Source: an uncultured Verrucomicrobiota bacterium (GTDB lineage: Bacteria > Verrucomicrobiota > Verrucomicrobiia > Palsa-1439). Taken from it: a DNA stretch of 45,549 nt. The notes beneath the pieces were generated by a model that was given only the letters and a program-made list of their open reading frames with translations, was not told where the DNA came from and made no database searches. This document shows, piece by piece, positions 1 to 45,549 of the stretch. Numbering within the stretch: the first letter of the stretch is position 1; every line of letters begins with the position of its first letter. The stretch lies in assembly GCA_903825435.1 (NCBI GenBank), contig CAIKAP010000129.1:1-45549 (forward strand), in the 5' to 3' direction. Both the position numbers and the translations under genes were made by a program.

Positions 1-42
1 AGCATCCTCGGCGTGCCGAAACTACTGTTGGCGGTGAGCTGA
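1..42 (+). CDS. possible C-terminal tail of an upstream gene (partial)
   Basis: Frame 1 is open from the window edge to a TGA at 40-42 and would encode the last 13 residues of a protein that begins outside the window. Nothing can be said about its function. The hairpin that overlaps the stop codon is the only support that a gene ends here, so this is a weak call. Confidence 0.25.
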   Translation, partial: SILGVPKLLLAVS

Positions 43-55
43 GTCCGCCGCCAAC
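27..55 (+). terminator. hairpin around the stop codon of the partial upstream gene
   Basis: An 8-bp perfect inverted repeat (GTTGGCGG at 27-34, CCGCCAAC at 48-55) encloses a 13-base loop containing the TGA at 40-42. No clear T-run follows, so it is at best a weak intrinsic terminator. Confidence 0.25.
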
Positions 56-433
56 ACAAAACCACACCGAATCATGAATCAAACCTCATTCCCGAACGCC
101 AACCTCACCGCAGCGCTTCAGTTTTCACACAGTCTCTCGTTTCAGCGCAACTCCCTGTCAAAAGAGGAGTTAAAGGCTGAATCGGACCAGCTTTTAGCTC
201 ATACGGAGTAGTTATTTGCTCGTCCGGAGCAGTTCGGAGCTTGTTCCGATCAGCCCGATAGCTCATTCGGATCGGCTCTGGACTGAAACGCATCAGCTCG
301 GAGCCTCTCCCCCCGACCTCAATCCTTTGCCGCATATCCTGCCGCGCCAACCTCTGAGCCGAGTGGCATCTCGCGGTATAGGGCGCGCGCAATTTAATCA
401 ATACTTTTCGCTAAACTTTTCGCAAACTGGACA
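43..433. other. intergenic region without a credible gene
   Basis: About 390 bases separate the partial left-edge gene from gmhB. The open frames here (105-401 minus, 216-692 plus) have no recognisable protein features, and the latter runs antisense through gmhB. The only structure seen is a degenerate 21-bp periodic repeat at 175-300, listed separately. Confidence 0.5.
175..300. repeat. degenerate 21-bp tandem repeat, about six units
   Basis: Units begin near 175, 196, 217, 238, 260 and 281. Each reads roughly GCTC-N2-TCGGA-N-CAG followed by a T/C/G-rich end; a possible seventh, weaker unit begins near 154. The 21-base period equals that of the much longer GC-rich array at 28404-28884, although the consensus differs. 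The period matches seven codons or two helical turns. No reading frame through it looks like a protein. Confidence 0.55.
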
Positions 434-970
434 CTACGCCAGAATCCAGTCGGCGGCGGCGTTCATGTCCTTGGCGACGTGGTCGGGTTTGGTCTTGCTC
501 TCGGCCAGCGTCTCCGCACCGGCGCCGGTGAGGACGAGGATTGTCTGCGTGCCGGCGTTGTGGCCGGTGTTGATGTCGCTGGGACGGTCACCAATCATGA
601 AGCAACGCGAGAGATCGAGGTCGAACTCCTTCGCGGCGTCACGGAGCGATTTCGGTTTCGGTTTCCGACAGTCGCAGTTGTCGTCGGGATGATGCGGACA
701 GACGTAGTAGCGGTCAATGCGGACGCCGTGCGCGTCGAACAGTTTATCGAGGTGGGCGTGGACGACCTCGACATCCTGGCGCGTGAAGAAACCGCGTCCG
801 ACGCCGGACTGGTTGGTGACGACGAGCAGTTTGTAGCCGGCCTGTTGGAGGCGCTTCAGCGCGGTGAACGCGGCGGAGATGATGCCGACGCGGTCGAGCT
901 GGCCGACATAGTTGGTGTCCTCCATGAGGACGCCATCGCGGTCGAGGAACACGGCTCGTTTGTTTTTCAT
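434..970 (-). CDS. gmhB: D-glycero-D-manno-heptose 1,7-bisphosphate 7-phosphatase (HAD family)
   Basis: This 178-residue cytosolic HAD phosphatase removes the C7 phosphate of D,D-heptose 1,7-bisphosphate in ADP-heptose synthesis for the LPS inner core. It shows HAD motif I (FLDRDGV, Asp10 and Asp12), motif II (VVTNQSGVG), the zinc loop typical of GmhB (CPHHPDDNCDC) followed by RKPKP, and motif III (MIGDRPSDI). The length is usual for the family. The start chosen at 970 puts the DxD motif ten residues in; an upstream ATG at 1018 would add 16 residues without family character. The gene stands alone, 58 bp downstream of the 699-residue hypothetical gene. Confidence 0.92.
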   Translation of the reverse strand: MKNKRAVFLDRDGVLMEDTNYVGQLDRVGIISAAFTALKRLQQAGYKLLVVTNQSGVGRGFFTRQDVEVVHAHLDKLFDAHGVRIDRYYVCPHHPDDNCDCRKPKPKSLRDAAKEFDLDLSRCFMIGDRPSDINTGHNAGTQTILVLTGAGAETLAESKTKPDHVAKDMNAAADWILA

Positions 971-1028
971 GCGGCGCGCATTGTACGCAGAAACATGCCG
1001 CCTGCAAGCCTGACCCATCGCGGATCCG

Positions 1029-3128
1029 CTATTTGAATTTCTGGACCCAGCCGGATTTCGGCAACACGCCGGGTAGTAGTTGCTCGATCGAGCCGAAGTA
1101 CAAGCCCGCCAGCAATGCCACCAGCAGGATGCCGTAGAGGATCGCGCGGTTGCGGCCGGTTTTCTTCTCGGCGAATGGGTCCACCAAGTCGCGTCGCGCC
1201 CCCGTCGGTAATGTGGCCACGCCGGTCAGCGTGGCGCCGAACGGGACGTTGATCTTGCCCTTGGCGTTCAAGGCCCAGCCGTTGGCATCGAGGATCGGGC
1301 CGAGGTTGCGTTTGCGCAGTTTCAGCCACGCGATAATCGTCGAGGGAATCGAAATGGCCAGCATGATGCCGACAATCGCTACCGGCATCTGCCAGAGCGG
1401 CAGCTTCGTAAACGCCGCGAAGATTCCGCCGAGCGCGGCCAGCAACGTCGTCAACACCAGCCCGATCGCCGCCAACATGCCGGGATCCACTTTCTTCGGT
1501 GGCGGAGGTGGTGGCGGTGGAGGCGGCACCCCACCGGCGGTCGTGGCGGCGGCAGTCTGCAGGTTGGATTGTGCGCTGGCGTCGGCGGCGGCGGCGCGTT
1601 TGGCGACTTGTTCCTCGATCATCCGGAGGAATTTTTTATACGGCGCCCAGAACGCCTGTCGGATGCTGATCGGGTTGTCGATCAACTTTGTCACGGTGGC
1701 GTCCCAGTCACGTCCCTGACGGTCGTAGAAGATGCCGTTGCGACCCACCATCATGTTATCGGAGTCGCCGCCGGTGAACGCGGCGACGATCTGGCGTCGC
1801 TCGCCCGTGGAGCGGCGGACGCAATCGCAATATGCGAGATACGTTCCCGCCAGCGCCGCCATCACGGCGTGTTTGGCCGGGTCCTCGACGCCGAGGCAGA
1901 GTTCGCAGCTTCGCTGGTCGAGGTAGAGCGTGCCAGCCTGGAAGATGGCCTTGTTCTTGCGCCCATAGAAATCGTGAAACGCGACGAAGTTGTGGAGCAA
2001 CTTCACCAAGTCGCGGTGGTAACGGACGAGCCGGTCGACAGCGGCGATGGCGTTGAACTCGTGTTCCAGCGACTTGTCGCGAGCGATAAGCGCCGCGATG
2101 TTCTCCTTCGCTTTGCCGGCGAGGATTTCGCGGATGCGCGCGACGCCGAGTTTCTCGACGACCGCACCGGTCTTGGCAGCGGACCAAATCTCGTACGGGG
2201 CGAGTTTCGCGACGAGCGCGACCCACTCGGCCTCAGTCAGCGCAGTCTTGCCGCCGGTGAACGGCGCCAGCGCAGCGAGTGCGTCGGCCCAGGCCGGGTT
2301 GACGCCGACGGCGAGCGGAAGTGGTTGGCCCGCCTCAATGCGCGCGAGCGGCAGCCCGGCGATCTCCCCGGCCGCGATGAGCCGGTCGGTCTCCTGTTTG
2401 TAAAGCATCTCGAACGCGCGCGGATCGAACGCGGCAAACCGGCACCGGGTGAAATACTCGTCCACTTTCGTTTTCACCGTACGGACCGCGGCGGCAGCGG
2501 CGGGCGTCGCGTCGCCGAGCGGCTGAACAGCCTTGCTCGACCAGTCGGCGAACGCCGCCGCCTCGGTGAAGAACTGGTCGAGCTTCGCCTGGTTGACACC
2601 GGGTTTGCCGCTGCGGTCGGTCTCGGCGCCGAGACAGGCAATGATGTCGGAGATGACGGCCTTGGTGGCGCCTTCGCTGGCGGCGTCGGCAGGGACGATG
2701 CCGTCGCCGTTGAAGTTTGTGGTGGCGAGAATCTTCGTGGTGTCGGTCGTGTCGGCAACGCTAATAGCGTCGGTGGCGGGCTTGCCGAGGTTGGCGAGGA
2801 TTTGTTTTACCGAGGCGAGCAACTGCGGGTCGGCGATGGCCGCCAGCGGCAACGATTCGCTGCCGGCGAACAGGTCGTCGGGGTTCTTCAGGCTGGCGAC
2901 GGCCCATTTCGTCGCGGCGAGGATCTCTGGAGCTCGAATGCGACCGTCCTTGTCGGTGTCAATCAACGCCAGCGTCTTCGCGTCGAACTCCAGACCCTGC
3001 GTCGGGCAGGCGAGTGCGACCCAGAGTTTCTGGTCGAGCTGGTCGAGGTTGGCAAGGTCGTCTCCGGTTTCCAATTTGACCTGATCAAACCCACCGGCGC
3101 GGAAGAATTTCCAGACATGTTCTTGCAT
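1029..3128 (-). CDS. large EF-hand-like protein with poly-proline linker and C-terminal membrane segments, function unknown
   Basis: The product has 699 residues and I do not recognise its family beyond motifs. A canonical EF-hand-type loop (DTDKDGRIRAPE) lies near residue 56 and a weaker one (NFNGDGIVPAD) near 140, so calcium binding is plausible. The middle is alpha-helical and charged, with a Cys cluster (CELC then CDC) near residues 405-440. An uninterrupted run of ten prolines near 545 leads to two adjacent hydrophobic segments (about 558-612), a soluble stretch, and a last membrane segment near 668-690. The start at 3128 is supported by an AAGGAGAA ribosome site a few bases upstream. 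It is divergent from zwf with a 114-bp gap. The layout suggests a large domain anchored by a C-terminal membrane hairpin; no role is assigned. Confidence 0.8.
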   Translation of the reverse strand: MQEHVWKFFRAGGFDQVKLETGDDLANLDQLDQKLWVALACPTQGLEFDAKTLALIDTDKDGRIRAPEILAATKWAVASLKNPDDLFAGSESLPLAAIADPQLLASVKQILANLGKPATDAISVADTTDTTKILATTNFNGDGIVPADAASEGATKAVISDIIACLGAETDRSGKPGVNQAKLDQFFTEAAAFADWSSKAVQPLGDATPAAAAAVRTVKTKVDEYFTRCRFAAFDPRAFEMLYKQETDRLIAAGEIAGLPLARIEAGQPLPLAVGVNPAWADALAALAPFTGGKTALTEAEWVALVAKLAPYEIWSAAKTGAVVEKLGVARIREILAGKAKENIAALIARDKSLEHEFNAIAAVDRLVRYHRDLVKLLHNFVAFHDFYGRKNKAIFQAGTLYLDQRSCELCLGVEDPAKHAVMAALAGTYLAYCDCVRRSTGERRQIVAAFTGGDSDNMMVGRNGIFYDRQGRDWDATVTKLIDNPISIRQAFWAPYKKFLRMIEEQVAKRAAAADASAQSNLQTAAATTAGGVPPPPPPPPPPKKVDPGMLAAIGLVLTTLLAALGGIFAAFTKLPLWQMPVAIVGIMLAISIPSTIIAWLKLRKRNLGPILDANGWALNAKGKINVPFGATLTGVATLPTGARRDLVDPFAEKKTGRNRAILYGILLVALLAGLYFGSIEQLLPGVLPKSGWVQKFK

Positions 3129-3200
3129 GATGTTCTCCTTACCTATAGACGTGTTTATTAAACCACAGGCTGCGGGTTTCGCAACCCCATAGACGATGCT

Positions 3201-3228
3201 TTGACTACGGAGTGCGCTGTGCTAATTT
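3201..3228 (+). promoter_or_regulatory. possible sigma-70-type promoter of zwf
   Basis: TTGACT at 3201-3206 and TAATTT at 3223-3228 are separated by 16 bases. If used, transcription would start about 8 bases before the zwf ATG at 3243, leaving almost no leader; no Shine-Dalgarno sequence is visible there. Based on motif match only. Confidence 0.3.
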
Positions 3229-3242
3229 GCGACAGCGCGCTT

Positions 3243-4772
3243 ATGGAAATCCCTTTTTCTGACAACCCGTTCCGCGACGGACAAATCTCGCGGCGTTCGC
3301 CGGAGCCGTGTGCGCTGGTTATTTTCGGCGCGACGGGCGATCTGACCCGGCGCAAGCTCGTGCCGGCGATCTACAATCTCGCCCACGAAGGTCAACTTCC
3401 CGCCGGGTTCGCCATCGTCGCGTTCGCGCGCCGGCCGAAAACGACCGAGGAGTTCCGCGCGGAGATGCGCGCGGCGGTCGAGCAGTTCTCCCGGTTCCCG
3501 CTCAACGCCGGCGTCTGGGACGCGCTGGCGGCGGGCATCGTGTATCACCGGTCGGAATTCGCCGCGCCGGAGGAATACGCGGCGTTGCGGGAGACGCTGG
3601 CGCAACTGGATCGCCGCCGCAACACGTCGGGGCGCCGGTTGTTTTACCTGGCGTGCGCGCCTTCGGAGTTTGCGACGGTCATCGAGCAGCTTGGCGCGGC
3701 GGGGCTGGTCGAGCCGCGCGGACCGCAGCGGATCATCGTGGAGAAACCGTTCGGGACCGACTTGCCGAGCGCGCGAGAGTTGAACCGGGTGGTGACGGGT
3801 GTGTTCGACGAGTCGCAGGTTTTTCGCATCGACCATTATCTCGGCAAGGAAACGGTCCAGAACATCCTGTCGCTGCGGTTTGCGAACGCGATCTTCGAGC
3901 CGCTCTGGAACCAGAAGTACGTGGACCACGTCCAGATCACCGTCGCCGAATCGCTCGGCGTCGAGACGCGCGGCGCGTTTTACGAGCGGGCGGGAGCGTT
4001 GCGCGACATGGTCTCGAACCACATGATGCAGCTCTTGGCGCTTACCGCGATGGAGTCGCCGTCGTCGCTCGCCGCCGAGGACATCCGCAACGAAAAGGTC
4101 AAACTGCTCCGCGCCATCCGCCCGATTTCGCCGGCGTCCGTCGGCGACTGCACTGTCTGCGGCCAATACGCGCGCGGCACCATCGGCGGCAAACTCGTCG
4201 CCGGCTACCGCGACGAGCCGAACGTCGCGCCCGATTCCGCCACCGAGACCTACGTCGCGCTCCATCTTCACCTCGACAACTGGCGCTGGGCGGGCGTGCC
4301 ATTTTATCTACGCCACGGCAAGCGGCTCCCGAAACAGACCGCCGAGATCGCCGTCCAGTTCAAGCCATCGCCGCCGGTCCTGTTCGCCGCCGCCAGCGCG
4401 GTGCCGTTGCAGCCGAACGTGCTCGCGCTGCGGATCCAGCCCGACGAAGGCATCGCGATCCGAATGAACGCCAAGGTGCCCGGCACGACGCTCAACATCC
4501 AGCCGGTTAAGATGGATTTCCCGTACGGCGGCAGTTTCGGTGACAGCTCGCCCGACGCCTACGAACGGCTCCTGCACGACGCTATCGCGGACGACTCAAC
4601 GTTGTTCCTGCGCGGCGACGAAGTCGAATGCACCTGGGCACTCACTGATTCCATCCGCGCCGGCTGGGAAACGAACCGGGCCGAACCGGCGTTCTACGAA
4701 GCCGGCAGTTGGGGGCCGCGCGAAGCCGACGAGATGCTGGAGCGCGACGGACGCCAGTGGAGACGACCGTGA
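3243..4772 (+). CDS. zwf: glucose-6-phosphate 1-dehydrogenase
   Basis: The enzyme oxidises glucose 6-phosphate to 6-phosphogluconolactone, producing NADPH at the entry of the oxidative pentose phosphate pathway in the cytosol. It has 509 residues, the usual length. The dinucleotide loop reads FGATGDLTRRKL, the substrate/active-site block reads RIDHYLGKETVQN with the catalytic His/Lys pair, and EKPFGTD is also present. The start at 3243 (MEIPFSDNP) is preferred over an ATG-less upstream extension of the frame because the sequence before it overlaps the likely promoter. It overlaps opcA by 4 bp (GTGA), so the two are translationally coupled. Confidence 0.97.
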   Translation: MEIPFSDNPFRDGQISRRSPEPCALVIFGATGDLTRRKLVPAIYNLAHEGQLPAGFAIVAFARRPKTTEEFRAEMRAAVEQFSRFPLNAGVWDALAAGIVYHRSEFAAPEEYAALRETLAQLDRRRNTSGRRLFYLACAPSEFATVIEQLGAAGLVEPRGPQRIIVEKPFGTDLPSARELNRVVTGVFDESQVFRIDHYLGKETVQNILSLRFANAIFEPLWNQKYVDHVQITVAESLGVETRGAFYERAGALRDMVSNHMMQLLALTAMESPSSLAAEDIRNEKVKLLRAIRPISPASVGDCTVCGQYARGTIGGKLVAGYRDEPNVAPDSATETYVALHLHLDNWRWAGVPFYLRHGKRLPKQTAEIAVQFKPSPPVLFAAASAVPLQPNVLALRIQPDEGIAIRMNAKVPGTTLNIQPVKMDFPYGGSFGDSSPDAYERLLHDAIADDSTLFLRGDEVECTWALTDSIRAGWETNRAEPAFYEAGSWGPREADEMLERDGRQWRRP

Positions 4773-5815
4773 GCGACGCGCTCGACACTTTCACCGCGGG
4801 CACGTCCGCGACGGTGGACGTGGCGCAGATCGAACGCCAGTTGCGCGTGCTCTGGCAACAGGGCGGCCAGACTGTGTCGCGCGCCTGCCTGTTCAACCTC
4901 GTTGTCTGGTGCGAATCAGAAACCGACCGCGACCGGGTCGGCGCGACGATCAGCGAGTTGACCAGCCGTCATCCGTGCCGGGCCATCGTCCTGTTCGCCG
5001 AGCCGGCGCGCGCTGAATCGTCGCTCGACGCTTCCATCGCCGCGCACTGCCACCTTGCCGGCGGCGGACGTAAACAGGTTTGCTGCGAACAAATTTCGCT
5101 GCACGCGGGCGGCGCTGCGGTGTCGCAACTGGCGCCAACGGTACTCTCGTTGCTGGAAGGTGATCTGCCAACGGTGTTGTGGTGGCGCGGCAACTTCCTA
5201 GCCCGGGCAGACCAGTTTACCCGGATGCGCGGCGTTGCGGACCGGATCGTTTTCGATTCGGCGCAGTGGCCGGAGCCGGAATGCTGGTTGGCGATGCTCG
5301 CCGCCGAAATCCACGAACCGCCTCCGCCGGTGTTCGCCGACTTGAACTGGTTGCGGCTGAAGCTGTGGCGGAAATTGACGACGGATTGTTTCGACGAGCC
5401 GGCGGTCCGCGCCGTGCTGCCGCAATTGTGCCGCGTGACGGTGTCGCACGGCGGCGGCGCGGGTGCGCGAATGCGGGCGTTGTTGTACGCCGGCTGGGTG
5501 GCGATGGAATTGGGCTGGCCGGCCAAAATCGCGATGGAACGCGTCATGTTCCGGAAATGTTCCGGCCACGATGTCGCCGATGTCGGCATCGAGTCGGTTG
5601 AGTTGGAGGCGGACGGCGCGCTGGTCCGGCTGCAAAAAGATTTTGCCGAGCACACGGCGACGGCGGTGGCGACGTTGCCGGAGCTGTGCAGTCTGCCGCG
5701 CAAACAGGCGTTCGCGCCGTTGACGGAGGCGATGTTGATGTCGCAGGAGTTCGACCACGCGGCGCCGCACACGGCGTACGCGCGGGCGCTGATGTTGGCG
5801 TCGATTCTGGCGTAG
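4769..5815 (+). CDS. opcA: glucose-6-phosphate dehydrogenase assembly protein OpcA
   Basis: OpcA is an allosteric/assembly partner of Zwf, known from cyanobacteria and actinobacteria and present elsewhere next to zwf. The 348-residue product shows the family block LPTVLWWRG and the typical C-terminal sugar-phosphate-dehydrogenase-assembly region. The GTG at 4769 overlaps the zwf TGA and is the most likely start; a GTG at 4757 is an alternative. A copy of the dispersed 27-bp repeat (5540-5566) is read in frame here and contributes the residues MFRKCSG, apparently without breaking the gene. No further pentose phosphate gene follows. Confidence 0.88.
   Translation: MSDALDTFTAGTSATVDVAQIERQLRVLWQQGGQTVSRACLFNLVVWCESETDRDRVGATISELTSRHPCRAIVLFAEPARAESSLDASIAAHCHLAGGGRKQVCCEQISLHAGGAAVSQLAPTVLSLLEGDLPTVLWWRGNFLARADQFTRMRGVADRIVFDSAQWPEPECWLAMLAAEIHEPPPPVFADLNWLRLKLWRKLTTDCFDEPAVRAVLPQLCRVTVSHGGGAGARMRALLYAGWVAMELGWPAKIAMERVMFRKCSGHDVADVGIESVELEADGALVRLQKDFAEHTATAVATLPELCSLPRKQAFAPLTEAMLMSQEFDHAAPHTAYARALMLASILA
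5540..5566 (+). repeat. dispersed 27-bp repeat, copy inside opcA
   Basis: This 27-base sequence is identical to those at 33201-33227 and 39522-39548. Its core is TGTTCCGG-AAA-TGTTCCGG (5547-5565). Unlike the other two copies it lies within a coding region. Confidence 0.85.
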
Positions 5816-5891
5816 GGATGAGCGTGAAGATTCTGACTCCTGCTGGTGATGTCACGACGGTTAAATTGCTCTTAGCGTTTTCGACCACCTC

Positions 5892-6149
5892 TTGCCGTCT
5901 GATTCTCAAGCAATAACGGACCCGAAACTGAAAATCGTCAGTTTGGCGCGGCAATCAAGTGACCCAATTATAGTGAACGACCTAGTCTCGCGTCCGGGTT
6001 CTACTGCCGAGACTGGAAGATTCTTCAATCGTAGTTTTATCAATTACGTTCGAACACTTTGGGATGTGGATGAAGCAGCGAATCGGAATGAGAGCCTCAA
6101 GCGAGCAATAGCGGCCTTGAAGCACTTCAAACCGGTGATAGTGCCGTGA
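5892..6149 (+). CDS. 85-residue orphan ORF, hypothetical
   Basis: The product is unrecognised. It has no signal peptide or membrane segment. Its TGA (6147-6149) overlaps a GTG that begins the restriction-helicase remnant, an arrangement typical of coupled genes. It may therefore be a small partner or the surviving tail of a gene of the same lost restriction locus. Base composition is visibly more AT-rich than zwf-opcA, in keeping with acquired DNA. No ribosome site stands out. It could equally be a chance ORF in decayed sequence. Confidence 0.4.
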   Translation: MPSDSQAITDPKLKIVSLARQSSDPIIVNDLVSRPGSTAETGRFFNRSFINYVRTLWDVDEAANRNESLKRAIAALKHFKPVIVP

Positions 6150-6460
6150 GCACCACCATCAAACATCTGATTGTCAACTCGCCCCATAAGGAGCCGAAGT
6201 ACCATTGGCTCTATCACCGCGAGACGCGGTCGTTTTCGTTGTAGGAGGGGCGGCGGCTTGCCGGTTACGTCACCGCCACGGAAGCCTCGAAGTCGTTTGA
6301 CGACCCGGGACATTTCATCCCGATCGAGTTGGTGAAGCAGATTCGTCCGCGCATGCAGAAGTGGCGGGTCGCCTTCGCTGACGGCGAGGTCGCCGTGGAC
6401 GGAAGCGGGTTGGGAGTTGGCAACGGCCGGTTCGCTTGGTGCCGTTGCCGGCAAGCGTGA
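6146..6460 (+). pseudogene. N-terminal remnant of a type III-like restriction helicase (Res/BPTD_3080-like)
   Basis: Read from the GTG at 6146, the frame shows the N-terminal signature of DEAD/DEAH restriction helicases of this family as I recall it: LIVNSPHKEP, YHRETRSF, EGRRLAGYVTAT, SFDDPGHF, then QIRPRMQKW. An in-frame TAG at 6242-6244 interrupts it. After about residue 70 the resemblance is lost and the frame ends at 6458-6460, directly against the nuoEF stop on the other strand. A full-length protein would have roughly 900-1000 residues, so the helicase and nuclease domains are gone. Family assignment rests on remembered motif similarity only. Confidence 0.65.
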
Positions 6461-8875
6461 TCATACTCGCACTCTCACCAACGGTTCGATGCCGTGTTTC
6501 TCGTGGTGATGGCTCGGGCATTTTTGTCCGGCGCTCTCGATGAAAATCGCTTCGACGGGACAATCCGTGCGGCAAACATCGCAGCGCGTGCATTTCTCCG
6601 TGTCAATTTTGTGGCGCTGGTACGGCGTGACGGCGATGGCGTCGGCCGGACAATGTTGTGCGCAGATGGTACAACCAGTGCAGTTATCCTGGACGACGTA
6701 CTTTATCAGCGGCTTGCATTTACCGGCGGGACAACGACCGTTGATGTGCGCATCGTACTCGTCGCGGAAATACCGGAGCGTCGTCAATACCGGATTCGGC
6801 GCGGTGCGACCGAGGCCGCAGATGCTGCCTTGCGCGGTAAACGCGGCGAGACGTTGGAGTTCTTCGATGTCGCGCGCCGAACCTTTACCGTTGCAAAGGC
6901 GGTCGAGAATTTCCCACATCCGCGTCGTGCCGATCCGGCAGAACGTACACTCGCCGCACGACTCGGCTTTGAGGAACGACATGAAATAGCGCGCGACGTC
7001 CACCATACAATCATCCTCGTCGAGCACAACAAGTCCGCCCGAACCCATGATTGCTCCGGCGGCGACGAGCGCTTCGTAATCGACGGGCGTGTCGGCGAGC
7101 GACGCGGGAATACAACCACCGGACGGGCCGCCGATTTGGACGGCTTTGAGGCGTTTGTTGTCGGGAATGCCGCCGCCGATTTCTTCGACGATTTGCCGGA
7201 TGGTAATGCCCATCGGCACTTCAATGAGGCCGGTGCGATTAATTTTACCGGCGAGCGCGAAAACTTTTGTACCTTTGCTTTTCTCGGTGCCTAGCGCGGC
7301 AAATGTTCCGGCTTTGTTCCGGATGATCCACGGCAACATCGTCAACGTCTCGACGTTGTTGATGAGCGTCGGTCGGCCCCAAAGTCCGAGGTCGGCAGGG
7401 AACGGCGGCTTGAGTCGCGGAATGCCGCGTTTACCTTCGATGGATTCGATGAGCGCGGTTTCTTCGCCGCAAACGAACGCGCCTGCGCCTTCAAAAATTT
7501 TCAGGCGGAAATCTTTTCCGAGGAACGCGCGTTCTTCGAGCAATCGCATCGCCTCGCGTAATCGCGTCACGGCGCGCGGATATTCGGCGCGAACGTAAAT
7601 GTAACCTTCGGTCGCACCGACGGCGTGACCGGCGATGAGCATTCCCTCGACGAGCCGGAACGGAAACGATTCCATCAGCATCCGATCCATGAACGCGCCG
7701 GGATCGCCTTCATCGCCGTTGGCGATAATGTATTTGAGGCCGTCAGGCGATGCTGCGTTGCGGACGCGCTGCCATTTTACGCCGGTCGGAAAACCAGCGC
7801 CGCCGCGTCCGCGCAATCCGCTCGCGATAATCTCGGCAATGACCTCTTCCGGTTTGCGACTGAGCGCAATGGTCAGCGATTTGAAACCGCCGTGCGCGAG
7901 ATATTCGTCGAGGTCGAGCGGATCCATTTCGCCGAAACCTTCCGTCGCGACGCGGACTTGCCGGTCCATAAACGCGACGACCGGAGTTGCCGCGATGTCG
8001 AGCGTGTGTTTTGCGACGCGCTCCGCGCCGTTCTGCGCGGTGACGAGTTCCTCCAGTTTGCGGTCGGCCCAACGAACGATGCGCCGCGTAAAACTGGTCG
8101 GACGGAAATGTCGGCGTACAATCGCCTCGGCGTCGTCGGGTTCGACCTTCGCGTAAAATGCTGCCGGTTTATTCGGCAACCGGACTTCGACGATCGGTGT
8201 TTGATGACACATACCGACGCAACCGACGCGTTTCACCGGCACATCGAGTCCGAAATTTTTCACCGTGTCGCGGAGCAGATGAAAAAGTTCGTCACTCCCT
8301 TTTGCCATGCAACACGAGCCGAGGCCGACGCGAATCTCCGGAACATTGAGGTCGTTGTTCCGGCGGCAAAGCACGGCGTCAACGTCAGCGATGGTTTCGT
8401 GTCGCGTCGCGCGGAAATCCTCAATCATCATGCCGACGGTGTCGGGCGCGAGATGACCGTACGTCGCGTGATCAATCATCACAACCGGCGCGAGCGTGCA
8501 ACAACCGAGACACGCGACGCGCTCGACGGTAAACTCGCCGCTCGGACTCGTGTCGTCGCCGAGCGGAATCAGAAGCTCGCGGTTGACGGCGTCGTGAATA
8601 TTTTCCGAAGCTTTCACGTGACAAGCCGTGCCGTGGCAAACGCGCACCATGTGTTGGCCGGTCGGCTTGAAACGGAACTGATGATAAAACGAGCCGACGC
8701 CGACAAGATGCGCGAGACCGATGCCGGTCATTTCGCTGACGCGCCGCAACACTGGGTCGGGAAGATACCGGTACTCTTCCTGGATGCCTTGCAAAATCGG
8801 AATCGTCGCGTCCACACCACGTCCTGTCCGCGCGAGCAGCTTCTCAAGAAAATTATCGTAAGATTCCTGTATCAT
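6461..8875 (-). CDS. NuoE-NuoF fusion, NADH-oxidising flavo-Fe-S subunit with C-terminal ferredoxin
   Basis: The 804-residue protein should take electrons from NADH through FMN into Fe-S clusters. Residues 1-155 form a NuoE-type thioredoxin-like [2Fe-2S] domain (Cys80, Cys85, Cys122, Cys126). A second thioredoxin-like domain follows (Cys188/189, Cys219, Cys223). The NuoF domain has the NADH/FMN glycine loop GLRGRGGAGFPTG (353-365), an SLBB region and the N3 ligands CGECTFC (640-646) plus Cys686. Two [4Fe-4S] ferredoxin motifs (Cys732-742, Cys762-772) close the protein. This is the architecture of HoxF/HndC/HydB-like diaphorases, but no hydrogenase or other Nuo subunit is present. It overlaps the upstream propeller gene by 4 bp (ATGA), so its partners are probably the membrane polyferredoxin and the propeller. 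Confidence 0.93.
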   Translation of the reverse strand: MIQESYDNFLEKLLARTGRGVDATIPILQGIQEEYRYLPDPVLRRVSEMTGIGLAHLVGVGSFYHQFRFKPTGQHMVRVCHGTACHVKASENIHDAVNRELLIPLGDDTSPSGEFTVERVACLGCCTLAPVVMIDHATYGHLAPDTVGMMIEDFRATRHETIADVDAVLCRRNNDLNVPEIRVGLGSCCMAKGSDELFHLLRDTVKNFGLDVPVKRVGCVGMCHQTPIVEVRLPNKPAAFYAKVEPDDAEAIVRRHFRPTSFTRRIVRWADRKLEELVTAQNGAERVAKHTLDIAATPVVAFMDRQVRVATEGFGEMDPLDLDEYLAHGGFKSLTIALSRKPEEVIAEIIASGLRGRGGAGFPTGVKWQRVRNAASPDGLKYIIANGDEGDPGAFMDRMLMESFPFRLVEGMLIAGHAVGATEGYIYVRAEYPRAVTRLREAMRLLEERAFLGKDFRLKIFEGAGAFVCGEETALIESIEGKRGIPRLKPPFPADLGLWGRPTLINNVETLTMLPWIIRNKAGTFAALGTEKSKGTKVFALAGKINRTGLIEVPMGITIRQIVEEIGGGIPDNKRLKAVQIGGPSGGCIPASLADTPVDYEALVAAGAIMGSGGLVVLDEDDCMVDVARYFMSFLKAESCGECTFCRIGTTRMWEILDRLCNGKGSARDIEELQRLAAFTAQGSICGLGRTAPNPVLTTLRYFRDEYDAHINGRCPAGKCKPLIKYVVQDNCTGCTICAQHCPADAIAVTPYQRHKIDTEKCTRCDVCRTDCPVEAIFIESAGQKCPSHHHEKHGIEPLVRVRV
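7304..7322 (+). repeat. TGTTCCGG-N3-TGTTCCGG motif inside the nuoEF gene
   Basis: The two octamers are separated by CTT. This is one of seven copies of the motif in the window, read on the plus strand, antisense to nuoEF. Confidence 0.7.
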
Positions 8876-10530
8876 TCGCCGAAACAGAAAAGATTGTTTT
8901 TGCCGCGCATGTACATCCGCGCGCCGCGGAACGCGGGGCTGCTGTTGTACGGTTCGCCGAGGTCGAGTTTTGTCGCGTCTTTGTACGCTTCGCCGACTAC
9001 GCTGGAATAGATGACGCCTTTGCGCGTGATCATCAACAGCGTGTTACTGGCGAGCGCGGGCGACGAATAAAATTCCTCGCCAAAATCGTGCGCCCAAAGT
9101 TCCTTGCCGGTGGCGATGTCGCAGCAGCGCAACAAGCCGCCGCCGCCGAGCAGGTACAAACGATTGCCAACGCTGATCGGACTCGGCACGTCGGGCGCGC
9201 CGTCGCTGGTTTTCCACGCGAGCTGAGTTTTAGTCACATCGCCGGTGCCGTTCGGACGGACGGCAATAACGTCGGCGTTGACTTTACAGGCGATGACAAG
9301 GCCGCCCGCGAAAATCGGCGACGGCGCGAGATCGCCGCCGAGACCGTTGGCACGCCAAATCTCGGCGCCGCTCGTCGGATCGTACGCGAGCATCCACGGA
9401 TCGCTGCACGTCACCAACAACGGTTTGCCCGCGACCATCGCGACAATCGGCGACGCCCACGAGCCGCCCGTCGGGCGCGGCGTCTGCCACGCGTCGCGAC
9501 CGGTGCGCGTGTCGAGCGCGAGCATTTTCGATTTATCGTCGCCTTCCTGACCGAGGTCGAGTTGGATGAGCAACCGGTTTTGCCAGAGCGCCAGCGACGA
9601 CGCGTACCCGTACGCATTTTCCAATGCGCCGAGAGTGCGCGCCCAAATTTGTTTGCCGTTAAAATCAAATGCGGCGACATCGCCGTTAGCAAAAATGGCG
9701 TAAACTCGACGACCGTCCGTGACCGGCGTCGGCGCGGCGAGACCGGTGTCTTCGTTCAACCGCGGCGGCGGCGGACGCTGCGCGGTGATTTTTACCGGCG
9801 ACGACCAAAGTAATTTACCAGTGTCAGCGTCGAATTTGAGAACACTGGTCTCGTTGCTCTCCGCGCCGGTGAGGAAGAGCGCGTTGCCCCAGATTACCGG
9901 CGAACTCATTCCCGGCAACGGTACCGGTACTTTCCAACGCAGTTTTAGTTTTACCACCGACTTCGTCACGCCTTCGCCGAACGGACCGCGGAACGCGGGC
10001 CAATTCTGTTGCCAGTCCGCGAGCGCGAGCGGCGGTTCCGGTGTTTCGACGACGACCGGCTCCCGTTCCGGCAACTGCACCGGTCGCACGGTGAGGAAAA
10101 GCGCCGTCGCCGCGAGCAAACCAAAAAGCGCCGACACAGCGTGCCGTGCGAAACGGTTATCCTCGGCTTGGCGCGCGCCCCACGCGAGCGGGTTTGGCGT
10201 CGCGCGGCGCGCCACGCGGACAAAATGCGCGCTCGCCAGAAATACCACCAGCGCCCCAATCATCGCGCGCGCGCCGTTGGACGAAAGACGGAGCTGCGTG
10301 AAGGTTTGCTGACGAAGCTGGAGATCGAGCTGGCGAATGCGCTGTTTCAGCGCGTCGTCTTTCGGACGTTTGTGAAGCTGCTCGATGAGTTCGATGCGCT
10401 CGCGCGACGTGACCAGCCCGGTCACTTTACCGCGAGTCTGGTTAAACACGAGCACACCGCCCGTCATCAACAGGAACGCCGCCGACGCGATCATCAGCGC
10501 GAGTCCAATTTGGTGGAGCAACGGTTTCAT
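8872..10530 (-). CDS. membrane-anchored PQQ-like beta-propeller protein
   Basis: The product has 552 residues. Three hydrophobic segments (about 8-28, 86-105 and 127-147) anchor a C-terminal domain of PQQ-type propeller repeats, recognisable by W/A-ASPIV, DxxTGKLLW, TGAEIW and ATGKELW blades. The domain is most likely outside the inner membrane. Such propellers may bind quinone cofactors or act purely as scaffolds; no PQQ ligands can be assigned by eye. The ATG at 10530 overlaps the stop of the upstream polyferredoxin gene, and its own stop overlaps the nuoEF start, so all three are coupled. A longer frame to 10623 only reads antisense-like sequence inside the neighbour. Confidence 0.85.
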   Translation of the reverse strand: MKPLLHQIGLALMIASAAFLLMTGGVLVFNQTRGKVTGLVTSRERIELIEQLHKRPKDDALKQRIRQLDLQLRQQTFTQLRLSSNGARAMIGALVVFLASAHFVRVARRATPNPLAWGARQAEDNRFARHAVSALFGLLAATALFLTVRPVQLPEREPVVVETPEPPLALADWQQNWPAFRGPFGEGVTKSVVKLKLRWKVPVPLPGMSSPVIWGNALFLTGAESNETSVLKFDADTGKLLWSSPVKITAQRPPPPRLNEDTGLAAPTPVTDGRRVYAIFANGDVAAFDFNGKQIWARTLGALENAYGYASSLALWQNRLLIQLDLGQEGDDKSKMLALDTRTGRDAWQTPRPTGGSWASPIVAMVAGKPLLVTCSDPWMLAYDPTSGAEIWRANGLGGDLAPSPIFAGGLVIACKVNADVIAVRPNGTGDVTKTQLAWKTSDGAPDVPSPISVGNRLYLLGGGGLLRCCDIATGKELWAHDFGEEFYSSPALASNTLLMITRKGVIYSSVVGEAYKDATKLDLGEPYNSSPAFRGARMYMRGKNNLFCFGE

Positions 10531-11789
10531 GGTGTTGGCGAGGACGGAATCTCCGGCACCGGCAGGCCGAGACGTTTTAATTCTTCCGGACAATACCGGA
10601 AGCAGCGCGCGCACGCGACGCAACGCGTCTGGTCGGCCTCATAATCCTTCCGATGACTGCGCACGCTGAGCGAAATGAGTTTCAGTCCGATGACCAGCCC
10701 GATCCACGCGCCGCAAAGCCGTCCCGCCAACACAAAACGATTCTGCACCGCGTACGCATCGGAAAAAAGTTTTTCCACCGGCTCGCCCGTCGCGCGAAAC
10801 GCGGCGGAAGCATCGGTCGTGTCCTTGACCGCACCGGTTTCTTCGAGATGAACGCGCTCGGCAAGATTCACGACGCGATGTTTGCGCGACATCGTCGCGC
10901 CCGACACGCCACCGAGCCAGACGCCGAGCGCGACGAGCAACGGCGCCACCGCGATCATGATCGCAAGCCGGCGTTTGTCGGTCGTGACAGTGTGCAGCGG
11001 CGCGTCGAGAGACGCTTTGTTGATTGAGTTAAATGGACATGACTGCTCGCACAACCGGCATTGCGTGCAATTGTCCGGCGTGATGCGGACGCGCCACTTC
11101 GAGACGGTCGAAAGCATACCGAGCAGCACGCCGTACGGACAAAGAAACCGGCAATACGGTCGCCCGACGAAAATACCGGTGACGAGAAATCCGATGCCGA
11201 GCGACACCATCAACGCGCTGCCGCTGAGCCGGAAAATCGTAATGAACGGATCGTACTGGCAAATGATGTAGCCGCCGCCCGTCGCGACGAAGACGACGGC
11301 GAGGCCGAGATAAACATACGCGAGCGGACGTAGTCCATGCTCCAGCCACTCCGGAATTTTTACCGGCTTGAGTAAAACCAAATCCTGCAACGCGCCGTGC
11401 GGACAAACCGCCGAACAGAACACGCGCCCGAACAACAACGCCGCCACGAGCGGCAACAATCCGAACGCCAGCGCCGTCACCGGCACACCGTACGACGAAT
11501 CGAAAATTCCCTGCGTGATATTCTGGATGCTGCCGATGGCGCAGATGCAGCCTTTCCGCCAGAAGCCGAAGTAGAGCGCGGAGAAAATGCCGAGCCAGAC
11601 AAGGCCGCGACGCGACCGGTACCGCAACGCGAGCCACGCCGCCAGCCCGAGCACCGCGACGAGCACCACGATGTCGAGCCGTTCCAACGCCAGCGACCGG
11701 ACCACCGGCTCGGTCATCATGGGGATCTTATGACCGGTCTCCGTGAACTGCGGCGGCGGAAAGCGTTGGGCGGCGAAGAAGGTCGTCAT
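10527..11789 (-). CDS. NapH/NosR-like membrane 4Fe-4S polyferredoxin
   Basis: The product has 420 residues, multiple membrane helices and five Cys groups. CxC-type CICAIG and the paired membrane motifs FCSAVCPHGAL and YCRFLCPYGVL are typical of NapH/NosR/RdxA. CTQCRLCEQSCP and a final CVACARCFRYCP are ferredoxin sites. It should carry electrons between the two faces of the inner membrane. Residues 5-15 (FAAQRFPPPQF) resemble the mature N-terminus of relatives that, as I recall, carry a signal peptide before it. Here only about four residues precede it, and the ATG overlaps the clp stop. The end of the gene therefore looks re-joined to the defence-like cassette. A start at 11720 (MMTEPVV) is possible. 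Confidence 0.88.
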   Translation of the reverse strand: MTTFFAAQRFPPPQFTETGHKIPMMTEPVVRSLALERLDIVVLVAVLGLAAWLALRYRSRRGLVWLGIFSALYFGFWRKGCICAIGSIQNITQGIFDSSYGVPVTALAFGLLPLVAALLFGRVFCSAVCPHGALQDLVLLKPVKIPEWLEHGLRPLAYVYLGLAVVFVATGGGYIICQYDPFITIFRLSGSALMVSLGIGFLVTGIFVGRPYCRFLCPYGVLLGMLSTVSKWRVRITPDNCTQCRLCEQSCPFNSINKASLDAPLHTVTTDKRRLAIMIAVAPLLVALGVWLGGVSGATMSRKHRVVNLAERVHLEETGAVKDTTDASAAFRATGEPVEKLFSDAYAVQNRFVLAGRLCGAWIGLVIGLKLISLSVRSHRKDYEADQTRCVACARCFRYCPEELKRLGLPVPEIPSSPTP

Positions 11790-14131
11790 GCGGAGCAACT
11801 GCCTTCCGGTTTTAGGGTTAGACGGCCACCCTCGACAGTGACCAAAACACTTGGCCAGCCACTCAATTCACCTGAAAGTATGAGTTGGCTCAAAGGAATC
11901 TCCACCAGCGTTTGCACTGTGCGCCGCAAGTGGCGAACACCAAACTCCATGCTGTAGCCAGCCGCAACGATTGCTTCAATAGCTTCATCGCTGAACTGTA
12001 GCGTCTTCCCTTGTTTGGAGGCAAGCGACTTGATGATTTCGTCCAGCACGAGATTGAGGATGGTCTTGATCTCCGACTGGCTCAGCGGTCGGAAGGCGAT
12101 CACCTCATCAATCCGGTTGACGAACTCGGCGCGGAAGTGTGCCTGCAACACCTTCCGGTAATCTGGCACTTCCTCTTGCGCGGCTTTGTCACCGAATCCG
12201 AGCGGTTGTTTCGGCTGCTGCCGCTGCGTACCGAGATTGGAGGTCAGGATAAAGATGGCATTGCGTGCATCGGCAACCCGCCCTTTGGCGTCGGTGATTC
12301 TTCCTTCGTCAAAGACCTGCAAGAAAACGTCGAACACTCGCGGATGCGCTTTCTCGATTTCGTCGAGCAACACCACCGAATACGGGCGGGAACGCAGCTT
12401 GCCGGTGAGTTGGCCTTCCTCGTCGTGGCCGATATAACCCGGCGGTGAACCGATCAACTTCGCCACGCTATGCTCTTCCATGAACTCCGACATATCGAAC
12501 CGGATGAGACCGTTCTCCGAGCCGAACAGGAACACCGCGATGCTCCGCGCCAACTCGGTCTTGCCTACACCGGTTGGACCAAGGAACAGAAAAACGCCCA
12601 ACGGCCCGCGTCGGTTCGCAAGCCAGGCTTGTGACAGTAACAACCGCTGGCAGACGCGCTCGACTGCTGCGTCCTGCCCTATGACGCGCTTCTTCAGCGC
12701 CGACGCCATGTCGAGCAGCCGCGACTGACTCATGCCGGCGATGTGGCCAGTGATGATCTCCAGCGGGATGCCGATCTTCTCCGACAACACCTGAGCAATG
12801 GTAAGCCCCGTCACTTCCCCACCCGCTTGAACTTCTGTCTTCGCGCCCGGTCGATAACTCAACACCGGCACCTGTGTCCGCGAGCCTGCCTTGTCCACCA
12901 GATCAACCGCCTTATCGGGAAGCTGGTGGTCGGTATCAAACCGGATGGACAAATCCACCGCCGCCGCCAAAGCTGCATCGGTGATTGTCGCGCCGTGATG
13001 CTTCTCCCATTTCGGACGCAACCCACGCAGGATTTCCAACGTCTCATCCCGACTCGGCTCCGGGACCGGCACCTTCTCAAACCGCCGCTCCAAAGCCGCG
13101 TCCGCTTCGATATACCGGCGATACTCAGCAATGGTCGTCGCCCCGATGCACCGCACGCCGCCACGCGCCAACGCCGGTTTCAGGATGTTCGCCGCGTCCA
13201 AGCTCCCTTCGCCTTTGCCGGCCCCCATCATCGTGTGCAACTCATCAATGAACAGGATGATCTCCGTGTGCGCGGACGATTCGGCGATGATCTTCGTCAA
13301 TCGCTCCTCGAAATCGCCTCGGTACTTCGTCCCCGCCGTCAACGCCCCCATGTTCAACTCGATCAACCGCTTGCCGGCCAACACCTGTGGGTCTTTGCCC
13401 TCGACAATCCGAATTGCCAACGCCTCCGCAATCGCCGTCTTGCCCACCCCGGCTTCGCCCACCAGCACCGGATTGTTCTTCGACGACCGGGCCAACGTCT
13501 GAATGACTTGGAGTAGTTCCTTCCGTCGCCCGACAATCGGCCCCAGCCGTCCTTCCCGCGCTTCCTTCGTCAAGTCGCGCCCGAACTTGTCCAAGAATGG
13601 TGTGCCGACCGGCTTCGGTGCCGCCGCCTGTTCCTGCAACCGTTGCCGGGTCGCTTCCGCCAGCTTCCGCAAATCAGCCGCAAGCTCGACCAGCAACCGG
13701 CACCCCGCCGACTCCGTTTCCTCCAGCAGCGCCAGAAACAGGTGACCGGTCTTCACTTCCGTTGACGCTAGTTCCTCGGCAAAAACTTCCGCCCGCGCAA
13801 ACACTTGCCGCGACCGGGCCGAACGATGAACAACCTCGCCCTTCGCAAACGTGTGATTGCCGGTATCCAGCCGCTCTCGAAGTTTCCGTCGAAAGCTGTC
13901 GGGTTGAACGCCATTGGCCGACAACACTTCCGCGACCAGCATCATTTCCGGCCGCGCTTCCTCAAGTTCAATCCCCTCCGGTAGCTTCGCGTTACCGGCA
14001 CAGAACTGCGGCAGCTTGGTCAACGCCGCCAGAAAATGCTCCGGCTCAATCTCCCTCATCTTCGCGGCGACCGCTTCACGGACGGCGAGACGCCACGTTA
14101 GGTTGACAGTGGGCGTAAAAGGAGTGGACAT
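11786..14131 (-). CDS. ClpA/ClpC-type double AAA+ unfoldase
   Basis: The product has 781 residues: a Clp N-domain (about 1-160), D1 with Walker A GEAGVGKT (225-232) and Walker B ILFIDELH, and D2 with Walker A GPTGVGKT (518-525) and Walker B VVLLDEIE. The region between D1 and D2 lacks the long coiled M-domain of ClpB. An LGFG tetrapeptide at 644-647 sits where ClpA/ClpC carry the loop that docks onto ClpP. It is therefore more likely a ClpP-feeding unfoldase than a disaggregase. The N-domain is diverged, which may reflect special substrates. The gene begins 3 bp after the kinase stop and ends overlapping the polyferredoxin start. Confidence 0.92.
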   Translation of the reverse strand: MSTPFTPTVNLTWRLAVREAVAAKMREIEPEHFLAALTKLPQFCAGNAKLPEGIELEEARPEMMLVAEVLSANGVQPDSFRRKLRERLDTGNHTFAKGEVVHRSARSRQVFARAEVFAEELASTEVKTGHLFLALLEETESAGCRLLVELAADLRKLAEATRQRLQEQAAAPKPVGTPFLDKFGRDLTKEAREGRLGPIVGRRKELLQVIQTLARSSKNNPVLVGEAGVGKTAIAEALAIRIVEGKDPQVLAGKRLIELNMGALTAGTKYRGDFEERLTKIIAESSAHTEIILFIDELHTMMGAGKGEGSLDAANILKPALARGGVRCIGATTIAEYRRYIEADAALERRFEKVPVPEPSRDETLEILRGLRPKWEKHHGATITDAALAAAVDLSIRFDTDHQLPDKAVDLVDKAGSRTQVPVLSYRPGAKTEVQAGGEVTGLTIAQVLSEKIGIPLEIITGHIAGMSQSRLLDMASALKKRVIGQDAAVERVCQRLLLSQAWLANRRGPLGVFLFLGPTGVGKTELARSIAVFLFGSENGLIRFDMSEFMEEHSVAKLIGSPPGYIGHDEEGQLTGKLRSRPYSVVLLDEIEKAHPRVFDVFLQVFDEGRITDAKGRVADARNAIFILTSNLGTQRQQPKQPLGFGDKAAQEEVPDYRKVLQAHFRAEFVNRIDEVIAFRPLSQSEIKTILNLVLDEIIKSLASKQGKTLQFSDEAIEAIVAAGYSMEFGVRHLRRTVQTLVEIPLSQLILSGELSGWPSVLVTVEGGRLTLKPEGSCSA

Positions 14132-14134
14132 GTT

Positions 14135-16579
14135 CTATAGGTTCTCCAGTTCGCGGATTCGAGATTGAGCATAGGCGATCTGTTCTGCATCTTGTGCAGT
14201 TGCCACGTTGATGAAGTTTTGATAACAATCAACTGCCGCCCGAGAGTTGCCGGTGGCGTCTTCTGCCAACGCCCTGCTGAACCAAGCCTCCCTGTACTGT
14301 GGGCTAATGGCCAATGCTTTCTTGAAACTGCTAACCGCTTCGTCCCGCTGCCCTAAGGCGAAAAGAACTATACCCATTTGACGCCACATTTCCGCATTTC
14401 GTTGGTCAACAGCGAGTGCCTTCTCACAGCACATCAATGCCTCATCATGTCGCTTAAGATTAAATAAGGTCACACTCTTGTTATACCAAGCTTGACCGTG
14501 TTGGGGATCAATCGCCAGCGCCTTATCGTAGCAGGCAATTTCATCTTCACGCCGTCCTAATTCGCCGAGGTAAACTCCCTTGTTATACCAAGCATCGGCG
14601 TACTGCGGGTCAATCGCGACAACCTTATCCCAGCAAGCAAGTGCTTCTTCATGTCTCGTCAAACGGTCGAGCACATTTGCCCTATTGTACCAAGCGCGAG
14701 TGTGTCGGGGATCAATCGCCAGAACTCTCACCCAGTAGGCAATCGCTTCTTTCGGCAATCCGCGCGTAAACAAGACGCATCCCTTGTTGAACAAAGCCGC
14801 GGTGCTCTCTGGCTCAATCGCAATTGCTTCATCGAGACAGGCAATTGCCTCCTCATGGCGCTCCAATTTTGCGAGTGCATGACCCTTGTTAGTCCAAGCG
14901 CCAGCATTTTGCGGATTAATGGCTAACACCTTGTCGAAGCAGGCAATCGCCTCCTCATGACGTTCCAACTCTGCAAGTGCATTGCCCTTGTTAGTCCAAG
15001 CCCCAAGGTGGTTTGGATGAATCTCGATGACTTGGTCGAAACAGTGAATCGCTTCCTCGCACCGCCCGAGTTCACTGAGGCAAGCGCCCTTGTTATTCCA
15101 TGCGTTAGTATAGCGCGGATAGAAAGCCAAAGCTTTTTCGTAGCAGTGAATCGCTTCTTCATGTTGCCCCAAGGCATCCAGACACGCGCCCTTGCTGTTC
15201 CATGCAGTCGCGTACTCCGGCTCAATTGCGAGTGCCATCTCCAAACAGTCAATCGCTTCCTTGCGTCGTCCCAATTTATCAAGTGTTGTCCCTTTGTTCG
15301 ACCAAATCATGGCCCGCTGCGGATCAATGGACAGGGCCTTATCGTAGCAGTGAATTGCTTCTTCACGCCGTCCTACTTCATCGAGGCACGTACCCTTATT
15401 GCCCCAAGCACTTGCGGCGCGCGGGTCAATGGCAAGCGCCGCATCGTAGCAAGAAATCGCTTCCTCGATCCGGCCAAGAGCGCTCAGCGAGACACCCTTG
15501 TTTATCCACTCCGGTCCCTCCAACTCTTTCGCCGCCGGTAAAGTCCATACCTCTCCGGTCTCTCGTAACAGAAGCGGCTCCAACACCGCTCGCAACTCCC
15601 TAAACGTCTGAAACCGCTCTTCTGGATGCTTCTTCACGCACCTTTCGATGATCGGAATTAGCGGTGAAGATAACTTCGGCGTGGGTGTTTGTGCATGGAG
15701 GCGATGCATGTCCGTCCAAAACCGCATCTGCTCCTGCCGAGATCGGTCACGTGGCGGCTGAGCACAAAACGGCAACCGGCCACCTGACGCCATCTGGAAT
15801 AGAACAATGCCGAAGCTGTAGATGTCACTTCGCTCATCACAAGCGGCAGCGTTCGTAAACTGCTCCGGCGGCATGTGCGTTGGAGTGCCGAATCCTGTCC
15901 CTTCCATCGTCTGCCCCGACAGCCCAACTTCCCCATCCATCACACTGACCGAAACTTCGGCTCTCCCCAGCGTCAACGCCCCGGCTAATCCAAAGTCAGA
16001 AATTTTCACCCGCTTGTCTTGGGAAATTAGAATGTTATCCGGCTTGATGTCTCGGTGGCAGCGAACTCCGCGTGAGTAAGCGTACTCCATTCCGGTGCAG
16101 AACTCGATTGCCCACTTCAGGCTTTGCACATAATCCGGTGGCCTCTTCTTGAGGTAACCCTGTAACGAATTCAGCCCGTTCTCATCCGGTGCGATGTAAT
16201 CCAAGGCAACGTAGAGGCGGTCGCCGACGTTCTCAACAAACCAAGCGCGCACCAGACAAGGATGGCGCTCCAAGTCCACCCAGACTTCGGCCTCCTTCCG
16301 AAACCGGTCGCGGGTTTCCTTGTCATGGAGATACTCTTCGCGGAACGTTTTCAGGGCAAAGACAGACTTCGTTTGGTGCGAATAAACCAAGTACACCACG
16401 CCGAACCCGCCTTTGCCAAGTTCGCGGTACACCTCGTACTTCCCGCCAATCACATCGCCCTTCTGATAGGCTGCCGATGGCTTTGCAGAAGGACGCGCTG
16501 CCGACATCGGCGGTGATGGTTTCGCCCCGGGTGTCGGCGACGGCTTCTTGTCGAATAGGCTGTTGAAGAAGTCGCTCAC
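14135..16579 (-). CDS. Hanks-type Ser/Thr protein kinase with 13 tetratricopeptide repeats
   Basis: The product has 814 residues. A low-complexity Pro/Ser/Ala leader (about 10-38) precedes a kinase domain with an intact glycine loop (GKGGFG), Lys77, HRDIKPDN (Asp177) and DFG (195-197), so it should be active. From about residue 355 to the end run thirteen 34-residue TPRs of the form AW-NKG...EEAI-CYDKALAIDP, a likely partner- or substrate-binding solenoid. There is no membrane segment between kinase and TPRs, unlike many receptor kinases, so it is cytosolic. The start is a GTG overlapping the stop of the SIR2-like gene. Base composition is lower in GC than the flanking redox genes. Confidence 0.95.
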   Translation of the reverse strand: MSDFFNSLFDKKPSPTPGAKPSPPMSAARPSAKPSAAYQKGDVIGGKYEVYRELGKGGFGVVYLVYSHQTKSVFALKTFREEYLHDKETRDRFRKEAEVWVDLERHPCLVRAWFVENVGDRLYVALDYIAPDENGLNSLQGYLKKRPPDYVQSLKWAIEFCTGMEYAYSRGVRCHRDIKPDNILISQDKRVKISDFGLAGALTLGRAEVSVSVMDGEVGLSGQTMEGTGFGTPTHMPPEQFTNAAACDERSDIYSFGIVLFQMASGGRLPFCAQPPRDRSRQEQMRFWTDMHRLHAQTPTPKLSSPLIPIIERCVKKHPEERFQTFRELRAVLEPLLLRETGEVWTLPAAKELEGPEWINKGVSLSALGRIEEAISCYDAALAIDPRAASAWGNKGTCLDEVGRREEAIHCYDKALSIDPQRAMIWSNKGTTLDKLGRRKEAIDCLEMALAIEPEYATAWNSKGACLDALGQHEEAIHCYEKALAFYPRYTNAWNNKGACLSELGRCEEAIHCFDQVIEIHPNHLGAWTNKGNALAELERHEEAIACFDKVLAINPQNAGAWTNKGHALAKLERHEEAIACLDEAIAIEPESTAALFNKGCVLFTRGLPKEAIAYWVRVLAIDPRHTRAWYNRANVLDRLTRHEEALACWDKVVAIDPQYADAWYNKGVYLGELGRREDEIACYDKALAIDPQHGQAWYNKSVTLFNLKRHDEALMCCEKALAVDQRNAEMWRQMGIVLFALGQRDEAVSSFKKALAISPQYREAWFSRALAEDATGNSRAAVDCYQNFINVATAQDAEQIAYAQSRIRELENL

Positions 16580-17571
16580 CTCAGTTCGTCCTCTGCGTGA
16601 AGTGCATCGGCTAATGGAGGAATGGGGCCATGCTCCCCATCGCCGTAAGCGTTCAACCGGATTCGGTCCTTTCCGAAGAACACCTCAGAAAACCTACCTA
16701 CGACCTCCGGTTTGGTATCGAACACAAAAATCTCTTGGTCACAACGTCGTGCGTTTGTCGCAAGGAACCAACGCATCTCAACGTCAGTCGGAGGCAGCGA
16801 ATACCCAAGCACGAAAACGCGTTTTGCCAAAGCAAGCGCCTTTCCGGCTAACAGCCAAAGCCGGCTCAGTGTCTCATGTCGGAGATAGGTAGCCTTGTTA
16901 AAACATGGTGGAACAATGAACGGTGTTTTCTTTTCAACCAATTTCTTGCTGCCTTCAACTTGGTCTTTCCACCCTCTGAAAGGAAGGTAGTGAAGAGTGC
17001 CACCCGAAGCGGACTCCGCGTCAGAGCAGAACCAACTCGCCGAACCATGTAGTTTATGCAGAGCAAATGCGGGGTGCCGATTGCGGGCGGGCGCGACGCT
17101 ACTAGGCCGGAGGGATACCATCGGCACAGGATACAAGGATTCGCAGCCTATTCCGTGTTCAGCAACGCATCTTTCGACAAGGGTATCGTAGTTCAGTGTA
17201 ATGACGCATGGATGGTCCCTTAGCCAAGAATTTACAAGCTTCGCAAGCCATTGCGGTCCAGCCGCCTGAGCCATCGTGTATTCGGCTGCGAATAACCTGT
17301 TCTGTATGACATGAAGGGCGTGTAATCCAGCAGCCTCGTTCCTCAACTTCTCCGCTCTTGTCAGCCACGGATGGTCGTTCAACCAAAACGAAAGCCAAAG
17401 CTCCAAGTCGTTCGGGAACAAAGTGCAGATGTCTTGCCTCATATCATTCGATACCAAGGAGCGCTCAACCATTGCCGCCAACTCCTGTAGTAGCGGCATT
17501 CGGAGATCCACCGGCCGGTGCAGTGAGACGGCTTTTGAGAAGCCGGCCCCCAGTATAAACACATCACTCAT
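16576..17571 (-). CDS. SIR2-like domain protein, putative NAD-hydrolysing effector
   Basis: The product has 331 residues. It begins with the NAD-binding loop GAGFS (8-12). The central block VITLNYDTLVE contains the Asn (127) and LHKLHGSASW contains the His (175) expected for catalysis. GYSLPPTDVEMRWFL is the conserved late motif of SIR2_2-type proteins. The Cys4 zinc module of true sirtuin deacetylases is absent. Related domains in anti-phage systems (for example DSR and Thoeris effectors) deplete NAD when triggered; that role is inferred here. It overlaps ORF6N upstream (ATGA) and the kinase downstream (GTGA), so it is coupled to both. Confidence 0.85.
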   Translation of the reverse strand: MSDVFILGAGFSKAVSLHRPVDLRMPLLQELAAMVERSLVSNDMRQDICTLFPNDLELWLSFWLNDHPWLTRAEKLRNEAAGLHALHVIQNRLFAAEYTMAQAAGPQWLAKLVNSWLRDHPCVITLNYDTLVERCVAEHGIGCESLYPVPMVSLRPSSVAPARNRHPAFALHKLHGSASWFCSDAESASGGTLHYLPFRGWKDQVEGSKKLVEKKTPFIVPPCFNKATYLRHETLSRLWLLAGKALALAKRVFVLGYSLPPTDVEMRWFLATNARRCDQEIFVFDTKPEVVGRFSEVFFGKDRIRLNAYGDGEHGPIPPLADALHAEDELR

Positions 17572-18176
17572 CTGGCAGTTTGCTTTGGTTGCTCGCTTGG
17601 TTTCCGTTTCACACGATACTTGGCGGCGCGTTCACGGACTTGGAAACCAATTTGCTTTTTCTCCGGCTCCGGTCCGGGAGGGGGATCCAGTAACTCCTGC
17701 ATTTGACGTAGCAGGTGGAGGATGGCTTTCTCGTGCAGGTCGAGCCGGTCACTGAGTTTCCGCTCCAATTCCGCCAGCTTCGCGGCGAACTGACGGTTCT
17801 GCCCAAGTTCCTGCCGCAGTTTCACGAACGCACGCACGACGAACACGCTCATCTTCATCGCCCACGGACTGCGCAACACATTCGCCGCCATGATCGCACC
17901 CTGCTCGGTGAAAGCCTGAGGCAGATGTCGGATGTTCCGTTTGGATGCGGTCACAAACTGTGACCGCATGGCTTCCCACTCCATCTCAGTCAACTGAAAA
18001 CAGAAATCCTGCGGGAACCGGTCGGCGTTGCGTTTCACGGCTTGGTTAAGCGCCTTCGTCGGCACGCCGTACGTGGTAGCCAAGTCGAAGTCCAGAATCA
18101 CCTTCTCGCCCCGCACCGTGAAGATGACCTTTTCGATGGGTTGAATCGCTTGGTAGGTGACCTTGGTTGTTTTCAT
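17568..18176 (-). CDS. ORF6N-domain protein, probable DNA-binding regulator
   Basis: The product has 202 residues. The first 115 match the ORF6N/KilA-N-related domain found in phage antirepressors and mobile-element regulators: GEKVILDFDLATTYGV, ALNQAVKRN, RFPQDFCFQLT, LPQAFTEQGAIMAANVLRS. A coiled-coil-like helix (about 120-165) and a basic tail rich in Lys/Arg follow. It is the first gene of the cassette and probably controls it. ORF6N genes are commonly solitary, so the ATGA coupling to a SIR2 gene is notable. Confidence 0.88.
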   Translation of the reverse strand: MKTTKVTYQAIQPIEKVIFTVRGEKVILDFDLATTYGVPTKALNQAVKRNADRFPQDFCFQLTEMEWEAMRSQFVTASKRNIRHLPQAFTEQGAIMAANVLRSPWAMKMSVFVVRAFVKLRQELGQNRQFAAKLAELERKLSDRLDLHEKAILHLLRQMQELLDPPPGPEPEKKQIGFQVRERAAKYRVKRKPSEQPKQTAR

Positions 18177-18239
18177 TCGTCAGTTGTCCACTATGCGGTA
18201 CCAGATTGGCGCCGCATTTTCATGCCACTTGCACGTCCG

Positions 18240-18311
18240 TTGTAGGCCGCCTCTGCGAGGCGGCGATGTGTTGGGGAATGGAACGCGCCGACACGCAGTG
18301 TCGGCCTACAA
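18240..18311. repeat. REP-like cloverleaf inverted repeat upstream of the ORF6N gene
   Basis: Outer arms TGTAGGCC (18241-18248) and GGCCTACA (18303-18310) enclose two perfect 8-bp hairpins with 3-base loops. One is GCCGCCTC/GAGGCGGC (18246-18264) and the other GCCGACAC/GTGTCGGC (18287-18305). It lies in the 263-bp gap between the cassette and the NapG-like gene, where no other feature was recognised. The form resembles REP/BIME elements mobilised by RAYT transposases; no transposase is nearby. Confidence 0.7.
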
Positions 18312-18439
18312 GACCCACAATCTACGTTTGAGGTTCCAATTTGGCACCTCAAGTTTGCGTCCAGAATGGACGTCCTGATAGAGTTGTTAGTTTTCGCTTT
18401 TCGGATTTCGGTCATTAGAGTTTGTTTAGGATTTAGTGC

Positions 18440-18976
18440 TTAGGATTTCCCAACTTGCGATTTGCGGAAGTACGGCTGACTGGCAGGGACGCGGTGAATC
18501 GCGTCGGGGGGACAGGCGCTGGCGATGGAACATTCGTTGCAGTTGACGCAACGGTCGTGTCGGATCTGGAGGTAGAGCGAGCCGTTGCCGAACGTGGTGC
18601 AACCCTTCACGCACTTCGCGCAGCCGACACAGAGCGGCTCCTTGATGTGGTACTCGAAATACGGGTCCTCGATGAATTTCCGTTCGATGGCGCCGGTGGG
18701 GCAGAGCTGGTTCTCGGCGCCGGTGTTGAGGCCGACGGGCTGCGGCTCGAAGTAGCCGGTGCAGAGGTTGCAGTAGCCGCACATGTCGAACGCGTGAACG
18801 CATTTCACCGCCGACAGCTCCAGCACGCACTCCGTCGCGCAAAGACCGCAGTAGGTGCATTTGTACGGGTCAATCTGCCAGACCGTGCCGCGGGTGCGCA
18901 GACGCGGGAACAACGCGCCGAGAATCGCACCGAGTCCGAGCGTGGCTGCGCCACCGAGGAATGCACGCCGCTTCAT
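18440..18976 (-). CDS. NapG-like Tat-exported ferredoxin with multiple 4Fe-4S sites
   Basis: The product has 178 residues. The N-terminus MKRRAFLGGAATLGLGA is a twin-arginine leader, so it should act outside the inner membrane. Several Cys groups follow: CTYCGLCATEC, a CGYCNLC group, CVGCAKCVKGC and CVNCNECSIASACP, enough for about four [4Fe-4S] clusters, as in NapG/MauM-like proteins. The ATG at 18976 overlaps the stop of the upstream small gene. A longer frame to 19051 begins inside a dispersed repeat and is not favoured. NapG normally pairs with a NapH-like membrane polyferredoxin; the candidate partner is now 6.6 kb downstream, beyond the cassette. Confidence 0.88.
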   Translation of the reverse strand: MKRRAFLGGAATLGLGAILGALFPRLRTRGTVWQIDPYKCTYCGLCATECVLELSAVKCVHAFDMCGYCNLCTGYFEPQPVGLNTGAENQLCPTGAIERKFIEDPYFEYHIKEPLCVGCAKCVKGCTTFGNGSLYLQIRHDRCVNCNECSIASACPPDAIHRVPASQPYFRKSQVGKS

Positions 18977-19128
18977 CGCCGGGCCTCCTTCCACGGGAGC
19001 GAACAGCCGGCGTACACGCCACAACCGCCACAGCCAGTGCGGCCGGAACATCTCCGGAACATGAGCTTGACGCCGATCCAGCCGAGCGCGCCGAGCAGGA
19101 GAACGCGGATAAACGACTTCCGGGTCAC
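18973..19128 (-). CDS. 51-residue Cys-rich membrane peptide
   Basis: A GTG at 19126-19128 overlaps the stop of the NHL-type gene (GTGA). The 51-codon frame ends in a TGA overlapping the ATG of the Tat ferredoxin (ATGA). The peptide has one membrane segment (about 8-20) and a tail with four cysteines (27, 33, 36, 42) in the pattern C-x5-C-x2-C-x5-C. This could bind an Fe-S cluster or another metal. I do not recognise a family. The two exact overlaps are strong evidence that it is a real gene. A dispersed TGTTCCGG-N3-TGTTCCGG repeat lies within it and encodes part of the tail. Confidence 0.65.
   Translation of the reverse strand: MTRKSFIRVLLLGALGWIGVKLMFRRCSGRTGCGGCGVYAGCSLPWKEARR
19043..19061 (-). 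repeat. TGTTCCGG-N3-TGTTCCGG motif within the small Cys-rich gene
   Basis: On the minus strand the two octamers are separated by AGA. It differs by one base from the core of the identical 27-bp copies. Confidence 0.75.
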
Positions 19129-20159
19129 GCTTTCTTCTCCTTGCGTTCGAAGATGCGGATGTCGCGCGTCGCGGTGTCGAGCACCACCACGCGCCCGCGC
19201 GAGTCGGCGGCGACGGGCATGCCGAAACCGACCTGGCAGTTGGTGCAGGCTTTGCGGGCCATCTCGCGGTCCTTGACGAGTTGTTCGGGACCGGCGACGA
19301 CGCTCTCGAATTTGCCTTTCACGTCGTACACCTTGACCCGGTTCAATCCTTTTTCGCTGGTCACGAACCGGCCGTCGGGCAGGCGCGCGAAATAAACCGG
19401 ATTGCAGCAGCCGCAAAAACCCTCGACGTTCATCGCTGTCTCGCCCCAGCCGGTCTCGTATTTGCCGTCGAAGGTGTAGGCCTCGATGCGGTGTTTGCCG
19501 GGGTTGGCGATCCACAACATGCCTTCCGCGCCGACGCACAGGTCGAAGTACGGACTCGGCACGGCGAAACCGGGATTGCCGTCGTTCGCGCCGACTTTAC
19601 CGAAACGGGAAATCACTTTACCGTCGGCGCCGCAGCGGATGATTTCGCGGTTGCCGGCGTCGGCGACGAAAACGACGGCGCCGCTGTGGGCGAGCGCGGT
19701 GATGTAAACGCGCTCGCCGAGCAGTTCGCTCTTCACGGTGGCCGCGCCGGTCTTGTCGTAAACCTCCCAACGCTCCCGCAGGCCGACGCGGATGGCGCCG
19801 TCGTCGAGCGGGTCGAGCGCGAGCGGTTTCTCCGGCAAGCGGATGATCGTCGCAGTAAGTTTGCCGTCGCGGTCGAACGTCTTCAGGAGCCGGTCGCCGC
19901 CGACGAGGATGGTGTCACCGGCGCCGACGGCGAGGCATTTCGGTTCGTCGAGGTCGGTCGGGAACTGTGTTTTCTCCACGTAGCGGAGCAGCGCGGGATC
20001 GGTGCGCTCGTACTGGCTGATGTCGTAGGTGAACCGCTCGTCGAGCGGCGGTTTCTCGGCGCGTTGGCGTTCGCTCCGGTCGCAGCCGGCCAGTCCGGCG
20101 GCGGCGACAACGCCCAAGCCGGTGCCGATAAATTCGCGGCGTGGAATCTTCTTGTTCAT
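19125..20159 (-). CDS. NHL-type beta-propeller protein with Tat/lipoprotein leader
   Basis: The product has 344 residues. It starts MNKKIPRREFIGTGLG and reaches a lipobox-like LAGC near residue 26, suggesting Tat export and possible lipid anchoring. The body contains repeated NHL-like strands (for example VADAGNREIIR, WIANPGKHRIEAY, GLNRVKVYDVKG). A FCGCCNP Cys group and a CTNCQVGFGMP motif near the C-terminus could bind metal or heme-free redox groups. The ATG at 20159 overlaps the stop of the upstream propeller gene. Its job is probably to scaffold or sense within a periplasmic redox complex; this is inference from context. Confidence 0.85.
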   Translation of the reverse strand: MNKKIPRREFIGTGLGVVAAAGLAGCDRSERQRAEKPPLDERFTYDISQYERTDPALLRYVEKTQFPTDLDEPKCLAVGAGDTILVGGDRLLKTFDRDGKLTATIIRLPEKPLALDPLDDGAIRVGLRERWEVYDKTGAATVKSELLGERVYITALAHSGAVVFVADAGNREIIRCGADGKVISRFGKVGANDGNPGFAVPSPYFDLCVGAEGMLWIANPGKHRIEAYTFDGKYETGWGETAMNVEGFCGCCNPVYFARLPDGRFVTSEKGLNRVKVYDVKGKFESVVAGPEQLVKDREMARKACTNCQVGFGMPVAADSRGRVVVLDTATRDIRIFERKEKKA

Positions 20160-21577
20160 TGTTTTACATCCAGGCAAATCATCTTTGTCAGGTCGCGCGC
20201 CAACAACCGGCCATTCGTGAGCGCCATCGGCGCCCAGCAATCATGGCCGTCAAGCACGCGGGCCTGAGCAAGACGACGATACGCCTGCGGACTGGCCTCC
20301 GCAAGCGTCAGCGTGCCGTCGTCGTTCAGCAAATAAATCAGGCCGTCGCCGATGACGAACGGGCCGAGACCGAATTTCGCCGTGACGCCGCTCGCCCAGC
20401 AAAGTTTGCCGTCGAGGTCGAGACAGCAAAGCTGTCCGTCGGGACGCACGCCGTACAGGTGCTCCTTGAAAAGAATCGGCGTCTGTTGCGCCGCGCCGAA
20501 TTCGGTTGGCTTAAGGCGGTACACGGTTTCTGGGACGATTTTACCGGCGTCTTCCTTCAACCGGAGTATCAACGCGCCGGAGTTGTAACCGCCGGAGAGG
20601 AACAGCCGGTCGTTGCCGATGGGAATCGGCGTCGGCACGGCGGCGATGGAAATTCTCCACGCATCGGTTTCCCAAAGCAACGCGCCGTCGTCGGCGTTGA
20701 CGCCGACAACGCCGCCGCTACCAACATAAATATATTGGCGTTTACCGGCGAACTCCATCGGCACGATGCTGGAGTGCGTCATTTTCCAGTCGTTCGGGTT
20801 CGGCGTTTTCCAAATGACTTTGCCGGTGGCAAGCTCGACGGCGACGAGCAACGCATCGCCACCGACGCCGAGGATGACGCGGTCGGCGTCAACGAGCGGA
20901 CACTGACCGGCGTACCATTCCGGCACCGTCGCTCCGAAATCTTTCACGAGATCGAGACCCCAGACAAATTTTCCGGTCTCGGCTTCGAGGCAGGCGACGT
21001 GACATTTCGGGCCGAAGGTGACGATGTATTTTCCGGCAAGCGTCGGCACGGTGCGGCTCATGCCGTGGTTGCGTTTGATTTTTACCGGATACGTGAACCG
21101 CCAGATTTCCTTGGCGTCGCCGAGCGAGAGGCAGCGGAGCGCGTCGGATTTTGTGTCCGGATCGTAGTCGAGAATGTAAACGCGACCGTCGCGAACTGCG
21201 GCACCGGCGTAACCTTCGCCGAGGTCAACGCTCCAAATTTGTTCCGGTTTTGTTCCGGCTTTCCAGGTTCGAGCCAGCGCAACGCCGTCGGCGGCGATAT
21301 TATCGCTTTTTGCGCCGCGGAATTGCGGCCACGCGCCCGGTAAATCCGCCGCTGTACCGGTGCCGGGGATGAGTTTAGCGAGTTCAAACGGATTTTTTTC
21401 CGAGGCGAGCGCGAGACCGGCGGGCCGGTCGAGACCGGGTTTGCGTTCCTGAAGCGAGTCGAGCGGCACGCGGCTGGTTTGGACGAGAAGATAAAGCCCG
21501 CCGAGGCCGAGGACGCTCGCGGCAAGCGTCGCGGCGACGAGCACGGCAGGTGAGTTATTGTTGGTTTGGTTTGACAC
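20156..21577 (-). CDS. N-terminally anchored PQQ-like beta-propeller protein
   Basis: The product has 473 residues and a GTG start at 21577. One hydrophobic segment (about 11-32) anchors a propeller of PQQ-type blades (AKEIWRF, TGKFVWGLD, TGKVIWKT, DGALLWETD, DGKLCWAS), probably on the periplasmic side. It is the first gene of the operon propeller - NHL protein - Cys peptide - NapG-like ferredoxin. A second propeller of the same type stands next to the NapH-like gene and nuoEF, which suggests that both gene groups serve one complex. Confidence 0.85.
   Translation of the reverse strand: MSNQTNNNSPAVLVAATLAASVLGLGGLYLLVQTSRVPLDSLQERKPGLDRPAGLALASEKNPFELAKLIPGTGTAADLPGAWPQFRGAKSDNIAADGVALARTWKAGTKPEQIWSVDLGEGYAGAAVRDGRVYILDYDPDTKSDALRCLSLGDAKEIWRFTYPVKIKRNHGMSRTVPTLAGKYIVTFGPKCHVACLEAETGKFVWGLDLVKDFGATVPEWYAGQCPLVDADRVILGVGGDALLVAVELATGKVIWKTPNPNDWKMTHSSIVPMEFAGKRQYIYVGSGGVVGVNADDGALLWETDAWRISIAAVPTPIPIGNDRLFLSGGYNSGALILRLKEDAGKIVPETVYRLKPTEFGAAQQTPILFKEHLYGVRPDGQLCCLDLDGKLCWASGVTAKFGLGPFVIGDGLIYLLNDDGTLTLAEASPQAYRRLAQARVLDGHDCWAPMALTNGRLLARDLTKMICLDVKQ
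21240..21258 (+). repeat. TGTTCCGG-N3-TGTTCCGG motif inside the propeller gene
   Basis: The two octamers are separated by TTT; the same variant occurs at 33155-33173. Confidence 0.7.
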
Positions 21578-21622
21578 AGGCGCGCCACCGGATTTGCCAC
21601 GAGTTTGCGCGCTTGTCCAATA

Positions 21623-21790
21623 TTATTTACCGGATTGGCCGTGATGGTAAAGCGATTGAACTTCGTCGTCGGTGAGAGCGCGTTGGTAGATGAAACTTCG
21701 TCCACGTCCCCGACCCACAGATGGTGATTCGGACCAAAACGGCACCCCGTGGGGTCAAAGAATTCGTACGCGCTTGATTCCTTTGTGAAG
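21623..21790 (-). pseudogene. C-terminal remnant of a LamG/concanavalin-like domain protein
   Basis: On the minus strand one frame reads the typical LamG C-terminus, IYQRALTDDEVQSLYHHG, ending in TAA at 21623-21625. The preceding part of the motif (LWVGDVDEV) continues in another frame, so a frameshift separates them. The rest of the 378-bp gap between metV and the propeller gene (21578-21955) shows nothing else recognisable. Confidence 0.5.
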
Positions 21791-21955
21791 CATCCCCACA
21801 ACGCCTTTGAGTTTTTCGATCTCTCTCGTTCAGACCGGAACTGCTTGAGTGAGCTACGCCAGCCATCGTGACCACTACCCAGCGCCTGTTAATTCAGCGT
21901 CCCTTCGTTGTAGATGAACTATTTGACCTTACGGGATGAGTCCAATTCGGACTGA

Positions 21956-22624
21956 TTAGACGCGGTGATCTTCGCGGATGATGGTGCGACAGCCGCCGGA
22001 GAGGCTGGGCCGCCAGTTCTTGGGCGGTTTGGTCTTCTTCAACTCGTCGAGTTGGCCGATTTCTTTGAGGCGTTGGTGGATGAGCTGCCAGGCGCACGGG
22101 CGCGTGGCGTCCACTTCGCAATGGTCTTCGCGCGAGCCGCTGCACGGGCCGTTGAGCATGTGTTTGGCGCAACGCGTCACCGGACAAATTCCGCCGTATT
22201 GGTGGAGGACACAGGCACCGCAGGCGGCGCACTTCTCGGCCCAGACGCCGCGTTCTTCGAGGATGCCGATGAACGCGGTGTTCAGTCCACCGTAAACCGG
22301 TTTGCCGGTGTAACGCTCGGCGAGCGCTTGCACGCCGGCACCGCAACCGAGGGAGAGCACGGCGTCGCTGGTCTTGACGGCGTCGGCGGCTTGTTCGAGG
22401 AAGACGTTGTCGCACTGGCGTTCGATCGTAGCTTCGCTGACTTCGAGCGGGAGGCCTTTCAGTTTGGCCGCCATGCGCAATGCGGAGGCGATGATGCTGA
22501 CTTCGCGCTGGCCGCCGGCGAGGCAGACGGTGACGCAGGTGCCGCAGCCGAGCACGACGAGTTTGCGGTGCTTCTCGACGATGGCCAGCAGGTCGAGAAT
22601 GGTTTTTCTTTGGGCGACGATCAT
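21956..22624 (-). CDS. metV: MetV, zinc-binding partner of methylene-tetrahydrofolate reductase
   Basis: The product has 222 residues and matches the methylene-THF reductase C-terminal/MetV family. It shows CGTCVTVCLAGG, the LGCGAGVQ loop, CAACGACVLHQYGGICP and the end block CEVD...CAWQLIHQRL. In acetogens MetV forms the core with MetF that reduces methylene-THF to methyl-THF and carries an Fe-S or zinc site. The ATG at 22624 overlaps the mvhD stop. metF itself is about 20 kb away (42693), so the two halves of the enzyme are split by the rearranged region. Confidence 0.9.
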   Translation of the reverse strand: MIVAQRKTILDLLAIVEKHRKLVVLGCGTCVTVCLAGGQREVSIIASALRMAAKLKGLPLEVSEATIERQCDNVFLEQAADAVKTSDAVLSLGCGAGVQALAERYTGKPVYGGLNTAFIGILEERGVWAEKCAACGACVLHQYGGICPVTRCAKHMLNGPCSGSREDHCEVDATRPCAWQLIHQRLKEIGQLDELKKTKPPKNWRPSLSGGCRTIIREDHRV

Positions 22625-23067
22625 GCGTGGTTCTCCGGTTGGGGTGCGCCGTTGCGCTTGATGGGATTGGGGCCGAGTTTGCGGACGGTTTGCACCATGT
22701 CGGTGATGGTGTCCGCCAACGGCCGGGCCATGGCGGCGGAAATGTTGACCATCCGAATCCGGTCGGGTTCGAGGCCGATTTCCACCAATATGTCCCGGGT
22801 GTAATTGACCCGGCGTTTGGCGCACAGATTGCCTTCGACGAAATGGCAGCCGCCTTCGAGGCAACCGGCCACCAACACGCCGTCGGCGCCGTTTTCGAGC
22901 GCCTTCATGAAATATTCCGTTTCCAACCGGCCGGTGCAGGGCGTGCGGATGATCCGCACATTCGGCGGATACTGAATGCGCATCGAGCCGGCGAGGTCGG
23001 CGGAGGAATAGGCACAGTAGTGGCAACAAAAGGCCAAAATCTTCGGTTGAAAGGTTTCAGTTTCCAT
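22621..23067 (-). CDS. mvhD: MvhD/FlpD-family [2Fe-2S] electron-transfer subunit
   Basis: The product has 148 residues. Conserved Cys lie in FCCHYCAYSSAD, PCTGRLE and GCLEGGCHF, as in the MvhD subunit that passes electrons to HdrA. It begins 3 bp after the hdrA stop and overlaps metV by 4 bp. The order hdrA-mvhD-metV is that of the MetFV-HdrABC-MvhD complex described in Moorella-type acetogens, which supports a role in methylene-THF reduction. Confidence 0.92.
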   Translation of the reverse strand: METETFQPKILAFCCHYCAYSSADLAGSMRIQYPPNVRIIRTPCTGRLETEYFMKALENGADGVLVAGCLEGGCHFVEGNLCAKRRVNYTRDILVEIGLEPDRIRMVNISAAMARPLADTITDMVQTVRKLGPNPIKRNGAPQPENHA

Positions 23068-23070
23068 GGC

Positions 23071-26000
23071 TCAGACTGTTTCCACCAATTCCGGTTTCGC
23101 GCGGTCGGCGACCGGCGCGTTGCCGTTCCCGTTCCCGCCGGCGAATAATTGCCGGATCATGACGAGGAACTGGTCGGTCTCGAAATGATGCAGTTGGATC
23201 GCGCGGGCCGGGCACTCCGAAGCGCAGATGCCGCAGCCCATGCACTTCGCGGCCTCGATCTGGCCTTTGCCGTCCTTGTTGCAGAATGGCGCGGAGTACG
23301 GACAGACCGTGACGCAGGTCATGCACGAGATGCATTTCTGCTGCGTGACGTACGAGACTTGCGCGCTGACATCGAGTTGCGTCTTGGACAACACCGTTGC
23401 GGCGCGCGCGGCGGCGGCGCGAGCCTGGGAAATATTTTCGTCGATGAATTTCGGCGAATGCGCCAGGCCGCACAGGAAAATGCCTTCGGTCGCAAAATCC
23501 ACCGGCCGCAGTTTCATGTGGGCTTCCACGTAAAACCCGTCGGCGTTGAGCGGCACCTTGAGCATGTCGGACACGCGTTTGTTGTTCGGCAAATCCACCT
23601 CGATGCCGGTGCTCAACACGAGATTGTCGGCCTCGATCTGGAGCGGCTCGGGGAAATCAGGGCTTTGCAACGTAACGACCAACCCGCCGGTGTCGCTCAC
23701 CTGCGGCGGATTTTCCGGCGCGTAACGGATGAACACCACCCCGGCTTCGCGCGCTTGCTTGTAATACAACTCACGGAAACCATACGTCCGCACATCGCGA
23801 TAGAGCACGAAAACGTTCGCGTCGGGATCTTGCTGTTTGATCGCGAGCGCGTTCTTGACAGCCAGCGAACAACAGATCCGGCTGCAATACGCGTGCTGCT
23901 CGTTGCGCGAGCCAACGCACTGGATCATCACCACGTTCTGGCCCTTGGCCGGATACGCGCGGTCGTGCAACTGCTTCGCCAACTCCACCTGCGTCAACAC
24001 ACCCGCCGCGCGGCCGTACAGGAAATCCTTCGTCTTCGCCTCGCGCGCGCCGGTGGCCACGACAACGGCGCCGCCGGTAATCTCGTTTGTCTGACCGGCT
24101 TTGCGCAGCGTCAGGTGGAATTTGCCAACGTGGCCTTTGACGCCGGCCACTTCGGTTTCGAGATACAACTTGATCTGCGGATGCGTCTCGACTTGCCGAA
24201 TGAGCGCGCCGGTAAACTCGCTGAGGTCCGGATGCTCGAACGTTCCCGTAATCTCGTGCAATGTCCCGCCGAGCCGGTTCGATTGTTCGATCAGGTGCAC
24301 CGGGAATCCCTGGTTCGCCAGCGCCAGCGCCGCGGTCATGCCGCTCAAGCCGCCGCCGATGACCAACCCGGTCTGCTCCACCTTCAACGTCCCGCCTTCC
24401 AGCGGCGACAACTCGCGCGCCCGCGCGATCGCCATCTTCACCAGTTCCACCGCCTTGTCGGTCGCCGTCTGCGGCGCCGCCGAGTGCACCCACGAACACT
24501 GGTCGCGGATATTGGCCAGCTCGAACAAATACGGATTCAGCCCCGCTTCGCGCAACGTCTCGCGGAACAACGGCTCGTGCGTGCGCGGCGTGCACGACGC
24601 CACCACGATCCGGTTCAGCCGGTGTTCGTGGATCATGTCCTTGATGTTCGACAAGCTCGTGTCGGAACAGGTGAACATCGTGTGCGTCGCCAACACCACG
24701 CCCGGCTGTTGCGCGATTCGTTCCACGACCTGCTCGACGTTCACCACCGACGCGATGTTCATGCCGCAGTGACAGACAAACACACCGACGCGCGGCGGTT
24801 CATCCGCGACATCGTGCTCGATCGGATAACTCTTCTTCGTGACCAGCGAATTGCGCGCCGGGGCCAGCAACTCCATCGCCATCGACGCCGCCGCGCTCGC
24901 CTGCACCACCGTTTCGGGAATGTCCTTCGGTTCCTGGAACGCGCCGCCGACAAACACGCCGGGCCGCGACGTGACCAACGGCGCCAGCCGGTCGGTCTTG
25001 CAGAAACCAAAATCGTTCAACTCGATGCCGAGCCGGGCCGCCGACCGCGTCAACGAGTCCGGCGGTTCCATGCCGACCGACAACACGACCAGATCGAACT
25101 CACGTTGCAGAAGCTGACCGTCGCCGTCGAGGAACTGCACGCGCAAATCCCGGCTGCCGGGAATCTGGATGATCCGCGACGGGATGCTCTTGACGTAGTG
25201 AATGTGTTTCTGCGCCTTCGCCCGTTCGTAATATTGGTCAAAATCTTTGCCGTGCGCGCGAATGTCCATGTAGAAAATCGTCGCATCCAATCCGGTCACG
25301 TGATCGCCGGCGACCAACGCCTGTTTCGTCGCCATCATGCAACAGATCGACGAACAATAATCGTGGCCGCTCGCCGCGTCGCGCGAGCCGACGCATTGAA
25401 TCCACGCGATCCGCTTCGCTTCCCGGCCATCCGACAACCGGATGACGTGCCCCTCGAACGGCCCCGCCGCCGAGAGCATCCGCTCGAACTGCACGCTGGT
25501 GACGACGTTTGGATACCGGCCGTACCCGAACTCGCCTTTCCGCCCGGCGTCGAATTCCTTGAACCCCGGCGTCAACACGACCGCGCCGACGTCGAGCTTG
25601 ACCGACACCTCGCGCATCGAATGGTTGATGGCCTGCTGCTCGCACTTCTCGACGCACTGATTACATTCCGAGCAGAGCGCGCAATTCAAGCATCGCTCGG
25701 CTTCGGCCAGCGCCTGTTCCTCGGTCAATCCCTTTTCGACTTCGTCAAAATTGTTTTTCCGGCTCGCCGGAGCTAATTCTTCCGGCCGCGACCGGCTCTT
25801 CTTGGCGAGTTTTTCCGTCTCCGGCAGCATTTCTTCCGGAATCGGCTGCACCGTGCTCTCAAACCGGTCCGCCAACATGTCCTTGCCGGTCAGGTAACGC
25901 GTGATGGACTCCGCCACACGCTTGCCGGCCGCAACGGCATCAATCACCGACAACGGACCGGACGCGTTGTCGCCGCCCGCGAACACACCGGCGATGGATG

Positions 26001-27570
26001 TTTGGCCGGTCACCGGGTCGGCCTTGAAACAGCCGCGCGCGTTCTCGACCGGGATGTGCTTCACCAAATCTTCGTCCGTCATCTGGCCGATGGCGACGAT
26101 GATCTGGTCCACTTCCACCGTGGTCAAATCGTTTTCGTCGAAGGCGGGACTGAAACGTTTCTGCTCGTCGAACACGCGCGTGCACCGCTTGAGTTCGATG
26201 CCGGTCACGGAACCGTTACCGAGAATGCGTTTCGGTCCCCAGCTATTGCGAATTTTGATATTCTCCGCCAGTGTCGCTTCGACTTCTTCCTTGTACGCCG
26301 GCATCTCGTGGCGCGCTTCGAGCGACACCATCTCGACGCTCTGCGCGCCGAGCCGCAACGCCGTCCGCGCCACGTCCACCGCCACGTTGCCGCCGCCAAT
26401 CACCAACACGCGCCCCTTGACCGCCGGCTTCTGCGGCGACGCCGCGTCGCGCAAAAATTCCACGCCGTGCAGGACGTTCTGCTTGTCTTCGCCGTCAATG
26501 CGCAGCTTCCGGCTCTTGTGCGCGCCGGCGGAAATCAGGATCGCGTCGTTTTGGTCGCGCAACGCCTGGAACGTGATGTCCCGGCCAACCCGGCAGTTGT
26601 AAACAAGCGTCACGCCCTTGCGCCGGATCAACTCGACTTCGTGGTCCAGCACTTTCTTCGGCAGCCGGTATTCCGGAATTCCGTACCGGAGCATCCCGCC
26701 CGCCGCCGACTGCGCTTCGTACACCGTCACCGCAAACCCGGCATCCGCCAAATCCGCCGCCGCCGTCAACCCGGCCGGCCCGGCGCCAATGATCGCGACT
26801 TTTTTCGCGTCCGCGGCCGGTTTCTTTTCTTCCGGTAACGTCAGTTGACCGGCCGCAAGCAGTGCGGCTTCCTGATCGGACGCAAATCGTTTCAGCAACC
26901 GGATCGCGATCGCTTCGTCGGCGGTGCCACGCGTGCAGACCGACTCGCACGGATGCGTGCAAATCCGGCCGCAGATGCCGGAGAGCGGATTGCGCTGGCG
27001 AACCAGCGCGACCGCCTTGAGATATTCCTTTTTCTTGATGAGCTGGACGTAGCCCTGGACGTTGACGCGCGCCGGGCATTTCACTTTGCAGGGCGCGTGG
27101 CCTTGCTTGAGAATGCCGAAAATGTTCGGCGTCGCTTGCGCGTAGAGTTTGGCGATGCCTTTGCGCGTGCCGAGGCACCGGTTGAATTCATCCGGCACAT
27201 CGACGGGACAAACTTGCGTGCATTGGCTGCAACCGGTGCACTTGTCCTCGTCCACAAACCGCGGATGGCGTTTGACCGTCGCCTGAAAATGTCCCGGCGT
27301 GCCCTGCAAATCCGTCAGCTCGGAGAGCGTAAGGATTTTGACGTTCAGGTTGCGGGCGCACTCGACGAGTTTTGGCGAAACGATGCACGTCGCGCAGTCG
27401 CCGGTCGGGAAAGTTTTGTCGAGGTGGGCCATCATGCCGCCGATGGCGCCGTCGCGCTCGACGAGATACACCTTGAAGCCGCTGTTGGCCAGGTCCAGCG
27501 ACGCCTGCACGCCGGCGATGCCGCCGCCTTGCACCAGTACCGCGCCAATTTTTTTATTGATGGTGGTCAT
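23071..27570 (-). CDS. hdrA: HdrA-GltD-HdrA fusion, flavin/Fe-S electron-transfer hub
   Basis: The product has 1499 residues. Residues 1-150 begin an HdrA (FAD loop GGGIAG, CTGCSQC ferredoxin motif at 111-117). A complete GltD/NfnB-like NADPH-dehydrogenase module is inserted at about 155-625 (CKVKCPARVN, dinucleotide loops GAGPAG at 262 and GGGNVA at 392). A CLNCALCSEC cluster site and the rest of the first HdrA follow to about 905. A second HdrA (about 925-1499) has its own FAD loop (GGGLSG near 1072) and C-terminal CISCMTC and CMGCGIC ferredoxin motifs. HdrA proteins bifurcate or transfer electrons between NAD(P)H, ferredoxin and HdrBC/MvhD. No Shine-Dalgarno is evident. The 5' end and leader are duplicated at 37339-37465. 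Confidence 0.93.
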   Translation of the reverse strand: MTTINKKIGAVLVQGGGIAGVQASLDLANSGFKVYLVERDGAIGGMMAHLDKTFPTGDCATCIVSPKLVECARNLNVKILTLSELTDLQGTPGHFQATVKRHPRFVDEDKCTGCSQCTQVCPVDVPDEFNRCLGTRKGIAKLYAQATPNIFGILKQGHAPCKVKCPARVNVQGYVQLIKKKEYLKAVALVRQRNPLSGICGRICTHPCESVCTRGTADEAIAIRLLKRFASDQEAALLAAGQLTLPEEKKPAADAKKVAIIGAGPAGLTAAADLADAGFAVTVYEAQSAAGGMLRYGIPEYRLPKKVLDHEVELIRRKGVTLVYNCRVGRDITFQALRDQNDAILISAGAHKSRKLRIDGEDKQNVLHGVEFLRDAASPQKPAVKGRVLVIGGGNVAVDVARTALRLGAQSVEMVSLEARHEMPAYKEEVEATLAENIKIRNSWGPKRILGNGSVTGIELKRCTRVFDEQKRFSPAFDENDLTTVEVDQIIVAIGQMTDEDLVKHIPVENARGCFKADPVTGQTSIAGVFAGGDNASGPLSVIDAVAAGKRVAESITRYLTGKDMLADRFESTVQPIPEEMLPETEKLAKKSRSRPEELAPASRKNNFDEVEKGLTEEQALAEAERCLNCALCSECNQCVEKCEQQAINHSMREVSVKLDVGAVVLTPGFKEFDAGRKGEFGYGRYPNVVTSVQFERMLSAAGPFEGHVIRLSDGREAKRIAWIQCVGSRDAASGHDYCSSICCMMATKQALVAGDHVTGLDATIFYMDIRAHGKDFDQYYERAKAQKHIHYVKSIPSRIIQIPGSRDLRVQFLDGDGQLLQREFDLVVLSVGMEPPDSLTRSAARLGIELNDFGFCKTDRLAPLVTSRPGVFVGGAFQEPKDIPETVVQASAAASMAMELLAPARNSLVTKKSYPIEHDVADEPPRVGVFVCHCGMNIASVVNVEQVVERIAQQPGVVLATHTMFTCSDTSLSNIKDMIHEHRLNRIVVASCTPRTHEPLFRETLREAGLNPYLFELANIRDQCSWVHSAAPQTATDKAVELVKMAIARARELSPLEGGTLKVEQTGLVIGGGLSGMTAALALANQGFPVHLIEQSNRLGGTLHEITGTFEHPDLSEFTGALIRQVETHPQIKLYLETEVAGVKGHVGKFHLTLRKAGQTNEITGGAVVVATGAREAKTKDFLYGRAAGVLTQVELAKQLHDRAYPAKGQNVVMIQCVGSRNEQHAYCSRICCSLAVKNALAIKQQDPDANVFVLYRDVRTYGFRELYYKQAREAGVVFIRYAPENPPQVSDTGGLVVTLQSPDFPEPLQIEADNLVLSTGIEVDLPNNKRVSDMLKVPLNADGFYVEAHMKLRPVDFATEGIFLCGLAHSPKFIDENISQARAAAARAATVLSKTQLDVSAQVSYVTQQKCISCMTCVTVCPYSAPFCNKDGKGQIEAAKCMGCGICASECPARAIQLHHFETDQFLVMIRQLFAGGNGNGNAPVADRAKPELVETV

Positions 27571-27633
27571 CGGAAATAAGTACTTCGGTATTACGACTGG
27601 CTGACAGACAAAATGCGGCGAGGTGTGACGGGT
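27507..27633 (-). repeat. hdrA head plus leader, copy 1 of a duplicated segment
   Basis: This segment (first 21 codons of hdrA plus about 63 bp of leader) recurs at 37339-37465. The coding part and the first 17 leader bases are almost identical (one difference seen), after which roughly nine differences accumulate. Confidence 0.9.
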
Positions 27634-27645
27634 ACTCCTACCGGC

Positions 27646-28341
27646 TTACTTCGCCGGTGTCGTTGGCGCGGGCGGAGTTGGCTTCTTGCCGCCGCCGCCG
27701 CGATCCACGATCACGCGCGCGGACAGATAACCCGCGTAAAATTCCGGGTTCGTCCGCTTGAATTGCGTCATCAATTTGTCGAGACGACGGCGCAGAATCG
27801 TCAGGAGCGTCGCCGTCAACCCTTGCACCGTGCCCGTTTGTTTGGATTGCTCGACGACCGCGTCGCGCGGCTCCGTCTTCACCTTGCCGAATGACGCCGT
27901 CAGGTCATCCAATTCCGTCACGTCATCCTGCGCGATGCCGTAATCGGCGAGCGCGGCAAGATTCGCCGTCGCCAAGTCCGAATACGTTTTCCCGGCGGCG
28001 ATCAAGTCTTGCGCCGAAAGTTTGTCCAACGTCGGCAGCGTCGTCTCCGCCTGTGCCACCAATTTCGGATTCTGCGTCGCCTCGCCATAGGCGACCAACT
28101 GATCCGCGATCAACAAAATCTGATCCTCAAAATCGTGCCGCACCGAAAGCTTGTCTTCCCCCGCGCCTTTGCGGGCGGACTGCTGTTTCTTGTCCGCGTC
28201 CGCCATTCCGGTGAGCGTCGTGTTCACGTCGTTCACCGCGTCGGCGATGGCTTTCACGCCGCTCCAGATCGTTTTGTTCTTGTCCATGTACACAGACACG
28301 GACGCGCCCATATCGCTGACGTTGAGTTGTTTTCTGTTCAT
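27646..28341 (-). CDS. hypothetical helical protein of 231 residues
   Basis: Not recognised. The sequence from the ATG at 28341 is mostly alpha-helical and polar without signal peptide or membrane segment. It has a Gly/Lys/Pro-rich C-terminal tail (GGGGKKPTPPAPTTP). The same frame remains open upstream through the 21-bp repeat array up to 28887, but the chosen ATG begins the first non-repetitive sequence. It lies upstream of hdrA with 75 bp between; no functional link is evident. Confidence 0.65.
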   Translation of the reverse strand: MNRKQLNVSDMGASVSVYMDKNKTIWSGVKAIADAVNDVNTTLTGMADADKKQQSARKGAGEDKLSVRHDFEDQILLIADQLVAYGEATQNPKLVAQAETTLPTLDKLSAQDLIAAGKTYSDLATANLAALADYGIAQDDVTELDDLTASFGKVKTEPRDAVVEQSKQTGTVQGLTATLLTILRRRLDKLMTQFKRTNPEFYAGYLSARVIVDRGGGGKKPTPPAPTTPAK

Positions 28342-28403
28342 AATGCTCGCGATAATAAAAGTCCTCACCGCGTTGTCAACATCGGAATGGCGGAACATCA
28401 CAG

Positions 28404-28884
28404 CGGCGCTCGCAACGGTGACGCCACCGTTGGCGACGGCGATGCCGCCGTTCGCAACTGGAACACCACCGTCCGCGACGGCGACAGCGGCACCGGCGAA
28501 AAAATCAGCACCGTCCGCAACTTGACCCGCGCACCGCGCGACGGTGACGCCACCGTTGGCAACAGGAACACCACCGTCCGCGAACTGGACAGAGGTGTCC
28601 GCGACACCGACAGCGGCGTCCGCGCCGCCGACATCGCAACCGCGATGGTGACAGTGCCGTCCGCGACGGTGACACTGCCCTCCGCGCCGATGAAAGCACG
28701 TCCGCGACGGTGACAGTACCGTCCGCGCCGATGAAAGTGGTGTCCGCGAGGGCGACAGCACCGTCCGCGACGCCGACAGTGCGCTCCGCGCCGCCACCAG
28801 CCTATTCCGCGACCGCGAAAGCGCCGTCCGCGACGACGAAAGCCCCTCCCGCGAAACCGTAAACGGCGCCCGCGAAGCCGTCTG
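28404..28884. repeat. degenerate 21-bp tandem array, about 23 units
   Basis: Units in strict 21-base register from 28404 follow a consensus near CACCGTCCGCGACGGCGACAG; two or three units are 20 bases long. One plus-strand frame reads seven-residue repeats of the type TTVRDGD. The minus strand reads heptads such as VADGGVP and, after a shift, LSPSRTV. The 20-base units break both frames, arguing against one continuous protein. There are no spacers between units, so it is not CRISPR. It begins 63 bp upstream of the hypothetical gene at 27646-28341. Confidence 0.85.
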
Positions 28885-29115
28885 CACATGTTGATTGACA
28901 GGGATTTACGGGGATTTGCCGAAGCAAAGCGGCAGGCATCAAATTTCCGACCATTTCGACCACCGGACTACAAATAGCCGGAGGTCTGGCCCATCCAAAC
29001 GACCTAATCGAAGGAGAGGCGGCAATTCCCATCGGCACTGCACCGCAGGCAGGTTCGTTGGGTCTCGCGCAGTCGGCTTCGACAAGTGAGGCTGCAAGAA
29101 TTTGGTTTGACGAAA
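28885..29115. other. intergenic leader region before nikR, no gene seen
   Basis: Between the 21-bp array and the nikR operator lie about 230 bases. I found no cobalamin-riboswitch core, no NiCo-riboswitch pattern and no credible ORF. A minus-strand frame (28802-29146) crosses it but ends in the repeat array and shows no family features. The nikR promoter should lie here. Confidence 0.4.
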
Positions 29116-29143
29116 GTGTTACGTTTAATATAAAAGGTAACAC
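29116..29143 (+). promoter_or_regulatory. NikR operator
   Basis: A perfect inverted repeat GTGTTAC-N14-GTAACAC ends one base before the nikR ATG (29145). From memory this is the operator form reported by comparative genomics for NikR in some deltaproteobacteria (GTGTTAC-N13/14-GTAACAC). Its position over the ribosome-binding region predicts autorepression of the whole operon when nickel is plentiful. Confidence 0.8.
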
Positions 29144-29144
29144 C

Positions 29145-29567
29145 ATGAAAAATGCGATTCGTTTTAGTGTCTCACTTGACCGCAGGCTCGCGCACGAGCT
29201 TGACCGGATGAGCGCCGAGAAAGGTTACGATAACCGTTCGCTGGCCATCGCCGACATGATTCGCGCCCACCTTGTTGAGCACCGCCAGCAACAAGGTGAT
29301 GGCGAAATCGCCGGCTCGATCACGCTGGTTTATGATCACCACAAGCATCATCTTCAGGATTTGCTCACCGACCTCCAGCATGAACATCGTGACGTAATTA
29401 TTTCCGCGCTGCATTGTCATCTCGACCACGACAACTGTCTCGAAGTCCTCGCCGTGCGTGGCAAAGCGTCAAAGATCAAAAAGCTCGCCGACGAATTGAT
29501 CGCTGCTAAAGGCGTCAAGCACGGCAAACTCACCATCACCACTACCGGTAAAGATTTGCCGACATGA
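29145..29567 (+). CDS. nikR: nickel-responsive transcriptional regulator NikR
   Basis: The product has 140 residues. It is a ribbon-helix-helix regulator (IRFSVSLDRRLAHELD at the N-terminus) with the C-terminal ACT-like nickel domain. The HCHLDHDNCLEV segment provides the His/His/Cys nickel ligands and GSITLVYDHHKHHL is the usual domain opening. It represses nickel uptake genes when nickel is bound. The ATG at 29145 is chosen because it gives the canonical N-terminus and directly follows the operator. Its stop overlaps the TonB-receptor start (ATGA), so regulator and receptor are coupled. Confidence 0.95.
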   Translation: MKNAIRFSVSLDRRLAHELDRMSAEKGYDNRSLAIADMIRAHLVEHRQQQGDGEIAGSITLVYDHHKHHLQDLLTDLQHEHRDVIISALHCHLDHDNCLEVLAVRGKASKIKKLADELIAAKGVKHGKLTITTTGKDLPT

Positions 29568-31522
29568 ACTCCACCACACTCACGCTGCTCGCTTTTGCTG
29601 TATGTCTTGGCGTTGCGGCGGCAGACACGAATATTGCCAGCCGTTTATCGGAAACCAATGCCGTCTCCCGGATGCCGGAAGTCATCGTAACGGGTACACC
29701 AATCATCGAGGGGAATCGTCTGACGCCGTTGGCCGGACAGGTCACCTCGGTCACGGGAGAACAAATCAAGGAATTGAACGCGCAGGATTTGCAGTCGGCG
29801 CTGCGCGAAACGCCGGGCGTGGTGGTTTCCCATTTTAATCCCGTCGGCAGTTTCGGCGGCGGCGAGGGCGGCGCGGTGTTCATCCGTGGTATGGGCGCTG
29901 CGCGGCCCGGTGCGGAGATTCAGTTGGCCATTGATGGCATCGCAAACTTCAACAGTCTGTGGACACATCCGTTGTTGGATATGCTCAGCGTGGATATTGC
30001 CCAGCGCATTGACGTGTACAAGGGCGCGCAGCCGGTGTTGTACGGCAACATGGCGTTCGGCGTGGTGGACATGATTACCAAACGTCAAACCGAACCGGGC
30101 TTCACCACGAGCCTGCAACTCGCCGGCGGCTCGTACAACACCGTGGTCGAAGTCGCCGAGCACGGCGGCAAGGTGGACAACCTCGATTATTACCTGCTCC
30201 AAAGCTATCGCGCCTCTGATGGCAACCGCGCGCATTCGGCGGGCGAGTTGCAGAATTACTTTGGCCGGTTCGGCTACGACTTCAATCCGAATTGGGAAGC
30301 GCACGTGGTGTTCAACCGCACGGACAATTGGGCCGAAGACCCTGGTCCGTCGCCGAAGCTGGTTCCGCCCGCGCAGGTGTACAGCAACGGGCGATTTAAC
30401 GACGATGATTATCTAACCATTGTGACGCTGGCGAATCATTACGAGCGGGCGGACGGCTATGTGAAGGCGTATTGGAATCGCGGCACGTTGAATTGGGTCA
30501 ACCAATACGACTCCACCACAAAATTGAATGATGAAACCACGGTGACCGGCTACGACAATTTTGGTGTCAAGACACGCGAGACGTTCAAGCCGTGGGACGG
30601 TGGCGAATTGATGACCGGTGTGGACGTGGATTTCATCAGTGGCAAATACCACGACGTGACGGCGACCACGCTGACGGACTTTCCGCGCGAGACGTTTCGG
30701 ATCGTTTCGCCATATGCGTCGCTCAGCCAGCGGTGGGATTTCAACAACGACGTTTATCTCCAGCCGTCAGCAGGGTTCCGGTATTTCAATCACGATGTTT
30801 TTGCCGACGAATTTGCACCGCAAGCCGGGCTGGTGCTCGGCGTCAAGGAGACGGAGTTCCACGCGTCCTACGCTCGCGGCGTCAACTATCCCGGCATTTT
30901 TGTGGATGCGTTCCCACCCGGCAACAATTTGGGACACAAGCTGAATGCCGAGACGCTCGACCACTACGAACTCGGCGCCAGCCAGCGGTTCGGGAAGCTC
31001 GCCAAGCTTGACCTCACGTTGTTCTACGACGGTGGCCACGACCGGATCGTCCTGACTTATCCGCCGTTCCCGCCGGTGTGGAAAAACATCGGGAATTTCC
31101 GGACCGAGGGACTGGAAACCACGATAACGGTCACGCCGGTCCGCGATCTCGCACTGTTCGGCGGTTTCACCGTGCTCAATGCCAGTCCCAGCGATCTGCC
31201 TTACGCGCCGCAATGGACGGCCAGTGCCGGGGCGACCTACCGGTTCTTCGAGCGCTTTCGTCTGAGCGTGGACAGTCAGTACGTTGGCGACCAGAACGCG
31301 CTTTCACGTGACCGCGACTTCAAGGCGATCAACACCAGCCAAATCAGTTCCTACTTTCTAGTGAATGCGCGACTCAGCTACGATTTTTCGTTGCCGTCTT
31401 GGCGACTCCACGGTCAGATTTTCCTCGCCGGTCAAAACCTCACCAATGCCGACTACCAGCAGAAACCGGGTTATCCCATGCCCGGCAGCAACGTGATGGG
31501 CGGCGTCAAACTGGAGCTATGA
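29564..31522 (+). CDS. TonB-dependent outer-membrane receptor, probably for nickel
   Basis: The product has 652 residues. A signal peptide (MNSTTLTLLAFAVCLG...) is followed by a TonB-box-like EVIVTGT, the plug domain (LQSALRETPGVVV, FIRGMG, QRIDVYKGAQPVLYG, GVVDMITKR) and a 22-strand-type barrel ending in GGVKLEL. Substrate cannot be read from the sequence, but coupling to nikR and to the NikMN permease makes nickel (or a nickel chelate) the best guess; cobalt is the alternative. Confidence 0.93.
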   Translation: MNSTTLTLLAFAVCLGVAAADTNIASRLSETNAVSRMPEVIVTGTPIIEGNRLTPLAGQVTSVTGEQIKELNAQDLQSALRETPGVVVSHFNPVGSFGGGEGGAVFIRGMGAARPGAEIQLAIDGIANFNSLWTHPLLDMLSVDIAQRIDVYKGAQPVLYGNMAFGVVDMITKRQTEPGFTTSLQLAGGSYNTVVEVAEHGGKVDNLDYYLLQSYRASDGNRAHSAGELQNYFGRFGYDFNPNWEAHVVFNRTDNWAEDPGPSPKLVPPAQVYSNGRFNDDDYLTIVTLANHYERADGYVKAYWNRGTLNWVNQYDSTTKLNDETTVTGYDNFGVKTRETFKPWDGGELMTGVDVDFISGKYHDVTATTLTDFPRETFRIVSPYASLSQRWDFNNDVYLQPSAGFRYFNHDVFADEFAPQAGLVLGVKETEFHASYARGVNYPGIFVDAFPPGNNLGHKLNAETLDHYELGASQRFGKLAKLDLTLFYDGGHDRIVLTYPPFPPVWKNIGNFRTEGLETTITVTPVRDLALFGGFTVLNASPSDLPYAPQWTASAGATYRFFERFRLSVDSQYVGDQNALSRDRDFKAINTSQISSYFLVNARLSYDFSLPSWRLHGQIFLAGQNLTNADYQQKPGYPMPGSNVMGGVKLEL

Positions 31523-32154
31523 TGAAACACTTATTACCTTTCATTCTCGCATCACTTTCCGTAGCGCTGACGGCCCGCGCGCATGACGAATCAACCACTG
31601 GCGCGACCGTCCGTCGTCCGGTCGTACTCGCCGCGTTTCCCACAAAACCGGAACAATTTCAGAGCGACGTGCGCCCGTTTGTCGAACGCATCATCGCGCG
31701 CTACGGCGAAGAAGAATGGAACACTGCCGTGCTCGCTCACGAGTTGCACCGGCATCTCGGCACGTTTTCCATTCTCGGTGCGAAGATGGGAGTACGCGCC
31801 CGCGAACTTCTCGGCGCGTCGCTGGACGACCTCAGCGTCGAGAGCCACGCCGGGCTGAAACCGCCAATGAGTTGTTTCAACGACGGATTGCAGGTCGCCA
31901 CCGGCGCCAGTCTCGGTCGCGGGACAATCCGCGTCGCCGATACCACTACGCCGGTGCCTGAAGCGATATTTATTTTCGGTAACAAGCGGCTCCGCCTCCG
32001 GGTCAAGCCCGCCGTTTTCGAGCGGCAACAAGAAGCAATGCGGAAAATCACCGGCGGCTTGAAATCTGCGGAAGCGCGGCCCACCTCTCTCGAAGCATGG
32101 GCGGAGCTTGATCGCCGGGAGATTTTCGAGGAAACACCGGAAGTCAAACCCTGA
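31519..32154 (+). CDS. secreted FmdE-family protein in a nickel-uptake operon
   Basis: The product has 211 residues. An N-terminal signal peptide (hydrophobic stretch ending ALTARA near residue 21) precedes a domain resembling FmdE/FwdE: HLGTFSILGAKMG, ARELLG, PPMSCFNDGLQVATGA, GRGTI. In that family the His and Cys of these motifs bind metal, and FmdE genes were first seen beside formylmethanofuran dehydrogenase. Export and the position between a TonB receptor and NikMN suggest a periplasmic metal-binding or delivery role. The ATG at 31519 overlaps the receptor stop. Confidence 0.75.
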   Translation: MMKHLLPFILASLSVALTARAHDESTTGATVRRPVVLAAFPTKPEQFQSDVRPFVERIIARYGEEEWNTAVLAHELHRHLGTFSILGAKMGVRARELLGASLDDLSVESHAGLKPPMSCFNDGLQVATGASLGRGTIRVADTTTPVPEAIFIFGNKRLRLRVKPAVFERQQEAMRKITGGLKSAEARPTSLEAWAELDRREIFEETPEVKP

Positions 32155-32166
32155 GCGAGAATTCTC

Positions 32167-33105
32167 ATGCACATTCCTGATGGCTTTTTGAACACGAAGA
32201 CAGCGGTAGCGAGCGGCGTACTCACGACGGCGGGAGTGGGCGCGGCATTATGGCAGGCGAAACGCACATTGCCGGCGCGACGCGTGCCGTTGCTCGGCCT
32301 GACGGCGGCGTTCATTTTCGCGGCGCAGATGTTGAACTTTCCCGTGGCAGCCGGTACGTCGGGACATCTGGTCGGCGGTGTCTTGGCGGCGGTCTTGGTT
32401 GGCCCCGGCCCGGCGGTGATCGTGATGACGGCGGTGTTAATGGTACAATGTTTCCTGTTCGCCGACGGCGGCGTGACGGCGCTCGGCGCCAACATATTTA
32501 ACATGGGGCTGGTCAACGTCATTGCCGGTTACGCGATTTATCGGCTCATGCGCCGGCTGGCCGACGGGCGGCGCGGAATGTTACTGGGCGCGGCGTTCGC
32601 AGGCTGGTGCGCAACGGTATTGGCGGCGGTCTGTTGCGCCGGCGAGCTTGCGTGGTCCGGCAAGATCGCATGGCGGCTGGTCTTTCCCGCAATGGCTGGC
32701 GTTCACATGCTCATCGGTATCGGCGAAGGCACGATCACGGCGCTGGTGCTGCTGGCGATTGCGCAGGGACGCCCAGACCTTATCGACCGAAACGACGAGG
32801 CGCCGCAAACTGCGGCGAAAGTCGGGTACGGTTTGCTCGTCGCGCTGGGCTTGGCATTGTTTGTATCGCCCTTCGCGTGCGAATGGCCGGATGGTTTGGA
32901 GAAGGTCACGGCGAAACTCGGCTTCGAGCCGCATGCCGTGACCGCGCCGCTCGTCGCCTCGCCCTTCCCGGACTACAAACTACCGTGGCTCGGCGAAGCG
33001 GGTTGGGTCACGGCCCTGGTCGGTGCGCTCGGCACGCTGGCTGCGTTCGCATTTGCGTGGCTGCTGGCTCGGCTGTTATCGCCGAGCACAACTTCTGAAA
33101 CTTAA
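32167..33105 (+). CDS. nikMN: NikM-NikN fused membrane component of an ECF nickel/cobalt transporter
   Basis: The product has 312 residues. It begins MHIPDGFL, the conserved CbiM/NikM N-terminus whose Met1-His2 end coordinates the metal. About seven membrane segments follow, including the QMLNFPVAAGTSGHLVGG block. The C-terminal part carries a PDGLE motif (CEWPDGLEKV, about residue 240) and a last helix, the NikN module. The energising subunits NikQ (membrane) and NikO (ATPase) are not downstream; the gene ends in a convergent gap before hdrB. Repression by NikR supports nickel as substrate. Confidence 0.93.
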   Translation: MHIPDGFLNTKTAVASGVLTTAGVGAALWQAKRTLPARRVPLLGLTAAFIFAAQMLNFPVAAGTSGHLVGGVLAAVLVGPGPAVIVMTAVLMVQCFLFADGGVTALGANIFNMGLVNVIAGYAIYRLMRRLADGRRGMLLGAAFAGWCATVLAAVCCAGELAWSGKIAWRLVFPAMAGVHMLIGIGEGTITALVLLAIAQGRPDLIDRNDEAPQTAAKVGYGLLVALGLALFVSPFACEWPDGLEKVTAKLGFEPHAVTAPLVASPFPDYKLPWLGEAGWVTALVGALGTLAAFAFAWLLARLLSPSTTSET

Positions 33106-33154
33106 AGCTGTCTCCATCGCACGAACATTCCGCCGTTAGCGGGTGACGAGGCCA

Positions 33155-33227
33155 TGTTCCGGTTTTGTTCCGGCCTTCGTGCTGGTGGTGAAATCTGCTC
33201 CGCGTCATGTTCCGGAAATGTTCCGGC
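33155..33227 (+). repeat. two dispersed TGTTCCGG-N3-TGTTCCGG copies between nikMN and hdrB
   Basis: In the 147-bp convergent gap one copy with TTT spacing lies at 33155-33173. An exact copy of the 27-bp repeat lies at 33201-33227 (core 33208-33226, AAA spacing). No other element was recognised in this gap. Confidence 0.85.
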
Positions 33228-33252
33228 TGTCAACGTCACCGATTGCCGGTGC

Positions 33253-34092
33253 TCATTGCACTTTCCCCAGAACGTTCGTGGCCGGCACCATCAGTTTTTC
33301 AAAACCGAGTTCGCCGGCGCTGTAGCCGAGGCACAATCCAAGCAACTGCGTGAGATAAACCACCGGCATCTGATATTTTTTCGCCATGTCCGCCTGCCGC
33401 AGATCGAGGTTGATCTGGCACATCGGGCAACTGACCACCACGCAGTCCGCCCCGGCCTGCTCCGCCATGTCCAAAATTGATTCCGAAAGATTGACCACCA
33501 CGTCGGTGCGCGACAACGACAACCCGCCGCCGCAACACTCCACCTTGCCCGGCCAGTCGAGGCTCTGGCCGCCCATCGCCGTCACGAGCCGGTCGAGCGA
33601 CTGCGGATTCTCCGCGTCATCAAATTTCATCACGCCCGGCGGACGCACGAGCAGGCAGCCGTAGTAACACGCCACCTTCAGTCCGTTCAGCGAACGCTTG
33701 AACGATTGCTTGATCGCCGGCAGGCCGACGTCTTCGAGCAACACTTCGATCAGATGTCGGACCTTGACCGAGCCGTCGTAATCCTGGTCGAGCGCCGCGC
33801 GCAGCTCGGCGTGGTTGGTGACTTCGTGGTTGGCCGCTTTCATCCGGTTGTAGCAGGCGGCGCAATTCACCAGCATGTCCAGCTTCATGTCCCGGACTTT
33901 GACCAGATTCGCCGCGGCCAGCGACACCGCAAGCTGCCGGTCGGTTTGGTGCGCCGCCGTCGCGCCGCAACACGTCCAGCCCGGCGGCTCTTGCAACTCG
34001 ATGCCGAGCGACTTCGCGACCGCGAGCGTGGACAGGTTCATGTCGCGCGCCGTGGATTCGGCGGAACAGCCCGGATAATACGCGTACTTCAT
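33253..34092 (-). CDS. hdrB: heterodisulfide reductase-like subunit B
   Basis: The product has 279 residues and two CCG domains: YYPGCSAES...GWTCCGAT and, after CYYGCLLVRP, KVECCGGG and CPMCQINLD. These bind the non-cubane [4Fe-4S] clusters of HdrB. In bacteria without coenzyme M such HdrBC pairs serve other acceptors, here probably the MetFV module. The ATG at 34092 overlaps the hdrC stop. Confidence 0.95.
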   Translation of the reverse strand: MKYAYYPGCSAESTARDMNLSTLAVAKSLGIELQEPPGWTCCGATAAHQTDRQLAVSLAAANLVKVRDMKLDMLVNCAACYNRMKAANHEVTNHAELRAALDQDYDGSVKVRHLIEVLLEDVGLPAIKQSFKRSLNGLKVACYYGCLLVRPPGVMKFDDAENPQSLDRLVTAMGGQSLDWPGKVECCGGGLSLSRTDVVVNLSESILDMAEQAGADCVVVSCPMCQINLDLRQADMAKKYQMPVVYLTQLLGLCLGYSAGELGFEKLMVPATNVLGKVQ

Positions 34093-34646
34093 GCTTTCCC
34101 GCCTTTGGTCTTCGCAAAAATTCGTTTTACGGTTTTGGTGTCCGCGCCGCGCGGCGGCAACAGCGCGAGCTTGCCTTTCTTGAGCATCGTCGGAAATTTT
34201 TCCGTGTCGGCCATCAACTTGCCGGTGCCGAGCTTGTAGGCGGCGACCATGCCGAGTTCGTAGGTGCGGCCGAATTTCTCGACCGTCTTGAGGAACGCCC
34301 GGTTGAACAACGGCACATTGCCGGCCGGCGCGGGCACGCCTTTCGCAATCGCCAGTTGCCGCAACGCGTCCATCACCGCCGCGACATCAATCCCCATCGG
34401 GCAACGCGCCGAACAGGTGCCGCACGACGCGCACGTCCAGATCAAATCGCTCTCCAACAACTCCGCCCCGGCGCCGAGGTGCAACCGCCGCATCACTTCC
34501 GACGGCCGGGTCTTGGTCAGCTTCGCCACGGCGCAACCGCTGGAGCATTTCTTGCATTGGAAACAGACGCTCAGGTCCACGCCGCAGAGTTCCTTGATCG
34601 CGCGTTTCAGGCCGGGACCGGATTTGTTTTTCTTGATGGTGATCAC
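34089..34646 (-). CDS. hdrC: heterodisulfide reductase-like subunit C
   Basis: The product has 185 residues and two [4Fe-4S] motifs, CFQCKKCSSGC and CASCGTCSARCP, passing electrons from HdrA to HdrB. It is coupled to hdrB and starts 15 bp after the amidotransferase-type gltB gene, a linkage that ties HdrBC to the glutamate-synthase-like subunits rather than to hdrA, which lies elsewhere in the window. Confidence 0.95.
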   Translation of the reverse strand: MITIKKNKSGPGLKRAIKELCGVDLSVCFQCKKCSSGCAVAKLTKTRPSEVMRRLHLGAGAELLESDLIWTCASCGTCSARCPMGIDVAAVMDALRQLAIAKGVPAPAGNVPLFNRAFLKTVEKFGRTYELGMVAAYKLGTGKLMADTEKFPTMLKKGKLALLPPRGADTKTVKRIFAKTKGGKA

Positions 34647-34661
34647 AATGATTTCCTCAAG

Positions 34662-37277
34662 CTATTTGGCGGCTAACTCCATGGCTTCGGCGGTCACCTC
34701 GTCGGCTTCGTCCTCGACGATGGCGGCGACGCTGCCGGGCACGACTTTGCGGTACACCTGCGCCGGCCGGCGGTGCCGGCCTTTGTGCGTCAATAGTTGC
34801 GCGATGGTGATGCCGAACAGCCGTTCGTTTTCTTCCAGGTACGGCCGGATCAATTCCCAATCCGCGTCGGTGACGCGGGCGAACTTGCCGCCGTTCAACT
34901 GTTCCTCGACCAGACTCCGGTCCGGGTCGCGGACAAAAATCGCGCCGCCCGACGCGAGCGAAAACAGATTGCTGCCGGGATACGGATCGGCCAACGAAAT
35001 CAAGTGTCCATCTTCAGCCAGCCGGACGCCGTTCAAAATCACAAACCCGCCGCCCTGATGCGGATCACCGGCCATGAACGACTCCGCGAGGAAGTCGAGA
35101 CACGTGCCGTTGATGACGACTTTGGGGCGACCGACCGAATTGATCAACGGCCGCCCGGCCGCGTTGCCGAGCACGTACACCGAGCCGCCTTTCGCGCCGT
35201 ACATGAACGTCTGGCCGACGTCGCCGTGAATGACGAGCTTGCCGCGTTTGATGATCTGACCGAGTTGATCCTGCGCGTTGCCGTGCACCGTGATCGTCAG
35301 GCCGTCAATGCCGGACGCGAGATAATCGCCGCTGCTGCCGTACACTTCGATGTTCACGTCGTCGGTGTCCGGTCCCAAACCGCAGCCGATGTAGCGCTGG
35401 CCGATGCAATTGAAGCTGACGAACCGCCGCCAGCCTTTCATGTACGCGTCCACCAGCAACTCCGCGTCGCAGTCGCTGCCTTCCGGCGCGAACTTCGCGG
35501 CGTCGATCACCAGCGTCGTTTCGCCTTCCAGCGGTTTGCGCAACTGTTGCCGGGTCGCGAAATCAATCAGCCGGAATGCGCCCGGGCGCGCGTCGGTCGC
35601 GCCGATGTTGGGCAGGCTGGCGAACAGCCGGTTCAACTCGGTGCGCACGACGTGGAGCACGTGGCTCCGGCGCTTGGCGCCGGTCGGGTAACGTTTGTCG
35701 TTGAGTTGCGTCAGCACGTCAATCGCCGTGGCCGTCTTCGCCGGATCCTTGCCCGCGTCGGCGATTTGCCGGCTGGCGGCGCGGAATTCGTCGAACGTCT
35801 GTTGCGGAAGCTGGTCGCGCAACGATTCAAACGCCGGAATGCCGGTAGCGGTGCCGGTAAAGGTGACTTGTTCCTTGGAAAAATCGCAGGTCTCGGTGCC
35901 GCCGGGGATCGGGACCTGTTTGCCGAACTTGTCGGCGCAGGCGATCCGGTATTTCCCGGCGGAATTTTTCTGCAAATTGAAAATGAATGCGCCACCGTCG
36001 TCGTAGCTGCCGCCGCGGGCGTTCCAGTACCGGTCGGCGACGGGACAAATTCGGATGTCGTCCTTCGACAAGCTGTGGAGCGTGGCGTCAATGGCCTGTT
36101 TTTCTGAGGCGATCAGGCCGACCTGGACTTCGCCGTCGCAGAAGGCGAACACTTGCGGGCGCAACATCGCGGTGTCGGTGATGCCCATCAACTGGAATTG
36201 TTTTTCGCGGACGAGATTGCGGGCGATGATGAAAAACCACGGGCCGTCCGGCGAGCCGTGGATGTGCGTGGCCTGGATGGCCCGGTAAATCTTCTGCCGT
36301 TCCGGGTCGAGCCGGTCGAAGTCGAGTTCGGTCGTCGGCGCGAGCGCCTCGATGATGTGTTCGAGCGGATAATGGTACGTCCGGCTCAGCAGATCGAAGA
36401 GCAACGCCGAAACTTCCGTGTCGGTGAGGAACTGCGGATAGATGTGGCGCTGCTTGAGATATTCGCTGACGGAATGATAGTTCGCGAAGTCGCCGTTGTG
36501 CACGAGCGCCATGTCGATCGCGGTGAACGGATGCGCGCCGCCGGGATGCCAGACGCGGCCTTTGGTCGGGAAGCGTTGGTGCGCGATCCATTCATGCGCG
36601 CAAAATTCCTCGATCTTGTAATACTTCACGATGGCTTCGGCAAAGCCGACCACCTTGAGGATCATGATGTCGCGGCCAGCCGACAACACGAACGCGCGTT
36701 TGTCGCCGAGCGACGCGTAATATTTCTGGTTGAGATTGAAACTGTTTTGGTTGATGAACTCGGCCTCGGCGGCGTCGCGGTCGAGTTTTTCAAAATGATT
36801 CTTCGCGACGAACGTGTCGAGCACTGCCGGTTTGACGCGCACAAAGTACCGGCAGACATCCGGCGGCAACACTTCGAGGCCGGGCACGGATTTCCAGTCG
36901 TCCACCTTGTCGAGTTGCGCCGAGGCGGTGATGTCGAAGTACGGTTTGATGAACTCCGCCTCGATTTCGGGACGAACTTTGGTGTCGATGAACGCGATGT
37001 GCAGCAGCCAATTCGTGTCGAGCACTTCCCGGCTGACGCCGAGCTGTGCCGGCACGAGACCGACCGCCGCGATGCCGCCGCCTTTGCCGTTGCCGCGGTT
37101 GTGCATTTGGCGGGACGGCTCATAAATATGTTTGCCCGGCACCGGCACGCTGCAACAGAAACCCACCACGCCGCAGCCACCTTCCTCAGCTTCCTTCTTC
37201 AGGTGCGAGGAGTGGTTGAGCTGTTCGGCCAGCCGCTGTCGGGAAGCGGCCAGGCGTTTGATCAATTCGGCGTTCAT
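34662..37277 (-). CDS. split glutamate synthase subunit: glutamine amidotransferase plus GXGXG domain
   Basis: The product has 871 residues. A class II glutamine amidotransferase domain has its nucleophile Cys35 in EEGGCGVVGF; a 34-residue leader must be processed for activity. It continues with HQRFPTKGRVWHPGGAHPF and DTEVSALLFDLL. A C-terminal GXGXG beta-helix (about 640-810) contains repeats such as GSSGDYLASG and GDVGQTFMYGAKGG. The FMN/synthase domain is absent and is supplied by the separate genes at 39773-42689. In Archaea-like split GltB these parts are also encoded separately. The ATG overlaps the stop of the 42-codon chimera (ATGA), echoing the ancestral junction of the FMN subunit with this gene. 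Confidence 0.88.
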   Translation of the reverse strand: MNAELIKRLAASRQRLAEQLNHSSHLKKEAEEGGCGVVGFCCSVPVPGKHIYEPSRQMHNRGNGKGGGIAAVGLVPAQLGVSREVLDTNWLLHIAFIDTKVRPEIEAEFIKPYFDITASAQLDKVDDWKSVPGLEVLPPDVCRYFVRVKPAVLDTFVAKNHFEKLDRDAAEAEFINQNSFNLNQKYYASLGDKRAFVLSAGRDIMILKVVGFAEAIVKYYKIEEFCAHEWIAHQRFPTKGRVWHPGGAHPFTAIDMALVHNGDFANYHSVSEYLKQRHIYPQFLTDTEVSALLFDLLSRTYHYPLEHIIEALAPTTELDFDRLDPERQKIYRAIQATHIHGSPDGPWFFIIARNLVREKQFQLMGITDTAMLRPQVFAFCDGEVQVGLIASEKQAIDATLHSLSKDDIRICPVADRYWNARGGSYDDGGAFIFNLQKNSAGKYRIACADKFGKQVPIPGGTETCDFSKEQVTFTGTATGIPAFESLRDQLPQQTFDEFRAASRQIADAGKDPAKTATAIDVLTQLNDKRYPTGAKRRSHVLHVVRTELNRLFASLPNIGATDARPGAFRLIDFATRQQLRKPLEGETTLVIDAAKFAPEGSDCDAELLVDAYMKGWRRFVSFNCIGQRYIGCGLGPDTDDVNIEVYGSSGDYLASGIDGLTITVHGNAQDQLGQIIKRGKLVIHGDVGQTFMYGAKGGSVYVLGNAAGRPLINSVGRPKVVINGTCLDFLAESFMAGDPHQGGGFVILNGVRLAEDGHLISLADPYPGSNLFSLASGGAIFVRDPDRSLVEEQLNGGKFARVTDADWELIRPYLEENERLFGITIAQLLTHKGRHRRPAQVYRKVVPGSVAAIVEDEADEVTAEAMELAAK

Positions 37278-37402
37278 GCGGTTGTGTAATCCAAGTGCAT
37301 CATCAGATCGGTGCGTCCGCGCAACTCGGCGACGCTGGGCACGCCGGCGACGCCGCCGCCTTGCACCAGTACCGCGCCAATTTTTTTATTGATGGTGGTC
37401 AT
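37274..37402 (-). pseudogene. chimeric 42-codon ORF: hdrA head fused to gltB FMN-subunit tail
   Basis: From the ATG at 37400-37402 the first 20 residues equal the HdrA N-terminus (one substitution, Ile to Val). The remainder, from VPSVAELRGR to its end, equals the C-terminus of the FMN subunit encoded at 39773-41326. The switch falls at an 8-base sequence, GCACGCCG, present in both parent genes. It looks like a deletion scar that removed everything between an hdrA copy and a gltB FMN-subunit copy. It may still serve as a leader peptide for translation of the next gene. Confidence 0.85.
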
Positions 37403-37465
37403 CGGAAATAAGTACTTCGTTATTACAACTGGCTGACTGACGAATTGTGGCGAGGTATTACGGGT
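37339..37465 (-). repeat. hdrA head plus leader, copy 2
   Basis: This is the counterpart of 27507-27633 at a constant offset of 9832 bases. It supplies the start codon and leader of the chimeric ORF and therefore probably the promoter of the gltB-hdrCB operon. Confidence 0.9.
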
Positions 37466-37483
37466 ATTCTTGTCGATCTTCTC

Positions 37484-37520
37484 AAAAAGACACCGGCGCT
37501 ATCCTTCTGGTGCCGGTGCT
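37484..37520 (-). terminator. intrinsic terminator of the catalase-bacterioferritin operon
   Basis: CACCGGC (37491-37497) pairs with GCCGGTG (37512-37518); on the minus strand the stem is followed by TCTTTTT. It overlaps the last codons and stop of the bacterioferritin gene. Confidence 0.7.
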
Positions 37521-37993
37521 TTGGGCGTTTTTTCGAAGGACTGGAGTGCGAGGTAACTTGGGCCAAACCGCTTAATATTTTCCAGTTGCTTGTCGAACTG
37601 GTCGAAATGCCGTTCCTCGTCGTTGACGAGTGCTTCGAACAATTGCTTGGAGGCCGCGTCGGCGTTCTGACCGCATTTGATGGCGGACTGGTTGTAGCTG
37701 GTGACGCCGGCTTGTTCCATCGCGGCGGCTTTGACAAGGATCTTCTGGGCTTCGGTGATCGCTTCGACGGGACCGGCGGCCAGCATTTTGACATCGCCCT
37801 TCAAGAACAGGATGCGCTCGGCCAACCGCTCGACGTGCCCCATTTCTTCAATGGCAATCTTCTTGAACATCAAGGCCAACGGCGCAAAGCCTTGGTCGTC
37901 CAAGTGGAAGTGCCAATACATGTATTGGTGAACCGCTTGGAGTTCGTCGGCCACGCCTTGGTTCAACAGTTCAATGCTTTTCTTTGCGTCCAT
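37499..37993 (-). CDS. bfr: bacterioferritin-like ferritin
   Basis: The product has 164 residues. It is a four-helix ferritin with ferroxidase-type residues spread over ELQAVHQYMYWHFHL, EEMGHVERLAERI and NDEERHFDQFD. The Glu/ExxH pattern matches bacterioferritin; a heme Met cannot be assigned with certainty. It stores iron and lowers Fenton chemistry. An AGGAG ribosome site precedes the ATG at 37993. It lies 26 bp downstream of catalase, forming an oxidative-stress pair that ends at its own terminator. A longer frame to 38659 only shadows catalase. Confidence 0.88.
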   Translation of the reverse strand: MDAKKSIELLNQGVADELQAVHQYMYWHFHLDDQGFAPLALMFKKIAIEEMGHVERLAERILFLKGDVKMLAAGPVEAITEAQKILVKAAAMEQAGVTSYNQSAIKCGQNADAASKQLFEALVNDEERHFDQFDKQLENIKRFGPSYLALQSFEKTPKAPAPEG

Positions 37994-38019
37994 AATGATT
38001 CTCCTGTGGTTACCGGTCG

Positions 38020-39465
38020 TTATAGCTTGATGCCAATCTTCTTCAAGGCTTCCTTCACGCCGTTGCCGTAAGCCGGGTCGGCTTTGAGGCAGTTGGCGAT
38101 GTGCCGTAACTGTATCTCGCGCGTCGCGCCGCCAATGGAACGGGCAGTGTTCTCGAAGAGGAGCCTCTGCTGCGCCTTGCTCATCAGCCGGAACAGTTTG
38201 CCGGGCTGCGTGTAGTAATCGGTGTCCTCGCGGTGGTTCCAGTGGTCGGCTGCGCCCGACAACGGGAGCGGCGGTTCGGCAAATTCCGGCTGCTGTTGCC
38301 ATTCGCCGAAACTGTTCGGCTCGTAGCCGAGCGTGCTGCCGTGGTTGCCGTCCACCCGCATCGCGCCGTCGCGATGATAGCTGTGAAACGGACAACGGGC
38401 GGCGTTGACGGGGATCAGGTGGTGGTTGACGCCGAGCCGGTAACGCTGGGCATCTCCGTAGGAGAACAACCGGCCCTGCAACATCTTGTCGGGCGAGAAG
38501 CCGATGCCGGGGACGATGCTGGCGGGGTTGAACGCGGACTGTTCCACTTCGGCGAAGTAGTTTTCGGGGTTGCGATTCAGTTCGACCACGCCGACTTCCA
38601 TCAGCGGATAATCCTTGTGAAACCAGACTTTGGTGAGGTCGAACGGATGATACGGGCACGTCGCTGCTTCCTTTTCCGGCATAACTTGGATGAACATCGT
38701 CCAGCGCGGGAAGTCTTTCTTCTCGATGCTTTCGTAGAGGTCGCGTTGGTGGCTCTCGCGATCCTTGGCAATGATCGCCTCGGCCTGTTGGTCGGTCAGG
38801 TTCTTAATGCCTTGTTGCGAGCGGAAGTGGAACTTGACCCAGAACCGTTCGTTCTTGGCGTTGATGAGGCTAAACGTGTGGCTGCCGAACGCGTGCATGT
38901 GCCGGTAACTCGCGGGAATCCCGCGGTCGCTCATGACAATGGTGACTTGGTGCAACGCCTCCGGCAACGATGTCCAGAAATCCCAATTATTGAGCGCGCT
39001 GCGCAGGTTGGTGCGGGGGTCGCGCTTGACGGCGTGGTTGAGGTCCGGGAATTTCAACGGGTCGCGCAGGAAAAATACCGGCGTGTTGTTGCCCACCAGA
39101 TCCCAATTCCCCTCGTCGGTATAGAACTTCATCGCCACGCCCCGGATGTCGCGCTCCGCGTCCGCCGCGCCGCGCTCACCGGCCACCGTGGAGAACCGGA
39201 TAAACATGTCGGTCTTCTTGCCCACCTTCGAAAACATCTTGGCCTTGGTGTAACGCGTAATGTCGTTTGTCACCTTGAACGTCCCATAAGCGCCCGATCC
39301 CTTGGCGTGCATCCGCCGTTCGGGAATAACCTCCCGGTCAAAATGGGCGAGCTTCTCCAGAAACCAGACATCCTGTAGCAACGCCGGCCCGCGCGGCCCG
39401 GCGGTCATCGTATTCTGGTTGTCTGGCACCGGAGCGCCGGCATTGGTGGTAAGTTTTTTCTTCAT
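38020..39465 (-). CDS. katA: monofunctional heme catalase (clade 3 type)
   Basis: The product has 481 residues, the small-subunit length. The distal His lies in [13 protein letters not shown], the Asn in [15 protein letters not shown], and the proximal heme Tyr in [14 protein letters not shown]. It dismutates hydrogen peroxide in the cytosol. AAAGGAAC precedes the ATG at 39465. The gene is surrounded by duplicated fragments of the Hdr/glutamate-synthase locus, so it arrived with, or was exposed by, the rearrangement. Confidence 0.96.
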
Positions 39466-39521
39466 GACATTGTTCCTTTGATGGAGCGAACGATACCAAA
39501 GCGAGCCATTCGGAGCAAGCC

Positions 39522-39548
39522 CGCGTCATGTTCCGGAAATGTTCCGGC
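39522..39548 (+). repeat. dispersed 27-bp repeat upstream of catalase
   Basis: Identical over 27 bases to 5540-5566 and 33201-33227. It lies about 57 bp upstream of the catalase start, between it and the gltB remnant. Confidence 0.85.
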
Positions 39549-39596
39549 GACGAAAAAAGAAGTCAGGAGACAGGAGACAGAATCGGCAGTCGCCAT

Positions 39597-39776
39597 GTTT
39601 CCGCCGTCGTTGAAACTTTGGCGCGACACGCCGGAAATGTGCCGGCCCGCGACTGGCTCGCTGCAACAGAACCCGACGCCGCCGCAGCCGCCTTCCTCGG
39701 CTTCCTTGCGAATGGTTGCCGGAACGTCGAGCCGTTTCCGGGAATCAGTGAGCCGTTGAATCAATTCGCGGTTCAT
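39597..39776 (-). pseudogene. truncated head of a second amidotransferase-type gltB gene
   Basis: The ATG at 39776 overlaps the FMN-subunit stop (ATGA). The first about 60 codons are homologous to the intact gene at 34662-37277: MN-ELI-RL, then KEAEEGGCG-VGFCCS and SRQ. Similarity then stops and the frame runs into repeat-bearing intergenic sequence. The nucleotide divergence from the intact copy is clear, so it is a paralogous head and not a fresh duplicate. Confidence 0.8.
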
Positions 39777-41326
39777 GAGTTTGTGTAATCCAAGTGCATC
39801 ATCAAATCGGTGCGTCCGCGCAGTTCGGCGACGCTGGGCACGCCGAGCCGCTGCAAAATACCGACCAAAACCTTGCGCCACGCGCTATACATATTAATGA
39901 GGCGTTGCGTACCCCAATCAATTTCCATTTTCGCGGCCAACTCGGGATCGGTCGTGGCGATGCCGCGCGGACAGCCGCGGCCGCTCTCGCACCGGCTGCA
40001 ACGCACGCAACCGAGCGCGACCATTTCCGACGTGCCGATGACCACGCCATCCGCGCCAAGCGCGATGGCCTTGGCGACGTCGTACGCCGAACGGATGCCG
40101 CCGCTGGCGATGAGCGTGACCTTGTCGCGCACGCCCTCAGCGGCGAGAAATTGGTGAACCTTGCCGATGGCGTACTCGATCGGCATCGCGATATTCTTCT
40201 TCGCAATGTCCGGCGCCGCGCCCGTGCCGCCGTAACCGCCGTCAATGTGCACGATGTGTGTGCCGGCGGAATAACTGCCCACCGCGACCATGTCCACGTC
40301 CGTCGGCGTCGAAACTTTCGTCGAGATCAACGCGCGCCGGTTGACGTGCTTGATCCAGTCGATGTGTTTCATGTGATCTTCGATGGAATAGACGCTGTGA
40401 AACGGGAACGGCGAGAAGAGCGAAATGCCGAGCACCGCTTCGCGCATCCGGGAAACCGCGATTGTGTTCTTGTCGCCGAGCAAATGTCCGCCGAGGCCGG
40501 GTTTCGCGCCTTGCGCGTATTTGAATTCGACAATCGGCACGCGCTGGATCGTTTCCTCGCGCACGCCGAACAGCCCCGTCGCCACTTGCGTGATGACGTG
40601 GTCGTCATACGGCCGCATCCGTTCCATGTAACCGCCCTCGCCGGTGCAGGTGAACGTGTTGAACGCCACCGCCGCGCGGGCCTTGGAAAGTTGGGTGACG
40701 TTGCTGACCGAGCCGAACGACATCCCGCCGCCGTACCACGGCACATCAATCTTGATCTTTGGCCGGCCATCGCCGCGTTTGTTCAGCAGGACGGTGGTGT
40801 CAATTTCGCTGGCATCGAGCTTGACCGGCGGTTCTTTCGGGAACTTGAACCGGAGCTTGTCGAATCCGCCGCCGGAATTGCCGGTCTCGTAATTGTAATC
40901 ATACGCCGCCGGGGGCACGTCGCCGGTCTCGGCCATTTTCCACGTCGCCAAAATCAAATCACTCGACCACCGGCAATCGCCGAGCACCGAATACATCGGA
41001 TTTTCCCGGACCTGCAACGCGCCATTCGGGCACTGCGCCACGCAATACCGGTCCGTGTTTTCGCAGCTCGGCCCGATGCAGAGGTGATGGCGCGGTTCGC
41101 CGTAATATTTGTAGCCGGGCAGGTGGACGTGGACTTCGTGCGCGCAGACTTCGCCGCATTTCCCGCACCGCTTGCACTCGGGACCGCGATGGACGAGGTA
41201 CTTCGCGATCTCGTTGCGATACCGCGACGGCGCCGGGCGCACGAGCCGCTCGACATGTTCCTGCGGCACGCGCGTTTTCAGCGTCTTTTCGGGCAGCAAT
41301 TGTTCAAGGCTTCGTTCGGGTGCCAT
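39773..41326 (-). CDS. split glutamate synthase FMN subunit with ferredoxin domain
   Basis: The product has 517 residues. An N-terminal ferredoxin-like region (CKRCGKCGEVC, then CENTDRYCVAQCP) precedes the FMN-binding glutamate synthase barrel. The barrel shows GGGMSFGSVS, a GGYGGTGAAP loop, ASGGIRSAYDVAKAIALGAD and the [3Fe-4S] motif CVRCSRCESGRGCPRGIAT. It would make glutamate from 2-oxoglutarate with ammonia tunnelled from the amidotransferase subunit. The ATG at 41326 overlaps the preceding paralogue by 23 bp. Its natural downstream partner is broken here and the intact one is 2.5 kb away. Confidence 0.9.
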   Translation of the reverse strand: MAPERSLEQLLPEKTLKTRVPQEHVERLVRPAPSRYRNEIAKYLVHRGPECKRCGKCGEVCAHEVHVHLPGYKYYGEPRHHLCIGPSCENTDRYCVAQCPNGALQVRENPMYSVLGDCRWSSDLILATWKMAETGDVPPAAYDYNYETGNSGGGFDKLRFKFPKEPPVKLDASEIDTTVLLNKRGDGRPKIKIDVPWYGGGMSFGSVSNVTQLSKARAAVAFNTFTCTGEGGYMERMRPYDDHVITQVATGLFGVREETIQRVPIVEFKYAQGAKPGLGGHLLGDKNTIAVSRMREAVLGISLFSPFPFHSVYSIEDHMKHIDWIKHVNRRALISTKVSTPTDVDMVAVGSYSAGTHIVHIDGGYGGTGAAPDIAKKNIAMPIEYAIGKVHQFLAAEGVRDKVTLIASGGIRSAYDVAKAIALGADGVVIGTSEMVALGCVRCSRCESGRGCPRGIATTDPELAAKMEIDWGTQRLINMYSAWRKVLVGILQRLGVPSVAELRGRTDLMMHLDYTNS

Positions 41327-42689
41327 AAAGTTTGCCGAAGGTTTCTTCCTCAAGTTGCTCGAAAAACATCGCGCGCCCGACGTCACCACGCAGCCGCCGC
41401 GCCTCGCGCATGCCCATCGCGCCCATCAGCTCGATCAACTGATCGTGCCAGGCCGCGATCAAATTCGTCATCCGACCCACGCCGAAACTGAAATCAATGT
41501 TCTCCAGCTTCGCCGGACAGGTCGTGCCGGGTTTGCAGCTCGCACAGAGATGACATTCCAACGCGATCAGCAACGGCAGATTGATCGTCACGAGGTCAGC
41601 GCCGCAAATGATCGCCTTCGCCATGTGCTCCGGCAACGCGATGCCGCCGCCGGCCATCAGCGTGATTTCGTCCCGACCGCCTTTTTCGATGAGCGCGGTG
41701 TGAATCTGCCGGAGCATCTCCTTCAAAAACCGCGGCTGCGACGCGTTGAGTTCGTCGCCGTTGGCGTCGGCCACGACGTGAATCGTCTCGACGTCGGGCA
41801 ACCCCGCCAGTTCGATGGCGCGCCCAATGCCGGCATTCGTCAACTCGACGCGAATCGCCACGACAATTTCCGGATGAATCCGCTTGAGCGCCTGAATGCG
41901 TTCCGCGACGGCCGGACCGTCAGCGATTTCCACCAGCCGCGTCTTTCGCAACAGTTCGTCCGGCACCGCCGGGCTGTCCGGGCTGAGGTAGAACGCGATG
42001 TTGGTCAGATGTTCTGCCTTCGCCGGCCGGTAACGCGCATCCATCAACGCGATGATGCCGGTCGCGGCGGCGGCGTGTTCGACAATCGGGTCAACCTGCG
42101 GCAGCGTGTGCGCCGGCGAACTCAAATCAATGATCAACGGCATCGGCAGCGACACCAGCGGCGGCAATTGGTTGCCGTTCTGCGTCAGGAACGGCAGTTT
42201 GCGGCCGATGTCCACCGATGTGCTGATGTATTCGCGGCCGTGAATCCCGTCGCGGGTCGGACGGACGATTTCCGACATGTCCGTCCACATCGCATCAAAC
42301 CCGTGCCCAGAGAACGGTCCCCGGTAGCCCGCGCCTGAGACCGGAATTTTCGCCGTCTCGGCCTGGAGCCAGGTGGTCTTGATGATGTCGGGCTTCCAAT
42401 ACCGGTTGCCGAGACGCTCGTATTCCGGGTTGATCGACAGGCGCAACAATCCCTTCGTGCAATCCTGCACGCACGAGAAACAGCCCATGCAATCGAAGAA
42501 CAGCGCCTCGACTTCGCCCATGCTGCGAATGTAATCCGCTTCTTGACGGTAGCGGTCATAGACGCAGGCTTTCTTCACGCAGTTGTGGCACCGGGCACAG
42601 TCTTCGCGCCAGTCCACGACACCGTGTTTCCCGATGCGCGGTCGGCGCGGCGGCACCGGCTTCGTCTTGATGTGATATTTCTCCGGCAT
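41304..42689 (-). CDS. second FMN-domain glutamate-synthase-like ferredoxin fusion
   Basis: The product has 461 residues. It opens with two Cys groups (CARCHNCVKKAC and CMGCFSCVQDC), then an FMN-type barrel (LMAGGGIALPEHMAKAIICGAD) and a CHLCASCKPGTTCP cluster site. It is related to but clearly diverged from the 517-residue subunit; loops such as the GGYGGTG motif are not conserved. It may therefore be an electron-transfer paralogue rather than a synthase. It begins 3 bp after metF and overlaps the next gene by 23 bp, placing it firmly in the metF operon. Confidence 0.85.
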   Translation of the reverse strand: MPEKYHIKTKPVPPRRPRIGKHGVVDWREDCARCHNCVKKACVYDRYRQEADYIRSMGEVEALFFDCMGCFSCVQDCTKGLLRLSINPEYERLGNRYWKPDIIKTTWLQAETAKIPVSGAGYRGPFSGHGFDAMWTDMSEIVRPTRDGIHGREYISTSVDIGRKLPFLTQNGNQLPPLVSLPMPLIIDLSSPAHTLPQVDPIVEHAAAATGIIALMDARYRPAKAEHLTNIAFYLSPDSPAVPDELLRKTRLVEIADGPAVAERIQALKRIHPEIVVAIRVELTNAGIGRAIELAGLPDVETIHVVADANGDELNASQPRFLKEMLRQIHTALIEKGGRDEITLMAGGGIALPEHMAKAIICGADLVTINLPLLIALECHLCASCKPGTTCPAKLENIDFSFGVGRMTNLIAAWHDQLIELMGAMGMREARRLRGDVGRAMFFEQLEEETFGKLYGTRTKP

Positions 42690-42692
42690 ACC

Positions 42693-43556
42693 TTACAGTC
42701 CCGCCGCGGCCAACAGTTCCGGCACGACCGCTTCCTTGCCACCCGAAAGAATGTGAACCCCGCGTACGCCATCCATCGTTTTCAACTTCTTGATGGTCTC
42801 CGCGCAGGCAGCCACGCCGGTTTTCACACCGTCGGGCACACAAAAATCCGAATGCGTCTCCCGCACCTTCTGCGCTTCCGCCGCGTTTTCCAACGGAAAC
42901 ACGCTCACCAAAATCGCCGCCTTCTTCGTCAGCCCGGCCTTGCGAACCGCGTCAAGCCATTGGCTGAATGCGTCGAGATCGAAGACCGGATGCGTCTGAA
43001 TGAACTTCGCGCCAGCTTCGATTTTATTTTGGAGCCGGAGCAAATTGAGTTCGAGTGGTTTCAAATACGGATTGGCGACCGCGCCGACCAACATCGCAAA
43101 CGTTCCGTCAATCTTCTTCCCGTCGGCCAGCACACCTTCCTCGCCCATCCGTGTGACCGTCGCAATGAACTGCGTCGAATCAATGTCGAACACGTTCATC
43201 GCATCCGGGCAACCGATCAACGTCTGATGATAGCCCGACAAACAAAGCACGTTTTTGATGCCCAAGCTGGCCGCGCCGAGCAAATCCGACTGGAGCGCGA
43301 TCCGGTTCCGGTCGCGCGTGACCATCTGGAGCACCGGCTCGATGCCCAGTTTCAGCGCCGACACCGACGCCGCCATCGACGACAACGCCACGCCGTGTTG
43401 GTTATCGCCCAAGTTGACCGCCGTGAGCTTGGCGCCCAACGATTTCAAGGCCGTTTCCGTCGTGGCCGCCGTCGCCGTCGTCCGCGGCGCGTGTTCAGCG
43501 GTGACGATAAAATCGCCGCTCTCAATTTTTTTGGCGAGTTGGCTATCTACTTTCAT
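42693..43556 (-). CDS. metF: methylene-tetrahydrofolate reductase catalytic subunit
   Basis: The product has 287 residues and a TIM-barrel FAD enzyme signature: AEHAPRT near the N-terminus, NLGDNQHGVALSS, VTRDRNRIALQSDLLGA, CLSGYHQ and FIQTHPVFDLD. It reduces methylene-THF to methyl-THF. It lacks the NADH-binding surface of the E. coli enzyme only by inference from its MetV/Hdr context, as in acetogens. The ATG at 43556 overlaps the upstream stop; an ATG at 43568 would add four residues. Confidence 0.93.
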   Translation of the reverse strand: MKVDSQLAKKIESGDFIVTAEHAPRTTATAATTETALKSLGAKLTAVNLGDNQHGVALSSMAASVSALKLGIEPVLQMVTRDRNRIALQSDLLGAASLGIKNVLCLSGYHQTLIGCPDAMNVFDIDSTQFIATVTRMGEEGVLADGKKIDGTFAMLVGAVANPYLKPLELNLLRLQNKIEAGAKFIQTHPVFDLDAFSQWLDAVRKAGLTKKAAILVSVFPLENAAEAQKVRETHSDFCVPDGVKTGVAACAETIKKLKTMDGVRGVHILSGGKEAVVPELLAAAGL

Positions 43557-44329
43557 GCAACCACACATTCCTGTTTGTTCACCGCACCGCTGGGGCCCAC
43601 GGCCGGCGGCAGACTTCTGACCCGTTCGATGAACTCCTTGATTTCCTCACAGACCACCGCGGCGCCGCCTTCCGCGCACTCCACGACGGCCATCCGCCCC
43701 GCGCCAAATCCGATTTCCTCCAACAGCGCCTCGACCGCCTCGACGCGTTTGTGCGCCCGCAGACTGCCCTCGAAGTGGCGGCATTCCGATTTCTTGCAAG
43801 CGACAACCACCGCTCCGTCCGCGCCGGTTTCGAGGGCTTTGATCAGGTAGGGCACATCCACTTTTCCGGAGCAGGGCAGACCGATGGTCTTGACCGCATC
43901 ACCACCCAATGTCTCGCCCAGACCAGCCAACCGGCCGGCTTCCAAATTGTTCGAGCAATAGAAAACGTGAATCTTCAAGCGACGATCACTCCTCGTGCTG
44001 TTTTCAGCGAACGATTTTTGCAACCGGTCCGCGCAACGCTGGATGGCTGACACGCCCTGCCGGAACGCGGCGAATTCCTTGTAGTCACTCAGCCCGTCTT
44101 TGGAAATTTGGACACGCAGATCCTCAACGAGACCCATGATTTCGTCCGCCGCCGCCAATTTGTCCGGCAAACCAGCGCAGGCCAGTGCGAACGCGTGACC
44201 GGCTGATTCCATGCGCATGATCTCGCCCCACACCGCTTCCGGACTTTCCTGCAAGGCGAAAAGCAAACGCGGACAACTCGCTCCGATAACCCTCAAGTTC
44301 TCGGCGACAGTCTGGTCAAACTTATTCAT
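43553..44329 (-). CDS. MvhD-like electron-transfer protein with extra N-terminal helical domain
   Basis: The product has 258 residues. The C-terminal half (from about 117) is an MvhD-type domain with Cys in FYCSNN, LPCSGK and CKKSECRH. The N-terminal 115 residues are helical, contain few motifs and are not part of canonical MvhD; I do not recognise them. The gene heads the operon mvhD-like, metF, two FMN subunits. It probably delivers electrons to MetF from the Hdr/Glt components. The second, short MvhD at 22621 goes with HdrA. Confidence 0.85.
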   Translation of the reverse strand: MNKFDQTVAENLRVIGASCPRLLFALQESPEAVWGEIMRMESAGHAFALACAGLPDKLAAADEIMGLVEDLRVQISKDGLSDYKEFAAFRQGVSAIQRCADRLQKSFAENSTRSDRRLKIHVFYCSNNLEAGRLAGLGETLGGDAVKTIGLPCSGKVDVPYLIKALETGADGAVVVACKKSECRHFEGSLRAHKRVEAVEALLEEIGFGAGRMAVVECAEGGAAVVCEEIKEFIERVRSLPPAVGPSGAVNKQECVVA

Positions 44330-44587
44330 ATCGCGTCATGCACGTCTCAAGTCTGCGGATTTAGTTTCAAGGTTACCTCACCGAGGAGCATGGGAAAAAC
44401 GTAGACATCAATTTTTAAAGTTCACCATTCAGGAATGCAACATAATTTTTAACTTTCTACGGTTTCCTAAATCTCGTTCTTGAAATCGTAGATTTGCTTG
44501 GAAAAAACGCGTATAAACCATCCCGCGTGGTCAAAAAACTCGTCCTTGCTGTATCCGTTCGGTTGGCATGATAGAAAGGAGTCACTT
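44330..44587. other. divergent promoter region of the metF operon and the fucosidase remnant
   Basis: This 258-bp gap is notably AT-rich around 44400-44515. Both flanking transcripts should start here, but no -35/-10 pair with proper spacing was convincing, and no THF-riboswitch pattern was found. Confidence 0.4.
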
Positions 44588-45289
44588 ATGCCTTGGAAAC
44601 GAATACTGGTCTCCCTGTTTTCGTTTCACGGCATTTCAATCCGTGTCTGAGTTTTCACCCGATACCTGACGATCACCTCCAAGCACCACGACGGTTTCGC
44701 GATGTTCCACTCGCATGTCACCAAGTACAGCATCGTCGATGCGACGCCGTTCCACCGCGACCCGATGACAGAACTGGCCGTGGCGTGCACGGAACGCGGC
44801 ATCAAGTTGTGTTTCGACTACTCGCAAGCCCAGGGCTGGCACAAACCCGGCGGCATGGGCAACGCCTGAAACTTCGGCGACGACAAGAAAAAATCCACTG
44901 ACGGTTCGTACAACAAATACATCGCCGCCAAGGCGCTGCTGCAGGTCCGCGAAATCCTCACGCAATACGGCCCGATTGGCCTGATCTGGTTCGACACGCC
45001 GCGCGAGATGACGCCCGAGCGCGCCGCGAAGTTCAACGGCCTCGTCCCCGAACTCCAGCCCGCCTGCCTCGTCAACGGCCGGCTCGGCGGCACCGGCGAT
45101 TACCGGTCGGCAGGCGACAACCGGATTCCCGACAAAGTCATCCCCGTCGTCTGGGAAACCCCGGCAACGATGAACGACACGTGGGGCTACAAATCCTACG
45201 ATCACAACTGGAAGAGCGCTGCCGATATCACATTCAAGCTCGTCGACATCTGCTCGAAAAGTGGTAACTACCTGCATCCGCGCGATTGA
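44588..45289 (+). pseudogene. decayed secreted alpha-L-fucosidase (GH29-like)
   Basis: AAAGGAG precedes an ATG at 44588 that encodes the start of a signal peptide (MPWKRILVSLFSF) and stops after 20 codons. In another frame the sequence then continues with GH29 motifs: ITSKHHDGFAMFHS, GIKLCFDYS, GPIGLIWFDTP, ETPATMNDTWGY and DICSKSGNYL. There is an in-frame TGA at 44867-44869 where Trp is expected, a missing segment after the signal peptide, and loss of everything after NYL. IWFDT contains the expected nucleophile Asp. A dead gene by at least three lesions. Confidence 0.85.
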
Positions 45290-45549
45290 CGATGACCCAA
45301 CCAAACAGCGGCTCATCGCCAAGATGCGGGAGATTTCCGCCAAGGAAAGCCGTCCCAGTCTCACTCGTGATGCTGGCAACATCGAGAACTCGCCTACCAT
45401 TGTTCTCATTGGACGTTCTTGCAAAACTCGCTTTTGCGGGCTTTTTCGGCGATGGATTTGAACGGGATGCAAGGGGAAGCGTCTCAGAGTTATGCATGAA
45501 CTGACCGCGATCTTCCACCATCTTCAACGCCATCTTTTCCCTACACTCG
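45290..45549. other. right-edge sequence without a recognised gene
   Basis: After the fucosidase remnant, overlapping frames on both strands (for example 45261-45461 plus, 45234-45533 minus) show no recognisable motifs. This may be more decayed sequence; nothing is assigned. Confidence 0.4.

Follow-up and report, generated by a model that had tools for sequence, protein, structure and literature searches.

A nickel operon with an FmdE-like gene

The stretch of DNA analysed here, referred to as the window, comprises 45,549 nucleotides and originates from an uncultured Verrucomicrobiota bacterium. Four genes on its forward strand encode a repressor, an outer-membrane receptor, an FmdE-like protein and an importer component, and a NikR operator precedes them (Table 1). 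Read from the sequence, they are closely packed in the order nikR, TonB receptor, fmdE, nikMN. The receptor gene overlaps both nikR and fmdE, and the fmdE ATG at 31519 shares bases with the TGA of the receptor gene (31520-31522). A sequence-only reading had described a signal-peptide-bearing FmdE-like protein between a TonB receptor and NikMN. Its coordinates proved exact, the product matches PF02663, and the gene order was recovered with Pfam and NCBIfam.

Table 1. Features of the nickel operon and of the FmdE precursor in the window
Feature	Position	Strand	Basis
NikR operator GTGTTAC-N14-GTAACAC, 0 mismatches	29116..29143	+	Motif scan; 14-nt inverted repeat
nikR, nickel-responsive repressor, 140 aa	29145..29567	+	NikR_C 1.8e-33; PRK04460 equivalog over cut-off
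TonB-dependent outer-membrane receptor, 652 aa	29564..31522	+	Plug domain 1.7e-19
Exported FmdE-like protein (predicted), 211 aa precursor	31519..32154	+	PF02663; predicted signal peptide
Predicted signal peptide, residues 1-21	31519..31581	+	Rule-based call
His22, predicted first mature residue	31582..31584	+	Rule-based call; family-wide +1 His excess
His77-Arg-His79, equivalents of two FmdE metal ligands	31747..31755	+	Alignment to 2gvi
Cys119, equivalent of ligand Cys55/Cys61	31873..31875	+	Alignment to 2gvi
NikMN fusion (CbiM + PDGLE), ECF S-component, 312 aa, N-terminus MHIPDG	32167..33105	+	Pfam/NCBIfam

NikR scores 183.6 bits with the PRK04460 equivalog model, whose cut-off is 105. The TonB receptor did not reach the equivalog cut-off of any NCBIfam model. 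Neither nikQ nor nikO adjoins nikMN in the window because the next genes lie on the opposite strand; the locus holds NikMN alone and not a complete NikMNQO set.

Both a NikR gene and an upstream NikR box are present, which places the operon under predicted NikR control. The box, GTGTTACGTTTAATATAAAAGGTAACAC, ends 1 bp before the nikR start. It matches perfectly the published consensus GTGTTAC-[N13/14]-GTAACAC (PMC545781), which was derived for delta-proteobacteria, the host here being a member of the Verrucomicrobiota. By chance, 0.67 matches with up to three mismatches are expected in the window, and the only site found has none. A cobalt operon was considered and rejected, as NikR is present and neither a cobalamin riboswitch nor any other Rfam family was detected in the window.

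Regulation by NikR together with a NikM-type importer is also described for the delta-proteobacterial NikMNQO and NikKL systems (PMC545781), and the nikR - TonB - nikMN loci of Caldithrix abyssi have a TonB receptor as well (PMC5317091). Unlike at the window's locus, FmdE goes unmentioned in the available portions of both papers.

The surroundings of the operon show some further features. A repetitive GTCCGCGACGGTGACA-like stretch (28398-28889) lies just upstream, within long opposite-strand open frames. A 1499-aa open frame on the minus strand (23071-27570) appears by eye to consist of two HdrA-like parts flanking a part that resembles the small subunit of glutamate synthase. Genes with Fe-S and CCG domains occupy 33253-34646 on the same strand as this open frame.

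Export, fold and metal site of the FmdE protein

Both profile and fold assign the window protein to PF02663. Pfam places the FmdE domain at residues 76-187 (E 5.7e-14, 52.8 bits against a gathering cut-off of 22.9). Modelled with AlphaFold2, the mature form reaches a mean pLDDT of 91.6 and shows the alpha+beta core fold of the family. Clear matches among solved structures were limited to the three FmdE structures, with VIA Z scores of 16.0 to 2gvi, 13.9 to 2glz and 12.2 to 3d00 (next row 4.2) and Foldseek values of 3.8e-8 (2gvi) and 2.5e-6 (2glz).

The protein is predicted to be exported, as the sequence-only reading had proposed. The rule-based call separates MMKHLLPFILASLSVALTARA from HDES, with the cut after ARA as the best of four candidate sites. 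With the same script, L008 and L009, two other FmdE proteins from this phylum, obtained no signal-peptide call; both carry an FHGHxC motif and a Cys-rich tail.

The metal site of the family has been solved. In 2glz, a mixed Zn/Ni ion with more zinc than nickel is bound by His15, His17, Cys19 and Cys55, and the equivalent residues in 2gvi hold only zinc (PMC2954224). The four-ligand site is not universal in PF02663, since 3d00 lacks two of the ligands (PMC2954224). The window protein shares the fold, the His-x-His plus Cys arrangement and the NDG.Q motif with 2gvi (Ta1109), 2glz (Dhaf_2992) and 3d00 (SYN_00638). In contrast to these, it has a predicted signal peptide, no C-terminal zinc finger (2glz has none either) and, in the alignment to 2gvi, Gly81 in place of the Cys of 2glz and 2gvi (Cys19/20).

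These positions do not vary in the family. His77, His79 and Cys119 are invariant in all 81 aligned rows, from which one L069 ORF fragment without the FmdE motif was excluded. Gly81 is equally invariant, so that three of the four ligands of the FHGHxC + Cys site are retained and the second Cys is always Gly. In precursor numbering, the complete list of residues conserved in 81/81 rows is Glu75, His77, His79, Gly81, Ser84, Gly87, Lys89, Met90, Gly91, Pro116, Cys119, Asp122, Gly123, Gln125, Gly129 and Gly133.

A second candidate ligand lies at the predicted mature N-terminus. By the rule-based call, the signal peptide is followed directly by His, as in the secreted N-terminal-His metal proteins of the DUF4198 and Ang-1 type. 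Such proteins have recently been identified through this very residue (Nature Communications, 2025; PMC12537917). A cleavage site was predicted for 64 family members, 41 of which have His as the first mature residue, compared to 2/177 other exported proteins of the same loci. Three neighbour clusters (tetrapyrrole-methylase, DUF4198 and CarboxypepD_reg type) reach 7/26. The associated p value of 3e-27 overstates the case because related sequences were treated as independent; after grouping at 60% identity, His is in the majority in 18 of the 28 groups with a call. The remaining family ORFs comprise 16 of the 81 without a signal-peptide call, owing to contig ends, overcalled starts and n-regions that fail the rule, and one without a cleavage site. 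L041, which received a false internal signal call, is counted among the 64 as non-His. It is also the exception among the ten solo forms, i.e., proteins with the FmdE domain alone (nine loci and the window), nine of which show [AGST]H in the segment that separates the hydrophobic stretch from the FmdE domain.

DUF4198 has been shown experimentally to bind nickel (Kd 18 nM), with His1 and His18 as ligands, and TonB receptors and NikR are encoded near it (PMC12537917). The window protein resembles DUF4198 (PDB 9GCB) in its predicted mature N-terminal His, with TonB and NikR genes likewise adjoining. Unlike FmdE, DUF4198 adopts a beta-sandwich fold and takes His1 and His18 as nickel ligands. The DUF4198 profile does not match the window protein, for which Pfam gives FmdE only. 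The resemblance is thus one of a single feature, the N-terminal His, and not of family membership. DUF4198 genes occur in 8/80 loci with FmdE relatives, and neither FmdE nor nucleoside hydrolase appears in the main text of PMC12537917. In the AlphaFold2 model, residues 1-6 of the mature form have a pLDDT below 50, too low to place the N-terminal His at the His/His/Cys site or away from it.

Relatives, hydrolase fusion and nickel context

The window protein is rare within its phylum. A protein query matched 4/93 near genomes, including the window's own and one weak match. A three-row profile matched 3/387 genomes of a phylum sample, namely the window's own and two with FHGHxC-type FmdE proteins. 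A genome scan with the single window protein found no relative. The alignment-based scan, with one genome per species, yielded 85 loci with relatives, of which 80 underlie the counts given here. They belong to Verrucomicrobiota, Desulfobacterota and other delta-proteobacteria, Aminicenantes, Zixibacteria, Acidobacteria, Gemmatimonadetes, Bacteroidales and others. On plasmids, one weak FmdE match was found, adjoining molybdopterin genes.

Most relatives are larger than the window protein. At about 490 aa, they combine a signal peptide, a nucleoside hydrolase domain (PF01156) and then FmdE, according to Pfam on L013, L021 and L044 and to the N-terminus list. Fusions of this kind, e.g., L021:3176-4702 and L044:5089-6543, make up most of L010-L089; in many of them, the predicted signal peptide gives way to a mature N-terminal His. 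The tree of 81 rows contains 70 fused rows, 10 solo rows including the window, and one unlabelled row (L087); the fused labels of L047, L062, L063, L069 and L074 were set by hand (cut, or motif missed). Solo rows are scattered and the starred branches force at least four changes, which points to repeated gain or loss of the hydrolase part.

The hydrolase domain matches solved nucleoside hydrolases such as 1yoe (YbeK/RihA). In 26/26 rows chosen from the fused ones, the DTDxxxDD aspartates, N161 and D233 are kept. The profile alignment, however, shows that three residues of the solved enzymes are missing: the Asn that follows the first turn, the Glu that precedes N161 and the His in the final HD. 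All three have catalytic roles in nucleoside hydrolases. As residues at active-site positions differ, the domain may only bind. The window protein has no PF01156 domain and no nucleoside hydrolase was found in its genome; in this bacterium the FmdE part must therefore do without such an enzyme. A hidden hydrolase acting in trans was rejected on the same ground.

The nickel context is conserved in part. NikR, NikM, NikQ or a UreH/HupE-like permease occurs in 20/80 loci (NikR in 13, NikM in 10, NikQ in 8 and the permease in 5), and these nickel genes are of several kinds unrelated to one another. When TonB receptors, DUF4198, NikL-like and tetrapyrrole-methylase-like genes are added, 40/80 loci have at least one marker and 40/80, some of them contig ends, have none. 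The ABC ATPase marker C3, in which NikO is mixed with other ATPases, was left out of both counts. All these numbers are lower bounds because many contigs end close to the gene. In the starred clade of the window protein, the proportions rise to 11/31 with nickel genes and 26/31 with any marker. Sites resembling the NikR box (up to three mismatches) precede operon genes in 12/80 loci (191 starts), compared with 3/328 control starts; several starts per locus were scanned and the best kept, so that the first figure counts loci and the second counts starts. Over entire loci, NikR boxes show no excess (1/1/8/104 observed and 0/1/9/175 in shuffles at 0/1/2/3 mismatches). Conserved operon context and NikR sites were among the checks that the sequence-only reading had named, and within the protein's own clade both speak for it.

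Some loci deviate from this arrangement. In L010, the position of NikMN right behind the FmdE fusion gene is taken by a UreH/HupE-like permease (6564-7244), and different inner-membrane importers thus seem able to replace each other. The 12 loci of a Bacteroidales clade, mostly from rumen samples, have none of the markers in their operons. In this clade (L078, L081, L082, L085 and L089), the fusion adjoins a short-chain dehydrogenase and a neighbour which we take to be a carbon-starvation-like permease; nickel genes are absent from the operon and His/His/Cys is kept.

In 10/80 loci, all from delta-proteobacteria/Desulfobacterota, there is a tetrapyrrole-methylase-like gene whose product has an exported-looking N-terminus. 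The copy in L022 (4146-5039) matches PF00590 and has a hydrophobic, signal-peptide-like N-terminus; the others lie in L023, L025, L026, L027, L028, L029, L034, L038 and L042. The protein occurs in loci that also encode TonB receptors, DUF4198 and the FmdE fusion. As SAM is not expected in the periplasm, it may be a binding protein.

Possible roles of the FmdE protein

The FmdE protein may well be a periplasmic nickel-binding protein of a nickel-uptake route that hands its metal to NikMN; we consider this a little better than an even bet. When nickel is plentiful, NikR would repress the operon. When it is scarce, the TonB receptor would carry nickel across the outer membrane, probably as a chelate. 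The FmdE protein, predicted to be exported and probably dimeric as its solved relatives are, would bind the metal or the chelate through the putative binding residues His77, His79 and Cys119, possibly with the mature N-terminal His22, and would then pass the metal to inner-membrane NikMN. A periplasmic nickel carrier is the simplest account, supported by the metal site known from solved FmdE proteins, by the His/His/Cys residues kept here, by the predicted N-terminal His and by control through NikR. Against it stand the Gly that always replaces one of the four solved-site ligands, the strict nickel genes found in only 20/80 loci, the 40/80 loci without any marker and the Bacteroidales clade whose operons have none. 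The sequence-only reading had likewise suggested a periplasmic carrier of nickel or a chelate. The predicted export, the nickel context and the conserved His/His/Cys fit this suggestion, but it comes out only in part, as the fused relatives make an enzyme a rival.

A carrier alone leaves the hydrolase fusion of most relatives unexplained, and an enzyme acting on a nickel complex remains a serious rival, possible though on balance unlikely. Such a periplasmic enzyme would free nickel from an organic chelate imported by the TonB receptor. The FmdE domain would hold the metal end, and in the fused relatives the hydrolase would attack or bind a ribose-like part of the ligand. The architecture of the 70 fused rows (signal peptide, hydrolase, FmdE), the hydrolase residues kept in every row inspected, the invariance of Glu75, Lys89 and Met90 in FmdE and the tetrapyrrole-methylase-like gene are in favour of this idea. 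However, the window protein and nine other loci are without the hydrolase domain (L041 also without a signal peptide), the window's genome offers none, and the altered active-site positions would suit a domain that only binds.

A bolder form of this enzyme idea is decidedly doubtful. Exported N-terminal-His FmdE domains and the remodelled nucleoside hydrolase would together form a new class of envelope nickel proteins that dismantle a ribose-containing nickel complex in the periplasm, and the short form in the window would have kept only the nickel-holding half. If true, a nucleoside-like nickel ligand, new to science, would be imported by TonB receptors in many phyla.

There is a small chance that another metal (zinc, cobalt or copper) is handled, or that the protein provides general periplasmic metal buffering. 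CbiM-type S-components also serve cobalt. The solved sites hold more zinc than nickel (2glz) or zinc alone (2gvi) (PMC2954224). The control of the operon by NikR and a perfect NikR box argues against it, as does the window's lack of Rfam matches, cobalamin riboswitches included. A structural or regulatory partner without a metal role, e.g., an assembly factor for the receptor-permease pair, is very improbable, since His/His/Cys is invariant in 81/81 rows, even if the conserved Asp/Gln motif does lie at the dimer interface of the solved structures (PMC2954224).

The FmdE family is best known from inside methane-making cells. The sequence-only reading described its members as usually discussed as cytosolic companions of molybdenum enzymes. 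This view is too narrow: in the 2010 structure paper, most PF02663 genes stand beside metal-ion transporter genes, and one structure has a mixed Zn/Ni site (PMC2954224). For the window protein, a partnership with a molybdenum enzyme was rejected: its neighbours are nickel genes, and it lies in a nickel operon instead of an Fmd operon. The same paper proposed a role in metal-ion transport from gene context, the biological role being then open (PMC2954224). The clade described here would give that idea a definite setting, with the periplasm, nickel and NikR control.

To our knowledge, ECF importers have no classical binding protein of their own, and Gram-negatives require nickel transfer from the outer-membrane receptor to these importers. 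With the window protein, the secreted nickel proteins with an N-terminal His, described only recently, gain a further candidate that offers two testable sites, the predicted N-terminal His and the His/His/Cys site. Its relatives reveal a widespread fusion of nucleoside hydrolase and FmdE in nickel operons. No report of exported FmdE, of its N-terminal His or of the hydrolase fusion in nickel operons was found in the open-licence literature.

The rest of the genome offers further nickel genes. Contig C17 (L091:4062-6585) encodes a second NikMN together with NikQ, which is intact, and a NikO-type ATPase, with no FmdE adjoining. NikMN of the window may either share this energy module or work alone. 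The likely nickel users of the genome are [NiFe] hydrogenase-type large subunits (contig C103), a Prismane-family protein, which may be a CODH or a hybrid-cluster protein, and LarC.

Follow-up and report, generated by a model that had tools for sequence, protein, structure and literature searches.

In Escherichia coli, tandem duplications that capture a promoter and show GC-rich microhomology at the joint have been documented (PMC11111574), where other work on capture by duplication is cited (Li and Bock 2019; Anderson and Roth 1978). For spontaneous joints recovered in culture, the deduced overlap cut-off was 11 bp for true duplications and 8 bp for deletions (PMC3411829). Gene clusters of the MetFV-HdrABC-MvhD type, along with HdrL, an HdrA/glutamate synthase fusion, have been described in Desulfobacterium autotrophicum (PMC2702500).

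The stretch of DNA analysed here (45,549 nucleotides, hereafter the window) comes from an uncultured Verrucomicrobiota bacterium and carries a cluster that is akin to those of D. autotrophicum in that an HdrA with a GltD-like part is found beside MvhD, and that also includes MTHFR, HdrB and HdrC. Unlike the D. autotrophicum clusters, it also encodes two FMN-domain glutamate-synthase-like subunits together with an amidotransferase/GXGXG protein, and it is split in three. Directly in front of the amidotransferase gene lies a short ORF that combines the head of hdrA with the tail of one of the FMN-domain subunits, and we put the probability that this ORF arose as the new junction of an ancient tandem duplication, which spanned the FMN2 tail through the hdrA head, rather than as the product of a deletion, at about 50%. 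Under the duplication reading, the locus would parallel the E. coli captures, in that a duplication joint with a short GC-rich overlap would provide a gene lacking a start region with an active one. Unlike the E. coli cases, the joint in the window is old, comes from a fragmented genome assembly and is known from sequence alone, and it carries a start codon and 20 codons besides the leader. The event belongs to a known kind, ordinary as such but neat in its details.

Gene order in the window and in its relatives

Read along the minus strand, the genes are an MvhD/FlpD-domain gene (called metV here, a label given from position only), MTHFR, FMN1, FMN2, gltB', catalase, a ferritin-like gene, the chimeric ORF, gltB, hdrC and hdrB; the intact hdrA lies beyond a 5.7-kb stretch that includes genes on the opposite strand. 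The main features of the cluster are the following.

41304-42689, minus strand: FMN1, second glutamate-synthase-like subunit (Pfam PF01645)
39773-41389, minus strand: FMN2, glutamate-synthase FMN-domain subunit, the tail parent (Pfam PF01645, E 5e-89)
39603-39776, minus strand: gltB', truncated and diverged gltB head of about 58 codons, directly behind the intact FMN2
38020-39465, minus strand: catalase (Pfam PF00199), inserted between FMN2 and gltB
37499-37993, minus strand: ferritin/bacterioferritin-like gene (Pfam PF00210), inserted between FMN2 and gltB
37474-37525, minus strand: terminator-like hairpin that overlaps the stop codon of the ferritin gene and is followed by UUUUU (fold -15.4 kcal/mol, z -2.6)
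34662-37277, minus strand: gltB, amidotransferase and GXGXG protein, intact
34089-34646, minus strand: hdrC-like gene
33253-34092, minus strand: hdrB-like gene
23071-27570, minus strand: intact hdrA, HdrA with an internal GltD-like domain, the head parent, 5.7 kb from hdrB

The hdrC and hdrB genes are present once each. In gltB', the reading frame (39462-39776) has no stop codon until it reaches catalase, where stop and start form an ATGA overlap like the one between the chimeric ORF and gltB. The catalase and ferritin genes were considered as a conserved travelling pair, a candidate that was set aside because the catalase relatives in the class have no adjoining ferritin gene in the fetched flanks. 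A dispersed repeat, CCGGAACATTTCCGGAACATG, is found in the window at 39527-39547, 33206-33226, 5545-5565 and 19043-19063, and at 48 places in the genome with at most 2 mismatches, compared with 0 for the reversed control; copies of it sit at both places where the cluster is broken, one where gltB' ends and the other immediately after hdrB.

Few genomes of the class have the cluster (3 of 384, with that of the window counted in), and a search of one other genome from the same genus did not detect it. In the loci L008 (genome G020), L016 (G283) and L011, the gene order is metV-metF-FMN1-FMN2-gltB-hdrC-hdrB-hdrA, in one direction and without a foreign gene, and the same order is seen in L013 and L083 as far as these loci reach. 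In the Desulfobacterota loci L009 and L010, the cluster is circularly permuted (gltB-hdrC-hdrB-hdrA-mvhD-metV-metF-FMN1-FMN2), so that hdrA is upstream of FMN2, but gltB is at the far upstream end.

An in-frame joint between the hdrA head and the FMN2 tail

The joint is made up of the following features.

37402-37274, minus strand: chimeric leader ORF of 42 codons, in which hdrA codons 1-20 are in frame with the last 22 codons of FMN2 (sequence and alignments)
37339-37346, minus strand: 8-bp overlap CGGCGTGC, common to hdrA, FMN2 and the joint (alignment)
37403-37469, minus strand: copy of the hdrA leader, about 67 nt, in which 9 of the first 50 nt differ and the last part is identical

The ORF (37402-37274, minus strand) reads MTTINKKIGAVLVQGGGVAG up to the division between its two parts and VPSVAELRGRTDLMMHLDYTTA from there to the stop codon, with the product MTTINKKIGAVLVQGGGVAGVPSVAELRGRTDLMMHLDYTTA; the stop codon is part of an ATGA overlap with the start of gltB (37277-37274). 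The shared 8 bp (GCACGCCG on the plus strand) are in frame in both parents, and the probability of an overlap of at least 8 bp at a random hdrA/FMN2 joint is 4e-4, so that the match is beyond chance. The hdrA arm, which consists of the leader and 20 codons (37466-37339), aligns with 27634-27507 at 93% identity over 128 bp (E 7e-50), and the FMN2 arm is identical to 39845-39774 at 67 of 72 nt (93%). The original prediction, made from the sequence, of an in-frame fusion of an hdrA head to an FMN-subunit tail at an 8-bp microhomology is borne out by these alignments to both parents.

The joint is present in a single copy in the 3.43-Mb genome, where its other matches are its two parents and the gltB' stretch only. 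It differs from the intact parents at 10 positions in the hdrA arm and at 5 in the FMN2 arm. An assembly chimera of the two parental loci is unlikely given that both arms carry mutations absent from either parent, and these private mutations argue against a simple read chimera of the hdrA and FMN2 loci. The leader was also considered as a dispersed repeat, and this was rejected because the genome has just these two copies and no further one turned up among the 384 class genomes.

Origin of the joint

The scenario that we favor starts from an ancestral cluster with the order FMN1-FMN2-gltB-hdrC-hdrB-(leader)hdrA. A head-to-tail duplication from about codon 516 of FMN2 to about codon 20 of hdrA, through the overlap of 8 bp, would have set the leader of hdrA, with the start codon and the first 20 codons, in frame ahead of the 22 final codons of FMN2, with a second gltB-hdrC-hdrB behind them. 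The first copy would later have lost the greater part of its content, namely gltB' past its first 58 or so codons, hdrC' and hdrB', the catalase-ferritin pair would have come to occupy its place, and hdrA would have been parted from hdrB by the 5.7-kb insertion. The leader is absent from L008, where hdrA directly follows hdrB, as well as from L016 and the other relatives, and therefore would have been gained before the joint formed.

Several observations point to such a duplication. In the intact relatives, FMN2 is upstream of hdrA, so that an hdrA head fused to an FMN2 tail and followed by gltB-hdrC-hdrB is the direct product of one tandem duplication, for which a second whole hdrA or FMN2 is unnecessary. 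At the joint, the downstream end of the presumed unit meets its upstream end without a change of orientation, and parts of the unit flank the joint on either side: gltB' follows the intact FMN2, and gltB follows the joint; gltB' is the expected remnant of the first copy of the duplication. Against it stands that an intermediate was not found in any genome and that hdrC' and hdrB' have left no trace.

An identical product would result if the whole cluster had been duplicated and a deletion had then run from codon 20 of the upstream hdrA' to about codon 516 of the downstream FMN2'', with the ends fused at the same 8 bp. The size of the overlap lends mild support to this possibility because it falls within the screening cut-offs of the culture study (7-9 bp) and fits the deletions in that study better (PMC3411829), and the permuted clusters of L009 and L010 testify to reordering elsewhere, as whole-cluster duplication with loss would give. 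Nevertheless, this route appears doubtful: compared with the direct joint, it takes an additional event and a duplication of greater length, whereas the genome contains only one full FMN2, and there is no second mvhD, metV, metF or FMN1, nor the rest of hdrA', next to the joint. The requirement for a prior duplication of the whole cluster, together with the lack of any trace of the extra genes near the joint, is why tandem duplication is preferred. The original prediction had interpreted the ORF as a deletion scar, left where a second hdrA once stood before a second FMN subunit; of this interpretation, the fusion, the microhomology and the ATGA overlap hold, whereas the deletion is possible but not the simplest explanation. 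The undeleted arrangement that it suggested seeking in relatives, with hdrA before FMN2-gltB, is not represented among the loci from 384 class genomes, 388 phylum genomes and the genome contigs.

A single young tandem duplication predicts equal divergence of all duplicated parts, and this is not what is observed, which makes the joint a likely but not a proven one. The copies of the hdrA head differ at 1 of 76 positions compared with 9 of 50 in the leader (p 0.001), and those of the FMN2 tail at 5 of 72 compared with 59 of 181 for the gltB heads (p 1e-5). The FMN2 tails of the joint and of the intact FMN2 are sisters in the tree (98/93) and, in the alignment, share MM in place of LM, VPSV in place of LRSV and the loss of 5 codons, which indicates that the tail was copied inside this lineage. 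For the gltB heads, a sister relationship is not clear (site patterns 11 to 4): gltB' has 58% amino acid identity to residues 1-62 of gltB, its DNA is 67% identical to gltB and 73% to L016, the gltB head groups with L008 rather than with gltB' (87/98), and the p-AU for gltB and gltB' as one clade is 0.053. Given the grouping with L008, tandem duplication would have to be complemented by free decay of gltB', conversion between the FMN2 tails or replacement of one gltB copy, each of which could be sufficient.

Another way to account for the joint is that the insertion of the catalase-ferritin pair was repaired with a templated copy, about 130 bp long, of the leader and head of hdrA, along with a local repeat of the FMN2 tail and the gltB head. 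The hdrA patch is indeed short, no remnant of hdrC' or hdrB' is left where the first copy would have been, and the leader homology has a sharp boundary at 37466-37469, immediately after the ferritin terminator, and another at the hdrA locus, immediately after the stop codon of the ORF preceding hdrA. Such a repair is unlikely, however, in that the repeat of FMN2 tail and gltB head, about 250 bp, that flanks the insert on either side needs a separate explanation, and so does the very unequal divergence of these repeats. It is quite improbable that the present gltB-hdrC-hdrB was acquired by recombination from an L008-like cluster of a second lineage, joined at the conserved FMN2 tail, with gltB' as the remnant of the native gltB, because, although the gltB head is 87% identical to L008 compared with 67% to gltB' and groups with L008 in the tree, the rest of gltB is about equally identical to L008 and L016, the chimera tail is the sister of the window's own FMN2 tail, and the hdrA head would still be left to explain.

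Expression signals and proposed translational coupling

The hairpin with UUUUU at the end of the ferritin gene makes read-through from FMN2 to gltB doubtful; this hairpin is not among the hits of a simple consensus scan. The gltB gene has no good Shine-Dalgarno sequence (the best has only -3.1 kcal/mol), and the stop codon of the chimeric ORF overlaps the gltB start, as would be the case for a coupling leader. The ATGA overlap, which had been taken to couple the fused ORF to the amidotransferase gene, is present at 37277 and is conserved in L008, L011 and L013; in L016, there is a gap of about 166 bp instead. The joint probably was kept because gltB, with no Shine-Dalgarno sequence of its own, would depend on translation ending at the ATGA. 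There is no good Shine-Dalgarno sequence at the hdrA start either, so that initiation there must be of a non-Shine-Dalgarno kind, and the start of the chimera has identical upstream bases. A scan for promoters of the sigma-70 type yielded no consensus in either copy of the leader. The possibility that the leader is a riboswitch or another structured RNA was discarded because it has no Rfam match and folds no better than shuffled sequences.

Located behind the ferritin terminator, the chimeric ORF would give gltB-hdrC-hdrB the transcription and translation start of hdrA, and, as it carries the hdrA start region, both detached halves of the complex would start from the same leader. Judging from this arrangement, the locus is a plausible candidate for promoter capture, in which the leader may supply the expression signals that would have been cut off by the catalase-ferritin insertion. 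The proposal in the original prediction that the hdrA promoter probably drives gltB-hdrC-hdrB at present is a reasonable one. More tentatively, the chimeric ORF might be a maintained regulatory adapter, with the same leader and start controlling two separated parts of one Hdr/glutamate-synthase-like complex, hdrA and gltB-hdrC-hdrB, and thus restoring co-regulation after insertions had split the operon, a possibility that we hold to be rather unlikely. If true, this would be a natural case of a split operon regaining common control by a single rearrangement, which would bring in a start region as well as the in-frame stop that coupled translation requires. At the level of sequence interpretation, the locus calls for caution because head-to-tail gene fusions can mark duplication joints instead of deletions.

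The long ORF that precedes the intact hdrA (27646-28887, minus strand) contains 21-bp tandem repeats (28389-28894 in the window).
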